NCBI RefSeq assembly: GCF_018139625.1
Contig: NZ_JAGSOH010000035.1
Location: forward strand, 1 to 58,794
Direction: 5' to 3'
Length of the DNA stretch: 58,794 nucleotides
From: Actinospica acidithermotolerans
GTDB lineage: Bacteria; Actinomycetota; Actinomycetes; Streptomycetales; Catenulisporaceae
Positions within the stretch are counted from its first letter, which is position 1, and every line of letters begins with the position of its first letter. Positions 1 to 58,794 of the stretch are shown piece by piece. The translations under genes and the position numbers were made by a program. A model generated the notes under the pieces. That model saw nothing but the letters and a program-made list of their open reading frames with translations. It did not search any database and was not told where the DNA came from.

Positions 1-1976
1 GGGTTGGGGACGGTGCCGTGCGGTTCCACGTGGGGGCGGGTGGCGCGGTCGCGGTAGCCGTCGAGCAGCAGGCGGTTGCGGTTGAGGCAGAGGCGGTCGA
101 TGCGGGGGGTGGCCAGGTCGAACAGCTCGAAGCGGTCGGCGAGGTCCGGGAAGCGGGCCTGGTAGGCGGCGATCTCGGCGCGCACCTGCTCCCAGAAGCG
201 GTCCGCGGGCAGGTCGAGGCGCTGCTCCAGCAGGTCCGCGAGGTAGCGGAAGTGGCCGACGAACAGGGCGCCGTGCAGGAATTGGCACAGGTACTCCGGG
301 TGCTCGCGCAGCAGCACCGCGGCGGCCTCCTCCGGCATCTCGGCGAGCGCGGGGATGTCGGCGTCGGCGACGTTGACGTCGTCGACGAAGTCCTTGACGG
401 CCAGGCGGACGGGGACGTCGTGCTCGTCAAAGATCACTACCGCGTTCTCGCCATGCGGCGAGAAGGCGGTGCCGTAGGCGTAGAGGTAGTGCAGCAGCGG
501 AGGCAGGACCGCCGCGAGCAGCTTGCCGAGCCATTCCTCCGGCCTCAGGCCGGAGCGCGCGATGAGTTCGGCGATCAGCGGCCTGTCGTCGGCGCCGAGG
601 GAGAGCAGCGCCGCGAGGGTGCGGGCGCGTTCGCCTGGCTCTAGCGCCGCGGGCAGGGATTCGCGCCAGATCGCGCCGAGCAGTTCGCGGTACTGGTACG
701 GGATGCGCGGCATGCGGTCCAGCACGTCGTGCCGCACGGTCACGGAGGCGATCTCGCCGAGCAGCACGACGCGGCACTCCCCCGTCAGGAACGCGTCGGC
801 GCCCGTGATGCCCTTCAGCCAGCTGGTGACGGCCGGAGCCGCGACGGTCCGGTCGGTCGGCAGGCCGCGCCAGACCATCGTGTTCAGGATGGACAGCGGC
901 AGTTTCACGTGCCGCCGCTCCGGGTGGTCCACGTTACTGAAGGTGCGGATCGATTGCTGCGGCAGGTATGTGTCGTCGCACTCGCCGAGGTAGACCATCC
1001 GCGCGTCGGCGATCTCCGCGCCGTACAGCGTCTGGATCATCTCGTCCCACTGCCACGGGTGCACCGGCAGCCACCAGTAGCGCGCGGGGTTGCAGCCGCG
1101 GCGGATCAGCTCGGCGCCGAAGCGGACGCGCTCAGCGGGCGAGAGCTCCTCGGTGTACAGCCGACGGGCCGTCAGCCCGGCCACGGCGCGGTACTCGGCG
1201 AGGTCGTCGCGCACGGCGATCCAGGCCAGGCGGCCGGGCTCGCGGCTCTCCGGGGCGTAGCGCGCGGTGTCCGAGACCGAGAAGCCCAGCCGTCCCTTGT
1301 TGAACGCGATCCACGGGTGGCCGGTCTGGTGCCCCTCGAGCTCCGCGTATCCGAGGTCCGCCAGCTCGGCGGCGGTGGCCTGGGCCCGGGTGGCGATGCG
1401 CACGTCGGCGGCGAGGGTGGCGGCGAACTCGCGCACGAGGTGGCCGGCGGTGTCCCCGGCCAGGCCGAGGGTGCCCTGCGCGTCGGCCAGGAAGACGAGC
1501 GGGTCCGCGGCCTGGTGCCCGTCGCGGCGGATGGAGCCGGGCTCGACGAACCAGCAGTCGTACGCGCCGCGCCGCGCCCGGAACGCGTACTCCGTCTCGC
1601 CGCCGTCGGGCTTGCGCGCGGCCGGGCCGTACATGCTCTCGATGACGGGCGCGGGCGTGTCCGGCGCCGCGGCGCGCACCGTCAGCCGGTACCAGCCGTC
1701 CTGCTCGTGCACCGGCTGCGGCTCCAGCAGCTCCTCGTACGCGAACTCGCCGATCGTCTTCGCCAGCAGCCGCCGTCCGGCCGCGCGCCAGAGCAGCGCG
1801 GGGTCCGCCTCAGTCGAGGCCCTCGGGCGCGGCGGCGGGGTCATCGACTCCCGCGGGCGGGGGCTCTGGGTCTCCGCCTGCGACGGCGGCTGCGGGGCCG
1901 GCGAGGCGATCGGGATCTCCACCTGCTGCGGCAGCTGATCCGGCGCGGAAATGGGCTGAGCTGGGGCGTCGGTCAC
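1..1976 (-). CDS. rhbF: IucA/IucC-family NIS synthetase (RhbF/DesD-like), 3' end beyond window
   Basis: Last gene of the siderophore operon; an ATP-dependent ligase predicted to condense the hydroxamate arm with the citryl intermediate. The GTG start at 1976 follows a GGAGG site at ideal spacing. About 658 codons are present. The first ~50 residues are Pro/Gln-rich and look disordered. The fold then shows the family motifs in order: EGHQTGHPWIAFNKGR, PVHPWQW, KLPLSILNT, and near the C terminus SPHGENAVVIFDE, followed by LCLNRNRLLLDGYRD and HGTVPN at the window edge. Those last motifs normally lie close to the C terminus, so few residues are missing. The start lies inside the reading frame of rhbE (167-bp overlap). 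An alternative ATG at 1844 would shorten the overlap to 35 bp but has a poorer ribosome site. DesD of desferrioxamine synthesis is a close relative; operon context favours RhbF. Confidence 0.9.
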   Translation of the reverse strand, partial: MTDAPAQPISAPDQLPQQVEIPIASPAPQPPSQAETQSPRPRESMTPPPRPRASTEADPALLWRAAGRRLLAKTIGEFAYEELLEPQPVHEQDGWYRLTVRAAAPDTPAPVIESMYGPAARKPDGGETEYAFRARRGAYDCWFVEPGSIRRDGHQAADPLVFLADAQGTLGLAGDTAGHLVREFAATLAADVRIATRAQATAAELADLGYAELEGHQTGHPWIAFNKGRLGFSVSDTARYAPESREPGRLAWIAVRDDLAEYRAVAGLTARRLYTEELSPAERVRFGAELIRRGCNPARYWWLPVHPWQWDEMIQTLYGAEIADARMVYLGECDDTYLPQQSIRTFSNVDHPERRHVKLPLSILNTMVWRGLPTDRTVAAPAVTSWLKGITGADAFLTGECRVVLLGEIASVTVRHDVLDRMPRIPYQYRELLGAIWRESLPAALEPGERARTLAALLSLGADDRPLIAELIARSGLRPEEWLGKLLAAVLPPLLHYLYAYGTAFSPHGENAVVIFDEHDVPVRLAVKDFVDDVNVADADIPALAEMPEEAAAVLLREHPEYLCQFLHGALFVGHFRYLADLLEQRLDLPADRFWEQVRAEIAAYQARFPDLADRFELFDLATPRIDRLCLNRNRLLLDGYRDRATRPHVEPHGTVPN

Positions 1977-3426
1977 GGCGTTCCTCCGGCTGGCTCGGGA
2001 TCTGGCGTTGCTCGTCGACGGTTCGCTGGGCGTGCCTGGCCCGTCCGATCTGGGCGGGCAGCGCGGTCACCCGGGTGATCGCCGGGTCGGCGGTGGCGGC
2101 GGCGGCCGGCGAGAAACTGGTGTGCGCGGTGCGCTCGGGCAGCCGGTAGACCTCGCGGCCGGCGACGGCGTTGATGATCGACGCCGCGCGGTACGCGGCG
2201 AGGCCCAGGTCGGGCGTGCCGACGCCGTGCGTGTGCAGTTCGGCGTTCTGGACGTAGAGCCCGGCGTCCGTTCCGTCCAGCACGACGCGGTGGTCGCGCC
2301 GGATCAGCGGCCTGCCGCGCGCATCGCGCCGGACCTGCGCGTCGATCGGGCCGAGCAGCCTGGGCTGACGCTGCGCGTAACCGGTCGCGAGCACAAGGCG
2401 CTGGGTGCGGACGACGCACGCGGTGCTCGTGCGGGCGTGCACGAATTCGAGCTCGACCTCCTCGCCGTCCGGCACTTCGACCAGGCGGCCGCCGACCGCC
2501 TCCATGCCGGGCAGCAGCGTGACGCCGGTGGACGCGGGTCCGTGCGGGAAGGCGCGTCGGTCCAGCTCGGTGCGGATCTCGGCGAGGGTGTCGCAGGACA
2601 CGGCCTTGTAGAGCCTGCCCTGCGTCGCGAGCAGCTGGTCGCGGACGGCCTCAGGCAGCGCGTGGAAGTAGTCCGCGTAGTCGGGCGTGAAGTGCTCGAG
2701 CCCGATCTTCGAGTACTCCATCGGCTCGAACGCGGCCGACCTGGTGAGCCAGCGCAGCCGGCGGCCCGGCTGGTGCCAGCCGCGCAGCAGGTCGAGGACG
2801 ATCTCGGCGCCGGACTGGCCGGAGCCGAGCACGGTCACGTCGTCGGCCGCGCGGATCCAGTCGGTGCGGTTCAGGTAGTGCGCGCTGTGCGAGACCAGCG
2901 CGCCGCCCGCCTCGCACACCGCGCGCAGCGAGCCGGGAACGACCGGCTCGGTGCCGATGCCGAGGACGACGTTCGCCGCGAGCGCGGTGCGCAGGCCGTC
3001 CGGCGAGTCGTAGCAGACGGCGAATCCGTCGCGGCCGTCGGCGAGGGCGGTGCGGCGGACCGCGGTGACCCGGCAGCCGAAGCGGCAGGACGCGAGCCGC
3101 TCGGCGACCGACCGGCAGTAGGCCTCGTATTCGGCGCGCGGGACGTGCCAGGCCTCGCCGAAGTAGAACCCGAACAGCCGGTCCTGGTCGCGCAGCCAGG
3201 CCAGATAGCTGTTCCGGCTGGTCGGGTCGACGAGGCTGACGAGGTCGGCGAGGAACGGGACCTGGAGCGTGGCGCCGTCGACCATCATGCCGGGATGCCA
3301 GCTGAATTCCACGTTCTCGTCGAGGAAGAGGCAGGTCAGCGGCTCGTACGGTTCGGCGAGCGCGGCGAGTGCCAGGTTGAACGGCCCCAGCCCGATGCCG
3401 ACGAGTTCGTAGGCTTCCCGGCTCAA
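1810..3426 (-). CDS. rhbE: L-lysine/diaminopropane N-hydroxylase (RhbE/IucD family)
   Basis: FAD- and NADPH-dependent N-monooxygenase that should hydroxylate the terminal amine of 1,3-diaminopropane (or a related diamine) as the first step of hydroxamate formation. The N terminus has the FAD site GIGLGPFNLALA, the middle has the NADPH site VLGSGQSGAE, and LATGY lies further on, all typical of IucD/DesB/RhbE proteins. The start is a TTG preceded by AGGGAG, sharing TTGA with the stop of rhbD. The frame runs 538 codons, whereas the family is usually about 430-450 residues. The extra Arg/Pro/Ala-rich tail reads out of frame through the start of rhbF. A late single-base deletion is suspected because another frame stops exactly at the GTGA junction at 1973-1976. 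Confidence 0.88.
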   Translation of the reverse strand: MSREAYELVGIGLGPFNLALAALAEPYEPLTCLFLDENVEFSWHPGMMVDGATLQVPFLADLVSLVDPTSRNSYLAWLRDQDRLFGFYFGEAWHVPRAEYEAYCRSVAERLASCRFGCRVTAVRRTALADGRDGFAVCYDSPDGLRTALAANVVLGIGTEPVVPGSLRAVCEAGGALVSHSAHYLNRTDWIRAADDVTVLGSGQSGAEIVLDLLRGWHQPGRRLRWLTRSAAFEPMEYSKIGLEHFTPDYADYFHALPEAVRDQLLATQGRLYKAVSCDTLAEIRTELDRRAFPHGPASTGVTLLPGMEAVGGRLVEVPDGEEVELEFVHARTSTACVVRTQRLVLATGYAQRQPRLLGPIDAQVRRDARGRPLIRRDHRVVLDGTDAGLYVQNAELHTHGVGTPDLGLAAYRAASIINAVAGREVYRLPERTAHTSFSPAAAATADPAITRVTALPAQIGRARHAQRTVDEQRQIPSQPEERRDRRPSSAHFRAGSAAAAGGDPDRLAGPAAAVAGGDPEPPPAGVDDPAAAPEGLD

Positions 3427-3959
3427 CTCGTCTCCCTGATCATCAGGGTCGCGCGCTTGTCCGGCAGGTCCAGCGTGGCCGCGGGCGCGAATCCGGCGGC
3501 GGTGAACGCGCGGACGGAGGCGATGTTGCGCTCATCGGGTTCCGCGACGACCCGGCGGGCCTTCTCCTGCTGCACGGCGTCGGCGAGCGCGCGCAGCAGC
3601 ACGCCGCCGAGGCCGATCCCGCGGCAGTCGCTCTCCCCGATCAGCAGGTGCACGCCCAGGTCGTCGGGCTGCGCGGCGTAGTACTCGGCCAGCGGGTCGT
3701 CGGCCGCCCGGTACAGCTCCCAGTAGCCGATCGCGCGGCCGGCGAGCCGGGCCAGCAGCGGCTGCGTGTGCGGCAGGTCGATCTGCGCGAGCACGTGCTC
3801 GGTGGTGCGCTCGAGCGGGCCGTCGAGCTCCCAGTAGCGCGCGACGTCCGGGTCGTTCATCCAGCTCTGGATGAGCGGCAGGTCGCGCTCGACCTTCACC
3901 GGGGACAGCGTGAGACGCCCGGCCGACGTGCGCAGATCGAACCACAGCAGGGCGGTCAT
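3423..3959 (-). CDS. rhbD: GNAT acetyltransferase of siderophore synthesis (RhbD/IucB-like)
   Basis: Predicted to acetylate N-hydroxy-1,3-diaminopropane, completing the hydroxamate arm. The 178-residue product has the features of siderophore GNAT enzymes: RDLPLIQSWMNDPDVARYWEL near the N terminus, the motif GYWELYRAADDPLAEYY, then DLGVHLLIGESDCRGIGLGG, which carries the acetyl-CoA pyrophosphate loop, and a C-terminal NIASVRAFTAAGF. The ATG at 3959 overlaps the stop of rhbC as ATGA, and its own stop overlaps the TTG start of rhbE, so the three genes are probably translationally coupled. The acyl group is inferred from the family. DesC-type enzymes accept other acyl-CoAs, so the donor is not certain. 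Confidence 0.88.
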   Translation of the reverse strand: MTALLWFDLRTSAGRLTLSPVKVERDLPLIQSWMNDPDVARYWELDGPLERTTEHVLAQIDLPHTQPLLARLAGRAIGYWELYRAADDPLAEYYAAQPDDLGVHLLIGESDCRGIGLGGVLLRALADAVQQEKARRVVAEPDERNIASVRAFTAAGFAPAATLDLPDKRATLMIRETS

Positions 3960-5665
3960 CAGGATCCTCCGGTTCCGAGGCAGGGATTGGGGATCTCGAC
4001 GTACACCGACTGCGTCGCCAGCTCGCCCACCAGCTCGTCCAGGCCCGCCGCGCGGGTGAGCAGGTTCGCCTTGCAGCGCAGGGTGCCCGCGTTCAGCAGC
4101 ATGTCGGTCGGCTGGTGTCCGCGCAGGCCGGAGAGCTGTTCGCGGGCGACCGCGAGCAGGTCGCGCTCCTCGGCGAGCCCCGCGCAGCCGAGCGCGCCGA
4201 CCACGCCGAACAGGTTGTTGATGCCGACGTAGTAGACGAGCCGCTCGGTCACGACGTCGTCCGGCACGATCGTCGAGCTGGCCTTGCCGAGCTCCGGATC
4301 GCCGGCCGTCTTCGCCAGCTGCGCGATCCGCGACTCGCGGTAGTAGAAGCCCTGGTTGTCCCGGTACCAGCCGGCGCCGGGATAGCCCTGCTCGTCGAGC
4401 TGGATGAGCGTGTTCTGCTGGTGGCCTTCGAGCGTGACGCCGAGTTCGGCGTCCAGCCACAGCATCGGCAGGATCAGGTGGGTCACGTAGCGGCCGAACC
4501 AGTCGGTGGCGACGGCGCGGGCCGGGCGCCCGGTCGCGGCGGCCAGTCCCTTGATGTGCGCGGCCAGCTCGTTCGCGGCGCCGTCCGAGGAGATCGCGCC
4601 GCGGCCGAGGTCGGTGAGCGCGGCGACGCAGTAGACGTAGTCGATCGGCCGGAACGGCGAGTGGCGCAGCGAGACGTCGAGGCCCTGCACGCCGTCGACG
4701 GCCAGGTAGCCAGCGTCCGTGAGCATGCGGAAGTTCGGGTGCGCGGCGAGCAGCCTGTTTCCGGCCTCGCCCGCGAACAGCCGGTGCGCCTCGACGCCCC
4801 GCTGCAGCTCCGTGCGCAGGTTCTCGCGCTTGGAGTTGGTGATGTTCAGACCGAGCGAGAGCTTGAGCATCACGGGCACGTCGGGCCGGTAGACCGTGCG
4901 CAGCGACGACGTGGCGAACCAGCGTGCCCCGGATCCGCCGCGGTGCCGCAGCTTCCCGGCGTCGATCAGATCGCGCACGGCCGGGCGGCGCAGCAGCTCC
5001 GCGGCCTGCCAGGGGTGCGCGGGGACGAGCATGCCGTCGTCCGGGAGCATCCCGCTGAGGAAGGTGCACAGGTCGTGAGCGGTCGGGCCGAGTTCGCTCT
5101 CCTCGGCGATCAGCGACTCGTCGACGCTGAACCAGTCGAGCTGGAAGCCGCCGCGCAGCTCGGGACTGTACGCGGTCTCGGTCAGGCCGTCCCGGCTCTT
5201 CGGGGTCGGGTGCAGCGGGTGCCCGGCGAGCAGCGCCTGCTCGGCGGCGAGGAACGGCGTGGTCAAGATCCCGGTGGACTCCGGGTCGGGGAACGCCGGG
5301 TTGGCGGCGCGATCCGCGAGGTGCACGGCGATCCGCTCGGCCGACTCGCCGGCCCGGCCGGCCAGCTCCTCGGCGGCCGGCCGTTCGCCCGTCGCCTCGC
5401 CCATCATCATGGCCAGCTCGCCGGGGGTGATCGGCCCCTCGTCGGACAGCGCCTGGCCGAAGCGGTGCCAGCCGGTCGCGGACCAGTAGCGGACGGGCAC
5501 GGTGACGGTGGCCGGGCCGATCTCCAGGACCAGGTCGGCGGCGGCCGGGCGCGGCACCCGGTGCTCGCGGACCCAGCACCGCAGCAGGCTCTCGACGGCG
5601 AGTCGGGCGGCGGCGTCCGAGATCTCGGCGGCGGGCGTCGGCTGCGGCTGCACGGCTGTGGTCAC
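3959..5665 (-). CDS. rhbC: IucA/IucC-family NIS synthetase (RhbC-like)
   Basis: First of two NIS synthetases in the operon; by analogy with rhizobactin 1021 synthesis it should adenylate a citrate carboxylate and join the first hydroxamate arm. The product is 568 residues, normal for the family. Visible motifs are PAHPWQ, KLSLGLNITNSKREN (nucleotide and citrate pocket region) and, near the C terminus, LEGHQQNTLIQLDE. The GTG start at 5665 follows a GAGGA site and is 34 bp after the stop of rhbB, the only non-overlapping junction of the operon. The first 25 residues are Pro/Ala/Gln-rich. It is clearly distinct from rhbF, as expected for sequential acylation of the two ends of citrate. Confidence 0.9.
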   Translation of the reverse strand: MTTAVQPQPTPAAEISDAAARLAVESLLRCWVREHRVPRPAAADLVLEIGPATVTVPVRYWSATGWHRFGQALSDEGPITPGELAMMMGEATGERPAAEELAGRAGESAERIAVHLADRAANPAFPDPESTGILTTPFLAAEQALLAGHPLHPTPKSRDGLTETAYSPELRGGFQLDWFSVDESLIAEESELGPTAHDLCTFLSGMLPDDGMLVPAHPWQAAELLRRPAVRDLIDAGKLRHRGGSGARWFATSSLRTVYRPDVPVMLKLSLGLNITNSKRENLRTELQRGVEAHRLFAGEAGNRLLAAHPNFRMLTDAGYLAVDGVQGLDVSLRHSPFRPIDYVYCVAALTDLGRGAISSDGAANELAAHIKGLAAATGRPARAVATDWFGRYVTHLILPMLWLDAELGVTLEGHQQNTLIQLDEQGYPGAGWYRDNQGFYYRESRIAQLAKTAGDPELGKASSTIVPDDVVTERLVYYVGINNLFGVVGALGCAGLAEERDLLAVAREQLSGLRGHQPTDMLLNAGTLRCKANLLTRAAGLDELVGELATQSVYVEIPNPCLGTGGS

Positions 5666-5699
5666 GGGCGGTTCCTCGGGCTGGATTCGGACGGAGGGT

Positions 5700-7085
5700 T
5701 CAGCTGCTCGGCACGTCGCAGGCGTGCGCGGCCGCGGCGACGAGGTCGAGCAGGGCGTCGAGTTCGGCATTGGTCGTCTCGGGCCGCAGCAGCGTGAACT
5801 TCAGCCGCAGCGAACCGGGGCCGCCGCCGGGCAGCGCGGTGCGGCCGACGACGGCGCTGCCGGCGGCCAGCAGCGCGCGTCTGGCCTCGGCGTTCACCCG
5901 GTCCGGGTCGCCGTTGCGGGCGCGGTAGCGGAAGAGCACGGTGGTCAGCGCGGGCCGCAGCGCGAGCTCGAACTCGGGCCGGGCCTCGATCGCGGCGGCG
6001 ACGTGCGCGGTCTGGGCGAAGCAGCTCTCGATCATCTGCGTGAAGCCGTCGAGGCCGTGGTGCCGGCCCGCGGCGAGGATCTTCACGGCGTCGGGGCGGC
6101 GCGTGGTGCGCAGCGAGCGGCCGAGCAGGTTCGGGTAGCCGGCGGCCTCGTCGTCGAGGTCGGAGAGGTAGGCGACGCGGCGTGAGATCGGCGCCAGCGC
6201 CTGCGGATCGCGGGTGAGCAGCAGGCCGGCCGGGATGGGCTGCCAGCCGAATTTGTGCAGGTCGACGGTTGCGGAGTCGGCGAGCTCGATGCCCGCGAGC
6301 ATCGATCGGCGGACGTTCGAGAGCAGCAGCCCGCCGCCGTAAGCGGCGTCCACGTGGAACCAGGCATCGTGCTTGCGGGCCACGGATGCGCACTCGGTGA
6401 GCGGGTCGATGGCGCCCGCGTCGGTGGTTCCGGCCGTGGCCACGACGGCGACGAGCGTGTCCCCGTCGGCGGCGATGCGCTTCGCCGCCTGCGACAATGC
6501 GGCGGCATCGAGCCGGTGATCCTCCTGCACCGGAACCGGGATGACGGCGCGTTCGCCGAGGCCGAGCTGCGCGGCGGCCCGGGCGACGGAGAAGTGCGCG
6601 ACCTCCGAGGTCAGGATGCGCAGACGCCCGGCGGCGGCCGCCGGGATTCCCGTCTCGGCCGGATCGACCGCGTACGCCCGGGCCAGCGCGGCATCGCGGG
6701 CCAGCAGCAACGCGAAATGGTTGGACTCGGTGCCGCCCGAGGTGATCGAACCGGAGCCCGGCGCCCCGAACGCGAGCGCGCTGTACTCCTCGATGACGCA
6801 GGCCTCGATGACGGAAGCGGCCGCGCTCTGATCCCACGAGTCCTGCGAGGGATTGAGCGCGGCGACGAGTTGGTCCGCCTCGACGGCGACGGGATCCGGT
6901 GGACAGTGCAGGTGGGCGGCGGCGTACGGATGCGCCGGGCGGACCGTGTGCGTGGGCAGATACCCGATCAGGACGTCGAGCGACCACGCGCCGAGGCCCA
7001 TCGGCGGCAGGACCGGCGTGAACGCGGCCCGCACCTCGGCTTCGAGCGCTGCGGGGCCCCCTGCCGGAAGGGGCCCACCGCTCAT
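5700..7085 (-). CDS. rhbB: L-2,4-diaminobutyrate decarboxylase (RhbB-like, PLP group II)
   Basis: PLP enzyme predicted to convert L-2,4-diaminobutyrate to 1,3-diaminopropane. The 461-residue sequence contains GSITSGGTESNHFALLLAR (phosphate-binding Ser/Thr region), ATAGTTDAGAIDP, WFHVDAAYGGG (Asp contacting the PLP pyridine) and DLHKFGWQPIPAG, in which the Lys after His is the Schiff-base residue. This is the glutamate/DOPA/DABA decarboxylase fold. The ATG at 7085 shares ATGA with the rhbA stop. The pairing of a DABA aminotransferase with this decarboxylase is the known bacterial route to 1,3-diaminopropane and points to a diaminopropane rather than a cadaverine-based siderophore. Confidence 0.9.
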   Translation of the reverse strand: MSGGPLPAGGPAALEAEVRAAFTPVLPPMGLGAWSLDVLIGYLPTHTVRPAHPYAAAHLHCPPDPVAVEADQLVAALNPSQDSWDQSAAASVIEACVIEEYSALAFGAPGSGSITSGGTESNHFALLLARDAALARAYAVDPAETGIPAAAAGRLRILTSEVAHFSVARAAAQLGLGERAVIPVPVQEDHRLDAAALSQAAKRIAADGDTLVAVVATAGTTDAGAIDPLTECASVARKHDAWFHVDAAYGGGLLLSNVRRSMLAGIELADSATVDLHKFGWQPIPAGLLLTRDPQALAPISRRVAYLSDLDDEAAGYPNLLGRSLRTTRRPDAVKILAAGRHHGLDGFTQMIESCFAQTAHVAAAIEARPEFELALRPALTTVLFRYRARNGDPDRVNAEARRALLAAGSAVVGRTALPGGGPGSLRLKFTLLRPETTNAELDALLDLVAAAAHACDVPSS

Positions 7086-8440
7086 GACCGCCAACCGGCG
7101 CTCGCGGCCGCGATCGAGTCGAGCACCAGGTCGCGCACCTGCTCGGCTTCGAGCTCTGTCATGGTCAGGGGCGGCAGCAGGCGAAGCACCGCGCCGTGCC
7201 GGCCGCCGAGCTCCACGATCAGGCCGCGCCGCAGCGCCTCCGCGCGCACGCGCCGGGCCAGGCCGGGCGCGGCGGGCCGGGCGCCGAGGACGTCGGCGGC
7301 CGAGCCTGCGTCGACCAGGTCGAGGCCGATCATCAGCCCGCGGCCGCGCACATCGCCGATGGCGGGCAGCTCGGCCATCGCCTCTTCGAACTCGGAGCGC
7401 AGCTTGTCCCCGAGCTTGCGGGACTGCTCGGCGAGGCTGTGCTCGGCGACGAACCGCATGGTCGCGGTGCCTGCGGCCATCGCGAGCTGGTGCCCGCGGA
7501 AGGTGCCGGTGTGCGCGCCCTCCTGCCAGACGTCGTACTTCGCGCGGTAGACGATCACGGCCAGCGGCAGGCCGCCGCCGATCGCCTTCGAGAGCACCAT
7601 CATGTCCGGCACGACTCCGGCGTGGTCCACGCCCCAGAGCTCGCCGGTGCGCCCGAGGCCGGTCTGCACCTCGTCGGCGATCATCGGCATGTCGTACGCG
7701 GCCGCCAGTGCGGACAGCGACCGCAGCCAGCCGTCCGGCGCCGGGATCACGCCGCCCTCGCCCTGGACGGGTTCGACGATCACGGCGGCGGGCGGGGTCA
7801 TGCCGCTGCCGGGATCGTCGAACAGCCTGCGCACGTGCTCGACGGCGATCCGCTCCCCCGCGATGCCGCCGATGCCGTAGGGGCAGCGGTAGTCCTGCGG
7901 GAAGGGCAGCCGGGTCACGCCCGCGTCCGGCACCCGGGCCGGAGTGCGCGCGGACACGTTGCCGGTCGCCGCCAGCGCCGCCGCCGTCATGCCGTGGTAT
8001 GCGCCGGTGAACGCGACGAGGCCCGAGCGGCCGGTGGCGATGCGGGCCAGCTTGATCGCGGCCTCGACGGCGTCGGCGCCGGACGGGCCGCAGAAGTGCA
8101 TGCGCGCGTCCCGGGCCAGCTCGCCGGGCAGCAGGCCGAGCAGGGTCTCGGTGAACTCGTCCTTGATCGGGGTCGCGAGGTCGAGCACGTGCATCGGAGC
8201 GCCCGCGTCGAGGACCTTGCGCACGGCCTCGACGACGACGGGGTGGTTGTGGCCCAGCGCGAGTGAGCCGGCGCCGGAGAGGCAGTCCAGGTACGTGCGG
8301 CCGTCCGCGCCGTGGACGAGCATCCCCTCGGCCCGGACGGGGACGACCGGCAGGTGCCGGGCATAGCTGCGCGCCGACGATTCCCGGGCGGCCTGCCTCG
8401 CGAGCAGGCCCTCCGGGTCGTGAAGCTCGTCGACGCCCAC
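7082..8440 (-). CDS. rhbA: diaminobutyrate-2-oxoglutarate aminotransferase (RhbA-like)
   Basis: First gene of the siderophore operon. A class III PLP aminotransferase expected to make L-2,4-diaminobutyrate from aspartate semialdehyde. The 452-residue sequence has the expected order: YLDCLSGAGSLALGHNHP, MHFCGPSGADAVEAAIKLAR, AFTGAYHGMT, VIVEPVQGEGG, MPMIADEVQTGLGRTGELW and VLSKAIGGGLPLAVIVY (PLP lysine in SKAIGGG), then HTGTFRGHQLAMAAG. The GTG start at 8440 follows GAGGGCGGAAC. The spacing to the iron box upstream (8478-8496) suggests control by a DmdR1/IdeR-type repressor. EctB, of ectoine synthesis, is a homologous alternative, but no ectA/ectC is present and the linked decarboxylase and NIS genes decide for RhbA. 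Confidence 0.92.
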   Translation of the reverse strand: MGVDELHDPEGLLARQAARESSARSYARHLPVVPVRAEGMLVHGADGRTYLDCLSGAGSLALGHNHPVVVEAVRKVLDAGAPMHVLDLATPIKDEFTETLLGLLPGELARDARMHFCGPSGADAVEAAIKLARIATGRSGLVAFTGAYHGMTAAALAATGNVSARTPARVPDAGVTRLPFPQDYRCPYGIGGIAGERIAVEHVRRLFDDPGSGMTPPAAVIVEPVQGEGGVIPAPDGWLRSLSALAAAYDMPMIADEVQTGLGRTGELWGVDHAGVVPDMMVLSKAIGGGLPLAVIVYRAKYDVWQEGAHTGTFRGHQLAMAAGTATMRFVAEHSLAEQSRKLGDKLRSEFEEAMAELPAIGDVRGRGLMIGLDLVDAGSAADVLGARPAAPGLARRVRAEALRRGLIVELGGRHGAVLRLLPPLTMTELEAEQVRDLVLDSIAAASAGWRS

Positions 8441-8477
8441 GTTCCGCCCTCACTGACGCATCATCAGAAGATCGTTG

Positions 8478-8496
8478 TGAGGCAAGCCTTACCCAG
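8478..8496 (-). promoter_or_regulatory. iron box (DmdR1/IdeR-type operator) over the rhb promoter
   Basis: The imperfect palindrome TGAGGCAAGCCTTACCCAG resembles the 19-bp DtxR/IdeR/DmdR1 iron box; I count 13 of 19 matches to TTAGGTTAGCCTAACCTAA. On the minus strand a TTGACG (8509-8514) stands 17 bp from TAAGGC (8486-8491), so the box overlaps the probable -10 of rhbA. Binding of Fe-loaded repressor there would block transcription. The match was made by eye. Confidence 0.7.
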
Positions 8497-8551
8497 GCTC
8501 GGTGACCGCGTCAAACCGTTTCACTACTGTGAGTGACATGTAGGATAAGCG

Positions 8552-8585
8552 AACCGCCGGGCCCTGGAACCAGGACCCGGCGGTT
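8552..8585 (-). terminator. hairpin terminator after hflX
   Basis: A 10-bp perfect stem (AACCGCCGGG with CCCGGCGGTT) continues after one mismatch into CCTGG/CCAGG with a tiny loop. It lies 12 bp past the hflX stop and just before the rhb promoter, so it should separate the two transcripts. There is no U-tract, as is usual in high-GC actinobacteria. Confidence 0.75.
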
Positions 8586-8597
8586 GGCCGTACGGCG

Positions 8598-10034
8598 TCA
8601 GCTCAGGAATTCGCCGAGCGCGGCGTGCAGCGGGGCGTCCACCCGGGCCAGCACGCGGGTGCCGGTCTCCAGGTGCGTCTCGCTGAGCAGCTCGCCGTGC
8701 TCGTGGATCCGCGAGATCAGGTCGCCGCGGCCGTACGGGATCACCGCGTCCACCTCGAAGGCGGGGCGCGGCAGGTCCTCCTCGATCGCCGCGAGCAGCT
8801 TGTCGATGCCCGCGCCGGTGCGCGCCGAGACGACCACGGAGTGCGGCTCGCGGCGCAGCAGCCGGGCGATCACGTCCGGATCGGCGGCGTCGGCCTTGTT
8901 GAAGACCACGATCTCCGGGACCTTGGCCGCGCCGATCTCGTGCAGCACCTCGCGCACCGCGGCGAGCTGGCCCTCGGGGTCGGGGTCCGAGGCGTCGACC
9001 ACGTGCAGGATCAGGTCCGCGTCCACGACCTCTTCGAGCGTGGACCGGAAGGCCTCGACGAGCAGGTGCGGCAGGTGCCGGACGAAGCCGACGGTGTCCG
9101 CGACGGTGTAGCCGCGGCCGCCCGCGGTCTCGGTGCGCCGCACGGTCGGGTCCAGGGTGGCGAACAGCGCGTCCTCCACCAGCACTCCGGCGCCGGTGAC
9201 CCGGTTGAGCAGCGAGGACTTGCCGGCGTTGGTGTAGCCGGCGATCGCCACGGACGGGACGGCGTTGCGCCGCCGCTCGTGCCGCTTGGCGTCGCGGCCC
9301 TTGCCGAGCTCCGCGATCTCCCGGCGCATCTTCGCCATCTTCTCGCGGATCCGCCGCCGGTCCAGCTCGATCTTCGTCTCACCGGGACCGCGGGTGGCGA
9401 TGCCGCCGCCCCCGGCCGTGCCGCCGCCGCCCATCTGGCGGGAGAGCGACTGGCCCCAGCCGCGCAGCCTCGGCAGCATGTACTGCATCTGCGCGAGCGC
9501 GACCTGCGCCTTGCCCTCGCGGGACTTGGCGTGCTGGGCGAAGATGTCCAGGATCAGCGCGGTGCGGTCGACCACCTTGACCTTGACCACGTCCTCCAGG
9601 TGGATCAGCTGGGCCGGGGTCAGCTCCCCGTCGCAGATCACCGTGTCGGCGCCGGTCTCGGCGACGATGTCGCGCAGCTCCTTGGCCTTGCCGGAGCCGA
9701 TGTAGGTGGCGGCGTCTGGCTGGTCGCGGCGCTGGGTCACGCCCTCGAGCACCTGGGAGCCGGCCGTCTCGGCCAGCGCCGCGAGCTCGCGCAGCGAGGC
9801 CTCCGCGTCCGCGGCGGTGCCGGAGGTCCAGACGCCCACCAGGACGACGCGTTCCAGGCGCAACTGCCGGTATTCGACCTCGGTGACGTCCTGGAGCTCG
9901 GTCGAGAGCCCTGCCACGCGGCGGAGCGAGGCCCGATCGGCTCGGTCGAACTGCTCGCCGTCGTAGTCGTTCCCCAGCTCCAGATCGTCCCGGGCCTCGT
10001 ACTCGGAATCGACTTCATAACGGGAGTTGGTCAT
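8598..10034 (-). CDS. hflX: ribosome-associated GTPase HflX
   Basis: GTPase that binds the 50S subunit and helps split or rescue stalled ribosomes. The 478-residue protein has the N-terminal HflX domain (ATYIGSGKAKEL, DTVICDGELTPAQ), a Gly-rich linker GGGGTAGGGGIATRGPGETK, then the G domain with P-loop AGYTNAGKSSLLN, G3 DTVGFVRHLPH and G4 NKADA. The ATG at 10034 has AAAGG upstream. A longer in-frame extension to 10127 exists, but it is Arg/His-rich and lacks a good ribosome site. The N-terminal ~50 residues are acidic, as in other actinobacterial HflX. It is bounded by hairpins on both sides, so it is probably a single-gene transcript. Confidence 0.95.
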   Translation of the reverse strand: MTNSRYEVDSEYEARDDLELGNDYDGEQFDRADRASLRRVAGLSTELQDVTEVEYRQLRLERVVLVGVWTSGTAADAEASLRELAALAETAGSQVLEGVTQRRDQPDAATYIGSGKAKELRDIVAETGADTVICDGELTPAQLIHLEDVVKVKVVDRTALILDIFAQHAKSREGKAQVALAQMQYMLPRLRGWGQSLSRQMGGGGTAGGGGIATRGPGETKIELDRRRIREKMAKMRREIAELGKGRDAKRHERRRNAVPSVAIAGYTNAGKSSLLNRVTGAGVLVEDALFATLDPTVRRTETAGGRGYTVADTVGFVRHLPHLLVEAFRSTLEEVVDADLILHVVDASDPDPEGQLAAVREVLHEIGAAKVPEIVVFNKADAADPDVIARLLRREPHSVVVSARTGAGIDKLLAAIEEDLPRPAFEVDAVIPYGRGDLISRIHEHGELLSETHLETGTRVLARVDAPLHAALGEFLS

Positions 10035-10133
10035 CTGTGCCTTTCGCGATCGGTGGTGATGATTCGATGGTCGCACGGGTCGGCGGAGATCGGCATGCGG
10101 ATTTTCCGCCGGCCTTCCCCGCCCCATGCCGAA

Positions 10134-10164
10134 AGCCCCGCCCCGCGGTCGCGGGACGGGGGCT
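10134..10164 (-). terminator. hairpin terminator after the clgR-like gene
   Basis: AGCCCC pairs with GGGGCT and the inner CCCGC with GCGGG across a small loop. It sits about 40 bp past the stop of the HTH regulator gene and upstream of hflX on the same strand. Confidence 0.65.
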
Positions 10165-10206
10165 GCTCGGGGTTTCTCAGAGTCTGCGTCGTGGTCTTCT
10201 TCGCCC

Positions 10207-10824
10207 TTATCGGAGCGCCAGCTGCGGCACCGAGCCCGCGCCGGGCAGGATGACCGGGTAGGCGAGCAGGTTCGGCGAGCCCATCGCGAGGTGCGGGGCG
10301 CCGATGCCGTGGCCGCCCACCTGGCCCGGCGTGCCGGACGGGGCGAGCGCGGCGGCGGTCACCGCGGGGGCCGGTCCGACCGCGAGGTTCTGGCCGCCGT
10401 TGACGGCGCCGACCGCGGCCGGGGTGCGCCGGGTGACCGGACGCGCCGCGGGACGGGCCCCGGGACGCACCGCGCCGCGCGCCACCGGCTTGGCCAGCGG
10501 CATGCTCTTGACGGGGGTCTTGTCCCCGGAACCCACGCGGGCCGGGGGTACCGGCGCGGAGATGCGCTCGGACTCGAGCTGGGCGGCGAGTTCGGCCGCG
10601 GCGAGCTCGATGGACACTTCGCGGAGCACGTCGGACAACCGGGCGTCGAGAGCGTCGCAGATGGCGGCGAGCAGCTCCGAACTCGGCTCTTTCTGGCCGC
10701 GCTCGATCTCGGAGAGGTACCCGGGCGAGATTCTCGCCGCTGCGGCGAGCTGCCGCAGGGTACGCCCTTCGTCCTGGCGCTTGCGCCGCAGCACATCGCC
10801 GAGCAGGCGACGGATCAGGATCAT
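10207..10824 (-). CDS. clgR: XRE-family regulator, ClgR-like
   Basis: DNA-binding regulator. The N terminus (residues ~8-65) is a textbook Xre helix-turn-helix: LRRKRQDEGRTLRQLAAAARISPGYLSEIERGQKEPSSELLAAICDAL is the pattern of ClgR, the activator of clpP and lon protease genes in Streptomyces and related genera. The rest, to residue 205, is Ala/Pro/Gly-rich and probably disordered, with no recognisable domain. The ATG at 10824 follows GGGAGGGAG. The neighbourhood (cinA and pgsA upstream on the same strand, with rimO and ftsK further on) matches the clgR-pgsA-ftsK neighbourhood of actinobacteria. ClgR levels are usually controlled by autoregulation and by Clp proteolysis; here the C terminus is not the usual short degron-like tail, so post-translational control is uncertain. 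Confidence 0.8.
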   Translation of the reverse strand: MILIRRLLGDVLRRKRQDEGRTLRQLAAAARISPGYLSEIERGQKEPSSELLAAICDALDARLSDVLREVSIELAAAELAAQLESERISAPVPPARVGSGDKTPVKSMPLAKPVARGAVRPGARPAARPVTRRTPAAVGAVNGGQNLAVGPAPAVTAAALAPSGTPGQVGGHGIGAPHLAMGSPNLLAYPVILPGAGSVPQLALR

Positions 10825-11237
10825 GGCGTCGCTCCCTCCCTCTCGTGAACTCGTAGTCGGTCTTCGGCCGCGGGTTCCGACCTCGGCCGCGCTCGGCTGG
10901 GAGCCGAGCGCCCGGGCGGCGCCCGTTCGCGCTGCGCCGCCCCACCTTCGGGGAGCGGCTTCCGGCCACCGTACCCGCTCCGGGTCCGGTATTCACCGGG
11001 TCGGCCGGAATTTTCTTCCCGTCCGGACCGGCGATGGCGCCTGGCGCCGGCGGCGCCTTCCCTTCGCCGGGAGGGGCCACCGTACCGTGCAACGGCCGTG
11101 CGTCGAACTAAATTCCCTCGTCCGCACCGTGCTTTCCACGGAGCGTTCAACTGCGGCGTCTGCGACACCACTCACTCTAAGACGTGCCACCGACAGTGCC
11201 GGTTCATGCTTCCGACCGGGAAACTTTTATCGGACGC
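10825..11237. promoter_or_regulatory. 413-bp leader region of the clgR-like gene
   Basis: No credible gene. Contains a perfect 9-bp hairpin (CGCTCGGCT, loop GGG, AGCCGAGCG) at 10890-10910 and a near match to the ClgR operator pattern GTTCGC-N5-GCG at 10925-10938 (last base differs). Two TACGGT elements on the minus strand are possible -10 sequences but lack clear -35 partners. Likely holds the clgR promoter and any cinA 3' end processing signals. Confidence 0.4.
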
Positions 11238-11795
11238 TTACCCCGCGGCCCACGATGTGAGATGTGCCACCGCGCTGGCCAGCGCCAGCCGGGTCGCCGC
11301 GCGCTGGATCTCGCCGCGGTCCCCGGCGAAGCGCTCGTACGCCACCTCGGCGTCCTCCGGGTCCGGCCCGACCACCGCGACGTACACGGTGCCGACCGCC
11401 TTGCCGTCCTGCTCGCTCGGGCCCGCGACGCCGGTGGTGGCGATGCCCACATCGGCCCCGCACAGCTTGCGCACACCCTCGGCCATCTGCCGGGCCACCT
11501 CGCCGTCCACGGCGCCGACCCGGTCCAGCAGCCCCGCGTCCACGCCGAGCACCCGGGCCTTGAGGTCCGTGGCATAGGCGGTCACCGAGCCGCGCAGCAC
11601 CGCCGAGGCGCCCGGCACGGCCGTCACCGCCGCGGCCACCCGGCCGCCGGTCAGCGACTCGGCCACGGCCACCGTGAGCCGGGAGCGCAGCGCCAGCGTG
11701 AACAGCCGCAGCGCCGGGTCTACCTCCTCGGCCGCTCCCGCGTCCCGCGCCGCCCCGTCCCGGCCTGCCTGCGGGTTCGAGCTCATGTCAGCCAT
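11238..11795 (-). CDS. cinA: CinA C-terminal domain protein, nicotinamide-nucleotide amidase (PncC)
   Basis: Hydrolyses nicotinamide mononucleotide to nicotinate mononucleotide in pyridine nucleotide salvage. The 185 residues correspond to the stand-alone CinA C-terminal domain: LTVAVAESLTGGRVAAAVTAVPGASAVLRGSV (active-site region), YATDLKARVLGV and GIATTGVAGPSEQDGKAVGTVY. The N-terminal molybdopterin-like domain of full CinA is absent, as usual in this locus. The ATG at 11795 is 4 bp past the pgsA stop; a second ATG at 11786 is possible. The first 25 residues are polar and not conserved. Probably cotranscribed with rimO and pgsA. Confidence 0.92.
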   Translation of the reverse strand: MADMSSNPQAGRDGAARDAGAAEEVDPALRLFTLALRSRLTVAVAESLTGGRVAAAVTAVPGASAVLRGSVTAYATDLKARVLGVDAGLLDRVGAVDGEVARQMAEGVRKLCGADVGIATTGVAGPSEQDGKAVGTVYVAVVGPDPEDAEVAYERFAGDRGEIQRAATRLALASAVAHLTSWAAG

Positions 11796-11799
11796 CGTC

Positions 11800-12414
11800 T
11801 CACCGCCCGGCGCGCAGCCGCACGGCGCGCACGATGTAGTCCGCTCCGGTCGCCACGGTCAGCACCAGCGCCGCGGCCATCACCACGGTCGCGGTCCACT
11901 CCAGCCAGGCCACGCTCTGCAGCGGCAGCACGTAGAGGAAGATCGCCAGGGACTGGAGCACGGTCTTGAGCTTGCCGCCCGGGCTCGCCGCGATCACGCC
12001 GTACCTGATCACCCAGAACCGCATCAGCGTGATGCCGATCTCGCGGACCAGGATGACGACGGTCACCCACCACCACAGCTCGTGCTGCAGGCTCAGGCAG
12101 ATCAGCGCGGCGCCGATCAGCGCCTTGTCCGCGATCGGGTCGGCGATCTTGCCGAAGTCGGTGATCAGGTGCCTGCGGCGGGCCAGCTCCCCGTCGAGGC
12201 GGTCGGTCGCCGAGGCCAGGAAGAACACGGCCGCCGCGGCCAGCCGCCACCGCGTGTCCTGGCCGCCGTCGTGCACGAAGAGCGCCACGAACAGCGGGAC
12301 CAGCAGGATCCGGAGCATCGTGAGCATGTTCGCGATGTTCCAGTTGGAGACGGGCTCCCGGGACGCCGACGGGTCCGGCGCCACGTCTATCCGCCCGTCG
12401 GCCGGGGTGCTCAC
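11800..12414 (-). CDS. pgsA: CDP-diacylglycerol-glycerol-3-phosphate 3-phosphatidyltransferase family protein
   Basis: Integral membrane enzyme making phosphatidylglycerol phosphate. The 204-residue protein has four or more hydrophobic segments and the CDP-alcohol phosphotransferase signature [10 protein letters not shown]...[12 protein letters not shown] (D-G-x2-A-R-x8-G-x3-D-x3-D). Motifs [18 protein letters not shown] and [15 protein letters not shown] are also typical of PgsA. The GTG at 12414 shares GTGA with the rimO stop, so translation is probably coupled. In mycobacteria the clgR-linked copy is called pgsA3; substrate preference among PG, cardiolipin and PI branches cannot be read from the sequence, but PgsA is the best assignment. 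Confidence 0.9.
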
Positions 12415-13928
12415 CCGAGCTCCGCGGCTTGCGCGGCCACGGGCTCCGCGACCAGGTCCACACCCTCGCTGTCCAGCACGACCGCGTCGACCAGGTCGCC
12501 GACCCGGATCCCGGCGAGGGCGCCGGTCAGCCGGACCGAGCCGTCCACCTCGGGACCCTGGTGCGCTGCGCGGCCCTCGGCGTAATCCTCGGAGACCTCC
12601 TCGACCAGCACCCGGACCTTCTCGCCGATCCGCTCGGCGGCCCGCTGGGCCACCAGGTCCTCGGCCAGGTCGGCGAGAGCGGCGGCGCGTTCGTCGATCA
12701 GGTCCTGGTCCAGCTTGTCGGCGAAGCCCGCGGCCTCGGTGCCGTCCTCGTCCGAGTAGCCGAACACGCCGATGGCGTCCAGCCGGGCCTCGGTCAGGAA
12801 GCGCTCCAGCTCGGCGTAGTCCTCGTCGGTCTCGCCGGGGAACCCGACGATGAAGTTGGACCGGGCGCCGGCCTGCGGCACCAGCTCGCGGATCGAGGCC
12901 AGCAGCTCCAGGAAGCGGTCCGTGTCGCCGAAGCGCCGCATCCGGCGCAGCACGCCGGGCGCGCTGTGCTGGAAGGAGAGGTCGAAGTACGGCACCACCT
13001 TGGGCGTGGTGGCCAGCGCGGTCACCAGGCTGGGCCGCAGCTCGGCGGGCTGCAGGTAGGACACCCGGATCCAGTCGAGGCCGTCGATCGCGGACAGCTC
13101 GGGCAGCAGCGTCTCGAGCAGCCGCAGGTCGCCCAGGTCCTTGCCGTAGGACGTGGAGTTCTCGCTGACCAGGACGACCTCGCGAACGCCCTGCTCGGCC
13201 AGCCAGCGGGCCTCGGCGAGGATGTCCGAGGGGCGGCGGGAGAGGAACGCTCCGCGGAAGGACGGGATCGCGCAGAAGGAGCAGCGCCGGTCGCAGCCGG
13301 AGGCCAGCTTCAGCGGGGCCGAGGGCCCGTCGCCGAGGCGGCGGCGCAGCGTGCGCGGTCCCGAGGCGGGGGCGAGCCCGTCCGGCAGGTCGGAGATCTT
13401 CGGGGCGGCGTCCCGGCCGTGCCCATGGCCGGGGACGGACGAGCCACCCGCCTGGCGCTCGACCGGGGTCAGCGGGAGCAGCAGGCGGCGGTCCGAGGGG
13501 GTGTGCGCCTCGACGTGCCCGCCGCCGAGGATGGTGCGCAGCCGGTCGCCGATGTCCTGGTAGGAGTCGAAGCCGAGGACGGCGTCCGCCTCGGGCAGCT
13601 CGTCCGCCAGCTGCTTGCCGTAGCGCTCGGCCAGGCACCCGACCGCGACCACGGCCTTGGTCCGGCCCTGGCCCTTGAGGTCGGAGGCGGCCAGCAGGGT
13701 GTCGATCGAGTCCTTCTTCGCCGCGTCCACGAAGCCGCAGGTGTTGACCACCGCGATCTCCGCGTCCTCGGCCTCGTCGACGAGCTCGAAGCCGTCGGCG
13801 GCGAGGCGCCCGGCGAGCTCCTCGGAGTCCACGTCGTTGCGGGCGCAGCCGAGGGTGATCAGCGCGACCTTGTGGGTCGCGCGTGCGTCTTCGGGCAGCG
13901 TGGATTCGGGCATGGCGGAGCTCGGCAT
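12411..13928 (-). CDS. rimO: ribosomal protein uS12 methylthiotransferase RimO
   Basis: Radical-SAM enzyme that adds a methylthio group to an aspartate of ribosomal protein S12. The 505-residue protein shows the UPF0004 N-terminal domain ([47 protein letters not shown]) with its three cluster cysteines, the radical SAM motif [15 protein letters not shown], and a C-terminal TRAM region (VRVLVEEV...). An insertion of about 50 residues rich in Gly/Pro/His lies between the two domains (around residues 145-195), longer than I expect for E. coli-like RimO but common in actinobacteria. The ATG at 13928 is chosen from two nearby in-frame ATGs. Heads the rimO-pgsA-cinA run. Confidence 0.93.
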
Positions 13929-13978
13929 GCAACCAGGGTATCCGGCCCGTACGCTCGGCCTGGCATTCCCGGTTGCGC

Positions 13979-15238
13979 CTACAGCTGACCCTGCGGGCCG
14001 AAGCTGGTGCTGACGACCTGTCCGTCGGTGCCCTCGCTGGCCACGACCTTGCCGTTGAGCTGCAGCGCCACCCCCGCCGCGTTGCCCAGCGTCACGTCCA
14101 GCCTTGCCGTGTCGGTGAACTCCTTGGTCGTGCCGGGAGCCAGGATGTTCCAGAACAGCTGCTGCCCGGCCGAGTTGACCACGCCGATCCAGACCGGCTC
14201 GGTCTTCGTGCTGATCTTGAGGTCGACCGGCGCCTTCGGCGCGGCGACGGCCGGGGACGGCGTCGGCTTGGGGCTCGAGGCCTTGGGGGCGGGCGTGGCG
14301 TGCTTCTTGGAGACGGCCGCGCCGGCGGCCCCGGTCGGGGCGGTCGCGGCGGGCGAGCCGTGCGGCCAGAGCTGGACCGCGGCGACGAGCCCGACCGCGC
14401 CGATCGCCCCGAGCAGCGCGAGCGACCAGTTCGGCCCCGGCCGCGGCGCCGCGCCCTTCGCGCCCCCGAGGAACGCCGCCGGCGCCTCGTTGACCGCGGC
14501 CCCGTCCGAGACGAGCGGATCGACCAGCCGCGCGGCCGAGCCGGAGTCGGCGTCGGTGAAGTCGTCCCGGCGCGGCTGCTTGAGCGCGGGCAGATCCGGC
14601 GGCGGGGCCGCGCCGACCATCGGCACCAGAGAGGGGACGGCGCCCGGAACGATCGTCGGCAGCACCGCGCGGGCCCGGTTCGTCGCCGCCTGCCGCGCGT
14701 CCTTGCGGGCGGAGCCCAGCGGCTTGTCCGACCGCGGCACGCTGGACGGATGGGCGGTGCGCGGCTTGCGCAGGTCCCGCTTCGTCAGCGGCGGCAGATG
14801 GACCGCGCCGTACATCAGCAGCAGCGGCTCCGGGTCCATCCCGACCGCCTGCGCGTACGCGCGGATGTGCCCGCGCGCGTACACGTCGCCTCCGCAGTGC
14901 TCGAACTGCCCGGCCTCCACCCGCCGCAGCGTCTCCGGCGTGATCCGGGTCAGCTCACTGACCTCGCGCGCGGTCAGGCCCCGGTCGATCCGCGCCTGCA
15001 GCAGCAGTTCGCCGATCTCCCGGTGCCCGGATCCGGGCCCGGAGCCGGCTCCCTGGCCTGAGCCCGAGGCCGAGGCCGCGGGGCCACCCGGGCCGGTGCG
15101 GGAGCCTGAGCCGGCGCGGGAGCCCGAGCCGGTTCCGGAGCGTGGCCCGGATCCCGCGGCCCTGCCGTCCGCCGCCGCACCCCGGTCGCCGTGCTGCTGG
15201 GCCCTGCGGACCCGGTCCTCCCCGTCCTGCTGTGCCAT
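13979..15238 (-). CDS. membrane-anchored HTH protein, RodZ-like
   Basis: Predicted bitopic membrane protein of the RodZ type, a possible cell-shape or envelope factor. It has 419 residues from the ATG at 15238. After a Gly/Ser/Pro-rich stretch (~residues 15-75), an HTH_25 domain begins: [38 protein letters not shown] and [22 protein letters not shown] disordered linker follows, then one transmembrane segment ([21 protein letters not shown]), an Ala/Pro/Lys-rich periplasmic linker and a C-terminal DUF4115-like beta domain ([26 protein letters not shown]). This is the RodZ architecture. It sits between rimO and ftsK, where actinobacterial genomes keep a helix-turn-helix protein of this kind. 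Confidence 0.85.
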
Positions 15239-15520
15239 TTCCCGCCTCCGGTGCTGTGCTCTACGCGCGACCCGTTTATCTGCTTGCCTTACCGGATGCA
15301 CCTGCCCGGTTCCGGGGCGCCCGTCCCCTCCCGAGCCGTGGATTCCCCCGATTGGCGGGCGCGCGTCCGACCGGCTAACGCACCGTCAGCTGGAAAGGTC
15401 ACGGTCAGCGACGTGCCGAAATCCGCACCGCCGAAGGCGGCGGGGAACCCGGATGTCGGAAGCGGAGCGCATGGCGCGGGTGAGGCGTCGCCATCAGCGA
15501 CAGCGCCGCCGACGCCGTCC

Positions 15521-18106
15521 CTACCCCTCCGCGTTCAGGCCGTCCACGACCTGCTGCAGGTCGTCGGGGCGGACGAGGACTTCGCGGGCCTTGGCGCCTT
15601 CGCTGGGGCCGACCACGCCGCGCTGTTCGAGGAGGTCCATGAGGCGGCCGGCCTTGGCGAAGCCCACGCGCAGCTTGCGCTGGAGCATGGAGGTGGAGCC
15701 GAACTGGCTGGAGACGATGAGCTCGGCCGCTTGGACCAGCAGTTCGAGGTCCTCGCCGATCTCCTCTTCGGGCTTCCTGGCGGCGGCCTGGCCCTCGGTG
15801 ACGTCGCTGCGGTACTCGGCCTGCAGCTGGGACTTGCAGTGCTCGACGATGGCGGCGATCTCTTCGTCGGAGAGATAGGCGCCCTGGAGGCGGACGGGCT
15901 TGGAGGCGCCCATGGGCAGGAAGAGGGCGTCGCCCCTGCCGACGAGCTTCTCGGCGCCGGGCTGGTCGAGGATGACGCGGGAGTCGGCGAGGGAGGAGGT
16001 GCCGAACGCCAGCCTTGACGGGACGTTGGCCTTGATCAGGCCGGTGACGACGTCGACGCTGGGGCGCTGGGTGGCGAGGACCAGGTGGATGCCGGCCGCG
16101 CGCGCCAGCTGGGTGATGCGGACGATGGAGTCCTCGACGTCCCTCGGCGCGACCATCATGAGGTCGGCCAGCTCGTCGACGATGACCAGCAGGTACGGGT
16201 ACCTGCGGTACTCGTAGTCGGCGCCGAGCGGGGGCTTGACCTTGCCGGCCTCGAACGCCTTGTTGTAGTCGTCGAGGTGGCGGAAGCCGGTCTCCGCGAG
16301 CACGTCGTAGCGCTGCTCCATCTCGCGCACGACCCATTGCAGCGCCTCGGCCGCCTTCTTCGGCGACGTGATGATCTTCGTGACCAGGTGCGGCACGCCG
16401 TCGTAGGCCGTCAGCTCGACGCGCTTGGGATCGACGAGGATCAGCTGCACCTGCTCGGGCGTGGCGCGCATCAGGATCGAGGTAATCAGCGTGTTGATGC
16501 AGGTGCTCTTACCGGCGCCGGTGGCCCCGGCGACGAGGATGTGCGGCATCTTCGTCAGGTTCGCGGAGACGTTCTGGCCCTCGACGTCCTTGCCCAGGCC
16601 GACGAGCATGGGGTGGCTGTCGGCCACCGCCTCGTCCGCGCGCAGGATGTCGCCGAGTGAGACCATCTCGCGGTCGGTGTTCGGGATCTCGATGCCGATC
16701 GCGCTCTTGCCGGGGATCGGCGAGAGGATGCGCACGTCCGCCGAGGCCACCGCGTAGGCGATGTTCTTCGACAGGGCCGTGATGCGCTCCACCTTGACCG
16801 CCTGGCCGAGTTCGACCTCGTAGCGGGTCACCGTCGGGCCCCGGGTGAAGCCGGTGACCTTGGCGTCCACAGAGAACTGCGCGAAGACCCCGGTCAGCGA
16901 CTCGACGACCGCGTCGTTCACCTTGGAGCGGGCCTTGAGCGGCGCGCCCTGGGCGAGCAGGTCCATCGACGGGAGCTGGTAGTCCTGGCCGCTGAGCAGG
17001 GTGACCTGCTCGACGCGCGGGGACGAGGACGGGGCGGCCGCCGCCTTCTTGCGGGCCCTGGCCGCCTTCCGCTCCTGGATCTCCTGCTCCTTCTGCTGCT
17101 GGATCGGCAGCGGGAGCAGGACGGTGGGCTCGGCGAGGTCCGGGTCCTCGGGCAGGTCGGGGTCGACGTCGGGGACGGCAGGCGCGAGCTGGAGGCCGCG
17201 GACGGCCTGCAGGTCGCTCGGCTCCTGCTCGCCGTCGATGCGCGGGTCGTCCTCGGGCAGCCGGCCGTGGAAGGTGCCCTCGAGCAGGCGGTCGGCCGTC
17301 ACGCGGGCGCGGCGCAGCCGGTCGGGGATGCGGTAGACCGGCGTCGCGGTCGTCACCAGCAGGCCGAAGAAGGTCAGCAGCACCAGCAGCGGGACGGTCA
17401 CCCACTGGCTGAAGACGGCGGACAGCGGCGCGGAGGCGAACCAGCCGAGCCAGCCGGTGCCGTGCCGCATCGCCTCGGCGCCCATCGAGGGGCGCGGTGC
17501 GCCGCGGGCGATGTGCACGATGCCGAGCACGCCGAGGCTCAGGCAGGTCAGGCCGATGACGATGCGGCCGAGGTCGTCGGCGGTGTCCTTGGGGTGCCGC
17601 ATCACGCGCACCGCGAGGCCGAGCAGCAGCAGCGGGACGGCCCAGGCCAGGCAGCCGACGGCGCCGACCACGACGGTGTAGACGCCGCTGCCGAGCCAGC
17701 CGGGCATCTTGTGGAATATGGCCGCGCCCACGACCAGCGCGAGGCCGATCAGCAGCAGGCCCCAGCCGTCGCGCCGGTGGTCCGGGTGCAGGCCGCGCGG
17801 TTCGGCGACGGCCTGCTGCGCGTCGTCGGAGGTGCGGGCCCCGGGCAGATCGCTGGCCATCCCGGCCCGCCCGACGGCCTGCCGCCGCCGTCCGGTGCGC
17901 GCGACCGCGCCGACCGACCGGCTGGCGCCGAGCCAGAGCACGGAGAAGAACAGCTCGACCGCGCGCACCAGCAGTTCTATCGGGCCGGGGATCGTCGGCG
18001 TCCTCGCGGCCTGGGCTCTGCCCTTCGCGGACGCGCCGGGCCTCGCGGCGGCCTTCTTGGCCGGACGCTTGGCCTGGGTGCGCTTGGCCGGGGCACGGGA
18101 CGGCAT
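15521..18106 (-). CDS. ftsK: DNA translocase FtsK
   Basis: Septum-located ATP-driven DNA pump that clears the chromosome terminus during division or sporulation. It has 861 residues. A basic N-terminal stretch precedes four transmembrane helices (around residues 110-270, e.g. [18 protein letters not shown] and [16 protein letters not shown]). A linker leads to the motor: [20 protein letters not shown] (alpha), Walker [10 protein letters not shown], Walker [36 protein letters not shown], and a gamma winged-helix ending ([29 protein letters not shown]) that reads KOPS-type signals. The linker is short compared with E. coli, normal for Streptomyces. Start ATG at 18106. The 210-bp gap upstream contains the duplicated osaB 3' end. 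Confidence 0.95.
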
Positions 18107-18217
18107 GGTTCGAGAGTACTCGAAGATCCCGGCCGGATGCCGGTTCTGATCCCGCCGGACACGGCGTCAGAACGGTGAGCGGTCGCCAACAGGCGGCTGT
18201 ACGGCCGTTGGCCGACG

Positions 18218-18397
18218 GGGCGGCTCAGGTCAGAGCGTCAAGGGCCGAACGCAGCCGGCCGAGCCTCGTGTTGAGCGTGTCGAGCGCGGCGGTCAGCTCG
18301 GCGCGGCGCGGGCGGCTCAGGTCAGAGCGTCAAGGGCCGAACGCAGCCGGCCGAGCCTCGTGTTGAGCGTGTCGAGCGCGGCGGTCAGCTCGGCGCG
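18218..18397. repeat. 88-bp perfect tandem duplication of the osaB 3' end
   Basis: Bases 18218-18305 are repeated exactly at 18310-18397 (92-bp period). The right copy holds the last 27 codons and stop of osaB; the left copy is an untranslated duplicate lying just beyond the stop in the transcription direction. No divergence between copies, so the event is very recent or an assembly artefact. Confidence 0.9.
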
Positions 18398-18979
18398 CGG
18401 GATCGCGCCGTCGGCGGCGGGCGACGAGCCCGCGGAGGTGCCTGCCGCCAGCCGCTCCAGGCCGTGCACGTTCTCCTCCACCGCCGCGAGCCGCGCCGCG
18501 AGCTCGGCGACCAGCCACGCGCCGTCCCGGCCGGCCTCGTCGCGCGCGGCGAGCCGGTCGGTGAGCAGCTGGGCCTGCTCCTTGAGCAGCAGGTTCTTCC
18601 GGTGCAGCTCGACGAAGACGGAGACCTTCGCGCGCAGGATCCACGGGTCGAAGGGCTTGGCCAGGTAGTCCACCGCGCCCGCCGCGTAGCCGCGGAAGGT
18701 GTGGTGCGGGCCGTTGGAGACCGCGGTCAGGAAGATGATCGGGATGTCCTTGGTCCGCTCCCGCCGCTTGATGTGCGCGGCGGTCTCGAAGCCGTCCAGG
18801 CCCGGCATCTGCACGTCCAGCAGGATCACCGCGAAGTCCTCGGTGAGCAGCGCCTTGAGCGCCTCCTCGCCCGAGGTCGCCCGCACCAGGGTCTGGTCCA
18901 GGGCGCCGAGCACGGCCTCGAGGGCGACCAGGTTCTCCGGGCGGTCGTCCACGAGCAGGATCTTCGCCCTTTCGGCCAT
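18317..18979 (-). CDS. osaB: response regulator OsaB
   Basis: Partner of the hybrid kinase OsaA in osmoadaptation (known from S. coelicolor). The 220-residue protein has a receiver domain: DD at 11-12, phosphoacceptor D55 in VILLDVQMPGLDGFE, Thr/Ser in IIFLTAVSN and Lys in DYLAKPFDP. After residue ~125 it continues as a helical, probably coiled-coil region (LHRKNLLLKEQAQLLTDRLAARDEA) and a low-complexity tail, with no DNA-binding domain. Output is therefore by protein contact. ATG at 18979. The gene lies 68 bp downstream of osaA on the same strand, so cotranscription is likely. Its last 27 codons are duplicated directly downstream. Confidence 0.88.
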   Translation of the reverse strand: MAERAKILLVDDRPENLVALEAVLGALDQTLVRATSGEEALKALLTEDFAVILLDVQMPGLDGFETAAHIKRRERTKDIPIIFLTAVSNGPHHTFRGYAAGAVDYLAKPFDPWILRAKVSVFVELHRKNLLLKEQAQLLTDRLAARDEAGRDGAWLVAELAARLAAVEENVHGLERLAAGTSAGSSPAADGAIPRAELTAALDTLNTRLGRLRSALDALT

Positions 18980-19047
18980 GGGTGCTTCGCCTTCCAGCTC
19001 CGGCTGCGGGTGGTGGTGGTGACGGTGGCGGCTGTGGGTGCCGCGCT

Positions 19048-22000
19048 CTACCGTACCCGGCCGGGGCCGTCACTCGCAGTGAGCCACAGTCTGATCAGCT
19101 CGAGCAGCTGCCCGGTGACGACCGGCTTCGTCACATACTCGGAGGCGCCGGCCTCGATGGCCTTCTCGCGGTCGCCCTGCATCGCCTTCGCCGTGAGCGC
19201 GATGATCGGCAGGTCGACGAAGCGCTCCATCCGGCGTACGGCGCGCATCGTCGTGTACCCGTCCATCTCGGGCATCATGATGTCCATCAGCACGAGGTCG
19301 ATCCGGTCGGCGCGCTCGAGCATGTCGATCGCCTCAAGGCCGTTCTCCGCGTAACGGACCGTCAGCCCGTGCTGCTCCAGGACGCTGGTGAGCGCGAAGA
19401 CGTTGCGCACGTCGTCGTCCACGACGAGCACCACCTCGCCGTCGAAGCGGCCGGAGTAGCGCGGTGCGCTGTCAGTACCCTGCTGCGGGCGCCGCGCGTC
19501 GGCGCTGCCCGGGCGCCGCGACGCCGACCCCTGCGCGGAGGCCTCCACGGCGGCGCCGTGCGAGTCCGGGTCGCCGGCCAGCACGCGCTGCTCCGGCATC
19601 CGCACCCGCGGCACCGAGATCGCCTGGATCGGCGGCTCCATCGGCAGGTAGAGCGTGAACACCGAGCCGCGGCCGAGCGTGGACTGCACGGTGATCGCGC
19701 CGCCGAGCAGGTGGGCGATCTCCCGGCTGATGGACAGTCCGAGGCCGGTGCCGCCGTGCTTGCGGCTGATCGTGCCGTCCGCCTGCTGGAAGGCCTCGAA
19801 GATGATCCGCAGCTTCTCCTCGGCGATGCCGATGCCGGTGTCGGCGACCTCGAAGGCCACCGCCTTGGGCAGCGTGACCATCTCCTCGCCGTCGCCGACG
19901 TGGATCTGCTCGGCCACCGAGATGCGCAGCTCGACGGTGCCCTCCGCGGTGAACTTGGCCGCGTTGGACAGCAGGTTGCGCAGCACCTGCTGCAGCCGCT
20001 GCTCGTCGGTGTGCAGCTCGGCGGGGGCGCGCGGGTCGAGCCGGACGGCGAAGTCCAGGCCCTTCTCCGCGGTCAGCGGCCGGAAGGTCGCCTCCACGTA
20101 CTCGACCAGCGAGGAGAGCGCTATCGGCGAGGCCTGCACGTCCATCCGGCCCGCCTCGATCTTGGACAGGTCGAGGATGTCGCTGATCAGGCCGAGCAGG
20201 TCGGATCCCGCGCCGTGGATGGTCTCGGCGAACTCGATCTGCTTGACCGTCAGGTTGCCCTCGTTGTTGTCGGAGAGCAGCCGGGCGAGGATCAGCAGGC
20301 TGTTGAGCGGGGTGCGCAGCTCGTGCGACATGTTGGCGAGGAACTCGCTCTTGTACTTGCTGGCCAGGGCGAGCTGGTCGGCGCGCTCCTGCAGCACCCG
20401 GCGGGCCTGCTCGATCTCCGAGTTCTTGACCTCGATGTCCTTGTTCTGCCTGGCCAGCAGCGCGGCCTTCTCGGCGAGCTCGGCGTTCGAGCGGCGCAGC
20501 TCCTCCTGCTGCGACTGCAGCTCCTCGGAGCGCTCCTCGAGCTGGGCGGTGAGCTGCCGGGACTTGCCGAGCAGGTCCTCGGTCACCGAGTTGGCGATGA
20601 TCGTGTTCACCGTGACGCCGACGGACTCCATGATCTGGTTCAGGAAGGCCAGCTGGATCTCGGTGAACTGCTGGAAGGAGGCGATCTCGATGACCGCGAG
20701 CACCTGGTTCTCGAACAGCACCGGGAGCACGATCAGGGAGGCCGGGTCCGCGGAGCCGAGGCCGCTGCCGATCCGCAGGTAGCCGGCGGGCACCTTGCTG
20801 AGCAGGATCTGCTTGCGCTGCGCGGCGACCTGGCCGACCAGGCCCTCGCCGAGCCGGAAGGACTCGCTCTCGCCGTCCGGGGTCAGCGCGGCCCGGCCGT
20901 AGCCGGCCAGCATCCGCAGCCGGTCGCCCTCGAGCAGGTAGAACGCGCCGTGCTGGGCGTTGACCACCGGGGTGAGCTCGGCCATGATCAGCTGGGCCAC
21001 GGCCAGCGGGTCGCGCTGGCCCTGCATCAGGCTGCTGATGCGGGCCAGGTTGCCCTTGAGCCAGTCCTGGTCCTGGTTGCGCCGGGTGGTCTCGCGCAGG
21101 TTGGCGATCATCTTGTTGATGTTGTCCTTGAGCGCGTCCACCTCCCCGGACGCGTCGACGTCGATCTGCTGGGTCAGATCGCCCTTGGTCACCGCGGTGG
21201 CCACCTCGGCGATCGCGCGCACCTGGGTGGTCAGGTTCCCGGCGAGCTGGTTGACCGACTCGGTCAGCCGCTGCCAGGTGCCGGCCACGCCGGGCACGGT
21301 CGCCTGGCCGCCGAGCTGGCCCTTCGTGCCGACCTCGTGCGCGACCCGGGTGACCTCGGAGGCGAACGCGGAGAGCTGGTCGACCATCGTGTTGATGGTG
21401 TTCTTCAGCTCCAGGATCTCGCCGCGCACGTCCACGTCGATCTTCTTGGACAGGTCGCCGCGGGCCACGGCCGTGGTCACCATCGCGATGTTGCGGACCT
21501 GGCCGGTCAGGTTGTTCGCCATGACGTTGACGGTGTCGGTCAGGTCCTTCCAGGTGCCGGCCACGCCGGGGACCTTGGCCTGGCCGCCCAGCTGGCCCTC
21601 GGTGCCCACCTCGCGCGCGACCCGGGTCACCTCGTCCGCGAAGGCGGAGAGCTGGTCCACCATCGCGTTGATCGTGTTCTTCAGCTCCAGGACCTCGCCG
21701 CGCGCGTCGACGTCGATCTTCTCGGACAGGTCGCCGCGCGCGACGGCGATGGCGACCTGCGCGATGCCCCGCACCTGGGTCGTCAGGTTCGAGGCCATGA
21801 CGTTGACCGTGTCGGTCAGGTCCTTCCAGATGCCGGCGACGCCGCGCACGTGCGCCTGGCCGCCCAGCTGGCCGTCGGTACCGACCTCGCGCGCGACCCG
21901 GGTGACCTCGTCGGCGAACGCGGAGAGCTGGTCCACCATCGTGTTGACGGTGTCCTTCAGCTGGAGGATCTCGCCGCGCGCGTCGACGGTGATCTTCTGC

Positions 22001-23553
22001 GACAGGTCGCCCTGCGCCACCGCGGTCGTGACCAGCGCGATGTTACGCACCTGGCTGGTCAGGTTCGACGCCATCGAGTTCACCGAGATGGTGAGCTCCT
22101 CCCACACGCCCGCGACGCCCGGCACGGTCGCCTGGCCGCCGAGCTGCCCTTCCGTGCCCACCTCCCGGGCGACCCGGGTGACCTCGTCGGCGAACGCGGA
22201 GAGCTGGTCCACCATCGCGTTGACGGTCTTCTTCAGCTCGAGGACCTCGCCGCTCGCGTCGACGTCGATCTTCTTGGACAGGTCGCCCTGCGCCACCGCG
22301 GTCGTGACCAGCGCGATGTTCCGCACCTGGCTGGTCAGGTTCGACGCCATGCTGTTGACGGAGTTCGTCAGGTCCTTCCACGTGCCGCCCACGCCGGGGA
22401 CCCAGGCCTGGCCGCCGAGGCGGCCCTCGGTGCCGACCTCGCGCGCGACCCGGGTGACCTCGTCGGCGAAGGTGGAGAGCTGGTCGACCATCGAGTTGAT
22501 GGTCTCCTTGAGGTCCAGCATCTCGCCGGCGACCTCGACGGTGATCTTCTGCGACAGGTCGCCCTCGGCGACGGCGGTGGTGACGCCGGCTATGTCGCGC
22601 ACCTGGGCGGTCAGGTTCAGCGCCATCGAGTTGACCGAGTTCGTCAGGTCCTTCCACGTGCCGTCGGCGCCGGGCACCTCGGCCTGGCCGCCGAGGCGGC
22701 CCTCGGTGCCGAGCTCGCGGGTGACCCGGATGACCTCGGACGCGAAGCCGGAGAGCTGGTCGACCATCGAGTTGATGGTGGTCTTGAGCTCCTCCATGAC
22801 GCCCGCGGCCGGCCCCTCGACCTTGCGCGACAGGTCGCCGCCGGCGACCGCCGTGGTGACCCGCAGCAGCTCGTGCACCTGCGCGCCGAGCCGGGCCCAG
22901 GTCTGCTCCATCGAGCCGATCAGGGTGGACCACTCGCCGGGGAACTGGCCGGCCCGCGGCCCCTCGGAGGCGGGGGCGTCCGGGCGCCCGGCGAACTGGC
23001 CGGGCCCGGTCTGCTCCCCCGCGACCTGCCGGGTCATCCACTCGATCGCCTCGTGCAGCCGCAGCTGCTGGGCTGTGAGCCTGTTCACACCGCGCACGTG
23101 CCGCAGCACGTCCCCGCGCAGCGTGCGGCCGTCGACCTGGTGGTCCACCGGGACGGCCGCGGCCTCGCGCAGCTTGCCCTCGGCGAGCATCTCGACGACC
23201 TGGCTGGTCTCCTGGATCGGCAGCACCAGGTTGTCCAGCATCCCGTTCACCGATTCGACGGTGCGCTGCCAGGAGCCGCCGCCGGGCCCGGGCGCGACGC
23301 GCGCGCCGAGCCTGCCGTCGCGGCCGACCGCCTTGGAGACCCGGCCGAGCTCGGCGTGCAGGGCCTGCTCGCGGTCCACGATCTCGTTGACCACGGCCGC
23401 GATCTGCGCGATCGGCGAGCCGGGCCGCACGTCGAGGCGCCGGCGCAGGTCGCCGTCCCGGACGGAACGCAGGGTGCGCAGCGCCTCGGCCAGTTCGGCC
23501 GCGGTCGCCTCGTCCACCGCCGCATCTGCCATGGTCGTCGGGCGCTGCGTCAT
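19048..23553 (-). CDS. osaA: hybrid sensor histidine kinase OsaA with multi-HAMP array
   Basis: Soluble hybrid kinase of the NIK1/OsaA type, linked in Streptomyces to osmotic adaptation. 1501 residues, no transmembrane segment. Order: a degenerate HAMP-like part (~20-170); six 92-residue HAMP units from ~226 to ~777 (each with VTTAVAxGDLSxKI... and [18 protein letters not shown]); a partial seventh; a GAF domain (~850-1010); a coiled coil; HisKA with phospho-His in [15 protein letters not shown]; HATPase ([26 protein letters not shown]); and a C-terminal receiver ([33 protein letters not shown]). The ATG at 23553 has AAGGAG at good spacing; a GTG two codons earlier overlaps that site. Divergent from osaC, upstream of osaB. 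Confidence 0.92.
21223..22878 (-). repeat. six exact-length 276-bp HAMP-coding repeats in osaA
   Basis: From GTG-CAC (22878) to the start of the seventh unit (21222) there are exactly 1656 bp, or six units of 276 bp. Each encodes 92 residues beginning V-R/H-x-I/L and ending with NLTxQ. Units are similar but not identical in protein and DNA. The array is coding and in frame; the constant length suggests expansion by homologous unequal exchange. Confidence 0.9.
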
Positions 23554-23715
23554 CGGCACTCCTTATCGCCCCGGGTGGTGGTCGGGCGAAGTCGTCGTTC
23601 CCCGCTCAGACCGCGGCGGCGCGTGGCCGCGGTAAAGCGTCCGTCCTCGTATCGTATGCCGTTCGGCTGCGCCGTTGTCCGGATTGGATCCGAAATACAG
23701 CGGGCGCATTCGTTC

Positions 23716-23721
23716 TAGACT
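23716..23721 (+). promoter_or_regulatory. -10 element for leaderless osaC
   Basis: TAGACT ends 7 bp before the GTG at 23729 and no ribosome-binding sequence is present, so transcription should begin at or next to the start codon. No clear -35 was identified. Confidence 0.5.
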
Positions 23722-23728
23722 GCACGTC

Positions 23729-25927
23729 GTGAGCCAGTCCCGCGCCGCCCAGTTCGCCGCCGCGCCCGACGCGGCCAACCGGGCGCGCCGTTTCGTCCGG
23801 GAAACCCTGACGGAATGGGGCAAGTCCGCCGATTACGGCCTCGAGACGGTGCTGGACGACGCCCTGCTGCTCACCAGCGAGCTGGTGACCAACGCCGTCG
23901 TGCACGCGGGCACGTCGGCCTCGGTGCACTGCGAGCTTCGGCCCGGCGCCGACGGAGCCCCCGCCGGGATCCGGGTCGAGGTGGCCGACCGGCATCCGAG
24001 CAAGCCCCTGCCCGCGCCCGGAGCGCCGGAAACCACGCCCCCGGGGGCCGAGACAGGTGAAGCGGAGCACGGTTACGGCCTGTATCTGACCACCTACCTC
24101 GCGGACTCGTGGGGTGTGCAGTACTCGCGCGGCGCGAAGCAGGTCTGGTTCGAGCTCCGGCTGCCCGGCGGACCCGCGGGCGCGCCCGACGTGCTGCCCC
24201 CGGTCCCGGCCGCCGAGGCCGCGGACGACCTGCCGCAGTGGGACCCGCACAGCATCGAGGAGCTCGACGAGCACCTGCGCGGCGTGGCCGAGCACATCAG
24301 GAACCTGTTCGAGATGGAGTCCGCGGTGATCCTGCTGGCCCAGGAGGACGCGCCGGGCACGCTGCGGCTGCGCGCCACCGCCGGGCTGCGCGCGGGCTCG
24401 CTGCCCTCGGTGACCCAGTCGCCGAGCGCGGCGAGCCGGATCGACCTGTCCGCGTTCCCGGCCGTCTACCCGGACCTGATCGGCCCCGGCGACCACTCCA
24501 GCGCGCTGCTCGCGGCGCTGGCCGACCTCGGCCTGCGCTCGCTGGCCACGGCGCCGCTGACGGTCGGCGGGCGCACCACGGGGCTGATCGCCGTCGCCGA
24601 CCACGCGCCGGGCCGCTTCGGCGAGCCGGACGCGCTGCGGCTGGCCGCGGAGGCCGAGCGGATCGCGCTGACCGTGGAGACCGCGCGGCTGGCCGAGGCC
24701 GGGCAGAGCCGGCGCGCCGCGCTCTCCTTCCTGGCCGAGGCGGGCGAGCTGCTCGCCGGCTCCCTGGACCCGGAGCGCACGCTCGCGCTGGCCGCGCAGC
24801 TGCTGGTGCCCTCGCTGGCCCGCTGGTGCGCGATCTACCGGCGGGAGGAGACCGGCCGGCCGAAGCCGCCGCTGGTCTGGCACGCCGATGAGGAGCTGCA
24901 CGACGCGCTGGCCGAGGCGGTCAGCGCATCCGGCGAGCCGGCGCCGGGCGTCGACGGCGCGCTGTGGCCGGCGACCGAGGCCGCCGACCTGCGGCCCGGC
25001 GAGCTGCTGGTGCTGCCGTTGGAGGCGCGCGGCCGTCCGCTGGGCACGATCGCGCTGGCCACGGCGCCCGCGGTCGGCTTCGCGCGCGACGCGGCCGACC
25101 TGGCGTGGGACCTGGCCCGGCGGATCTCGGTGACCTACGACGCCGCGCTGTCCTACGCCGAACTGCGACGGACCGCGAACCTGCTGCAGTCCTCGCTGCT
25201 GCCGCCGGAGATCCCGCGCGTCGCGGGCGCCGACATCGCCGTCTTCTACCACCCGGCCGGCCAGGACGGGGCGATCGCGGACCGCTCCTACGAGACGCTG
25301 GTCGGCGGCGACTTCTACGACGTGTTCGAGATCCGGCAGGGCTGCTGGGGCCTGGCGATCGGCGACGTGTGCGGCACCGGCCCGCAGGCGGCCGCCGTCA
25401 CCGGCCTGGCCAGGCACGCGCTGCGGCTGCTGGCCCGCGAGGGGTTGCGGCCCTCGACCGTGCTGCACCGGCTGAACCAGGCGATCCTGGACGAGGGCGA
25501 GCGCGGCCGCTTCCTGACCCTGGCCTACGCCGAGGCCGAGCCGCAGCCGGACGGCTCGCTCAGCCTCGCGCTGATCTGCGCCGGGCATCCGCCGCCGCTG
25601 ATCCTGCGCGCGGACGGCCTGGTCGAGACCTCGGCGTCCTCGCAGCCGCTGCTCGGGGTAATCGATGGCGATCCGGGCTTCCACATAGATACCGTCGTGC
25701 TGCGGCCCGGTGACGCGCTGCTCGGGTACACCGACGGCGCCTCGGAACGGCGGCACGGCGGGCACATGCTCGGCGACGAGGGCCTGGCCCGGATGTTCGC
25801 CGACTGCAAGGCGCTCTCGGCGGCCGGGATCACCGCGCGCATCCAGCGCGGCGTCGAGCGGTTCGGCGACGGGCCGCTCAGCGACGACATGGCGCTGCTG
25901 GCCCTGAAGGCGGCGCCGGCCAGGTAG
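23729..25927 (+). CDS. osaC: OsaC-like anti-sigma kinase / GAF / PP2C phosphatase
   Basis: Partner-switching regulator; S. coelicolor OsaC modulates the stress sigma factor SigB. The 732-residue protein starts with an RsbW-like ATPase domain (residues ~1-150, VLDDALLLTSELVTNAVVHAG and HGYGLYLTTYLADSWGV), followed by GAF-like domains (~190-350 and ~360-500) and a SpoIIE/PP2C phosphatase domain (~505-730) with VGGDFYDVF, LAIGDVCGTGPQAAAVT, CAGHPPPLIL, YTDGASERR and SDDMALLAL carrying metal-binding Asp residues. The GTG at 23729 is picked because a -10 TAGACT lies 7 bp upstream; a longer in-frame extension to 23675 would include that promoter. Divergent from osaA across a 175-bp shared promoter region, so the Osa system is complete here. 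Confidence 0.88.
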   Translation: MSQSRAAQFAAAPDAANRARRFVRETLTEWGKSADYGLETVLDDALLLTSELVTNAVVHAGTSASVHCELRPGADGAPAGIRVEVADRHPSKPLPAPGAPETTPPGAETGEAEHGYGLYLTTYLADSWGVQYSRGAKQVWFELRLPGGPAGAPDVLPPVPAAEAADDLPQWDPHSIEELDEHLRGVAEHIRNLFEMESAVILLAQEDAPGTLRLRATAGLRAGSLPSVTQSPSAASRIDLSAFPAVYPDLIGPGDHSSALLAALADLGLRSLATAPLTVGGRTTGLIAVADHAPGRFGEPDALRLAAEAERIALTVETARLAEAGQSRRAALSFLAEAGELLAGSLDPERTLALAAQLLVPSLARWCAIYRREETGRPKPPLVWHADEELHDALAEAVSASGEPAPGVDGALWPATEAADLRPGELLVLPLEARGRPLGTIALATAPAVGFARDAADLAWDLARRISVTYDAALSYAELRRTANLLQSSLLPPEIPRVAGADIAVFYHPAGQDGAIADRSYETLVGGDFYDVFEIRQGCWGLAIGDVCGTGPQAAAVTGLARHALRLLAREGLRPSTVLHRLNQAILDEGERGRFLTLAYAEAEPQPDGSLSLALICAGHPPPLILRADGLVETSASSQPLLGVIDGDPGFHIDTVVLRPGDALLGYTDGASERRHGGHMLGDEGLARMFADCKALSAAGITARIQRGVERFGDGPLSDDMALLALKAAPAR

Positions 25928-25944
25928 CCGAAGGGAGCTCGACG

Positions 25945-28437
25945 GTGGCGATTCCGGAGCGTCCGTCCGTGGACGGACTGGACGAGAAGTGGTCGAAGGC
26001 CTGGGCGCACGCCGGGATCTACCGCTTCGTGGCGCCGGACTCGCGCGGGCAGGTCTACTCGATCGACACCCCGCCGCCGACGGTCTCCGGCTCGCTGCAC
26101 GTCGGGCACGTGTTCTCGTACACGCACACGGATCTGATCGCGCGCTACCAGCGGATGCGCGGCAGGCGCGTGTTCTACCCGATGGGCTGGGACGACAACG
26201 GCCTGCCCACCGAGCGCCGCGTGCAGAACCACTTCGGCGTTCGCTGCGACCCCTCGCTGCCGTACGACCCGGACTTCGCCGCCGGCCCCGGGACGCAGTC
26301 CGTCTCCCGGCGCAACTTCATCGAGCTCTGCGAAGCGCTGACCGTGGAGGACGAGCGCGCCTTCGAGCACCTGTGGCGGCGGCTCGGGCTGTCCGTGGAC
26401 TGGTCGCGCACGTACACGACGATCGGCGCGCGGGCGCGGAAGGTCGCGCAGACCGGCTTCCTGCGGTTGCTGGCCAAGGGCGAGGCGTACCAGGCCGAGG
26501 CACCGACGATGTGGGACGTGGACTTCCAGACCGCGGTCTCGAACGCGGAGATGGAGGACCGCGAGCGGCCCTCGGCGTATCACCGGCTGCGGTTCACCGT
26601 CGACGGCGCGCCGGTGCTCATCGAGACGACTCGCCCGGAACTGCTACCCGCCTGCGTCGCGCTCGTGGCGCATCCGGACGACGAGCGGTACCGGGGCCTG
26701 TTCGGCAAGGAGGCGACGACGCCGGTGTTCGGCGTGCGCGTGCCGGTGCTCGCGCATCCGCTTGCCCAGCCCGACAAGGGCTCCGGCATCGCGATGGTCT
26801 GCACGTTCGGCGACCAGACCGACATCCAGTGGTGGCGCGAGCTGGGCTTGGCGACGCGGACGATCGTGGGCCGCGACGGCAGGCTGCGGCCGCTCGAATT
26901 CGACTCGCCGACCGCGCAGCAGGCCTACGACCCGCTGGTCGGGATGACGACCAACCAGGCGCGCAAGGCGATCCTCGAGCTGCTGGGGGACACGCAGCCG
27001 CGGCCGATCACGCATCCGGTGAAGTACTACGAGAAGGGCGACCGGCCGCTGGAGATCGTCTCCTCGCGGCAGTGGTTCTTCCGCACGATGGCGCACCGGG
27101 ACGAACTGCTGGCCCGCGGTGCGCAGATCACGTGGCACCCGGCGTTCATGAGGGCGCGTTACGACGACTGGGTGTCCGGCCTGTCCGCGGACTGGCTGAT
27201 CTCCCGCCAGCGCTACTTCGGCGTGCCGTTCCCCCTGTGGTATCCGCTGACCGCCGACGGCGTGCCGGACTACGCGCGGCCGATCCTGCCGGACGAGGCC
27301 GACCTGCCGGTGGACCCGCAGAGCGCCGTGCCCGCCGGCTACACCGAGGCGCAGCGCGACGTGCCGGGCGGCTTCACCGGCGAGCCCGACGTCATGGACA
27401 CCTGGGCCACCTCCTCGCTCACCCCGCAGCTCGCGACCGGCTGGCTCGACGACCCCGCGCTGCACGCGGTGACGTATCCGATGGATCTGCGACCCCAGGC
27501 GCACGAGATCATCCGCACCTGGCTGTTCTCGACCGTCGTGCGTTCGATGCTCGAGGAGGACGCGACGCCGTGGAGGCACGCGGCGATCGCCGGCTGGATC
27601 CTGGACCCGGACCGCAAGAAGATGTCGAAGTCGGTGGGCAATGCCATCACCCCCGAGCACCTGATCGATGAGTTCGGCGCGGACGGCGTGCGCTACTGGG
27701 CCGCCCTCGGCAGGCCCGGCACCGACACCGCATTCGAGCCGCGGCAGATGAAGGTCGGCAGGCGGCTGGCGACCAAGGTGCTGAACGCGGCGAAGTTCGT
27801 CTACGCCTTCGACGAGGCGGCGCCGGGCGCGACGGTCACCGACCCGCTGGACGCGGCCGTCATCGACGCGCTCGGGGCTACGGTCGCGGAGGCAACCAGG
27901 TCGTTCGACGCGTACGAGTACACGGCGGCGTTGACCGCGGCCGAGCGGCTGTTCTGGACCTTCTGCGACGACTACGTGGAATTGGTCAAGGAGCGCGCGT
28001 ACGCCGGCTCCGACTCGGCCCGCCTGACGCTGCGGCTCGTGCTCGGCGGCCTGCTGCGGCTGCTCGCGCCCTTCCTGCCGTACGCGACCGAGGAGGTGTG
28101 GTCCTGGACCCACGAGGGCTCGATCCACACTGCTGGGTGGCCGACGGCGGACGAGTGGGCCCACGTGGCGGGCACGGATGACGTGGCAGGAGCGGCGGGC
28201 GACCGGCGGCTGCTGGACGCGGCGTCGGCCGCGATCGGCGCCGTGCGCAAGGCGAAGACCGAGGCGAAGCTCTCGATGCGCACCGAGGTCGGCTCGGCCG
28301 TGCTCGCCGCTCCCGCCGGGTTCGCCGAGCGGGTCCGCCGCTTCGAGTCCGACCTGCGGGCAGCGGGCCTCCTCGGCGCGATCGAGTACGCCGAGGCGGA
28401 GGACCTGCTCGTGCGGCTGACGACCGAGACGGGCTGA
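25945..28437 (+). CDS. valS: valine-tRNA ligase, compact type
   Basis: Charges tRNA-Val. 830 residues, class I: HIGH-type motif SGSLHVGHVFS near residue 50, editing-domain residues (HRLRFTVDGAPVLIETTRPELLPACVALVAHP), the WDVDFQTAVS region and KMSKS near residue 560 (DPDRKKMSKSVGNA). It ends soon after the anticodon domain, with only a short helical tail in place of the long C-terminal coiled coil of ordinary bacterial ValRS. This is the compact, archaeal/Rickettsia-like ValRS lineage. GTG start at 25945 after AAGGGAG, only 17 bp past osaC, so the two could be cotranscribed. Whether this is the only ValRS or a second copy cannot be judged from the window. Confidence 0.9.
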   Translation: MAIPERPSVDGLDEKWSKAWAHAGIYRFVAPDSRGQVYSIDTPPPTVSGSLHVGHVFSYTHTDLIARYQRMRGRRVFYPMGWDDNGLPTERRVQNHFGVRCDPSLPYDPDFAAGPGTQSVSRRNFIELCEALTVEDERAFEHLWRRLGLSVDWSRTYTTIGARARKVAQTGFLRLLAKGEAYQAEAPTMWDVDFQTAVSNAEMEDRERPSAYHRLRFTVDGAPVLIETTRPELLPACVALVAHPDDERYRGLFGKEATTPVFGVRVPVLAHPLAQPDKGSGIAMVCTFGDQTDIQWWRELGLATRTIVGRDGRLRPLEFDSPTAQQAYDPLVGMTTNQARKAILELLGDTQPRPITHPVKYYEKGDRPLEIVSSRQWFFRTMAHRDELLARGAQITWHPAFMRARYDDWVSGLSADWLISRQRYFGVPFPLWYPLTADGVPDYARPILPDEADLPVDPQSAVPAGYTEAQRDVPGGFTGEPDVMDTWATSSLTPQLATGWLDDPALHAVTYPMDLRPQAHEIIRTWLFSTVVRSMLEEDATPWRHAAIAGWILDPDRKKMSKSVGNAITPEHLIDEFGADGVRYWAALGRPGTDTAFEPRQMKVGRRLATKVLNAAKFVYAFDEAAPGATVTDPLDAAVIDALGATVAEATRSFDAYEYTAALTAAERLFWTFCDDYVELVKERAYAGSDSARLTLRLVLGGLLRLLAPFLPYATEEVWSWTHEGSIHTAGWPTADEWAHVAGTDDVAGAAGDRRLLDAASAAIGAVRKAKTEAKLSMRTEVGSAVLAAPAGFAERVRRFESDLRAAGLLGAIEYAEAEDLLVRLTTETG

Positions 28438-29850
28438 TCAGCCCATCTCCTCCAGCGCCTTGCCCTTCGTCTCCTTCACGAACTTGAGGATGAACGGGAT
28501 CGACAGGAACGCGAAGCACGCGTAGATGACGTACGACCCGGACAGCGACCAGCGGCTCATGGTCGGGAAGGACTGGGAGATCGCGAAGTTGGCCACCCAC
28601 TGGAAGGACGCGGCGACCGAGAGCGCCAGGGCCCTGATCTTGTTCGGGAACATCTCGCCGAGCAGCACCCAGACCACGACGCCCCAGGACATGGCGAAGA
28701 AGAACACGTAGACGTGCGCGCCGACGATGGCGGTGGTGCCGTAGGTCTTGGGGATCGAGCCGACGCCGGAGGCGGTGCTCACGTGCGAGAAGGCGAAGGC
28801 GACGACGGCGAGCGAGATGGTCATGCCCACCGAGCCGATCAGGGCGAGCGGCTTGCGGCCGATCCGGTCGATGACCGCGATCGCGACGACGGTGCCGACC
28901 ACGTTGACGATGGACGTGGAGACGGACAGCAGCAGCGAGTTCGAGACGTTGTAGCCGACCGACTGCCACAGCAGCGACGAGTAGTAGAAGATCACGTTGA
29001 TGCCGACGAACTGCTGGAAGACCGACAGGCCGATGCCGATCAGCACGATCGGCAGCACGAAGCCGTTCGGGCCGAGCAGGTCGCGGAAGACGGGCTTGCG
29101 CTCGGAGGCGAGCACCTGGTGGATCTCGGCGATCCGGCCCTCCACGTCGATGTTCTGGCCCTCGACCTTGGTGAGCACCTCGACGGCCTGGTCGTGCTTG
29201 TTGTTCGCGATCAGGTAGCGCGGGCTCTCCGGCACGAGCAGCGCGAGCAGTCCGTAGAGAAGCGCCGGGAACGCCTCGATGATCAGCATCCAGCGCCAGG
29301 CCTGCAGACCCCACAGGGTGTTGGTGGTCTGGCCGTTGGCCGCCTCGCCGAGGCCGTAGTTGATCAGCTGCGAGATGAAGATGCCCAGCACGATCGCCAT
29401 CTGCTGGAGCGAGCCGAGCCGGCCGCGGTACTGCGGCGGGGCCACCTCGGCGATGTAGGCGGGGGCGATGACGGAGGCGATGCCGATGCCGACGCCGCCG
29501 ACGATGCGCCAGATCGACAGGTCGACGATGCTGAAGGCGAGGCCGGAGAAGACGCCGGAGACGATGAACAGGACCGAGGCGATCAGCATGACCTTCACCC
29601 GGCCGATCCGGTCGGCCATCGGGCCGGCGAACCAGGCGCCCACGGCCGAGCCGAGCAGCGCGGACGCGACGGCGAAGCCGGTCGCGTTGGAGCCCACGTT
29701 GAAGTGCTTCTGGATGCCGGTGACCGCCCCGTTGATGACGGAGCTGTCGTAGCCGAACAGGAAGCCGCCCATCGCCGCCGCGGCCGCGATGAACACCACA
29801 TAGCCGAAGTGTTCCTCGCCCCTTTGGACGTTCGTCGTCATCGTCGCCAT
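28438..29850 (-). CDS. MFS sugar porter (GlcP/XylE-like H+ symporter)
   Basis: Twelve-helix membrane transporter of the sugar porter family, most like bacterial glucose or xylose proton symporters. Signatures: GFLFGYDSSVINGAV in helix 1, ADRIGRVKVM, RIVGGVGIGIASVIAPAYIAEVAPPQYRGRLGSLQQ, the PESPRYLI loop, QQFVGINVIFYYSSLLWQ in helix 7, DRIGRKPLALIGS and the C-terminal PETKG-like VKETKGKALEEM. 470 residues from the ATG at 29850; a second ATG at 29841 is possible. A TACCTT lies 6 bp before the first ATG with no ribosome site, suggesting a leaderless transcript. Converges with valS: the two TGA stops abut. Substrate not determinable, glucose is the default guess. Confidence 0.85.
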   Translation of the reverse strand: MATMTTNVQRGEEHFGYVVFIAAAAAMGGFLFGYDSSVINGAVTGIQKHFNVGSNATGFAVASALLGSAVGAWFAGPMADRIGRVKVMLIASVLFIVSGVFSGLAFSIVDLSIWRIVGGVGIGIASVIAPAYIAEVAPPQYRGRLGSLQQMAIVLGIFISQLINYGLGEAANGQTTNTLWGLQAWRWMLIIEAFPALLYGLLALLVPESPRYLIANNKHDQAVEVLTKVEGQNIDVEGRIAEIHQVLASERKPVFRDLLGPNGFVLPIVLIGIGLSVFQQFVGINVIFYYSSLLWQSVGYNVSNSLLLSVSTSIVNVVGTVVAIAVIDRIGRKPLALIGSVGMTISLAVVAFAFSHVSTASGVGSIPKTYGTTAIVGAHVYVFFFAMSWGVVVWVLLGEMFPNKIRALALSVAASFQWVANFAISQSFPTMSRWSLSGSYVIYACFAFLSIPFILKFVKETKGKALEEMG

Positions 29851-29856
29851 GGTCGC

Positions 29857-29862
29857 AAGGTA
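29857..29862 (-). promoter_or_regulatory. -10 element for leaderless MFS gene
   Basis: TACCTT on the minus strand ends 6 bp before the ATG at 29850, with no Shine-Dalgarno sequence. Same spacing as seen for dapA. No clear -35. Confidence 0.4.
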
Positions 29863-29935
29863 ACCCGGTTGCACCGTGGCTAACCTGTCGCCGCGTCCGA
29901 TCGAGTGAGGCCGCGTATAAGCCGGGGCAGGCCTC

Positions 29936-29978
29936 GGCCCCGGCCGCGCTCCGGACGGTTGGAGAGCGGGCCGGGGCC
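29936..29978 (-). terminator. hairpin terminator after cvnD
   Basis: Perfect 10-bp outer stem GGCCCCGGCC / GGCCGGGGCC with a further inner GCTC/GAG-type pairing, located 12 bp beyond the cvnD stop. Ends the conservon transcript before the MFS gene on the same strand. Confidence 0.7.
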
Positions 29979-29989
29979 GGTCGGGCGGG

Positions 29990-30592
29990 TCAGCGCATCG
30001 CGGCGAACCGCGACATGGAGTGCTCGACCAGCCGGATCAGCGTGAGCTTCGTCGACTCGCGCGAGCGCGCGTCGCACGTGACGATCGGCACGTCGGTCGG
30101 GACCGACAGGGCCTCGCGCACGTCGTCCATCTCGTGGCTGAGCAGGCCGTCGAAGCAGTTGACCGCGATGATGTACGGCAGCCCCGCGTCCTCGAAGTAG
30201 TCGATCGCGGCGAAGCAGTCGGCAAGGCGGCGGGTGTCGACCAGCACGACGGCGCCGATGGCGCCGCGGGTCAGGTCGTCCCACATGAACCAGAACCGGT
30301 TCTGTCCGGGCGTGCCGAACAGGTACAGGATCAGATCCCGGTCGAGCGAGACACGGCCGAAGTCCATGGCCACCGTGGTGGTGGTCTTGTCCGGGACCTT
30401 CGTCAGGTCGTCGATCCCGTCGCTCGCCGCCGTCATGACCGCCTCGGTGGTCAGCGGGTTGATCTCGGAGACGGCGCCGACGAAGGTGGTCTTGCCGACT
30501 CCGAACCCGCCCGCCACGACGATCTTGACCGAGGTGGTCGGCCCCGAAGGCGCGGGCGCGGCGTAGCCCGGGCTAGAGGTTGCGAAGTCCAA
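29990..30592 (-). CDS. cvnD: conservon GTPase CvnD
   Basis: Small Ras-like GTPase of the Streptomyces conservons, last member of a CvnABCD signalling complex. The 200-residue protein carries the P-loop VVAGGFGVGKTTFVGAVSEI, the switch region with TTTTVAMDFGR, G3-like FGTPGQNRFWFMW (DxxG replaced by FGTPGQ, normal here), and the N/TKxD-equivalent VNCFDG. TTG start at 30592 overlapping the cvnC end by 20 bp, with GAAAGG upstream. By analogy with cvn9 it should work at the membrane with the other Cvn proteins, in a G-protein-coupled-receptor-like manner. Confidence 0.9.
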   Translation of the reverse strand: MDFATSSPGYAAPAPSGPTTSVKIVVAGGFGVGKTTFVGAVSEINPLTTEAVMTAASDGIDDLTKVPDKTTTTVAMDFGRVSLDRDLILYLFGTPGQNRFWFMWDDLTRGAIGAVVLVDTRRLADCFAAIDYFEDAGLPYIIAVNCFDGLLSHEMDDVREALSVPTDVPIVTCDARSRESTKLTLIRLVEHSMSRFAAMR

Positions 30593-30926
30593 GGAGCACC
30601 CTTTCCAGAAGCGCGAGGTCGGGCTTGCCCTCTGCGGCGCCCGGCTGCTGAACGGCGATGAGACCCGACTCGGCCATGTCGCCGACCATCACCCGGGCTA
30701 CGCCCAGGGGCATCCGCATCAGTGCCGCGATTTCGGCCAGCGACTTGATCTCGACGCAGAGTTCGCAGATGCGCTGGTGTTCCGGCATCAGTCCGTAGCC
30801 GGGGTTGCGTCCCTGCGGCGTGGTCGAGACCAGCGCCTCCAGGGCCAGTTGATAGCGCGCCCGCGTCCGGCCGCCTGTCATGGCGTACGGGCGGACAAGC
30901 GGTGAGGAGTCTTGTCCTGAACTCAA
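30573..30926 (-). CDS. cvnC: conservon DUF742 protein CvnC
   Basis: 117-residue DUF742 protein, a winged-helix-like conservon component. Recognised by SPLVRPYAMTGGRTRARYQLALEALVSTT, EHQRICELCVEIKSLAEIAALMRMPLGVARVMVGDMAESGL and the C-terminal ALLERVLLGLRNL. The start is TTG at 30926 after GAAGGA. Lies 36 bp after cvnB, overlaps cvnD. The helix region IAALMRMPLGVARVMVGDM resembles a DNA-binding helix, but the role is protein contact or regulation; not settled. Confidence 0.88.
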   Translation of the reverse strand: MSSGQDSSPLVRPYAMTGGRTRARYQLALEALVSTTPQGRNPGYGLMPEHQRICELCVEIKSLAEIAALMRMPLGVARVMVGDMAESGLIAVQQPGAAEGKPDLALLERVLLGLRNL

Positions 30927-30962
30927 TGAAACCGTCCTTCGCGTCGGGGAGAGCGGCAGCGA

Positions 30963-31385
30963 CTACCGGGGCAGCGAGTTCTGCAGCTCCGCGCGCAGCG
31001 CGGGAGTCAGGACGTCGCCGGCCCGTTCCACCAGCAGGGCCATCTCGTAGCCGATGAGGCCCATGTCGCAGTCGGAGGAGGCGAGGACGGCCAGCACCGA
31101 GCCGTCGCTGATCGCCATGACGAACAGGAAGCCGCGGACCATCTCGACGACGGTCTGCGTGACCGAGCCGCCCTCGAAGATCCGGGCCGCCCCGGTGGTC
31201 AGGCTGGACAGACCGGAGGCGACCGCGGCGAGCTGGTCGGCCCGGTCCCGCGGAAAGCCGTTGGAGACCGCGAGCAGCAGGCCGTCGGAGGAGACCACGA
31301 CGGTGTGCGCCACCCCCGGCACGCGGTCCACGAAGTTGGTGATCAGCCAGTTGAGGTTCTGGGCCGCCTGGCTCAGCTCGCTCAC
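30963..31385 (-). CDS. cvnB: conservon roadblock/LC7 protein CvnB
   Basis: 140-residue roadblock/LC7 domain protein, similar to GTPase-activating MglB-type proteins. Pattern: NLNWLITNFVDRVPGVAHTVVVSSDGLLLAVSNGFPRDRADQLAAVASGLSSLTTGAARIF, and GFLFVMAISDGSVLAVLASSDCDMGLIGYEMALLVERAG. Probably modulates CvnD nucleotide state. GTG at 31385 with AAAGGG upstream. A 145-bp gap separates it from cvnA, without an obvious terminator. Confidence 0.9.
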   Translation of the reverse strand: MSELSQAAQNLNWLITNFVDRVPGVAHTVVVSSDGLLLAVSNGFPRDRADQLAAVASGLSSLTTGAARIFEGGSVTQTVVEMVRGFLFVMAISDGSVLAVLASSDCDMGLIGYEMALLVERAGDVLTPALRAELQNSLPR

Positions 31386-31530
31386 GGTTGTGCCCTTTCC
31401 AAATCAGTGCCTGAAATACGGTTCGGCAAAGCTGCGTCCGGCTCCATCGTGCCCCGCACCGCGGTGGCGGGTCGAGGCTCGCGGGCCCCCGGCGCGTGGG
31501 AGACGCCGGGCAGGGACGGGGACACGTACA

Positions 31531-34500
31531 TCATTGCTCGCCCTCGGTCTGCTCGCCGCCGGTGCCGGTCGCCGCGTCGCGGCCCTGGCGCAGTCCGCGG
31601 TGGAAGCTGGAGAGCTTGCCGCGCACCTCCTCGGCCGAACGGGCGGGCATCGGCGGGGGCGTGGCCTTCGCCGCGCCGGTACCGCCGGCCGAACCGGGCA
31701 CCAGGTTGGACTTGGGCACCCGCTTGGGCAGGCCCTTCTGGGTCAGGCCCGCGGCCACCGGCTTCACGGCGGCCTGGGCGGCGCGCCAGCCCTCGTCGCC
31801 CGGGGAGGACCAGGCGGCGGAACCCGCGCCGACGGGCTGCTGGCCAACCGGCGCCTCCGGCGCGGGCTGCCGGGCGGGCAGGGGGGACTCCATAGGCGTT
31901 TCTCCTGCGGAGGTCGGTGCTGCCGTCGCCTGGGCCGACGGCGTGGGCTGGATGGTGCGCGGCGCCTCCGGGGTGGTGGTCCCGGAGAGCGACAGCGGCG
32001 GGAGCTGCTCCGCGACCGGCGCCGGCGCCGGGGCGGGTGCCGGGGCGGCCGGCTCGACCCGCGGGGCCACGGCCGGGGCCGGGGCCTCGGCACGCGACTG
32101 CAGGTTCTGCGCCGCCTGGGCCCGCGCCTCGTCGCGGCGGCGGAACCACTCGGACTCCATCGCCTCGAAGATCGGCAGCCGCTCGTCGGTGGCCGGGGCC
32201 GGCGGCAGCGGGTCGGCCGCGAACAGCCGCTCCGCCACGCTGAACTCGCCGGAGCCGCCGAGCTCGTCCTGCGGGGCCGCGCCTCGGCGGCCGAGGCCGC
32301 CGAGCCGGAACTCGCTGGTGTCGTCCGAGGTGCGCGGCTGCTGCTGGGGCTGCTGCGGCGCCGGGGCGACGGCCGGGGGCTGCTGCTGCGCCGCCGGGGC
32401 GGGCGCGGCCTGCGGGGGCACCGCCGGGATCTGGCCGGTGTTGCCGGAGTTGCGCACGGCCGGGAACTGGCCCGTGTTGCCCACGTCGCGGATCCGCGGC
32501 AGCTGGCCGGTCGCCTCCGCGGCCCGGGCCGGCGGCGCGGCCGGGGGCTCCGGCTGCGGCTGCGGCGCGCGCTGCGGGGCCGGCGGCATCTGCTGCTGGC
32601 CGGAGCGCTCGAAGGAGTCGGGCTGCTGCGGCGCGTTCGGCTGTCCCTGCAGCGGCAGCTGCTGGAACTGCTGCGGCGTGCCGCCGAGGTTCAGCTCGTT
32701 GCGCGGGGCGGCCCGGAACGGGTTGTTCGGGGCGGCCGGCGGCTGCGGGGCGGCCGGCGCCTGCGGCTCCGGTACGAACGGGCCGGCGTGGCCGCGCGGC
32801 TCGCCCGCGAACGGGTTCTCGGCGCGCTGCTGCTGCGGCAGCCCGGGCAGGCCCTCGGCCCCGAAGGACGAGGCCGGCTCCGGCTGCTGCTCCGGCCGGC
32901 CGAAGGGCGCGGCGGGCAGGTCGTGCGGTTCCGGGCTGCTGAACGGCAGGCCGATCGAGCCCTCGTCGCGCGGCGAGCCGGCGAAGGGGTTGACCGGCGG
33001 GCCGACCGGCGGGGCCGGCAGCGTCGCGTCGGGCTGCTCGTCCAGCGGCGTGCGCGCGCTCGGTATCGACTGCCCGAGCGAGCGCTCCGGGGCGGGCGGG
33101 AAGTCCTGCGGGCCGCCGCCGAGGCCGCCGAGCGAGCCGAGGCCGGAGGACTGCTGCGGGCCGCCGATCTCCGGCTGCTGCGCGAAGTCCGGGAAGCCCT
33201 CGGAGCCGATGGCGCCGCGCCGCGGCAGCACGCCGCCGAGGTTGCGCACGCCGGTGGCGGACAGCTCCGTGACCGGGGCCTGCTCGTTCTCGACGCCGGC
33301 CAGCAGCGAGCTCGGCACCAGCACCAGCGCGGTGATACCGCCGCCGGCGGAGCGGCGCAGCCGCACCTGGATGCCGTGCCGGGTGGCCAGCCGGCCGACC
33401 ACGTACAGGCCCATGCGGCGGGAGATGGCGACGTCGATGACCGGCGGGTTGGCCAGCCGCTCGTTCGCGTCGTCGAGCTCCTCCGGGGTCATGCCGATGC
33501 CGGAGTCCTCGATCTCCAGCATCACGCCGCCGGTGTTGAGCGTGTTCGCGGTGACCGTGACGCGGGTCTCCGGCGCGGAGAACGAGGTCGCGTTCTCCAG
33601 CAGCTCGGCGACCAGGTGCACGAGGTCGTTGACGACGCGGCCGACGACGTTGGTGTCCGGCAGGCCCTGCAGCTGGACGCGCTCGTACTGCTCCACCTCG
33701 GACGCGCCGGCGCGCAGCACGTCGAGCAGGCGGACCGCCTGGCTCCACTTGCGGCCGGGCTCCTCGCCCGCGAGGACCAGCAGGTTCTCACCGTTGCGGC
33801 GCATACGGGTGGCGAGGTGGTCCAGCTTGAAGAGGTTCGCCAGCTGGTCCGGGTCCTGCTCGGAGTTCTCCAGCTCGTCGATCAGCCGCAGCTGGCGCTG
33901 GACCAGCGACTGGGAACGGCGGGAGAGGTTGACGAACATCGAGTTGACGTTCGCCCGGAGCATCGCCTGCTCGGAGGCCAGCCGGACGGCCTGCTGGTGG
34001 ACCTCGTCGAAGGACCGCGCCACCTCGCCGATCTCGTCGGAGGAGGTGATCGGGATCGGCTCGACCCGGCTGTTCGCGTCGGCCGTGGCGGCGTCCGCGT
34101 CGCGCAGCCGGCGGACCATCTCGGGCAGTCGCGTCGAGGCGATGTCCAGGGCCGCGGCGCGCAGCAGGCTCAGCGGACCGGTCAGCGACCGGGCCACCAG
34201 GATGGTGCCGACGAAGGAGAGCAGCAGCGCGACGATGATGACGCCGATGTTCAGGTACAGGTCGTTGTCGGCGTTGTCCAGCAGGTTCTGGGCGTCGTTC
34301 TGCATCTGGGCGATCGTCGCGGCCTGGACGGCGCGCAGGTTGCCCAGCGTGGTCGCGAGGTCGTCGTCGGCGACCGAGGCGGCCAGGTTGGTCGCGTTGG
34401 CCGCGTAGGTGTTGCTGCCCGAGGTCGAGGACTGCAGCACGGACAGCGCCGCGGCGTTACCGGCGGAGGCGCCGGCCACCTCGGGTCCGGAGACCGTCGC

Positions 34501-35430
34501 GTTGAAGGACTGCACCAGCGACGAGGCGGCGACCGACTGGAAGCCCTGCTCGTCGGACTGGTAGGCAGCGAGGGCGTCCTGCAGCGTCGTGGCCTGGGCC
34601 TGCTGGATGATCGCCGGGCCGAGCGGGGCCTGCGCGTGGATCACCTGGCCGGTGATCACCGCGGCCTCGGACTCCGCCTCGACCATCTGGGTGATCGAGG
34701 TCAGTGCTTCCTGGTCCTGCGTCAGGGAGACGTCGGAGGCGCCGGAGGCGGCGTTGGTGACGACCTGGAGGACGTCGTCGATCACGCCGCTGTACGCGTT
34801 GTAGGTGACCGTGTACGGCGCCGAGGAGCCGGTGACGACCTTCTCGATGCTGGGCAGGTCGTTCGTGCGGCCGACCGCCTCGACCGTGGCCGCGCGCAGC
34901 GCGGCCGCGTAGGAGCTGCCGTTGGCCACGGCCTGCGCGGAGGCGGTCAGGTTGGCCAGGGTGGACTGGGTGTTCTTGACCGCGTACTCGAAGTCCGAGT
35001 AGTAGGTCGCGGTGTTCGTGCCGGAGGCGCTGCACGTGCCGCCGTCGGCGGCCGCGACGCAGTAGGCGGCGGCCTGGCGCTCGTTCTGCAGAGCGAGGAC
35101 GAGCGTCTCGACGGTGGCGACCGTGTTCGCCTGGAACTTGACGTTCGCGTAGTGGGTGCGGTCCTGGTACAGGGTGCTGACTCGGGTGGCCGCCACGCCG
35201 ATCGCGATGACCAGCGGGAAGCACACGAGGAGGAAGAGCCGGTTGCGCACGCGCCAGCTGCGGATCGAGAAGCGTCCGGGGCGCTCGGCGCCGGGAGCGG
35301 CGCCTGGGGCGGGCGGCTGACTCGGCGGGCGTATGCCGCGTCGCCGCTCGGACCCGGCCGTGTTGACACCGGAGCTCCGAGCGCCGCCTTGGGCGGACTC
35401 GCGGCGCGGGGTCACGGGTCGTGTCTGCAC
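31531..35430 (-). CDS. cvnA: conservon sensor kinase-like protein CvnA
   Basis: Large membrane sensor (1299 residues). TM1 near residues 50-70 (NRLFLLVCFPLVIAIGVA), an extracytoplasmic NIT-type domain (~75-385), TM2 (LNIGVIIVALLLSFVGTILVA), HAMP (~410-465), a coiled coil and an HATPase domain with VVNDLVHLVAELLENATSFS (N box), IEDSGIGMT and MGLYVVGRLATRHGI. No HisKA histidine, as normal for CvnA. From ~residue 710 to the end the protein is Pro/Gln/Ala-rich and disordered, with repeated GNTGQ(F/I)PA(V) motifs. The GTG at 35430 follows GAGGG. By cvn9 analogy it forms a membrane complex with CvnBCD; the ligand is unknown. The long tail is notable. Confidence 0.9.
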   Translation of the reverse strand: MQTRPVTPRRESAQGGARSSGVNTAGSERRRGIRPPSQPPAPGAAPGAERPGRFSIRSWRVRNRLFLLVCFPLVIAIGVAATRVSTLYQDRTHYANVKFQANTVATVETLVLALQNERQAAAYCVAAADGGTCSASGTNTATYYSDFEYAVKNTQSTLANLTASAQAVANGSSYAAALRAATVEAVGRTNDLPSIEKVVTGSSAPYTVTYNAYSGVIDDVLQVVTNAASGASDVSLTQDQEALTSITQMVEAESEAAVITGQVIHAQAPLGPAIIQQAQATTLQDALAAYQSDEQGFQSVAASSLVQSFNATVSGPEVAGASAGNAAALSVLQSSTSGSNTYAANATNLAASVADDDLATTLGNLRAVQAATIAQMQNDAQNLLDNADNDLYLNIGVIIVALLLSFVGTILVARSLTGPLSLLRAAALDIASTRLPEMVRRLRDADAATADANSRVEPIPITSSDEIGEVARSFDEVHQQAVRLASEQAMLRANVNSMFVNLSRRSQSLVQRQLRLIDELENSEQDPDQLANLFKLDHLATRMRRNGENLLVLAGEEPGRKWSQAVRLLDVLRAGASEVEQYERVQLQGLPDTNVVGRVVNDLVHLVAELLENATSFSAPETRVTVTANTLNTGGVMLEIEDSGIGMTPEELDDANERLANPPVIDVAISRRMGLYVVGRLATRHGIQVRLRRSAGGGITALVLVPSSLLAGVENEQAPVTELSATGVRNLGGVLPRRGAIGSEGFPDFAQQPEIGGPQQSSGLGSLGGLGGGPQDFPPAPERSLGQSIPSARTPLDEQPDATLPAPPVGPPVNPFAGSPRDEGSIGLPFSSPEPHDLPAAPFGRPEQQPEPASSFGAEGLPGLPQQQRAENPFAGEPRGHAGPFVPEPQAPAAPQPPAAPNNPFRAAPRNELNLGGTPQQFQQLPLQGQPNAPQQPDSFERSGQQQMPPAPQRAPQPQPEPPAAPPARAAEATGQLPRIRDVGNTGQFPAVRNSGNTGQIPAVPPQAAPAPAAQQQPPAVAPAPQQPQQQPRTSDDTSEFRLGGLGRRGAAPQDELGGSGEFSVAERLFAADPLPPAPATDERLPIFEAMESEWFRRRDEARAQAAQNLQSRAEAPAPAVAPRVEPAAPAPAPAPAPVAEQLPPLSLSGTTTPEAPRTIQPTPSAQATAAPTSAGETPMESPLPARQPAPEAPVGQQPVGAGSAAWSSPGDEGWRAAQAAVKPVAAGLTQKGLPKRVPKSNLVPGSAGGTGAAKATPPPMPARSAEEVRGKLSSFHRGLRQGRDAATGTGGEQTEGEQ

Positions 35431-35979
35431 TTGCCCTCACCAGATTCTGGGCCGTGTCCTACGACACCCGGGCGGCCCGTGCTCGGCTCGCTCTATGGGC
35501 GTCGTGGTGCGGCGGGTGACTCGACCGTTCGAGCGCAGCGCTCGCCGGTCCGTTCAGGAAACGAATTCCAGCACAGTCCCGGTGCCTGAGCCAAGACGGG
35601 GGTGACACAATTCAGAATCAACGCGGGAACGGACCGCCCAAAACCGGACATAACGGACGACTTTGCCGAGTTTTCACCGACACGCCTAGCGAATTGCCGA
35701 CACTCGGTGGAAGACTTCGGCTAGCCCGGACCGCGGGCGCGGACCAGGAACGATCGCGCAATCACGGAACGTCGCCGAATCACGACTATACGTGAGTAGC
35801 CCTCGATGAGGTATTGCCTCGGGGCCATTTCTCCTCGGCTGAATCTTGTGTACCGCGCGATGGCTGTTTCGAAACCGCGACACCGCTGATTCCCCGGTGC
35901 GTATTCATGGTCACCCGGAAGTGGATTAGCATTGCGCCGCCAGACCGACCGACCCGTGTCAGAACCCGAGAGGCCCCGC
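35431..35979. promoter_or_regulatory. 549-bp divergent intergenic region, cvnA / substrate-binding lipoprotein
   Basis: No credible gene; composition is clearly less GC-rich than the flanks in the middle part (about 35600-35930). Likely holds both divergent promoters. A TAGCAT at 35927-35932 with TTCATG 17 bp upstream could be a promoter for the rightward gene. No clear inverted repeat found. Confidence 0.4.
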
Positions 35980-37041
35980 ATGTCCCAGACCCGAGCGCCG
36001 CGGTCCACCGGCCGACCTGCGCGGCAGCGCTCCTGGCGCCGCAGGCTCGGCGCCTACAGCGGCGCGCTCGCCCTGGTGGGCGGGCTTGCCGGCGCGTGCA
36101 GCTCCGGCAGCGGTTCCGTGGAGAAGCCGAACCTCAACGTGGGCGTCGTCACCGGCATCGGTGCCGCGACCTTCGAGCTCGGCGTCAGCCAGAAGCTCTT
36201 CGACCAGAGCGGCCTGAGCCTGAACGTCACGGACTACTCGACGGACGCCGCCGCGGAGGCCGCCCTGCAGAAGGGCCAGATCGACATCGCCTTCGGCGAC
36301 TACTCGGAGTTCCTCTCCTCCAGCGGCGCGACCAGCCTGCAGGTGGTGGGCGAGGGCTACGACGCCGGCGAGAACACCATCGGCCTCGTCGCCTCGACGA
36401 GCTCCTCGCTCAAGAGCACCTCGCTCAGCGGCACCAACGGCGTCTCCTCGCAGATCGCCAACGGCGGCGTCACGGTGGACGTGCCCGACCTGGCCAGCCC
36501 CGAGTACCTGGCGCTGGCCAACTGGGCGATCTCCGAGCAGACCCCGCTCAATGTGACCGCGCAGAAGGTCAACTCGGCCGGCACCAACTCCGACGGCCCG
36601 TCCACCGCGACCACGGAGATCAACGCCGTGGTCTCCGGCTCGGCGGGCGCCGCGGTGCTGGAGGAGCCGTTCCTGACCGAGGCGATCGAGACCGGCAAGG
36701 TCGTCGAGATCGCCAACCTCGACTCCGGCAACGCCGAGAACATGCCGATCTCCGGCTACTTCGCGCTGCGCACCACGGCCCAGAAGGACCCGAACACGAT
36801 CGCCGCGTTCCAGTCCGCCCTGGCCCAGGCGCAGGCGCTCGGCAGCAGCCGGGTCGACGTGGAGGCCGCGCTGACGGCCGCCAAGGTCTCCGGCGAGGTC
36901 GCCGCCACCACCTCCATCGGCAACTACCCGACGGGTATCGTCGCGGCGAACCTGACCAACGTGCTCTCGCTGATGAGCTCGGCCGACCTGACGACCTCGA
37001 GCCTCGACGCGGCGACGCTGACCGGAACCAGCACCAGCTGA
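35980..37041 (+). CDS. lipoprotein substrate-binding protein (NMT1/SsuA-like, periplasmic-binding fold II)
   Basis: 353-residue exported solute-binding protein of the nitrate/sulfonate/taurine/thiamine-precursor superfamily. The basic N terminus (RQRSWRRRLGAY) and hydrophobic core lead to a lipobox-like LAGAC with Cys40. Mature part: NLNVGVVTGIGAATFELGVSQKLF, then AALQKGQIDIAFGDYSEFL (the conserved ligand-hinge region), FLTEAIETGKVVEIAN. ATG at 35980 with GAGAGG upstream; an in-frame start at 35932 is weaker. No ABC permease or ATPase is adjacent; it stands alone opposite cvnA. A strong terminator follows. Ligand unknown. Confidence 0.82.
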   Translation: MSQTRAPRSTGRPARQRSWRRRLGAYSGALALVGGLAGACSSGSGSVEKPNLNVGVVTGIGAATFELGVSQKLFDQSGLSLNVTDYSTDAAAEAALQKGQIDIAFGDYSEFLSSSGATSLQVVGEGYDAGENTIGLVASTSSSLKSTSLSGTNGVSSQIANGGVTVDVPDLASPEYLALANWAISEQTPLNVTAQKVNSAGTNSDGPSTATTEINAVVSGSAGAAVLEEPFLTEAIETGKVVEIANLDSGNAENMPISGYFALRTTAQKDPNTIAAFQSALAQAQALGSSRVDVEAALTAAKVSGEVAATTSIGNYPTGIVAANLTNVLSLMSSADLTTSSLDAATLTGTSTS

Positions 37042-37065
37042 CGCGCCGTAAACCCAGGCCGCACG

Positions 37066-37097
37066 TACGCCGCACCGACTGCTGTCGGTGCGGCGTA
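37066..37097 (+). terminator. strong hairpin terminator after the lipoprotein gene
   Basis: 14-bp perfect stem (TACGCCGCACCGAC with GTCGGTGCGGCGTA) and a TGCT loop, then TTAGTCT. It lies 24 bp past the stop of the substrate-binding protein gene. thyX begins 44 bp further on, so thyX needs a promoter between or reads through. Confidence 0.85.
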
Positions 37098-37141
37098 TTA
37101 GTCTCATGACCGTCAAGGTGACCATGACCGAGGAGAAGCGG

Positions 37142-37912
37142 ATGCTGATGACGAGCGACGGGACGGCCGAGGCCGCGCAGCGCGGGGCCGCGGAGGCCTC
37201 GGAGATCCGGTTCCGCTCGGACGTGACCGTGGAGCTGGTCAAGTCCAGCGCGAGCGACGCCGACGTGCTGTTCGCCGCCCGCGTCTCGACCGCCGGCGAG
37301 AAGTCCCTCGAGGAGGTCGGCGCGGACGCCGAGCGCTCCGCCGGACTGATCAACTACCTGATGCGGGACCGGCACGGCTCCCCCTTCGAGCACAACCAGT
37401 TCACCTTCTACGTCTCCGCGCCGATCTTCGTCTTCCGCGAGTTCATGCGGCACCGCACGTTCAGCTACAACGAGGAGTCCGGCCGCTACCGCCGGCTCGA
37501 GCCGGTCTTCTACGTGCCGGGCGCCGGGCGCAAGCTGGTGCAGGAGGGCAAGCCGGGCCGCTACGTGTTCGTGGACGGCAGCCCGGAGCAGCACGCACTG
37601 GTGGAGCAGACGACGCGGCGGGTCTGCGGCGAGGCGTACCGCGGCTACCTGGAGATGCTGGAGGCCGGGGTGGCGCGCGAGGTGGCGCGCGGCGTGCTGC
37701 CGGTGTCGATCTACTCCACGATGTACGCCACCTGCAACGCCAGGGCGCTGATGAACTTCCTCTCGCTGCGCACCAAGCGGGAGGACTCGACCTTCCCGTC
37801 GTTCCCGCAGCGCGAGATCGAGATGGTCGCCGAGCGGATGGAGGAGCACTTCGCCGCCGCGATGCCCCTCACCCACGCCGCCTGGAACCGCAACGGACGC
37901 GTCGCACCGTAA
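37142..37912 (+). CDS. thyX: flavin-dependent thymidylate synthase ThyX
   Basis: FAD-dependent dTMP synthase; uses methylene-tetrahydrofolate with NADPH. The 256-residue form starts at ATG 37142, 6 bp after AGGAG. Longer in-frame starts at 37106 and 37088 lie at or inside the terminator hairpin of the upstream gene, so are unlikely. The ThyX motif RHRTFSYNEESGRY is intact, preceded by DRHGSPFEHNQFTFYVSAPIFVFREFMRH; later parts include VLPVSIYSTMYATCNARALMNFLSLRT. The N-terminal ~25 residues are not conserved. Sits with dapA and RNase J in the same order as in Streptomyces. Confidence 0.93.
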   Translation: MLMTSDGTAEAAQRGAAEASEIRFRSDVTVELVKSSASDADVLFAARVSTAGEKSLEEVGADAERSAGLINYLMRDRHGSPFEHNQFTFYVSAPIFVFREFMRHRTFSYNEESGRYRRLEPVFYVPGAGRKLVQEGKPGRYVFVDGSPEQHALVEQTTRRVCGEAYRGYLEMLEAGVAREVARGVLPVSIYSTMYATCNARALMNFLSLRTKREDSTFPSFPQREIEMVAERMEEHFAAAMPLTHAAWNRNGRVAP

Positions 37913-38014
37913 CGCGCGGTGGCGCGATCAGCCGATTGTCCGACATCCACGCGATCGGATGAACCCCGCGCGGCGGCCGTGACCGCACGCCGCGCCGATC
38001 GGTAATGACGGCAG

Positions 38015-38209
38015 GACCCCGCCGCGTCGTGACCCCCCGAACTCGGCGCGGCGGGCGTCTGCCCATCACCGGCACCGACCCCGCCGCGTCGTGACACCGA
38101 GACCACCTGAACTCGGCGCGGCGGGCGTCTGCCCAATCACCGCCACCGACCCCGCCGCGTCGTGACACCGAGACCACCTGAACTCGGCGCGGCGGGCGTC
38201 TGCCCAATA
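38015..38209. repeat. three tandem copies of a 62-71-bp palindromic unit
   Basis: Units begin GACCCCGCCGCGTCGTGA at 38015, 38077 and 38148 and end at the GTCTGCCCA stretch. Copies 2 and 3 (period 71 bp) are identical across their full unit; copy 1 is 9 bp shorter (period 62). Each unit has 9-bp inverted arms CCCGCCGCG / CGCGGCGGG, and in copies 2 and 3 an inner CCGAG / CTCGG, so each can fold as a stem-loop. Confidence 0.9.
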
Positions 38210-38307
38210 CGGGGAACATCCACTGCGGACCGTCAGACGCTCGGAGACTTCGAACCACCGGACGCTCGCAGACTGCGGATCGGTGTCGCGTGCCCGCGCC
38301 GGTCCGG

Positions 38308-38313
38308 TAGCTT
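38308..38313 (+). promoter_or_regulatory. -10 element for leaderless dapA
   Basis: TAGCTT lies exactly 6 bp before the ATG at 38320, and there is no ribosome-binding sequence, so the transcript should start at or very near the start codon. The -35 is weak. Confidence 0.5.
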
Positions 38314-38319
38314 TATCCC

Positions 38320-39219
38320 ATGGCCTCCACTTATTCCAGCTCCGTGCCCTTCGGCCGCGTCGTCACCGCGATGGTCACCCCGTTCAGCGCCGATGGCGCG
38401 CTGGACCTGGACGGTGCGCGCGAGCTGGCCCGGCAGCTGGTGGAGTCCGGCAGTTCCGCCCTGGTCGTCAACGGCACCACCGGCGAGTCCCCGACGACCT
38501 CGGCCGCGGAGAAGACCGCGGTGCTCAAGGCCGTGATCGAGGCGGTCGGCGATCGGGCGCGGGTGATCGGCGGCATCGGCGGCAACAACACCGCGCACGT
38601 GCTCGAGGAGGCGAGGGCGGTGGCCGAGGCCGGTGCGCACGCGATCCTCGCCGTCACGCCGTACTACAACAAGCCGCCGCAGGAGGGCGTCTACCGGCAC
38701 TTCACCGCCGTGGCCGACGCCACCGAACTGCCGGTGATGCTCTACGACATCCCGGGCCGCACGGCCACGCCGATCGCCACCGAGACGCTGCTGCGGCTCG
38801 CCGAGCACCCGCGGATCACCGCGGTGAAGGACGCGAAGGGCGACCTCGCCGCGTCCAGCCGGGTGATGGCGGAGACCGACCTGGCCTACTACTGCGGCGA
38901 CGACGCGCTGAACCTGCCGTTCGCCGCGGTCGGCGCCGTCGGCACCGTCTCCGTGGTCTCCCACCTGGTCGGACCCGAGTTGAACGCGATGTACGAGGCC
39001 TTTTTCGCCGGCGACGTCGCGAAGGCCAGGGACATCCACCGGATGCTGCTCCCGGTGTTCACGGGTGTTTTCCGCACCCAGGGGGTAATCACTGTCAAGG
39101 CGGCCCTGCGCGCCCTCGGCCGGCCGGGCGGCCCGGTGCGGCTGCCGCAGATCGACCTGGACGAGGCCGGGCTGGCCACGCTGCGCGCGGACCTCGCCGC
39201 CGCCGGCATCGCCATCTGA
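38320..39219 (+). CDS. dapA: 4-hydroxy-tetrahydrodipicolinate synthase
   Basis: First committed enzyme of lysine/diaminopimelate synthesis; condenses pyruvate with aspartate semialdehyde. The 299-residue protein shows VTAMVTPFSADGALDLDGA, NGTTGESPTT, VTPYYNKPPQEG, the catalytic Tyr142 in LYDIPGRT and Schiff-base Lys170 in ITAVKDAKGD. The C terminus VKAALRALGRPGGPVRLP is typical. ATG start at 38320 appears leaderless. Works with dapB, encoded 2.5 kb downstream on the other strand. Followed by RNase J on the same strand after 182 bp. Confidence 0.95.
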   Translation: MASTYSSSVPFGRVVTAMVTPFSADGALDLDGARELARQLVESGSSALVVNGTTGESPTTSAAEKTAVLKAVIEAVGDRARVIGGIGGNNTAHVLEEARAVAEAGAHAILAVTPYYNKPPQEGVYRHFTAVADATELPVMLYDIPGRTATPIATETLLRLAEHPRITAVKDAKGDLAASSRVMAETDLAYYCGDDALNLPFAAVGAVGTVSVVSHLVGPELNAMYEAFFAGDVAKARDIHRMLLPVFTGVFRTQGVITVKAALRALGRPGGPVRLPQIDLDEAGLATLRADLAAAGIAI

Positions 39220-39300
39220 CCCGCCGCCCCCCGCCGCACGCACACGCTTACGGCCCTCGCGCCGGACAACCGAAGAACAACCGAATAAGGACGGCGATAC

Positions 39301-39317
39301 GCCGCGGGACCCGCGGC
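39301..39317 (+). other. small hairpin in the RNase J leader
   Basis: GCCGCGGG-A-CCCGCGGC is a perfect 8-bp inverted repeat between dapA and the RNase J gene. Followed by an A/C-rich, purine-poor unstructured leader to the AGGAG at 39390-39394. Could be a weak terminator or a processing site in the dapA-rnj transcript. Confidence 0.35.
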
Positions 39318-39401
39318 CCCGCCGCACCCCGTCGCACGACCGGACTCCGGACATACGGCAACCAACCCACACCAACAACCCGCAACACAAGGAGCCGCCA
39401 G

Positions 39402-41087
39402 ATGAGCCATCCGCACCCCGAGCTGGGGACCCCGCCGCCGCTGGCCGAAGGCGCGCTGCGCGTCACCCCGCTCGGCGGGCTCGGCGAGATCGGCCGCAAC
39501 ATGACCGTCTTCGAATACGGCGGCAAGCTGCTGATCGTGGACTGCGGGGTGCTCTTCCCCGAGCCCGAGCAGCCCGGCGTCGACCTGATCCTGCCCGACT
39601 TCACCTCGATCAGGGACCGCTACGACGACGTCGTCGCCGTGGTGCTCACGCACGGCCACGAGGACCACATCGGCGCTGTGCCCTACCTGCTCAAGGAGCG
39701 CGCCGACATCCCGCTGATCGGCTCGCAGCTGACCCTCGCGCTGATCGAGGCCAAGCTCGCCGAGCACCGGATCCGGCCGTACACGCTGGAGGTCAAGGAG
39801 GGGCAGACCGAGCGGATCGGCCCCTTCGACTGCTCCTTCCTGGCCGTGAACCACTCGATCCCGGACGCGCTGGCCGTGGTGATCAAGACCGGCGCCGGCA
39901 CCGTGCTGCACACCGGCGACTTCAAGATGGACCAGCTGCCGCTGGACGGCCGGCTCACCGACCTCGCGGGCGTCTCCAAGCTCGGCGAGGCCGGCCTCGA
40001 CCTGGTGCTGGTGGACTCCACCAACGCCGAGGTGCCCGGCTTCGTGGCGAGCGAGCGGGAGATCATGCCCGCCCTCGAGCGCGCCTTCGCGAGCGCCGAG
40101 CGGCGGCTGATCGTCGCCTCCTTCGCCAGCCACGTGCACCGCATCCAGCAGGTCCTGGACTGCGCGGTCAAGTACAAGCGGAAGGTGGCCTTCATCGGCC
40201 GCTCGATGGTCCGCAACATGGGCGTGGCCCGCGACCTGGGCTACCTCAAGGTGCCGGACGGCCTGGTGATCGACGCCAAGGTGATCGAGGAGCTGCCGCC
40301 GGAGCAGGTCGTGCTGGTGTGCACCGGTTCGCAGGGCGAGCCGATGGCCGCGCTCTCCCGGATGGCCAGCCGCGACCACCAGATCCGGATCGTGGAGAAC
40401 GACACGGTCGTGCTGGCCTCGTCGCTGATCCCGGGCAACGAGTCGGCCGTCTACCGGGTCATCAACGGGCTCAGCCGCTGGGGCGCCAACGTGGTGCACA
40501 AGGGCAACGCCAAGGTGCACGTCTCCGGCCACGCCTCGGCCGGCGAGCTGCTGTACTTCTACAACCTCGCCAAGCCGAGGAACGTCATGCCGGTGCACGG
40601 CGAGTGGCGCCACCTGCGCGCGAACGCCGACCTGGCCGTGCTCACGGGGGTTCCGCGCGAGCGGACCGTGCTGGCCGAGGACGGCGTCGCGGTGGACCTG
40701 GCCGACGGCGTCGCCAGGATCGCGGGCAAGGTCCCGTGCGGCTACGTGTACGTGGACGGCGCCTCGGTCGGCGACATCACCGAGGCCTCGCTCAAGGACC
40801 GCCGAATCCTCGGCGACGAGGGCTTCATCTCCGTCTTCGCGGTCGTCGACGCGGACACCGGCAAGGTCACCGGCACCCTGCAGGTCCAGTCCCGCGGCGC
40901 CGGCATCGACGACGAGCAGCTCACCGCCGTCGTGCCGAAGATCGAGGAGGCGCTGGCCGACGCGGCCGCCGAGGGGGTCGGCGACGCCTACCAGCTGCAG
41001 CAGATCATCCGCAGGGTGGTCGGCAAGTGGGTCAACGACTCCTTCCGCCGCCGCCCGATGATCCTGCCGGTCATCATCGAGGTCTGA
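39402..41087 (+). CDS. rnj: ribonuclease J
   Basis: Metallo-beta-lactamase/beta-CASP nuclease with endo- and 5'-to-3' exonuclease activity in mRNA decay and rRNA maturation. It has 561 residues. The metal-binding motif LTHGHEDHIGAVPYL is intact, followed by NHSIPDALAVVIKTG, GTVLHTGDFKMDQ, the beta-CASP motifs (VASFASHVHRIQQVLDCAVKYKRKVAFIGRSM, CTGSQGEPMAALSRMA) and SGHASAGELLYFYNLAKPRNVMPVHGEWRHL. The C terminus VGKWVNDSFRRRPMILPVIIEV is conserved. ATG at 39402 after AGGAG. Immediately followed by a strong terminator. Confidence 0.96.
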   Translation: MSHPHPELGTPPPLAEGALRVTPLGGLGEIGRNMTVFEYGGKLLIVDCGVLFPEPEQPGVDLILPDFTSIRDRYDDVVAVVLTHGHEDHIGAVPYLLKERADIPLIGSQLTLALIEAKLAEHRIRPYTLEVKEGQTERIGPFDCSFLAVNHSIPDALAVVIKTGAGTVLHTGDFKMDQLPLDGRLTDLAGVSKLGEAGLDLVLVDSTNAEVPGFVASEREIMPALERAFASAERRLIVASFASHVHRIQQVLDCAVKYKRKVAFIGRSMVRNMGVARDLGYLKVPDGLVIDAKVIEELPPEQVVLVCTGSQGEPMAALSRMASRDHQIRIVENDTVVLASSLIPGNESAVYRVINGLSRWGANVVHKGNAKVHVSGHASAGELLYFYNLAKPRNVMPVHGEWRHLRANADLAVLTGVPRERTVLAEDGVAVDLADGVARIAGKVPCGYVYVDGASVGDITEASLKDRRILGDEGFISVFAVVDADTGKVTGTLQVQSRGAGIDDEQLTAVVPKIEEALADAAAEGVGDAYQLQQIIRRVVGKWVNDSFRRRPMILPVIIEV

Positions 41088-41109
41088 GCCGCGAAACGGG
41101 GCAAAGACA

Positions 41110-41142
41110 GACGTCTGGCGCGCCATCGGCGCGCCAGACGTC
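41110..41142 (+). terminator. bidirectional hairpin terminator
   Basis: 15-bp perfect stem (GACGTCTGGCGCGCC with GGCGCGCCAGACGTC), extended outside by GCGAAACG / CGTTTCGC. Lies 22 bp after the RNase J stop and before the convergent small gene at 41210; it should serve both strands. Confidence 0.85.
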
Positions 41143-41209
41143 GTTTCGCTTCATGCCCGGTGAACCGTGCGTCAGCTGTGTGCCAACATACCTGAACCGG
41201 TGTCTGTAT

Positions 41210-41695
41210 TCAGACCTTCGCGTCCTTCGGACCTGCCAGCTTGACCGCATGGCGCATAGCCGCGCGCGCCCGCGACGAGTCCTTGGCGGCGTAGTACGCG
41301 GCGGCGAGCCGGTACCAGCAGCGCCAGTCCTCGGGCGACGCCTCGGTCTCGGCCTTGCGCTTGGCGAACAGCTCGTCCGCCGCGCTCTTGTCCACCCGGC
41401 CGCCGGGGGAACGCGGCAGCGCGTCGATCTCGTCGTAGCGCAGGCCGCCGCCCGGGGACTCGTCGTCGTCCAGGGCGATGGCCAGCCGCTCGGTGGCCAG
41501 GCCGAACTGGATCTCACGCCAGAGGAACCAGGCGCCGATCACGCCGAAGGCCAGGACGGCGACGCCGAGCAGGCCCGCCGTCAGGCTGTGGTCGGTGAAC
41601 GCCGTCTGCAGCGCGAGGATGCCGCGCCAGATGCACCCGACGAGGTAGAAGACGAGCACGGCGCCGAGCAGGTACGCGGTGGTGCGGGCACGCAT
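41210..41695 (-). CDS. small two-helix membrane protein with TPR-like tail
   Basis: 161 residues. Two N-terminal transmembrane helices (TAYLLGAVLVFYLVGCIW at ~6-23 and LGVAVLAFGVIGAWFLW at ~43-59), then a cytoplasmic part. The C terminus CWYRLAAAYYAAKDSSRARAAMRHAVKLA is a single TPR-like helical hairpin. No known function. ATG at 41695, 41 bp after dapB on the same strand, hence likely the last gene of the rpsO-pnp-peptidase-dapB run. An uncharacterised protein of this type is, from memory, found at this position in Streptomyces. Confidence 0.75.
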   Translation of the reverse strand: MRARTTAYLLGAVLVFYLVGCIWRGILALQTAFTDHSLTAGLLGVAVLAFGVIGAWFLWREIQFGLATERLAIALDDDESPGGGLRYDEIDALPRSPGGRVDKSAADELFAKRKAETEASPEDWRCWYRLAAAYYAAKDSSRARAAMRHAVKLAGPKDAKV

Positions 41696-41736
41696 GGTGA
41701 TCAGATCCAGACTTCGGTGACGCGAACACGCCCAGG

Positions 41737-42486
41737 CTACAGGCTCAGGAAGTGCTCAAGACCGACGGTCAGGCCCGGATGCCCTGCGACTTCGCGCACA
41801 CCCAGCACCACGCCGGGCATGAAGGAGGCCCGGTCAAGCGAGTCGTGCCGGATCGTGAGCGTCTCGCCGACACCGCCGAGCAGCACCTCCTGGTGCGCGA
41901 TGAGCCCGCGCAGCCGCACGGAGTGGATGGTCACGTCCTCGACCTTGCCGCCGCGGTGGTGGTCGCCGTCCTCGGCGGTCGCGTCCGGGGACGGGCCGAC
42001 ACCCGCCGCCGCGCGCGACTCGGCGATCAGCTGCGCGGTGCGCAGGGCCGTGCCGCTGGGCGCGTCCAGCTTGTTCGGGTGGTGCAGCTCGATGATCTCG
42101 ACCGACTCGAAGTACGCGGAGGCCTGCGCGGCGAACTTCATCATCAGCACGGCGCCGAGCGAGAAGTTCGGGGCGATCAGCACGCCGACCCCGGCCGAGG
42201 CGGCGAGCGCCCGCTCGACCCGCGCGATCTTGTCCGGGCCGAACCCGCTGGTGCCGACCACGGCGTGGATGCCGTTGCCGACGCAGAACTCGATGTTGCC
42301 GAGCGCCGAGTCGGGAGTGGTGAAGTCCACCGCGACCTGGGCTCCGGCCTCGACGGCCGCCTTGGGATCGTCCCCGACGTCGATCCGCGCGACGACCTCC
42401 ATGCCGTCGGCGGCCTCGACCGCGTCGCACACCTGCCGGCCCATCCGGCCCGCGGCTCCGAACACGGCGACCTTCAGTTCGCTCAC
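41737..42486 (-). CDS. dapB: 4-hydroxy-tetrahydrodipicolinate reductase
   Basis: Second dedicated enzyme of diaminopimelate synthesis; NAD(P)H-dependent reduction of the DapA product. The 249-residue protein has the nucleotide motif VFGAAGRMGRQV, DFTTPDSALGNIEFC, VGTSGF, IAPNFSLGAVLMM and the substrate signature ELHHPNKLDAPSGTAL. The GTG at 42486 overlaps the stop of the M16 peptidase gene as GTGA, indicating coupled translation. Two short genes away from pnp. Confidence 0.95.
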   Translation of the reverse strand: MSELKVAVFGAAGRMGRQVCDAVEAADGMEVVARIDVGDDPKAAVEAGAQVAVDFTTPDSALGNIEFCVGNGIHAVVGTSGFGPDKIARVERALAASAGVGVLIAPNFSLGAVLMMKFAAQASAYFESVEIIELHHPNKLDAPSGTALRTAQLIAESRAAAGVGPSPDATAEDGDHHRGGKVEDVTIHSVRLRGLIAHQEVLLGGVGETLTIRHDSLDRASFMPGVVLGVREVAGHPGLTVGLEHFLSL

Positions 42487-43883
42487 GCGAAGTCCTCGAC
42501 ATTCTTGTACGGACCGACGACGGCCGCCGCCGGGCTGGTGGCGAGCAGGTCCGTCGCCACGTTCTTGACCTCGTCCAGGGTGACCGAGCCGATCCGGTCG
42601 AGTACGGAGTCCACCGACAGGTGCTGGCCGTAGACCAGCTCGCTCTTGCCGATGCGGCTCATCCGCGAGCCGGTGTCCTCCAGGCCGAGCACGGTCCCGC
42701 CGCGCAGCTGGCCGATGCCCAGCGCCAGCTCCTGCTCGCTGATGCCCTCGGCGGCCGCGCGCTCGATCTCGGCGCGGCACAGGCTCAGCACCTCGCGCAG
42801 CTTCTTCGGCTGGCAGCCCGCGTAGACGCCGAACGCGCCGGAGTCGGTGAACTGGGTCGCGAAGCTGTAGACGGAGTAGGCCAGGCCGCGCTTCTCGCGC
42901 ACCTCCTGGAACAGCCGGGAGGACATCCCGCCGCCGAGTACCGCCGCGAGCACGCCGAGCGCCCAGCGCCGGTCGTCGAGCCGCCGCACGCCCGGGGTGC
43001 CGAGCACCAGGTGCGCCTGCTCGGTCTTCTTGCCCAGCAGCCGGACGGCGGGCTCCAGGATCAGCGGGGTCGGGTTGACGGCGTCCTGCTCGGCCCGCGA
43101 GGTGCGCGCGGCGAGCGTGGCGTCCAGCGAGATGTGCGAGGAGTCCCGGGCGGCCCGCTCGAAGCCCTGCCGGACGAGCTCGACGACCTGCTCGTGCTCG
43201 AGGTTGCCGGCCGCCGCGACGACCAGGTTGGGGCCGACGTAGTGCCGGCGGTAGTGCTCGGCGATCTGATCGCGGGTCAGCCCGCGCACCGACTCCACCG
43301 AGCCCGCGATGGGCCGGCCGAGCGGGGTGTCGCCCCACATCGCGAGCGAGAACTCCTCGTGCACCAGGTCGCCCGGGTCGTCCTCGGTCATCGCGATCTC
43401 TTCGAGGATGACCTCGCGCTCCGACTCGACGTCCTCGGCGCGCAGCAGCGCCGAGGAGACGACGTCGGTGAGCACGTCCGCGGCCAGCGGCAGGTCGGCG
43501 TCGAGCACCCGTGCGTAGTAGCACGTGTACTCCTTGGTCGTGAAGGCGTTGATGTCGCCGCCCACGGCCTCGATCGCCGCCGAGATGTCCAGCGCGCTGC
43601 GCCGCGGCGTGCCCTTGAACAGCAGGTGCTCGAGGTAGTGGCTGGCGCCGGCCAGCTCCACCGACTCGTCGCGCGAGCCGACGCCCACCCAGACGCCGAG
43701 CGAGACCGAGCGCACCAGCGGCATCGACTCGGTCACCACCCGGATCCCGCCGGGCAGCAGGGTCCGGCGCACCACGCCGGACCCGTCGGCGCCCTCGAGG
43801 AGCAACTCCGTCCCCGGCACACCCCGCTCCGGTTCACCCGGCTGCGCGTAGGCGGACGCGGAGGTCGTGACGGAGTCGCTCAC
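42483..43883 (-). CDS. M16-family zinc peptidase
   Basis: 466-residue member of the M16B (PqqL/processing peptidase-like) family. The inverted zinc motif HxxEH is present as HYLEHLLFKGT, with the downstream Glu in EREVILEEIAM and the C-terminal half EKRGLAYSVYSFATQFTDSGAFGVYAGC, typical of the second domain. Probably cytoplasmic, with no signal peptide. GTG at 43883 with AAAGG upstream. Sits between pnp and dapB, as in Streptomyces; its physiological substrate is unknown. The next gene starts inside its stop codon. Confidence 0.92.
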   Translation of the reverse strand: MSDSVTTSASAYAQPGEPERGVPGTELLLEGADGSGVVRRTLLPGGIRVVTESMPLVRSVSLGVWVGVGSRDESVELAGASHYLEHLLFKGTPRRSALDISAAIEAVGGDINAFTTKEYTCYYARVLDADLPLAADVLTDVVSSALLRAEDVESEREVILEEIAMTEDDPGDLVHEEFSLAMWGDTPLGRPIAGSVESVRGLTRDQIAEHYRRHYVGPNLVVAAAGNLEHEQVVELVRQGFERAARDSSHISLDATLAARTSRAEQDAVNPTPLILEPAVRLLGKKTEQAHLVLGTPGVRRLDDRRWALGVLAAVLGGGMSSRLFQEVREKRGLAYSVYSFATQFTDSGAFGVYAGCQPKKLREVLSLCRAEIERAAAEGISEQELALGIGQLRGGTVLGLEDTGSRMSRIGKSELVYGQHLSVDSVLDRIGSVTLDEVKNVATDLLATSPAAAVVGPYKNVEDFA

Positions 43884-43920
43884 TTCGGGCCTTTCCCTTG
43901 AGACTGCGGACGCTGCGGTA

Positions 43921-46143
43921 CTACGCCTGCGGTGCCGCGTCCGACGCCTCGGCTGCGGCCTCCTCGGCGACCACGGGGGTCAGCGAGAGCTTGCCGCGCT
44001 GGTCGATCTCGGAGATCTCGACCTGGATCTTGTCGCCGACCTTGACCACGTCGTCGACGTTCTCCACGCGCTTGCCGCCGGCGATCTTGCGCAGCTGCGA
44101 GATGTGCAGCAGGCCGTCCTTGCCGGGCAGCAGCGAGACGAACGCGCCGAAGGCGGTGGTCTTGACGACCGTGCCCAGGAAGCGCTCGCCGACCTCGGGC
44201 ATCGTCGGGTTGGCGATCTGGTTGATCGTCGCCCGCGCCTGCTCCGCCGCCGCACCCGTCGTGGCACCGATGTAGATGGTGCCGTCGTCCTCGATGGTGA
44301 TGTCGGCGCCGGTGTCCTCCTGGATCTGGTTGATCATCTTGCCCTTCGGGCCGATGACCTCACCGATCTTGTCCACCGGGATCTTGATGGTGATGATGCG
44401 CGGCGCGAGCTCGGACATCTCGTCCGGCACGTCGATCGCCTCGAGCATCACGTCGAGCACGTGGAAGCGCGCGTCGCGGGCCTGCTTGAGCGCCTGGGCC
44501 AGCACGTTGGCGGGGATGCCGTCGAGCTTGGTGTCCAGCTGCAGGGCGGTGACGAACTCCTTGGTGCCGGCGACCTTGAAGTCCATGTCGCCGAAGGCGT
44601 CCTCGGCGCCGAGGATGTCGGTCAGCGCGACGTACTCGGTCTTGCCGTCGATCTCCGCGGAGACCAGGCCCATCGCGATGCCCGCGACCGGCGCCTTGAG
44701 CGGCACGCCCGCGTTCAGCAGGGACATGGTCGAGGCGCAGACCGAGCCCATCGAGGTGGAGCCGTTCGAGCCGAGGGCCTCGGAGACCTGCCGGATCGCG
44801 TACGGGAACTCCTCGCGCGTCGGCAGCACCGGGATCAGCGCCCGCTCGGCCAGCGCGCCGTGGCCGATCTCGCGGCGCTTGGGCGAGCCGACCCGGCCGG
44901 TCTCACCGGTGGAGTACGGCGGGAAGTTGTAGTTGTGCATGTACCGCTTGCGGTTCTCCGGGTTCAGCGTGTCGATCTGCTGTTCCATCCGGAGCATGTT
45001 CAGCGTGGTGATGCCCAGGATCTGGGTCTCGCCGCGCTCGAACAGGGCCGAGCCGTGCACCCGCGGGACGACGTCGACCTCGGCCGACAGGGCGCGGATG
45101 TCGGTCACGCCGCGGCCGTCGATGCGGACGCGGTCGCGGATGATCCGCTCGCGCACCAGCTTCTTGGTGAGCGCGCGGTAGGCGCCGGAGATCTCCTTCT
45201 CGCGGCCCTCGAACTGGCCGGCGAGCTTCTCCACCGTGACGGCCTTGAGCCGGTCCTGCTCGGTCTCGCGCTCCTGCTTGCCGGCGATGGTCATCGCGGC
45301 GGCGAGCTCGGAGGACACCGACGCGGCCACGGCCTCGTACACGTCCTCCTGGTAGTCCAGGTATCGCGGGAACTCCGCGGTGGGCTTGGCGGCCAGCTTG
45401 GCCAGCTCGGCCTGCGCCCGGCACAGCTCCTTGATGAAGGGCTTGGCGGCCTCGAGGCCCTCGGCCACGATCTCCTCGGTCGGCGCGCCGGCGCCGTCCT
45501 TGACCAGGGTGATCGTCTTGGCGGTGGCCTCGGCCTCGACCATCATGATCGCCACGTCGCCGTCGGCCAGCACGCGGCCGGCCACGACCATGTCGAAGAC
45601 GGCGCTCTCCAGCTCCTCGTGGGTCGGGAAGGCGACCCACTGGCCCTCGATCAGGCCGACGCGCACGCCGCCGATCGGGCCGGAGAAGGGCAGGCCGGCG
45701 AGCTGGGTGGAGGCGGAGGCCGCGTTGATCGCGATCACGTCGTAGAGGTGCTGCGGGTGCAGCGCCATCACGGTGCAGACGATCTGGATCTCGTTGCGCA
45801 GGCCCTTGGCGAAGGACGGGCGCAGCGGGCGGTCGATCAGACGGCAGGTCAGGATCGCGTCCTCGGACGGCCGTCCCTCGCGCCGGAAGAACGAGCCGGG
45901 GATGCGCCCGGCCGCGTACATGCGCTCCTCGACGTCGACGGTCAGCGGGAAGAAGTCCAGCTGGTCCTTCGGAGTCTTGGAATACGTGGTGGCCGACAGG
46001 ACCATGGTCTCGTCGTCCAGGTAGGCCACGGCCGAGCCGGCGGCCTGACGGGCCAGCCGGCCCGTCTCGAAGGTGACCTTGCGGGTGCCGAAGCGCCCGT
46101 TGTCGATGATCGCTTCGGTCGTCGCGATCTCGGAACCCTCCAT
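43921..46143 (-). CDS. pnp: polynucleotide phosphorylase (guanosine pentaphosphate synthetase)
   Basis: 3'-to-5' phosphorolytic exonuclease; in Streptomyces also reported to make guanosine pentaphosphate. The 740-residue protein has two RNase PH-like halves ([73 protein letters not shown]), a KH domain ([28 protein letters not shown]) and a C-terminal S1 domain ([30 protein letters not shown]). ATG at 46143 after AAGGAG. Downstream of rpsO, the classical rpsO-pnp order; a terminator and a 311-bp spacer separate them. Confidence 0.97.
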
Positions 46144-46454
46144 GGGTTCACTCCTTATCGTGATCTGGAACGCGACGTGACCCGCCTCGTCGGCGGCCCA
46201 GGACCGGTCTCCGATCGAAGCCGCCGGATCCGCCGCGCGGCGGTGCCGCGCGCTCGTGGATCCCGACGGCCACTACCGAAGATCGGTACACCGGGGTCGT
46301 TCGTTCCGCTCGTTTCCTCTTCGTTTTATCCACAGCCACGCTAACCCATGCGACTGTGTGTTCGCTCCATGACGCACCCGGACCGACTAGCACCGAGTAC
46401 GCCTAGGAGCGGCACCCGAACGCCCGGGTACCGCTCCCATGTCCTGCAAGCGCG
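46144..46454. promoter_or_regulatory. rpsO-pnp spacer with rpsO terminator and likely pnp promoter
   Basis: 311 bp without a gene. Holds the rpsO terminator at 46406-46437 and a GC-rich hairpin-forming stretch around 46200-46260 near the pnp start, which could be an RNase III processing site of the kind known in rpsO-pnp transcripts (inference). Confidence 0.5.
46406..46437 (-). terminator. hairpin terminator after rpsO
   Basis: GGAGCGG pairs with CCGCTCC, one mismatch, then ACCC with GGGT, around a small loop. It lies 17 bp past the rpsO stop; probably partial, since pnp follows. Confidence 0.7.
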
Positions 46455-46724
46455 TTATCGGCGCAGGCCGAGCCGCTCGATCAGCGAGCGGTAACGCGCG
46501 ATGTCCTTGTCGGCGAGGTACTTCAGCAGCCGGCGGCGCTTGCCGACGAGCTGCAGCAGGCCACGCCGCGAGTGGTGGTCGTGCTTGTGCGTCTTGACGT
46601 GCTCGGTCAGGTCGTTGATGCGCTTGGTGAGCAGCGCGACCTGGACCTCCGGGGAGCCAGTGTCACCCTCGACCGTCGCGTACTCGGTCATGATCTGCTT
46701 CTTCGTGGCGATGTCCAGGGACAC
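46455..46724 (-). CDS. rpsO: 30S ribosomal protein S15 (uS15)
   Basis: 89-residue S15, a primary 16S rRNA-binding protein. The sequence is nearly canonical: [62 protein letters not shown], ending [11 protein letters not shown] start at 46724 with AGAGGAG upstream. The leader is short; S15 usually represses its own translation. Marks the border of the type VII secretion locus, as in Streptomyces. Confidence 0.97.
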
Positions 46725-46846
46725 GCGCGACTCCTCTATCGTTCGGGGGCTGTCCTGGTCTCTATCACAGGACGATCGATACCCCACGTGTGGCGCCCAG
46801 TCTACCAGCGCGAAGGCCCTCACCCGACCGACCGCGCCGCCCGGTG

Positions 46847-48289
46847 CTAGTGCCCGACCGACTGGACCGTGTTGTAGATGTCCAGCACGCCGAGCAGCAC
46901 CGGGATGACCGAGGCGAGCAGCAGCCCGTCGAGCAGGTCGACGGTGCGGGCCCAGCGCGGCGAGAGGGTGCGGTCCGGCAGGGCGAAGCCGACCAGCAGC
47001 AGGATCAGGCCGACGGCCAGCACGATCGCGAAGTACCAGGTCTGCTGCGCGGTGGTGGACACGTGCCGGGCGGCGCCGACCAGCACGAAGGCCTCGGCGA
47101 TCACGCCGCCGCCGATCAGCGCGGTGACCTCGGTGGTGCGGCGCAGCAGCCGGGCGCGGGAGATCAGCACCAGGCCGAGGATGCCGGCCATGGACAGCTC
47201 CCAGGCGCCGTTGGGCTCGTACGGCGCGCTGAACGCGAGTACCATCGCGCCGATCGCGCCGACCAGCGAGCACGCGGCGACCAGGCCGGTGAGCAGCTCG
47301 TGGCCGCGGCGGGTGCGGCGGCCGATCGCCTCGGTGTCCACCGGGTCGTCGTTGCCGGCGGGCAACTGGGCCCGGCTCGAGCGCTGCTGGCCGCCGGCGC
47401 CGATCTGCGGCGCGCCGTCGATCAGCGCGGGCATCGGGAACCGGGTGAGCCGCATGGCCAGGCCGGGCATGAAGCCGATCGCGGCGATCGCCACGGTGCC
47501 CGCGCCGGCCGCGAGCTTGACCGGGCCGGCGTGGCAGGCGAGTCCGACGGCGGCGGCCACGGCGCCGAGGGTCGCGGCGATCCCGGCCGCGACGTACACC
47601 TCGTCGTGCTCCTCCTGGACCACGCCGCCGATGACCGCGACGACGAGCACCGCGGCGCAGGCCACGATGAAGTGGCTGCGGCCGAGGCCCGCCGTCGCCG
47701 AGATCGGCAGCACGCCGAGGCCGGCCAGGAACGCGTAGGGCACCGCGCAGCCGCCGAGCACCGCGCCGCCGACGTGGTCCTTGTAGGAGCGCGACGCGAC
47801 GCCGCCCGCGATGGTCAGCAGCACCGCGAGGATGCCGGCCACCGCGGCGGGCATGCCGTGCGGGTCGGCCGAGCTCCACAGCACCCAGGCGCCGATCGCC
47901 AGCACCAGCGCGCCGCCGGCCAGGCCGAGCCGGCGGAAGTGGACGCTCCCCCACATCCGGTTGTCCTCGGCGACCGACTGCACGATCGCGTCGACCACGT
48001 CGTCGTACACCGGCGGCGGCAGCGTCTCGGTCGCAGCACGCAGATACAGCAGGTCCCCGTTGCGCACGCCCTGCGCGGCGAGCGAGAGGCCGGTGTCGAG
48101 TTCATTGCCGTCGAGGCGCGCGAGCGCGAATCCGGAATGGGCCCCCTCGTTCTGCCACTGATCCGCCATCCGCAGAACGTCCGGCAGCAATTCCGCCAGC
48201 GGCACGTCCTCCGGAAGCGCCACGTCCACCCGTACGTCGGGCGCCACCACCGTAATGCGGCAGAACCCTGTCATCACATTGGCAGCCAC
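46847..48289 (-). CDS. eccD: type VII secretion membrane channel protein EccD
   Basis: 480-residue EccD. N-terminal ubiquitin-like YukD domain ([45 protein letters not shown]) to ~residue 105, then about eleven transmembrane helices (e.g. [43 protein letters not shown]). This is the family's architecture; it forms the inner-membrane pore of the ESX machine. GTG at 48289 is picked for the GGAGGGG 6 bp upstream; later starts at 48277 and 48274 are possible. Divergent from eccC. Confidence 0.9.
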
Positions 48290-48379
48290 TGCATGCCCCT
48301 CCCGATTTCCCCTGCCACGGTCGACGCGGCCCTTGTGTACGGCCTCTGGCAAGCGTCTCCGTGCTGTCTACGCGCGCGA

Positions 48380-48394
48380 GAGTCTACTAGACTC
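48380..48394. promoter_or_regulatory. 15-bp perfect palindrome in the eccD/eccC divergent promoter
   Basis: GAGTCTACTAGACTC is a perfect inverted repeat (7-bp arms around C). It contains TAGACT, a possible -10, on both strands. It lies between the divergent eccD (GTG 48289) and eccC (TTG 48468), so it is a candidate operator or overlapping promoter pair. Confidence 0.5.
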
Positions 48395-48467
48395 CCCGGG
48401 GACTGCCAGTGAGTGCGACAGCTATGTCTAGCTGGGTAAAGAGTAGGTCAACGGGAGGGGCAGGGCT

Positions 48468-51400
48468 TTGAGTACCGTCGTCGTCAAACGGCCGCCGCGG
48501 GTGCACCCGCCGCAAGTGCCGACCGGGGAGGTGTTCCTGGAGCCGCCGCCGGAACTGGCCAGGGCGGCGAAGAACGGCAGTGCCGTGATGCAGGCGCTTC
48601 CGATGCTGGGGATGCTGGGTTCCGTGGGGTTCTTCTTCATGCCCGGAACCAACATGATGATGAAGATGATGGGGGGAATGACCGTCATCGGCTCGCTCGG
48701 CATGCTGAGCCAGCAGATGGGCGGAAACAAGAAGAACGGTAAGGGCAAGACGGCCGACGCGCGCCGGGATTACCTCCGTTACCTGAGCCAGATGCGCCAG
48801 CAGGTGCGCAAGACCCAGCAGCAGCAGTACACCGCGCAGATGTGGTCGCACCCCGATCCGGCGCACCTGTGGGCGATCGTCACCAGCGGCCAGCGGCTGT
48901 GGGAGCGGCGCCCGACCGACCCGGACTTCGTGCAGATCCGCCTCGGCACCGGTTCGCAGCGCCTTGCGACGCCGCTGGTGGCGCCGGAGACCGCGCCGGT
49001 GGACGAGCTCGAGCCGATCTGCGCGGACGCGCTGCGCCGGTTCATCACCGTGCAGGGCATGCTGGACAAGCTGCCGATGGCGGTGCCGCTGCGCTCCTTC
49101 TGGCACGTGCTGGTCAGCTCGGCCGGCGACGGCACCCCGGACGACGCCCGCGGCCACGCCCGCGCGCTGCTCGCCCAGCTCGCCTCCTTCCACGCGCCCG
49201 ACGAGGTGCGGATCTGCGTGCTGGCCGCGGAGAACCGCCGGCAGCACTGGGAGTGGGTCAAGTGGCTGCCGCACGCGCAGCACCCCAAGGAGAACGACGC
49301 GGCCGGCTCGGTGCGGCTGATCTACTCGGACGCGAACGAGCTCGAGGAGGCCCTCGGCAGCGAGCTGATGGACCGCCCGCGCTTCTCCCGCGAGGCCCCG
49401 CCGATGCTGGACCAGCCGCACCTGATCGTGCTGGTCGACGGGGCGCGCGCGAGCGGCGACTCGGTGCTGCTGCACGGCGAGGGCGTGCACGGCGTGACCA
49501 TCATCGAGATCGACGCCGAGGGCCACGCCGGCCTGGTGCGCGGCGGCGTGCACATGTCGCTGGACGGGGACAAGCTGAAGGTCGAGACGTCCTCGGGCGC
49601 CTCGTTCTCCGGCGTCGGCGACCGGCTCTCCATTCCGCAAGCCGAGGCGCTCGCCCGGCAGCTGGCGCCGCTGCGCGTCGGCAGCGGCGGCGACGGGGAC
49701 GAGCCGCTGACCAGCGCGCTGGACTTCACCGACCTGATGGGCATCGGCGACCCCGGCTCCTTCGACACCCGCAAGGGCTGGAAGCGGCTGAGCCCGCAGG
49801 ACCGGCTGCGGGTGCCGATCGGCATCGGCGAGAACGGCGAGCCGGTCATCCTCGACATCAAGGAAGCCGCGATGGGCGGCATGGGCCCGCACGGCCTGTG
49901 CATCGGCGCCACCGGCTCCGGCAAGTCGGAGGTGCTGCGCACCCTGGTCCTCGCGCTCGCGGTGACGCACTCGTCCGAGGGCCTGAACTTCGTGCTCTCC
50001 GACTTCAAGGGCGGCGCGACCTTCGCGGGCATGGCGACGATGCCGCACACCGCGGCCGTCATCACCAACATGGCCGACGACCTGACGATGGTCGACCGCA
50101 TGCGCGACGCCATCGTCGGCGAGATGAACCGGCGCCAGGAGATGCTGCGCGACGGCGGCAACTTCAAGAACATCCACGACTACGAGAAGGCGCGCGCCGC
50201 CGGGGCCCAGCTGACCCCGATGCCGAACCTGCTGATCGTGCTCGACGAGTTCTCCGAGATGCTGACGGCGAAGCCGGACTTCCTGGACCTGTTCATCCAG
50301 ATCGGCCGGATCGGCCGATCGCTCGGCGTGCACCTGCTGCTCGCCTCGCAGCGCCTGGAGGAGGGCAAGCTGCGCGGCCTGGACACCTACCTGTCCTACC
50401 GGCTGGGCCTCAAGACGTTCTCCGCGGCCGAGTCGCGGGTCGTGCTCGGCGTGCCGGACGCGTTCAATCTGCCCTCGATCCCCGGCTCCGGCTACCTCAA
50501 GACGGTGGGCGCCGAGTCGGGCGCCGGACCGGGCCAGCGCTTCAAGGCCGCGTACGTGTCGGGGCCCTACAAGCCGCAGACCCGGACCACCGTGGAGCGC
50601 AAGCTGGACCACCGCCGGCCGACGCTGTTCACCTCGGCGTTCGTCGCCCCCGAGCGGATCCAGGAGCCGGCGGCCCCCGTCGCCGCCGCCAGGGAGGACG
50701 ACGACGCGCTCGTCGACACCGTGCTCGACGTGCTGGTGCGGCAGATGGAGGGCGAGGGCCTTCCGGCGCACCAGGTGTGGCTGCCGCCGCTGGTCGAGCC
50801 GCCCACGCTGGACGCGCTGCTGCCGGGGCTGCAGGCCACGGCCGACCGCGGCCTGATCGCGACGGGCTACTCCGGTTCCGGCCGGCTGTCCGTGCCGGTC
50901 GCCATCGCGGACAAGCCGATCGAGCAGAAGCGCGAGGTCTACCAGCTGGACCTGTCCGGCGCCGCGGGCCACGCCGTCATCGTCGGCGGTCCGCGCTCCG
51001 GCAAGTCCACGCTGGTGCGCACGATGATCTCCGGCCTCGCGCTCGGCCACACACCGCTCGAGACGCAGTTCTTCTGCCTCGACTTCGGCGGCGGCTCGCT
51101 GATGAGCCTGCAGGGCCTGCCGCACATGTCGGGGCTCGGCGGACGGCTCGACGTGGATGTGGTCCGGCGGATCGTCAGCGAGGTCGTCGGGATCCTCGAC
51201 AAGCGCGAGGAGACCTTCCGCACCAACCAGATCGACTCCATCGGCACCTTCCGCGCCAAGCGCGCGCGAGGCGAGCTGCCCAACGAGCCGTTCGGCGACG
51301 TGTTCCTGATCGTGGACGGCTGGCAGACGCTGCGCGGCGAGTTCGAGGCCCTCGAACAGGACATCCTCGACATCGCGCAGCGCGGCCTCGGCTTCGGCGT

Positions 51401-52454
51401 GCACGTGGTCATCACCGCCGCGCGCTGGGCGGAACTGCGCCCGCAGCTCAAGGACGCCATCAACACCCGCATCGAGCTGCGGCTCGGTGACCCGATGGAG
51501 TCCGACGTGGACCGCAAGGTCGCGCAGAACGTGCCGGCCGGCACCCCGGGCCGCGGCCTGACCCGGGACAAGCTGCACTTCCTCGGAGCGCTGCCGCGCA
51601 TCGACGGCGTGGAGGACGCGACGGATCTCGCGGACGGCGTGGCCAAGATGGTCGCGGCCATCGCCGAGGCCTGGCAGGGTCCCGCGGCCCCCAAGCTGCG
51701 GATGCTGCCGCTCATGGTCCCGTACACGGACCTGCCAGAGCCGGCGGCCCGTCCCGCGTTCGCCATCCCGCTCGGCGTCGACGAGAACAAGCTGGAGCCG
51801 GTGTACCTGGACTTCAACCAGGACCCGCACTTCCTCATGTTCGGCGAGAGCGAGTCCGGCAAGACCGCGGTGCTGCGCACGATCATCAAGGGCATCACCG
51901 AGGCCTACACCGGCAACCAGGCCCGCATCCTGGTGGTCGACTACCGCCGCTCCCTGCTCGGCGCGTGCCCCGAGAGCCACGCCCTCGGCTACTGCGCCGC
52001 GGCGGGTGCCGTGCAGTCGACCGTCTCCGAGATCCGGCCCTTCCTGGACAAGCGCCAGCCGGGCCCCGAGGTGACGGCCGAGCAGCTGCGCAACCGCTCC
52101 TGGTGGACCGGCCCGGAGATCTTCGTGATCGTCGACGACTACGACCTGGTCGCGACGCAGGGCGGCAACCCGCTGATGCCCTTCGCGGAGTACCTGCCGA
52201 TGGCACGGGACCTGGGCTTCCACCTGATCCTGGGCCGCGCCTCCGGCGGCGCCAGCCGCGCCCTGTTCGAGCCGCTGATCCAGCGCATGCGCGAGAGCCG
52301 CCAGCCCGGCCTGCTGCTCTCCGCGGACCGCGAGGAGGGCCAGCTCCTCGGCACCGTCCGCGGCAGCCAGCAGCCGGCCGGCCGAGGCACCCTCGTCTCG
52401 CGGCGGCACGGCACGATGCTGGTCCAGACGGCGTTCATTCCGCCGGAGATCTAG
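48468..52454 (+). CDS. eccC: type VII secretion ATPase EccC (fused EccCa-EccCb)
   Basis: Motor and substrate receptor of the type VII machine. 1328 residues. Two N-terminal hydrophobic segments (~40-80), a DUF-like stalk domain, then three FtsK/SpoIIIE ATPase domains with Walker A motifs GATGSGKSE (~residue 480), GGPRSGKST (~840) and GESESGKTA (~1125), and Walker B motifs LLIVLDEFSEML, VFLIVDGWQTL and IFVIVDDYDLV. All three domains are in one chain, unlike mycobacterial ESX-1 where Ca and Cb are separate. The start is TTG at 48468 after GGGAGGGG. Second ATPase Walker A has GPRSGKS and keeps the catalytic Lys. Strong terminator follows. Confidence 0.95.
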   Translation: MSTVVVKRPPRVHPPQVPTGEVFLEPPPELARAAKNGSAVMQALPMLGMLGSVGFFFMPGTNMMMKMMGGMTVIGSLGMLSQQMGGNKKNGKGKTADARRDYLRYLSQMRQQVRKTQQQQYTAQMWSHPDPAHLWAIVTSGQRLWERRPTDPDFVQIRLGTGSQRLATPLVAPETAPVDELEPICADALRRFITVQGMLDKLPMAVPLRSFWHVLVSSAGDGTPDDARGHARALLAQLASFHAPDEVRICVLAAENRRQHWEWVKWLPHAQHPKENDAAGSVRLIYSDANELEEALGSELMDRPRFSREAPPMLDQPHLIVLVDGARASGDSVLLHGEGVHGVTIIEIDAEGHAGLVRGGVHMSLDGDKLKVETSSGASFSGVGDRLSIPQAEALARQLAPLRVGSGGDGDEPLTSALDFTDLMGIGDPGSFDTRKGWKRLSPQDRLRVPIGIGENGEPVILDIKEAAMGGMGPHGLCIGATGSGKSEVLRTLVLALAVTHSSEGLNFVLSDFKGGATFAGMATMPHTAAVITNMADDLTMVDRMRDAIVGEMNRRQEMLRDGGNFKNIHDYEKARAAGAQLTPMPNLLIVLDEFSEMLTAKPDFLDLFIQIGRIGRSLGVHLLLASQRLEEGKLRGLDTYLSYRLGLKTFSAAESRVVLGVPDAFNLPSIPGSGYLKTVGAESGAGPGQRFKAAYVSGPYKPQTRTTVERKLDHRRPTLFTSAFVAPERIQEPAAPVAAAREDDDALVDTVLDVLVRQMEGEGLPAHQVWLPPLVEPPTLDALLPGLQATADRGLIATGYSGSGRLSVPVAIADKPIEQKREVYQLDLSGAAGHAVIVGGPRSGKSTLVRTMISGLALGHTPLETQFFCLDFGGGSLMSLQGLPHMSGLGGRLDVDVVRRIVSEVVGILDKREETFRTNQIDSIGTFRAKRARGELPNEPFGDVFLIVDGWQTLRGEFEALEQDILDIAQRGLGFGVHVVITAARWAELRPQLKDAINTRIELRLGDPMESDVDRKVAQNVPAGTPGRGLTRDKLHFLGALPRIDGVEDATDLADGVAKMVAAIAEAWQGPAAPKLRMLPLMVPYTDLPEPAARPAFAIPLGVDENKLEPVYLDFNQDPHFLMFGESESGKTAVLRTIIKGITEAYTGNQARILVVDYRRSLLGACPESHALGYCAAAGAVQSTVSEIRPFLDKRQPGPEVTAEQLRNRSWWTGPEIFVIVDDYDLVATQGGNPLMPFAEYLPMARDLGFHLILGRASGGASRALFEPLIQRMRESRQPGLLLSADREEGQLLGTVRGSQQPAGRGTLVSRRHGTMLVQTAFIPPEI

Positions 52455-52875
52455 GTCGGCACTCTGCATCGGCGGTGGGCCCGACCGGAGTCATCCGGTC
52501 GGGCCCACCGCTTCTTTCGGGCAGGCGGGTCGGCGATTGGGGATAATCGCACTGCAAGCCGTCGCATAAAGCCGACTAATGCGGCGGAAATCCGCAATCG
52601 GCGAGAGATCACCCTAAAGAGCTTCGCGCTTTGTGAATCTCAGCCTGATGGGTGTGCGCCGCGGTCCTCGACCGCGCGGCGGCGAGAACATCCCGGCCCT
52701 GGTCCGGGAGACCAGGCTCACCCGGGAGCCCGGACGTAGGAACCGGCACAGGGGCGAGGAACGAGCGTTGTGCCGGTGACGTAGGTAGGGCTGGTCGTTA
52801 GTCGTAAACCGAAGGCCGCAGGCCGTCAGTCGTAAGCCGCCGAAGCCGACGCCGCCGACCGCCCGTGCCACGCCC
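52455..52875. other. 421-bp noncoding, hairpin-rich convergent spacer between eccC and mycP
   Basis: No supported gene; the largest open frame (minus strand 52614-52871) is Arg-rich with no family match I recognise and no WxG motif. Contains the eccC terminator (52472-52511), then four short perfect stems at 52660-52676, 52698-52716, 52715-52730 and 52742-52777, and a 28-bp-period direct repeat (AGTCGTAARCCG core) at 52796 and 52824. Might be a structured RNA or just the two 3' ends. Confidence 0.6.
52472..52511 (+). terminator. very strong hairpin terminator after eccC
   Basis: 17-bp perfect stem (GCGGTGGGCCCGACCGG with CCGGTCGGGCCCACCGC) around AGTCAT, then TTCTTT, 18 bp after the eccC stop. 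The only terminator in the window followed by a clear T-rich tract. Confidence 0.9.
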
Positions 52876-54246
52876 CTACAGCTGCGAAGCCCCCCGCCTC
52901 CGTGCCGCGTCCCGTGCCACCGCTGCTCCCGCGAGGGCGACGATGGCGGTGAGGAGGCCTACGGCCAGGGCGATGTAGGCCCAGCGCTCCTGGTTGTCGG
53001 CTTCGCGGTTGCCGGCGGTGGCGACGTAGGGCTTGACGACGGTGCGGTCGCCGGCGGTGGTGGTGCTGGCGGCGGCACCGTCGGCGTTGGGGCCGTTGCC
53101 GAGCATCTTGGTCAGGCCGCTGATGCTGCCGCCTTCGGAGACGAGGGAGTTGCTGCCGCCGTTGATCGTGGTGGTCAGAGCCTGCTGGATGTCGGCCTCG
53201 CCCCAGCCCGCGGAGGCGCTGTAGGCGCCGTCGCCGTCCGCGGTGGCCTCGATGATCTTGATGACGTCGTAGGCGCGGGCGGAGGTGCGGTCGCTGCTGC
53301 GGGTCCAGTGGTGCTCTTCGATGATGAGCGCCGCCTCGGCCGCGACGTAGGGGGCCGCGAAGCTGGTGCCGTCGTCGGTGGCGATCTTGCCGTTGGGGAG
53401 CAGGCCGCCCACGGCGACGCCGGGGGCGGTCACGCCGACGAAGTACGTGTTCTTCTGCGAGCCGGTCTCGGAGAACGTCGCGACGGTGCCGTACTGGTCC
53501 ACCGCGCCCACGGCGAGGACGTGCTGGTACGAGGCGGGGTACGTGCGCGGGTTCACGCCGTAGTCGGTGCCGTTGTTGTCGGTCGTGTCGCGGTCGCCCT
53601 GGTTGCCCGCCGAGGTGACGATGACGACGCCCTGGTCGTACGCGTTCTGCACGGCGGCAGCGAGCTTGGAGTCCGCGTCGTAGCCGTCCTGCGAGATGTT
53701 GATGACCTCGGCGCCCTCGCTCACGGCGTCGTTGACGGCGTCGGCCATCGCGTCCTCGGTGTTGCCCGCGGTGGCGTTGCAGCCGGCCTCGCGGATCGAG
53801 AGCAGTTGCACGCCGGGGGCGATGCCCTGCATGCCGTTGACGCCCGCCGCCTTCTGGGCGCCGATGATGGAGGCGACCATCGTGCCGTGGCCGTCGGTGT
53901 CGGCGGCGTCGCCGCCGGACTCGCCGCTCAGCACCTTGCCGCCGGCGACGCTCAGCTGGCTCTGGGACGCGATACCGGTGTCGATGACGGCCACCTTGAC
54001 GCCGCCGCCGTCGAGCTGATTGCCGTCCGCGTCCGTCAGATGCCCGGCGTTCGCCGCCGTGATCTCCCAGGGGGTCGCGGCCTGGTTCGAGGCCGTCGTC
54101 ACGTTCGCGGAGGTGCAGTTGCTCGAGCCCTGCGACGCGGCGAGGGAGGTGCCGCCTGCGGCGTCGGCGGCCGGCAGCCCGAGGGCGCTGCCGCAGGTCA
54201 GCGCGGCGGCCGCGACGGCGAAGCGGGTTCTGCGGAAGGCGCTCAT
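52876..54246 (-). CDS. mycP: mycosin MycP, type VII secretion-associated subtilisin-like protease
   Basis: 456-residue S8 serine protease. Signal peptide at the N terminus (RFAVAAAALTCGSALGLPAADA), then the catalytic triad Asp89 (VKVAVIDTG), His120 (DGHGTMVAS) and Ser295 (DDGTSFAAPYVAA), with oxyanion Asn215 (SAGNQGD). A C-terminal transmembrane helix (YIALAVGLLTAIVALAGAAVA) anchors it with the catalytic domain outside. The length and anchor match mycosins. Mycosins are needed for the integrity of the type VII complex. ATG at 54246 after GGAAGGAC, 23 bp past eccB. Confidence 0.93.
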   Translation of the reverse strand: MSAFRRTRFAVAAAALTCGSALGLPAADAAGGTSLAASQGSSNCTSANVTTASNQAATPWEITAANAGHLTDADGNQLDGGGVKVAVIDTGIASQSQLSVAGGKVLSGESGGDAADTDGHGTMVASIIGAQKAAGVNGMQGIAPGVQLLSIREAGCNATAGNTEDAMADAVNDAVSEGAEVINISQDGYDADSKLAAAVQNAYDQGVVIVTSAGNQGDRDTTDNNGTDYGVNPRTYPASYQHVLAVGAVDQYGTVATFSETGSQKNTYFVGVTAPGVAVGGLLPNGKIATDDGTSFAAPYVAAEAALIIEEHHWTRSSDRTSARAYDVIKIIEATADGDGAYSASAGWGEADIQQALTTTINGGSNSLVSEGGSISGLTKMLGNGPNADGAAASTTTAGDRTVVKPYVATAGNREADNQERWAYIALAVGLLTAIVALAGAAVARDAARRRGASQL

Positions 54247-54269
54247 GGTGCGGTGGGTCCTTCCGTCTC

Positions 54270-55859
54270 TCAGCTGCCTGATTGCGGCGACTCGCCCGCC
54301 GCGGCCGGGTTGAGCTCCGCGCCGCCCTGCAGCAGGCTGACCCACGCCGGCGGCACCTTCTCCACGCTCACCGACGTGTAACCGAGCTGGTCGATGGCGG
54401 AGACCGACGTGTTGGTCGAGCTCGAACCCGTCGCGCTCGCGCTGGGCGTCGCCCCGGCCACGGCGACCACGCCGCTGCCGAGCGGGTAGCGGAAGCCGGA
54501 GTCCTCGATCAGGAACTCGGTGGAGCTGCCGCTCGACTGCTTGGCGATCAGCCCGTAGCCCGGCTTGACCAGCACCACGCCGGCCTCGAGGTTGCCGCCC
54601 GACTGGGTCACGCCGAAGGAGCCGCCGTCGCTGCCGTAGGGAAGCGTCGCGCTGGTCCACGTCGTCAGCTGCGCCTCGCCGTTCACGATCTGGCCGTCGT
54701 AGGCCACGCAGATGTTCGCGGTCGTCGCCGAGCCGATGTCGTTGTTCAGGCTCGGGTCGAGCGTCGGCCAGTTGCTGCCGTAGGTGCCGGACTCGAAGAC
54801 GCTGGAGGCGGTCGGCTGGCCGCTGCTGTTCGCCTCGTTGATCGCGGCCGGGGTCAGCTGGCTCGACTGCAGCTGGCTGATGTTCGAAACCTGCGAGTTC
54901 GCCGCGTAGAGGTAGTAGGCGAAGGGGCTCAGTTCGAGCACGCCGTTCGCGGTCTGCACCGCTCCGTAGGCCGTCGTGGAGCTCTGGATCTGACCGTACT
55001 CGCCGACCTTGGTGCCCGGCTGCTGGGTCGAGGCGTGGACCGTGGCGCCGAGGTTCGAGAGCTTCGGGAAGGTGATCGGGGAGCCGCTGGCGTAGACGTT
55101 GAGCCAGGCGTCGGAGACCCAGTAGCCGACCGTGTCCGGGTTTATCAGCGTGCGGCCCTGGTTGATCGCGGTGAGGATCTGCTGCACGTACGTGTGGTCG
55201 GTCTGGTCGTTGCCGATCATGTACTTGTAGTCGCCGTCGATCAGGTACACGTCGTCGGCGGTGTTGTGCACGATCAGCGCCTGCCCGCTGTTGCTCGTCC
55301 ACAGGCCGTTGGTGCTGCCGGCGGCCGGCGCGTAGCCGATCTCCAGGTAGTTCTGCCCGCTGGAGGTGGCCGCCCCGTTCGCATACTGCTCGTTCTGGCA
55401 GTACGACCACTGGGTCAGGTTCATGTTCGAGGCGGCCGGCACGTCCTCCGGGGCGCCCAGGATGCCGACCGGCGAGCCGATGGTCACGCCCGAGCTGTTC
55501 AGCGTCGAGTCGGGCACGTCGTACTTCGTGAAGTTCTTTCCGAGGATCAGCCGCGCCGACGTTATGTTGTAGACGGCGTGCAGCTGGTTGTTCTGCGTGA
55601 CGTACGCGGCGCCGGTGCTCGAGTCGACGGCCAGCCCGCTCTGCCAGCCGCTCGGCGCGGAGGGCTTGAACACGCCGAGCACCATCACGGCGACCACGGC
55701 GAGCGCGCTGAGGATGATCGAGGAGGCGAAGGTCTTGACCGGTCGGGGCGCGCCCTCGTCGCTTCCGGTCGCGGTGGGCACGACCAGATTCGCGACCATC
55801 CGCCGCCGCGCGAAATTGAACGCGTCAAGTTGGTCCTTGCGTGTCGCCACTGTCCCCAT
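54270..55859 (-). CDS. eccB: type VII secretion protein EccB
   Basis: 529-residue EccB, a single-pass membrane protein whose large extracytoplasmic domain forms part of the core complex. N terminus MGTVATRKDQLDAFNFARRRMVANLVVP is the family signature, followed by one TM (ILSALAVVAVMVLGVF). The external part is mostly beta with repeated phage-lysozyme-like units; family cysteines are seen in WSYCQNEQ and ANICVAY. ATG at 55859 after GAGGGGAG. A long in-frame extension to 56240 is a shadow of the eccE antisense strand. Upstream of mycP on the same strand, divergent from eccE. Confidence 0.92.
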   Translation of the reverse strand: MGTVATRKDQLDAFNFARRRMVANLVVPTATGSDEGAPRPVKTFASSIILSALAVVAVMVLGVFKPSAPSGWQSGLAVDSSTGAAYVTQNNQLHAVYNITSARLILGKNFTKYDVPDSTLNSSGVTIGSPVGILGAPEDVPAASNMNLTQWSYCQNEQYANGAATSSGQNYLEIGYAPAAGSTNGLWTSNSGQALIVHNTADDVYLIDGDYKYMIGNDQTDHTYVQQILTAINQGRTLINPDTVGYWVSDAWLNVYASGSPITFPKLSNLGATVHASTQQPGTKVGEYGQIQSSTTAYGAVQTANGVLELSPFAYYLYAANSQVSNISQLQSSQLTPAAINEANSSGQPTASSVFESGTYGSNWPTLDPSLNNDIGSATTANICVAYDGQIVNGEAQLTTWTSATLPYGSDGGSFGVTQSGGNLEAGVVLVKPGYGLIAKQSSGSSTEFLIEDSGFRYPLGSGVVAVAGATPSASATGSSSTNTSVSAIDQLGYTSVSVEKVPPAWVSLLQGGAELNPAAAGESPQSGS

Positions 55860-56047
55860 ACTCCCCTCGAGCCCCCGCGCCCCTATGGCGAGAGCACGCG
55901 TGCGAAACAGAGTACAGTAACGGCGGCACGGGCGAACCGGGCACTTCGGGGGGCCGAAGGGCTGTCTCCGACACCGCGTGAGCCCGTACCATACGGCTGC
56001 GGAGTAAGGCTTTTTCGCGCTCATCACGAGGGGGCAGGCGCACACAG

Positions 56048-57331
56048 ATGGCGACAGCACGCACTCAACCGCGCGCGGCGGCACCCGCGCCCGCGGCGGC
56101 GGGGGCTCGCCGTTCCAACGGGGCTCAGGGTTCGAACGGGGTTCAGGTGAGTCCGGGCTTTCATCCGCGTCCCGGGCGCATAGGCTCGGTCGCGCTGATC
56201 CGGCTGATCCTGCTCGAGGCGGCCGCGGCGCTCGCGGCAACCCCGTTCCTGGTGCACAAGCCGGTGGTGATCGCCGGCACGGGGCCGGTGGCGCTGCTGT
56301 GCGTGATCGGGGCGATCGGCGGCAGCCGCGGACGCTGGCTCGGCGCCTCGCAGCTGGTGCACTCCGACTTCAAGGAGCGCCAGGAGCAGCGGCGGCCGGC
56401 CACCGGCGAGTCCGCCCTGGCGCCGCTGCGCGAGACCTTCCCCGCGCTCAGGACCGCGACCGTCTCGACCCGGGGCGGCGAGCCGGTCGGCGTGATCGGC
56501 GACGGCACCTTCCTCACCGCGGTCATCCAGCTGGACTCGCGCGGCGAGCCGCTGCGCGAGCCGCGCGCGGCGCACCCGCTGCCGGTCGGCGCGGTGGCCG
56601 CTGCCCTCTCGGACACCCAGGTCCCCGTCTCGAGCGTGCAGCTGATCTCGCACTCCCGTCCGGCGCCGGCCCCGCACCTGCCGCGGCAGTCGCTCTCGGC
56701 GCGGTCCTACCAGGGCATCGGCGCCGACGTCCCGGCGCAGCGCACGACGTGGGCCGCGGTACGGCTCGACCCGGAGGCGGCCCAGGGCGCGGTCGAGGCG
56801 CGCGGCGGCGGCCAGATCGGAGCGCAGCGCGCGCTGCTGACGGCGGTTCAGCGGGTGGCGAGCCAGATCGAGGGCGCCGGCTTCGAGGCGACGATCCTGA
56901 GCGAGCCCGAGCTGATCACGGCGCTGGGCACGGCGTGCATGGTGAGCCAGGTCGCGCAGAACCCCTCGGCGGCCGCGCACCGACGCACCGAGGAGACCAA
57001 GCGCTACTGGCGCTGCGACGGCAGCTGGCACACGACGTACTGGCTGGACAAGCCGCCGACGCTCTCGGCGCGCACCAGCCCTGACTTCTTCGCCGCGGTG
57101 GGCTCGCTGCCCGCGCTGGCCACGAGCGTCTCGGTGAACCTGAGCAAGGGCACCGGGGACGCGGTCGCGTTCAGCTGCTTCGTGCGGATCGCGGCGGGCT
57201 CGGAGAACCAGCTGAACGAGTCGAGCAAGCAGCTCGAGGCGCGGGCCGGCCAGGCCGGCGCCGGGCTCACCCGGCTCGACGGCGAGCAGCTGCCCGGACT
57301 GGTCGCCACCGTCCCGCTGGGAGGGGAGTAG
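56048..57331 (+). CDS. eccE: type VII secretion protein EccE
   Basis: 427-residue EccE: a Pro/Ala-rich N-terminal tail, two adjacent transmembrane helices (ALIRLILLEAAAALAATPFLV and VVIAGTGPVALLCVIGAIGGS, ~residues 48-92), then a cytoplasmic domain with APLRETFPALRT, YWRCDGSWHTTYWLDKPP (WHTTYW is a family hallmark) and FSCFVRIAAGSENQLNE. EccE is the peripheral component of the ESX complex. The ATG at 56048 has GAGGGGGCAGG upstream. Divergent from eccB over 188 bp, and 3 bp ahead of the next gene. Confidence 0.88.
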   Translation: MATARTQPRAAAPAPAAAGARRSNGAQGSNGVQVSPGFHPRPGRIGSVALIRLILLEAAAALAATPFLVHKPVVIAGTGPVALLCVIGAIGGSRGRWLGASQLVHSDFKERQEQRRPATGESALAPLRETFPALRTATVSTRGGEPVGVIGDGTFLTAVIQLDSRGEPLREPRAAHPLPVGAVAAALSDTQVPVSSVQLISHSRPAPAPHLPRQSLSARSYQGIGADVPAQRTTWAAVRLDPEAAQGAVEARGGGQIGAQRALLTAVQRVASQIEGAGFEATILSEPELITALGTACMVSQVAQNPSAAAHRRTEETKRYWRCDGSWHTTYWLDKPPTLSARTSPDFFAAVGSLPALATSVSVNLSKGTGDAVAFSCFVRIAAGSENQLNESSKQLEARAGQAGAGLTRLDGEQLPGLVATVPLGGE

Positions 57332-57334
57332 CAG

Positions 57335-58138
57335 ATGTCGAACTCCGCACCGTCCGCCTACGCGCCGCGCCGGGCCGCCTCGCGCGGTCCCGCGCCGGAG
57401 CCGCGCGTGGTGGTCGCCGGCCGTCCGGACCGCGGCAACGAGCTGCGGCACATCCCGGCCTGCGGCCCGCAGCTGGAGAAGCACATCCTGGAGCCCGAGG
57501 AGTTCGGCGCGCTGGCCCTGCCGGTCGGCGACGACGGCGTGGTGATCGGCACCGACCAGGGCAGCCGTCCCGCGGTGCTGGGCATGTTCAAGCCGAAGGC
57601 GGTCGACATCGCGCTGATCGGCGGCGCGTACCTGGCGCAGCTGCTCGCGCTGCGGGCGACGGCGACCGGCGCGCGGGTGGTCGTCGAGACCGCCCGTCCG
57701 CAGCTGTGGGCTCCGCTGGCGCAGAACGCGGGCGGCGGGCAGCAGGTGATCGCCGTCGTGCCGGTGCGCCGCGTGGGCAACCTGGGCGCCACCGCCGCGT
57801 CCCCGGTGCTGCTGCTGCGCGACGCCGGTGCCCGGCCGCCGCGCAGCTCGGCGCCGAAGACGCCGTGGATGACGACCCTGACGCTGGTTCCGTTCCTGGA
57901 CCCGGCGTACGCAGGCCACCTCATCACCTCGGACTACGTGGCGATCCAGCAGGTGTCCCCGCAGGAGGCCGAGCTCGGCGCGCGGCTGTTCCGGCTGAGC
58001 CCGCAGGACGTCGCCGCGCTGCCGTCGCTGCTGCCCGAGCTGGCGCTGTGGACGGCGCGGCACGGGCGCCAATACGTGTTCTCGGCCCCGACCCGGGACG
58101 AGACCGGTCTGCTCGGCGCGCCCCGCCGGATGGACTGA
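57335..58138 (+). CDS. type VII locus protein of unknown function
   Basis: 267 residues, no signal peptide or transmembrane segment. Starts 3 bp after the eccE stop with GGGAGGGGAG upstream, so cotranslated with it. The N-terminal ~35 residues are Arg/Pro-rich. A folded part follows: HIPACGPQLEKHILEPEEFGALALPVGDDGVVIGTDQGSRPAVLGMFKP and VDIALIGGAYLAQLLALRATATGARVVVETARP, with a later TLTLVPFLDPAYAGHLITSDYVAIQQVSPQEAELGARLF. No recognised family; it looks like a conserved actinobacterial type VII accessory protein restricted to this locus. Possibly a cytosolic partner of EccE. Confidence 0.75.
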   Translation: MSNSAPSAYAPRRAASRGPAPEPRVVVAGRPDRGNELRHIPACGPQLEKHILEPEEFGALALPVGDDGVVIGTDQGSRPAVLGMFKPKAVDIALIGGAYLAQLLALRATATGARVVVETARPQLWAPLAQNAGGGQQVIAVVPVRRVGNLGATAASPVLLLRDAGARPPRSSAPKTPWMTTLTLVPFLDPAYAGHLITSDYVAIQQVSPQEAELGARLFRLSPQDVAALPSLLPELALWTARHGRQYVFSAPTRDETGLLGAPRRMD

Positions 58139-58255
58139 TCAGGCTCGCGCTGACGCCGGGGGCCGGGAAGCGAGTCAGACGGCTGTTTTCCGGAACGGCC
58201 GCGATCCGGTTACCGTAGGGCGTCAGGGGAAGGCGACAAGAGAGATGGAAGCGGT

Positions 58256-58794
58256 GTGAGCGGCGAGAACGGGTACGGCGACGGGCCGGAGGAAGACAGC
58301 TGGACCGGCCCGGTCTACACGACCCCGGAGTGGTACCGCCAGGGGGGCGCCGGGACTCCCGCGGCCCCGCAGCCTCCCGCGCCCGCGCAGCCGAATCCGC
58401 CGCAGCTGGGCCCGCAGCAGGATCCGCAGCAGAGCCAGGGCGCGGGTGCTCCCACGCCGCCGCCGATGGGTCCGCCGATCCCGCTGCCGCCCCCGGTCGG
58501 CGCCCCCTTCCTGCCGCCGCCCGGCAATCCGGTGCTGCCGCCGCCGCAGGGTCCGCAGGTGCAGGGCAGTTCTTCGATGCCACCGCCACCGCCAGTCCCG
58601 CACGGCGGTTCTTCGATGCCGCCTCCGCAGGGTCCGCAGGTTCAGGGCGGTTCGGCACTGCCACCGCCGCAGCCCGCGCCGCTCAGCGGTACCGCGCTGC
58701 CGCCGCCCCCGCCCGCGCCGCACCAGTCGCAGTCGTCCGCGCTGCCGCCGCCTCCGCCGATCCCGAACAGCGGCGCGCCCGGGCAGTCCGGGCC
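58256..58794 (+). CDS. proline-rich type VII-associated protein, 5' part only
   Basis: GTG at 58256 opens a frame that runs to the right edge (180 codons). After a short acidic start (SGENGYGDGPEEDSWTGPVYTTPEWY) it is almost wholly Pro/Gln/Gly/Ser, with repeated PPPQGPQVQG and SSMPPP units. Long disordered proline-rich N termini are known in EspI-like MinD-type ATPases near type VII loci; I recall such a protein at the edge of the Streptomyces locus. The functional domain is outside the window, so the assignment is a guess. Confidence 0.6.
   Translation, partial: MSGENGYGDGPEEDSWTGPVYTTPEWYRQGGAGTPAAPQPPAPAQPNPPQLGPQQDPQQSQGAGAPTPPPMGPPIPLPPPVGAPFLPPPGNPVLPPPQGPQVQGSSSMPPPPPVPHGGSSMPPPQGPQVQGGSALPPPQPAPLSGTALPPPPPAPHQSQSSALPPPPPIPNSGAPGQSG
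58544..58647 (+). repeat. repeated PPQGPQVQG-coding segment
   Basis: A 23-bp segment (CCGCAGGGTCCGCAGG followed by TKCAGGG) occurs at 58544 and again at 58625, differing at one base. It is coding within the proline-rich frame. Confidence 0.7.

Follow-up and report, generated by a model that had tools for sequence, protein, structure and literature searches.

What kind of element is formed by the three tandem palindromic units found between thyX and dapA in Actinospica acidithermotolerans? The units lie in a DNA stretch of 58,794 nucleotides that was analysed as a whole (the window). A sequence-only reading had described them and had offered terminators of thyX, a protein-binding array, or a mobile palindromic unit as possible roles, finding no feature type to which they belonged. 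The analysis described here supports this interpretation in part. The repeats themselves stood, the mobile unit was not supported, thyX terminators appeared unlikely, and a feature type can now be proposed, since the element matches a small-RNA type of which F6 is the closest example.

The array between thyX and dapA

All genes, hairpins, and promoter elements located below are on the forward strand. In the list of open reading frames thyX occupies 37088..37912, with a GTG start at 37088 and an ATG also present at 37106, and dapA, coding for 299 amino acids, occupies 38320..39219. The S. coelicolor thyX is SCO5743 according to a passage of PMC3293853. Used as queries, thyX had matches in 80 of 196 class genomes and dapA in 60 of 60 genomes, including its own. 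The space separating the end of thyX (37912) from the beginning of dapA (38320) indeed contains three tandem units, a number read from a draft assembly (7.9 Mb, 422 contigs), and Tandem Repeats Finder gave the array a score of 328, a period of 71, and 96% matches. The inverted arms CCCGCCGCG/CGCGGCGGG were found in the three copies. Copies 2 and 3, whose hairpins are at 38077..38129 and 38148..38200, are identical over 65 consecutive nt. Copy 1, with its hairpin at 38015..38059, belongs to a unit of 62 nt instead of 71 nt; of the nine bases of difference, eight are in the loop and one is in the spacer. A strong RNA hairpin of about -30 kcal/mol was predicted for each copy, and none of 200 shuffles was equally stable (z of -3.9 for copy 1 and -3.3 for copies 2 and 3). 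The description of three units able to form stem-loops, two of them identical and one shorter, was therefore accurate.

That description had missed that copy 1 is the conserved element and that its loop, ACCCCCCGA (38032..38040), is the conserved part, which is absent from copies 2 and 3. Copy 1 is an intact hairpin with a C-rich loop and a stem supported by compensation, and it scored 61.4 bits with model R1 and 53.9 bits with model R2. Its loop is a putative seed, with a motif present once in each of the 39 gaps read (see below). Copies 2 and 3 have the same stem with the loop changed to TGACACCGAGACCACCTGAACT, which has no C run, and within the window each of them scored 38.1 bits with R1 and 29.8 bits with R2. 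In their predicted folding an inner CCGAG/CTCGG pairing becomes possible. Two other tandem structures were observed elsewhere in the window, an exact duplication of a 92-bp unit at 18218-18397 and about six copies of a 276-bp unit, with 82% matches, at 21151-22792.

Dispersed palindromes of the REP/BIME type were considered and rejected; many scattered intergenic copies were not found, and the element has a single locus. When copies 2 and 3 were used as the query in a DNA search of their own genome, only the array was recovered at E<0.005, the next-best match being 25 nt long with an E of 0.006, and model R2 produced one match in this genome at E<=0.5. The outcome was one locus in this genome and, in the thyX-dapA gaps read, a single copy in each relative. 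A plasmid search yielded 38 records at 60-80% identity, none of which covers 80% of the query; thyX was annotated in three of the five records listed.

Conservation of the hairpin and its candidate promoter

Forty loci were taken from 60 genomes with dapA. They were reached via DapA and not via the hairpin. The thyX-dapA gap was readable in 39 of them (the window itself and 38 of 39 relatives), and every one of these gaps had a single copy of the motif [AG]ACCCCC(C)GA[AG]C and one hairpin carrying it, in which the loop core ACCCCC(C)GA is fixed and the stem varies by compensation. The fortieth locus (L050) had no thyX match; its genome, G030, carries the hairpin by model R1. Of the 54 gaps in which the motif is present, only that of this window has the triplication; exact repeats of at least 14 nt occurred in it and in two others, where they are unrelated to the hairpin. 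The box ATCGGATGAAC, located 5′ of the hairpin at 37954..37964, is common to genomes G000, G001, G002, and G004. Four loci of relatives labelled Streptomyces-like (L043, L045, L048, and L052; this label and Catenulispora-like are inferred) contain a further C-rich palindrome, CCCCCGAGGGG, located after the hairpin and before dapA.

Compensation was assessed in two alignments. In A2, made of 16 of the 30 distinct hairpins after leaving out four Catenulispora-like ones that are one base off register and near-duplicates, both members vary in 10 of 17 pairs, and 95.6% of the cells are paired, compared with 29-45% when the partner is slid. Alignment A4 includes 36 of the 54 hairpins listed, the others being eight from F6, L121 (register), and nine set aside by eye for register, mismatch, or redundancy. 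Thirteen of its 14 pairs changed on both sides, and 96.2% were paired compared with 29-50% when slid, a percentage that is inflated because the rows were partly picked by folding energy and by hand. Given this partial selection, the fair test is the stem count in an unselected set of 80 loci.

These loci came from a scan of named genomes for an ECF-type promoter and the loop, with the pattern GTAACG, 14-18 bases, CGAT, 25-40 bases, and ACCCCCGAGC, in which no stem was required. The scan yielded at least 119 stretches, and 80 of the matches listed were kept as loci; the counts that follow are among these listed matches. A stem with at least 11 of 14 pairs in register was present in 73 of the 80; at four further occurrences of the 10-mer in the scan loci, 4-7 of 14 positions paired. 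The seven loci below this value were L241, L243, L245, L267, L287, L295, and L276; in L276 the stem is out of register, and four of the seven come from an acidobacterium, a verrucomicrobium, a gammaproteobacterium, and Halopenitus, an archaeon. Although 14 to 18 bases were allowed, the promoter spacer was 16 nt in 71 of 80 sites. Of the 73 sites with a stem, 69 had a spacer of 16 nt and four had one of 15 nt, and lengths were scattered over 14-18 nt in the seven sites counted as stemless. The hairpin was at most 700 nt upstream of dapA in 54 of the 80 loci. In six more, from five Nonomuraea and [Actinomadura] parvosata, the distance between hairpin and dapA was 765-3488 nt, with likely genes in between in L282 and L312 and no intervening genes by our filter in the other four. 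The remaining 20 of the 26 loci not adjacent to dapA had no dapA match on the stretch examined.

In these other orders GTAACG-N16-CGAT lies near where the stem begins, CGAT being one half of the SigD consensus. The window has a degenerate counterpart only, consisting of a candidate -35, GTGACC (37979..37984), assigned by its position compared with relatives, and a candidate -10, CGGTAA (38000..38005), assigned by eye. The -10 equivalent is CGTAG in G001 and G002 and CGAT in the other orders, and the Streptomyces-like relatives have a different, sigma-70-like promoter, TTGCGG-18-TAGGCT. No promoter of their own was seen for copies 2 and 3. The leaderless dapA promoter noticed earlier after the array was confirmed as a -10, TAGCTT, and six bases (38308..38319) followed directly by the ATG, the whole spanning 38308-38322. 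The same arrangement, TAnnnT followed 4-8 bases later by an ATG or GTG in frame, was found in 54 of 54 dapA genes of the distant loci (among the matches listed) and in 49 of 1080 shuffled controls. With an in-frame start of leaderless type, the dapA mRNA would not include the hairpin.

The distribution of the hairpin is wide and patchy. Model R2 found it in 21 of 21 genomes, including its own. With 20 candidates scored per genome, 62 of 296 class genomes from 11 families had a match, those of family f28 being among the weakest, and 234 had none. Among the 80 genomes in which ThyX had a match, thyX loci were surveyed in 49. The loop was present in 15 of the 49 (eight Streptomyces-like and seven others), one (L167) had a four-C variant of it, and 33 had no hairpin; of these 33, 23 had gaps shorter than 100 nt, three had long gaps, and seven had no adjacent dapA. 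Outside the Streptomyces-like genus the hairpin was thus found in only 7 of 41 thyX loci. One genome, G253, had five R1 matches (L110, L111, L114, L117, and L119). None is beside dapA on the stretches examined, and at two of them the hairpin is paired in tandem, each member having its conserved loop intact.

A candidate small RNA and its alternatives

Considering these observations jointly, copy 1 is probably the hairpin of a small-RNA gene that has its own promoter, acts through its C-rich loop, is often linked to dapA, and was triplicated in this genome. The RNA would begin at the hairpin or immediately upstream of it, its exposed loop, ACCCCC(C)GA, would pair with target RNAs in the manner reported for F6 of M. 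smegmatis, and dapA would be transcribed separately from its own leaderless promoter further downstream. Two tandem duplications of the hairpin would have occurred in this genome, with copies 2 and 3 retaining the stem and changing the loop, so that read-through would give an RNA with three hairpins and one conserved loop. Copies 2 and 3 may be idle duplicates, provide extra RNA ends, or contain a new seed; the retention of the stem without the loop is not explained by a function that resides in the loop only. As to the family, the best reading of the comparisons is that of an undescribed, F6-like RNA, apparently widespread in actinobacterial families; in many actinobacteria of soil a single copy of the hairpin immediately precedes dapA. 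A broader proposal can be put forward tentatively, and we consider it somewhat doubtful: the RNA family would extend over at least 11 actinobacterial families, often with a SigD-type ECF promoter, F6 being one branch and the vicinity of dapA the commonest home, and the two new loops in the window would have different targets.

Candidate targets were sought by complementarity. The loop complement TTCGGGGGGT occurred at nine places in the genome, one of them in the array, and a control pattern occurred at four. None of the eight exact complements outside the array was at a convincing gene start. Genes for Rpf (resuscitation factor) were tried following the precedent of F6, with 24 of 30 loci readable, and no complement of the putative seed was found before an rpf gene in these 24. 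TCGGGGG was present in L222 only, 12 nt before the domain and therefore inside the gene.

Strong GC-rich hairpins between two genes could also be transcription terminators, acting on thyX or on read-through, whose repetition would make termination ahead of dapA stronger. In copies 2 and 3 the stem alone is retained, as in a terminator, and in the other orders the roughly four bases where the stem closes on its 3′ side are somewhat T-rich, with a T content of 0.25-0.41 compared with 0.05-0.23 further on (75 sites among the matches listed, 5 of 80 being left out for weak folding). However, the loop core is fixed, the promoter signature ends near the start of the hairpin, no T run follows any copy in the window, and a terminator scan of the window, which allows loops of 3-8 nt only, found none. 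Termination of thyX, as the sequence-only reading had suggested, is disfavoured in particular because 48 of the 49 distant dapA-adjacent loci with at least 1000 bases upstream (among the matches listed) had no thyX match and the loop core is fixed. On the whole, we consider terminators unlikely. A role in cis, as a leader or attenuator of dapA, appears quite improbable. It would fit the link to dapA, which holds in several orders (54 of the 80 loci among the matches listed), but not the in-frame leaderless-type start of all 54 of these dapA genes or the six loci in which 765-3488 nt, and in L282 and L312 likely genes, separate the hairpin from dapA. In addition, the look-alike F6 is located between fadA2 and fadE5, as stated in a passage of PMC8557902.

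An element acting as DNA, either a palindromic array bound by a protein or a mobile palindromic repeat, would account for three tandem copies of a palindromic stem in this window. Nevertheless, the stem is free to differ in sequence among relatives as long as pairing is kept, which is not expected of a protein site. The protein-binding array is unsupported because relatives have one copy, and the mobile unit because this genome has no second locus and relatives have the one copy at the same place. An explanation at the DNA level is thus very improbable. The triplicate in this genome offers a natural experiment on the separate parts played by stem and loop.

Comparison with F6 and other RNAs with C-rich loops

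Within the literature searched and the main texts covered, no paper naming this RNA was found. Main-text look-ups of dapA and thyX led to no such RNA in PMC3765725, PMC8079986, PMC11678152, PMC8388888, and PMC11077062, and both terms are absent from the main text of the first of these. The Streptomyces small RNAs scr5583 and scr1434 resemble the hairpin in having a C-rich terminal loop (in a passage of PMC3765725); they are named after right-flanking genes other than dapA. Another known element, 6C RNA (RF01066), has a C-rich loop on a GC-rich stem and is found in actinobacteria. The hairpin shares these features, and the tandem double hairpins of G253, with their C-rich loops, add to the likeness. 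In relatives, however, the element is one hairpin, unlike 6C RNA, and the 6C model had no match in the window stretch (E<=1) or in 27 loci (E<=10 or <=5).

At the hairpin no Rfam family was over its cut-off, and the nearest was F6 (RF01791, ncRv10243), a studied mycobacterial stress RNA. Positions 37000-39500 of the window had no F6 match at E<=1. At the hairpin of other loci the F6 model had a match in 7 of 27 (1 of 11 plus 6 of 16), at 24-34 bits where the cut-off is 46. Scores above the cut-off were confined to family f6, with 13 of 197 class genomes. Conversely, R2 matched the F6 hairpin in 8 of 16 loci at 15-22 bits. Mutual model matches are therefore weak. Among 17 F6 loci displayed, GTAACG was upstream in 12, and CGAT followed 15-16 nt on in seven of these 12. 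Four F6 loci without GTAACG (L179, L180, L182, and L183) have instead the type GGTTA..GGGTA, letters that we take to be a SigF-type motif. F6 of M. tuberculosis is reported to be SigF-driven in a passage of PMC8557902, and the M. smegmatis F6 promoter has the SigD consensus GTAACG according to a passage of PMC8583896, in which an 8-nt loop of F6 pairs with the 5′-UTR of MSMEG_4640. A passage of PMC10986025 places F6 also in Rhodococcus.

Like F6, in which the hairpin is near the 5′ end of the RNA, the element has a loop core CCCCC(C)GA, and the GTAACG promoter type is often common to F6 and the hairpins of the other orders; the window itself has only the degenerate GTGACC..CGGTAA in comparison with the SigD-type F6 promoter. 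The F6 loop core is GACCCCC(C)GACC, of which CCCCC(C)GA is present in the copy 1 loop ACCCCCCGA and missing from the loops of copies 2 and 3. The hairpin differs from F6 in that the loop continues with GC or AC instead of CC, the stem register is shifted by one, and the neighbourhood is dapA (thyX-dapA) and not fadA2 and fadE5. Because its scores are below the cut-off and its genomic place is another one, the hairpin was not classed as F6; it resembles F6 in outline, and by score the link is weak. If the same hairpin, loop core, and promoter type precede dapA in Kribbella, Nonomuraea, Actinomadura, and further genomes, and Streptomyces-like ones have the hairpin as well, a stress-linked RNA of this kind would be older and wider than Rfam shows and open to study in harmless model organisms.
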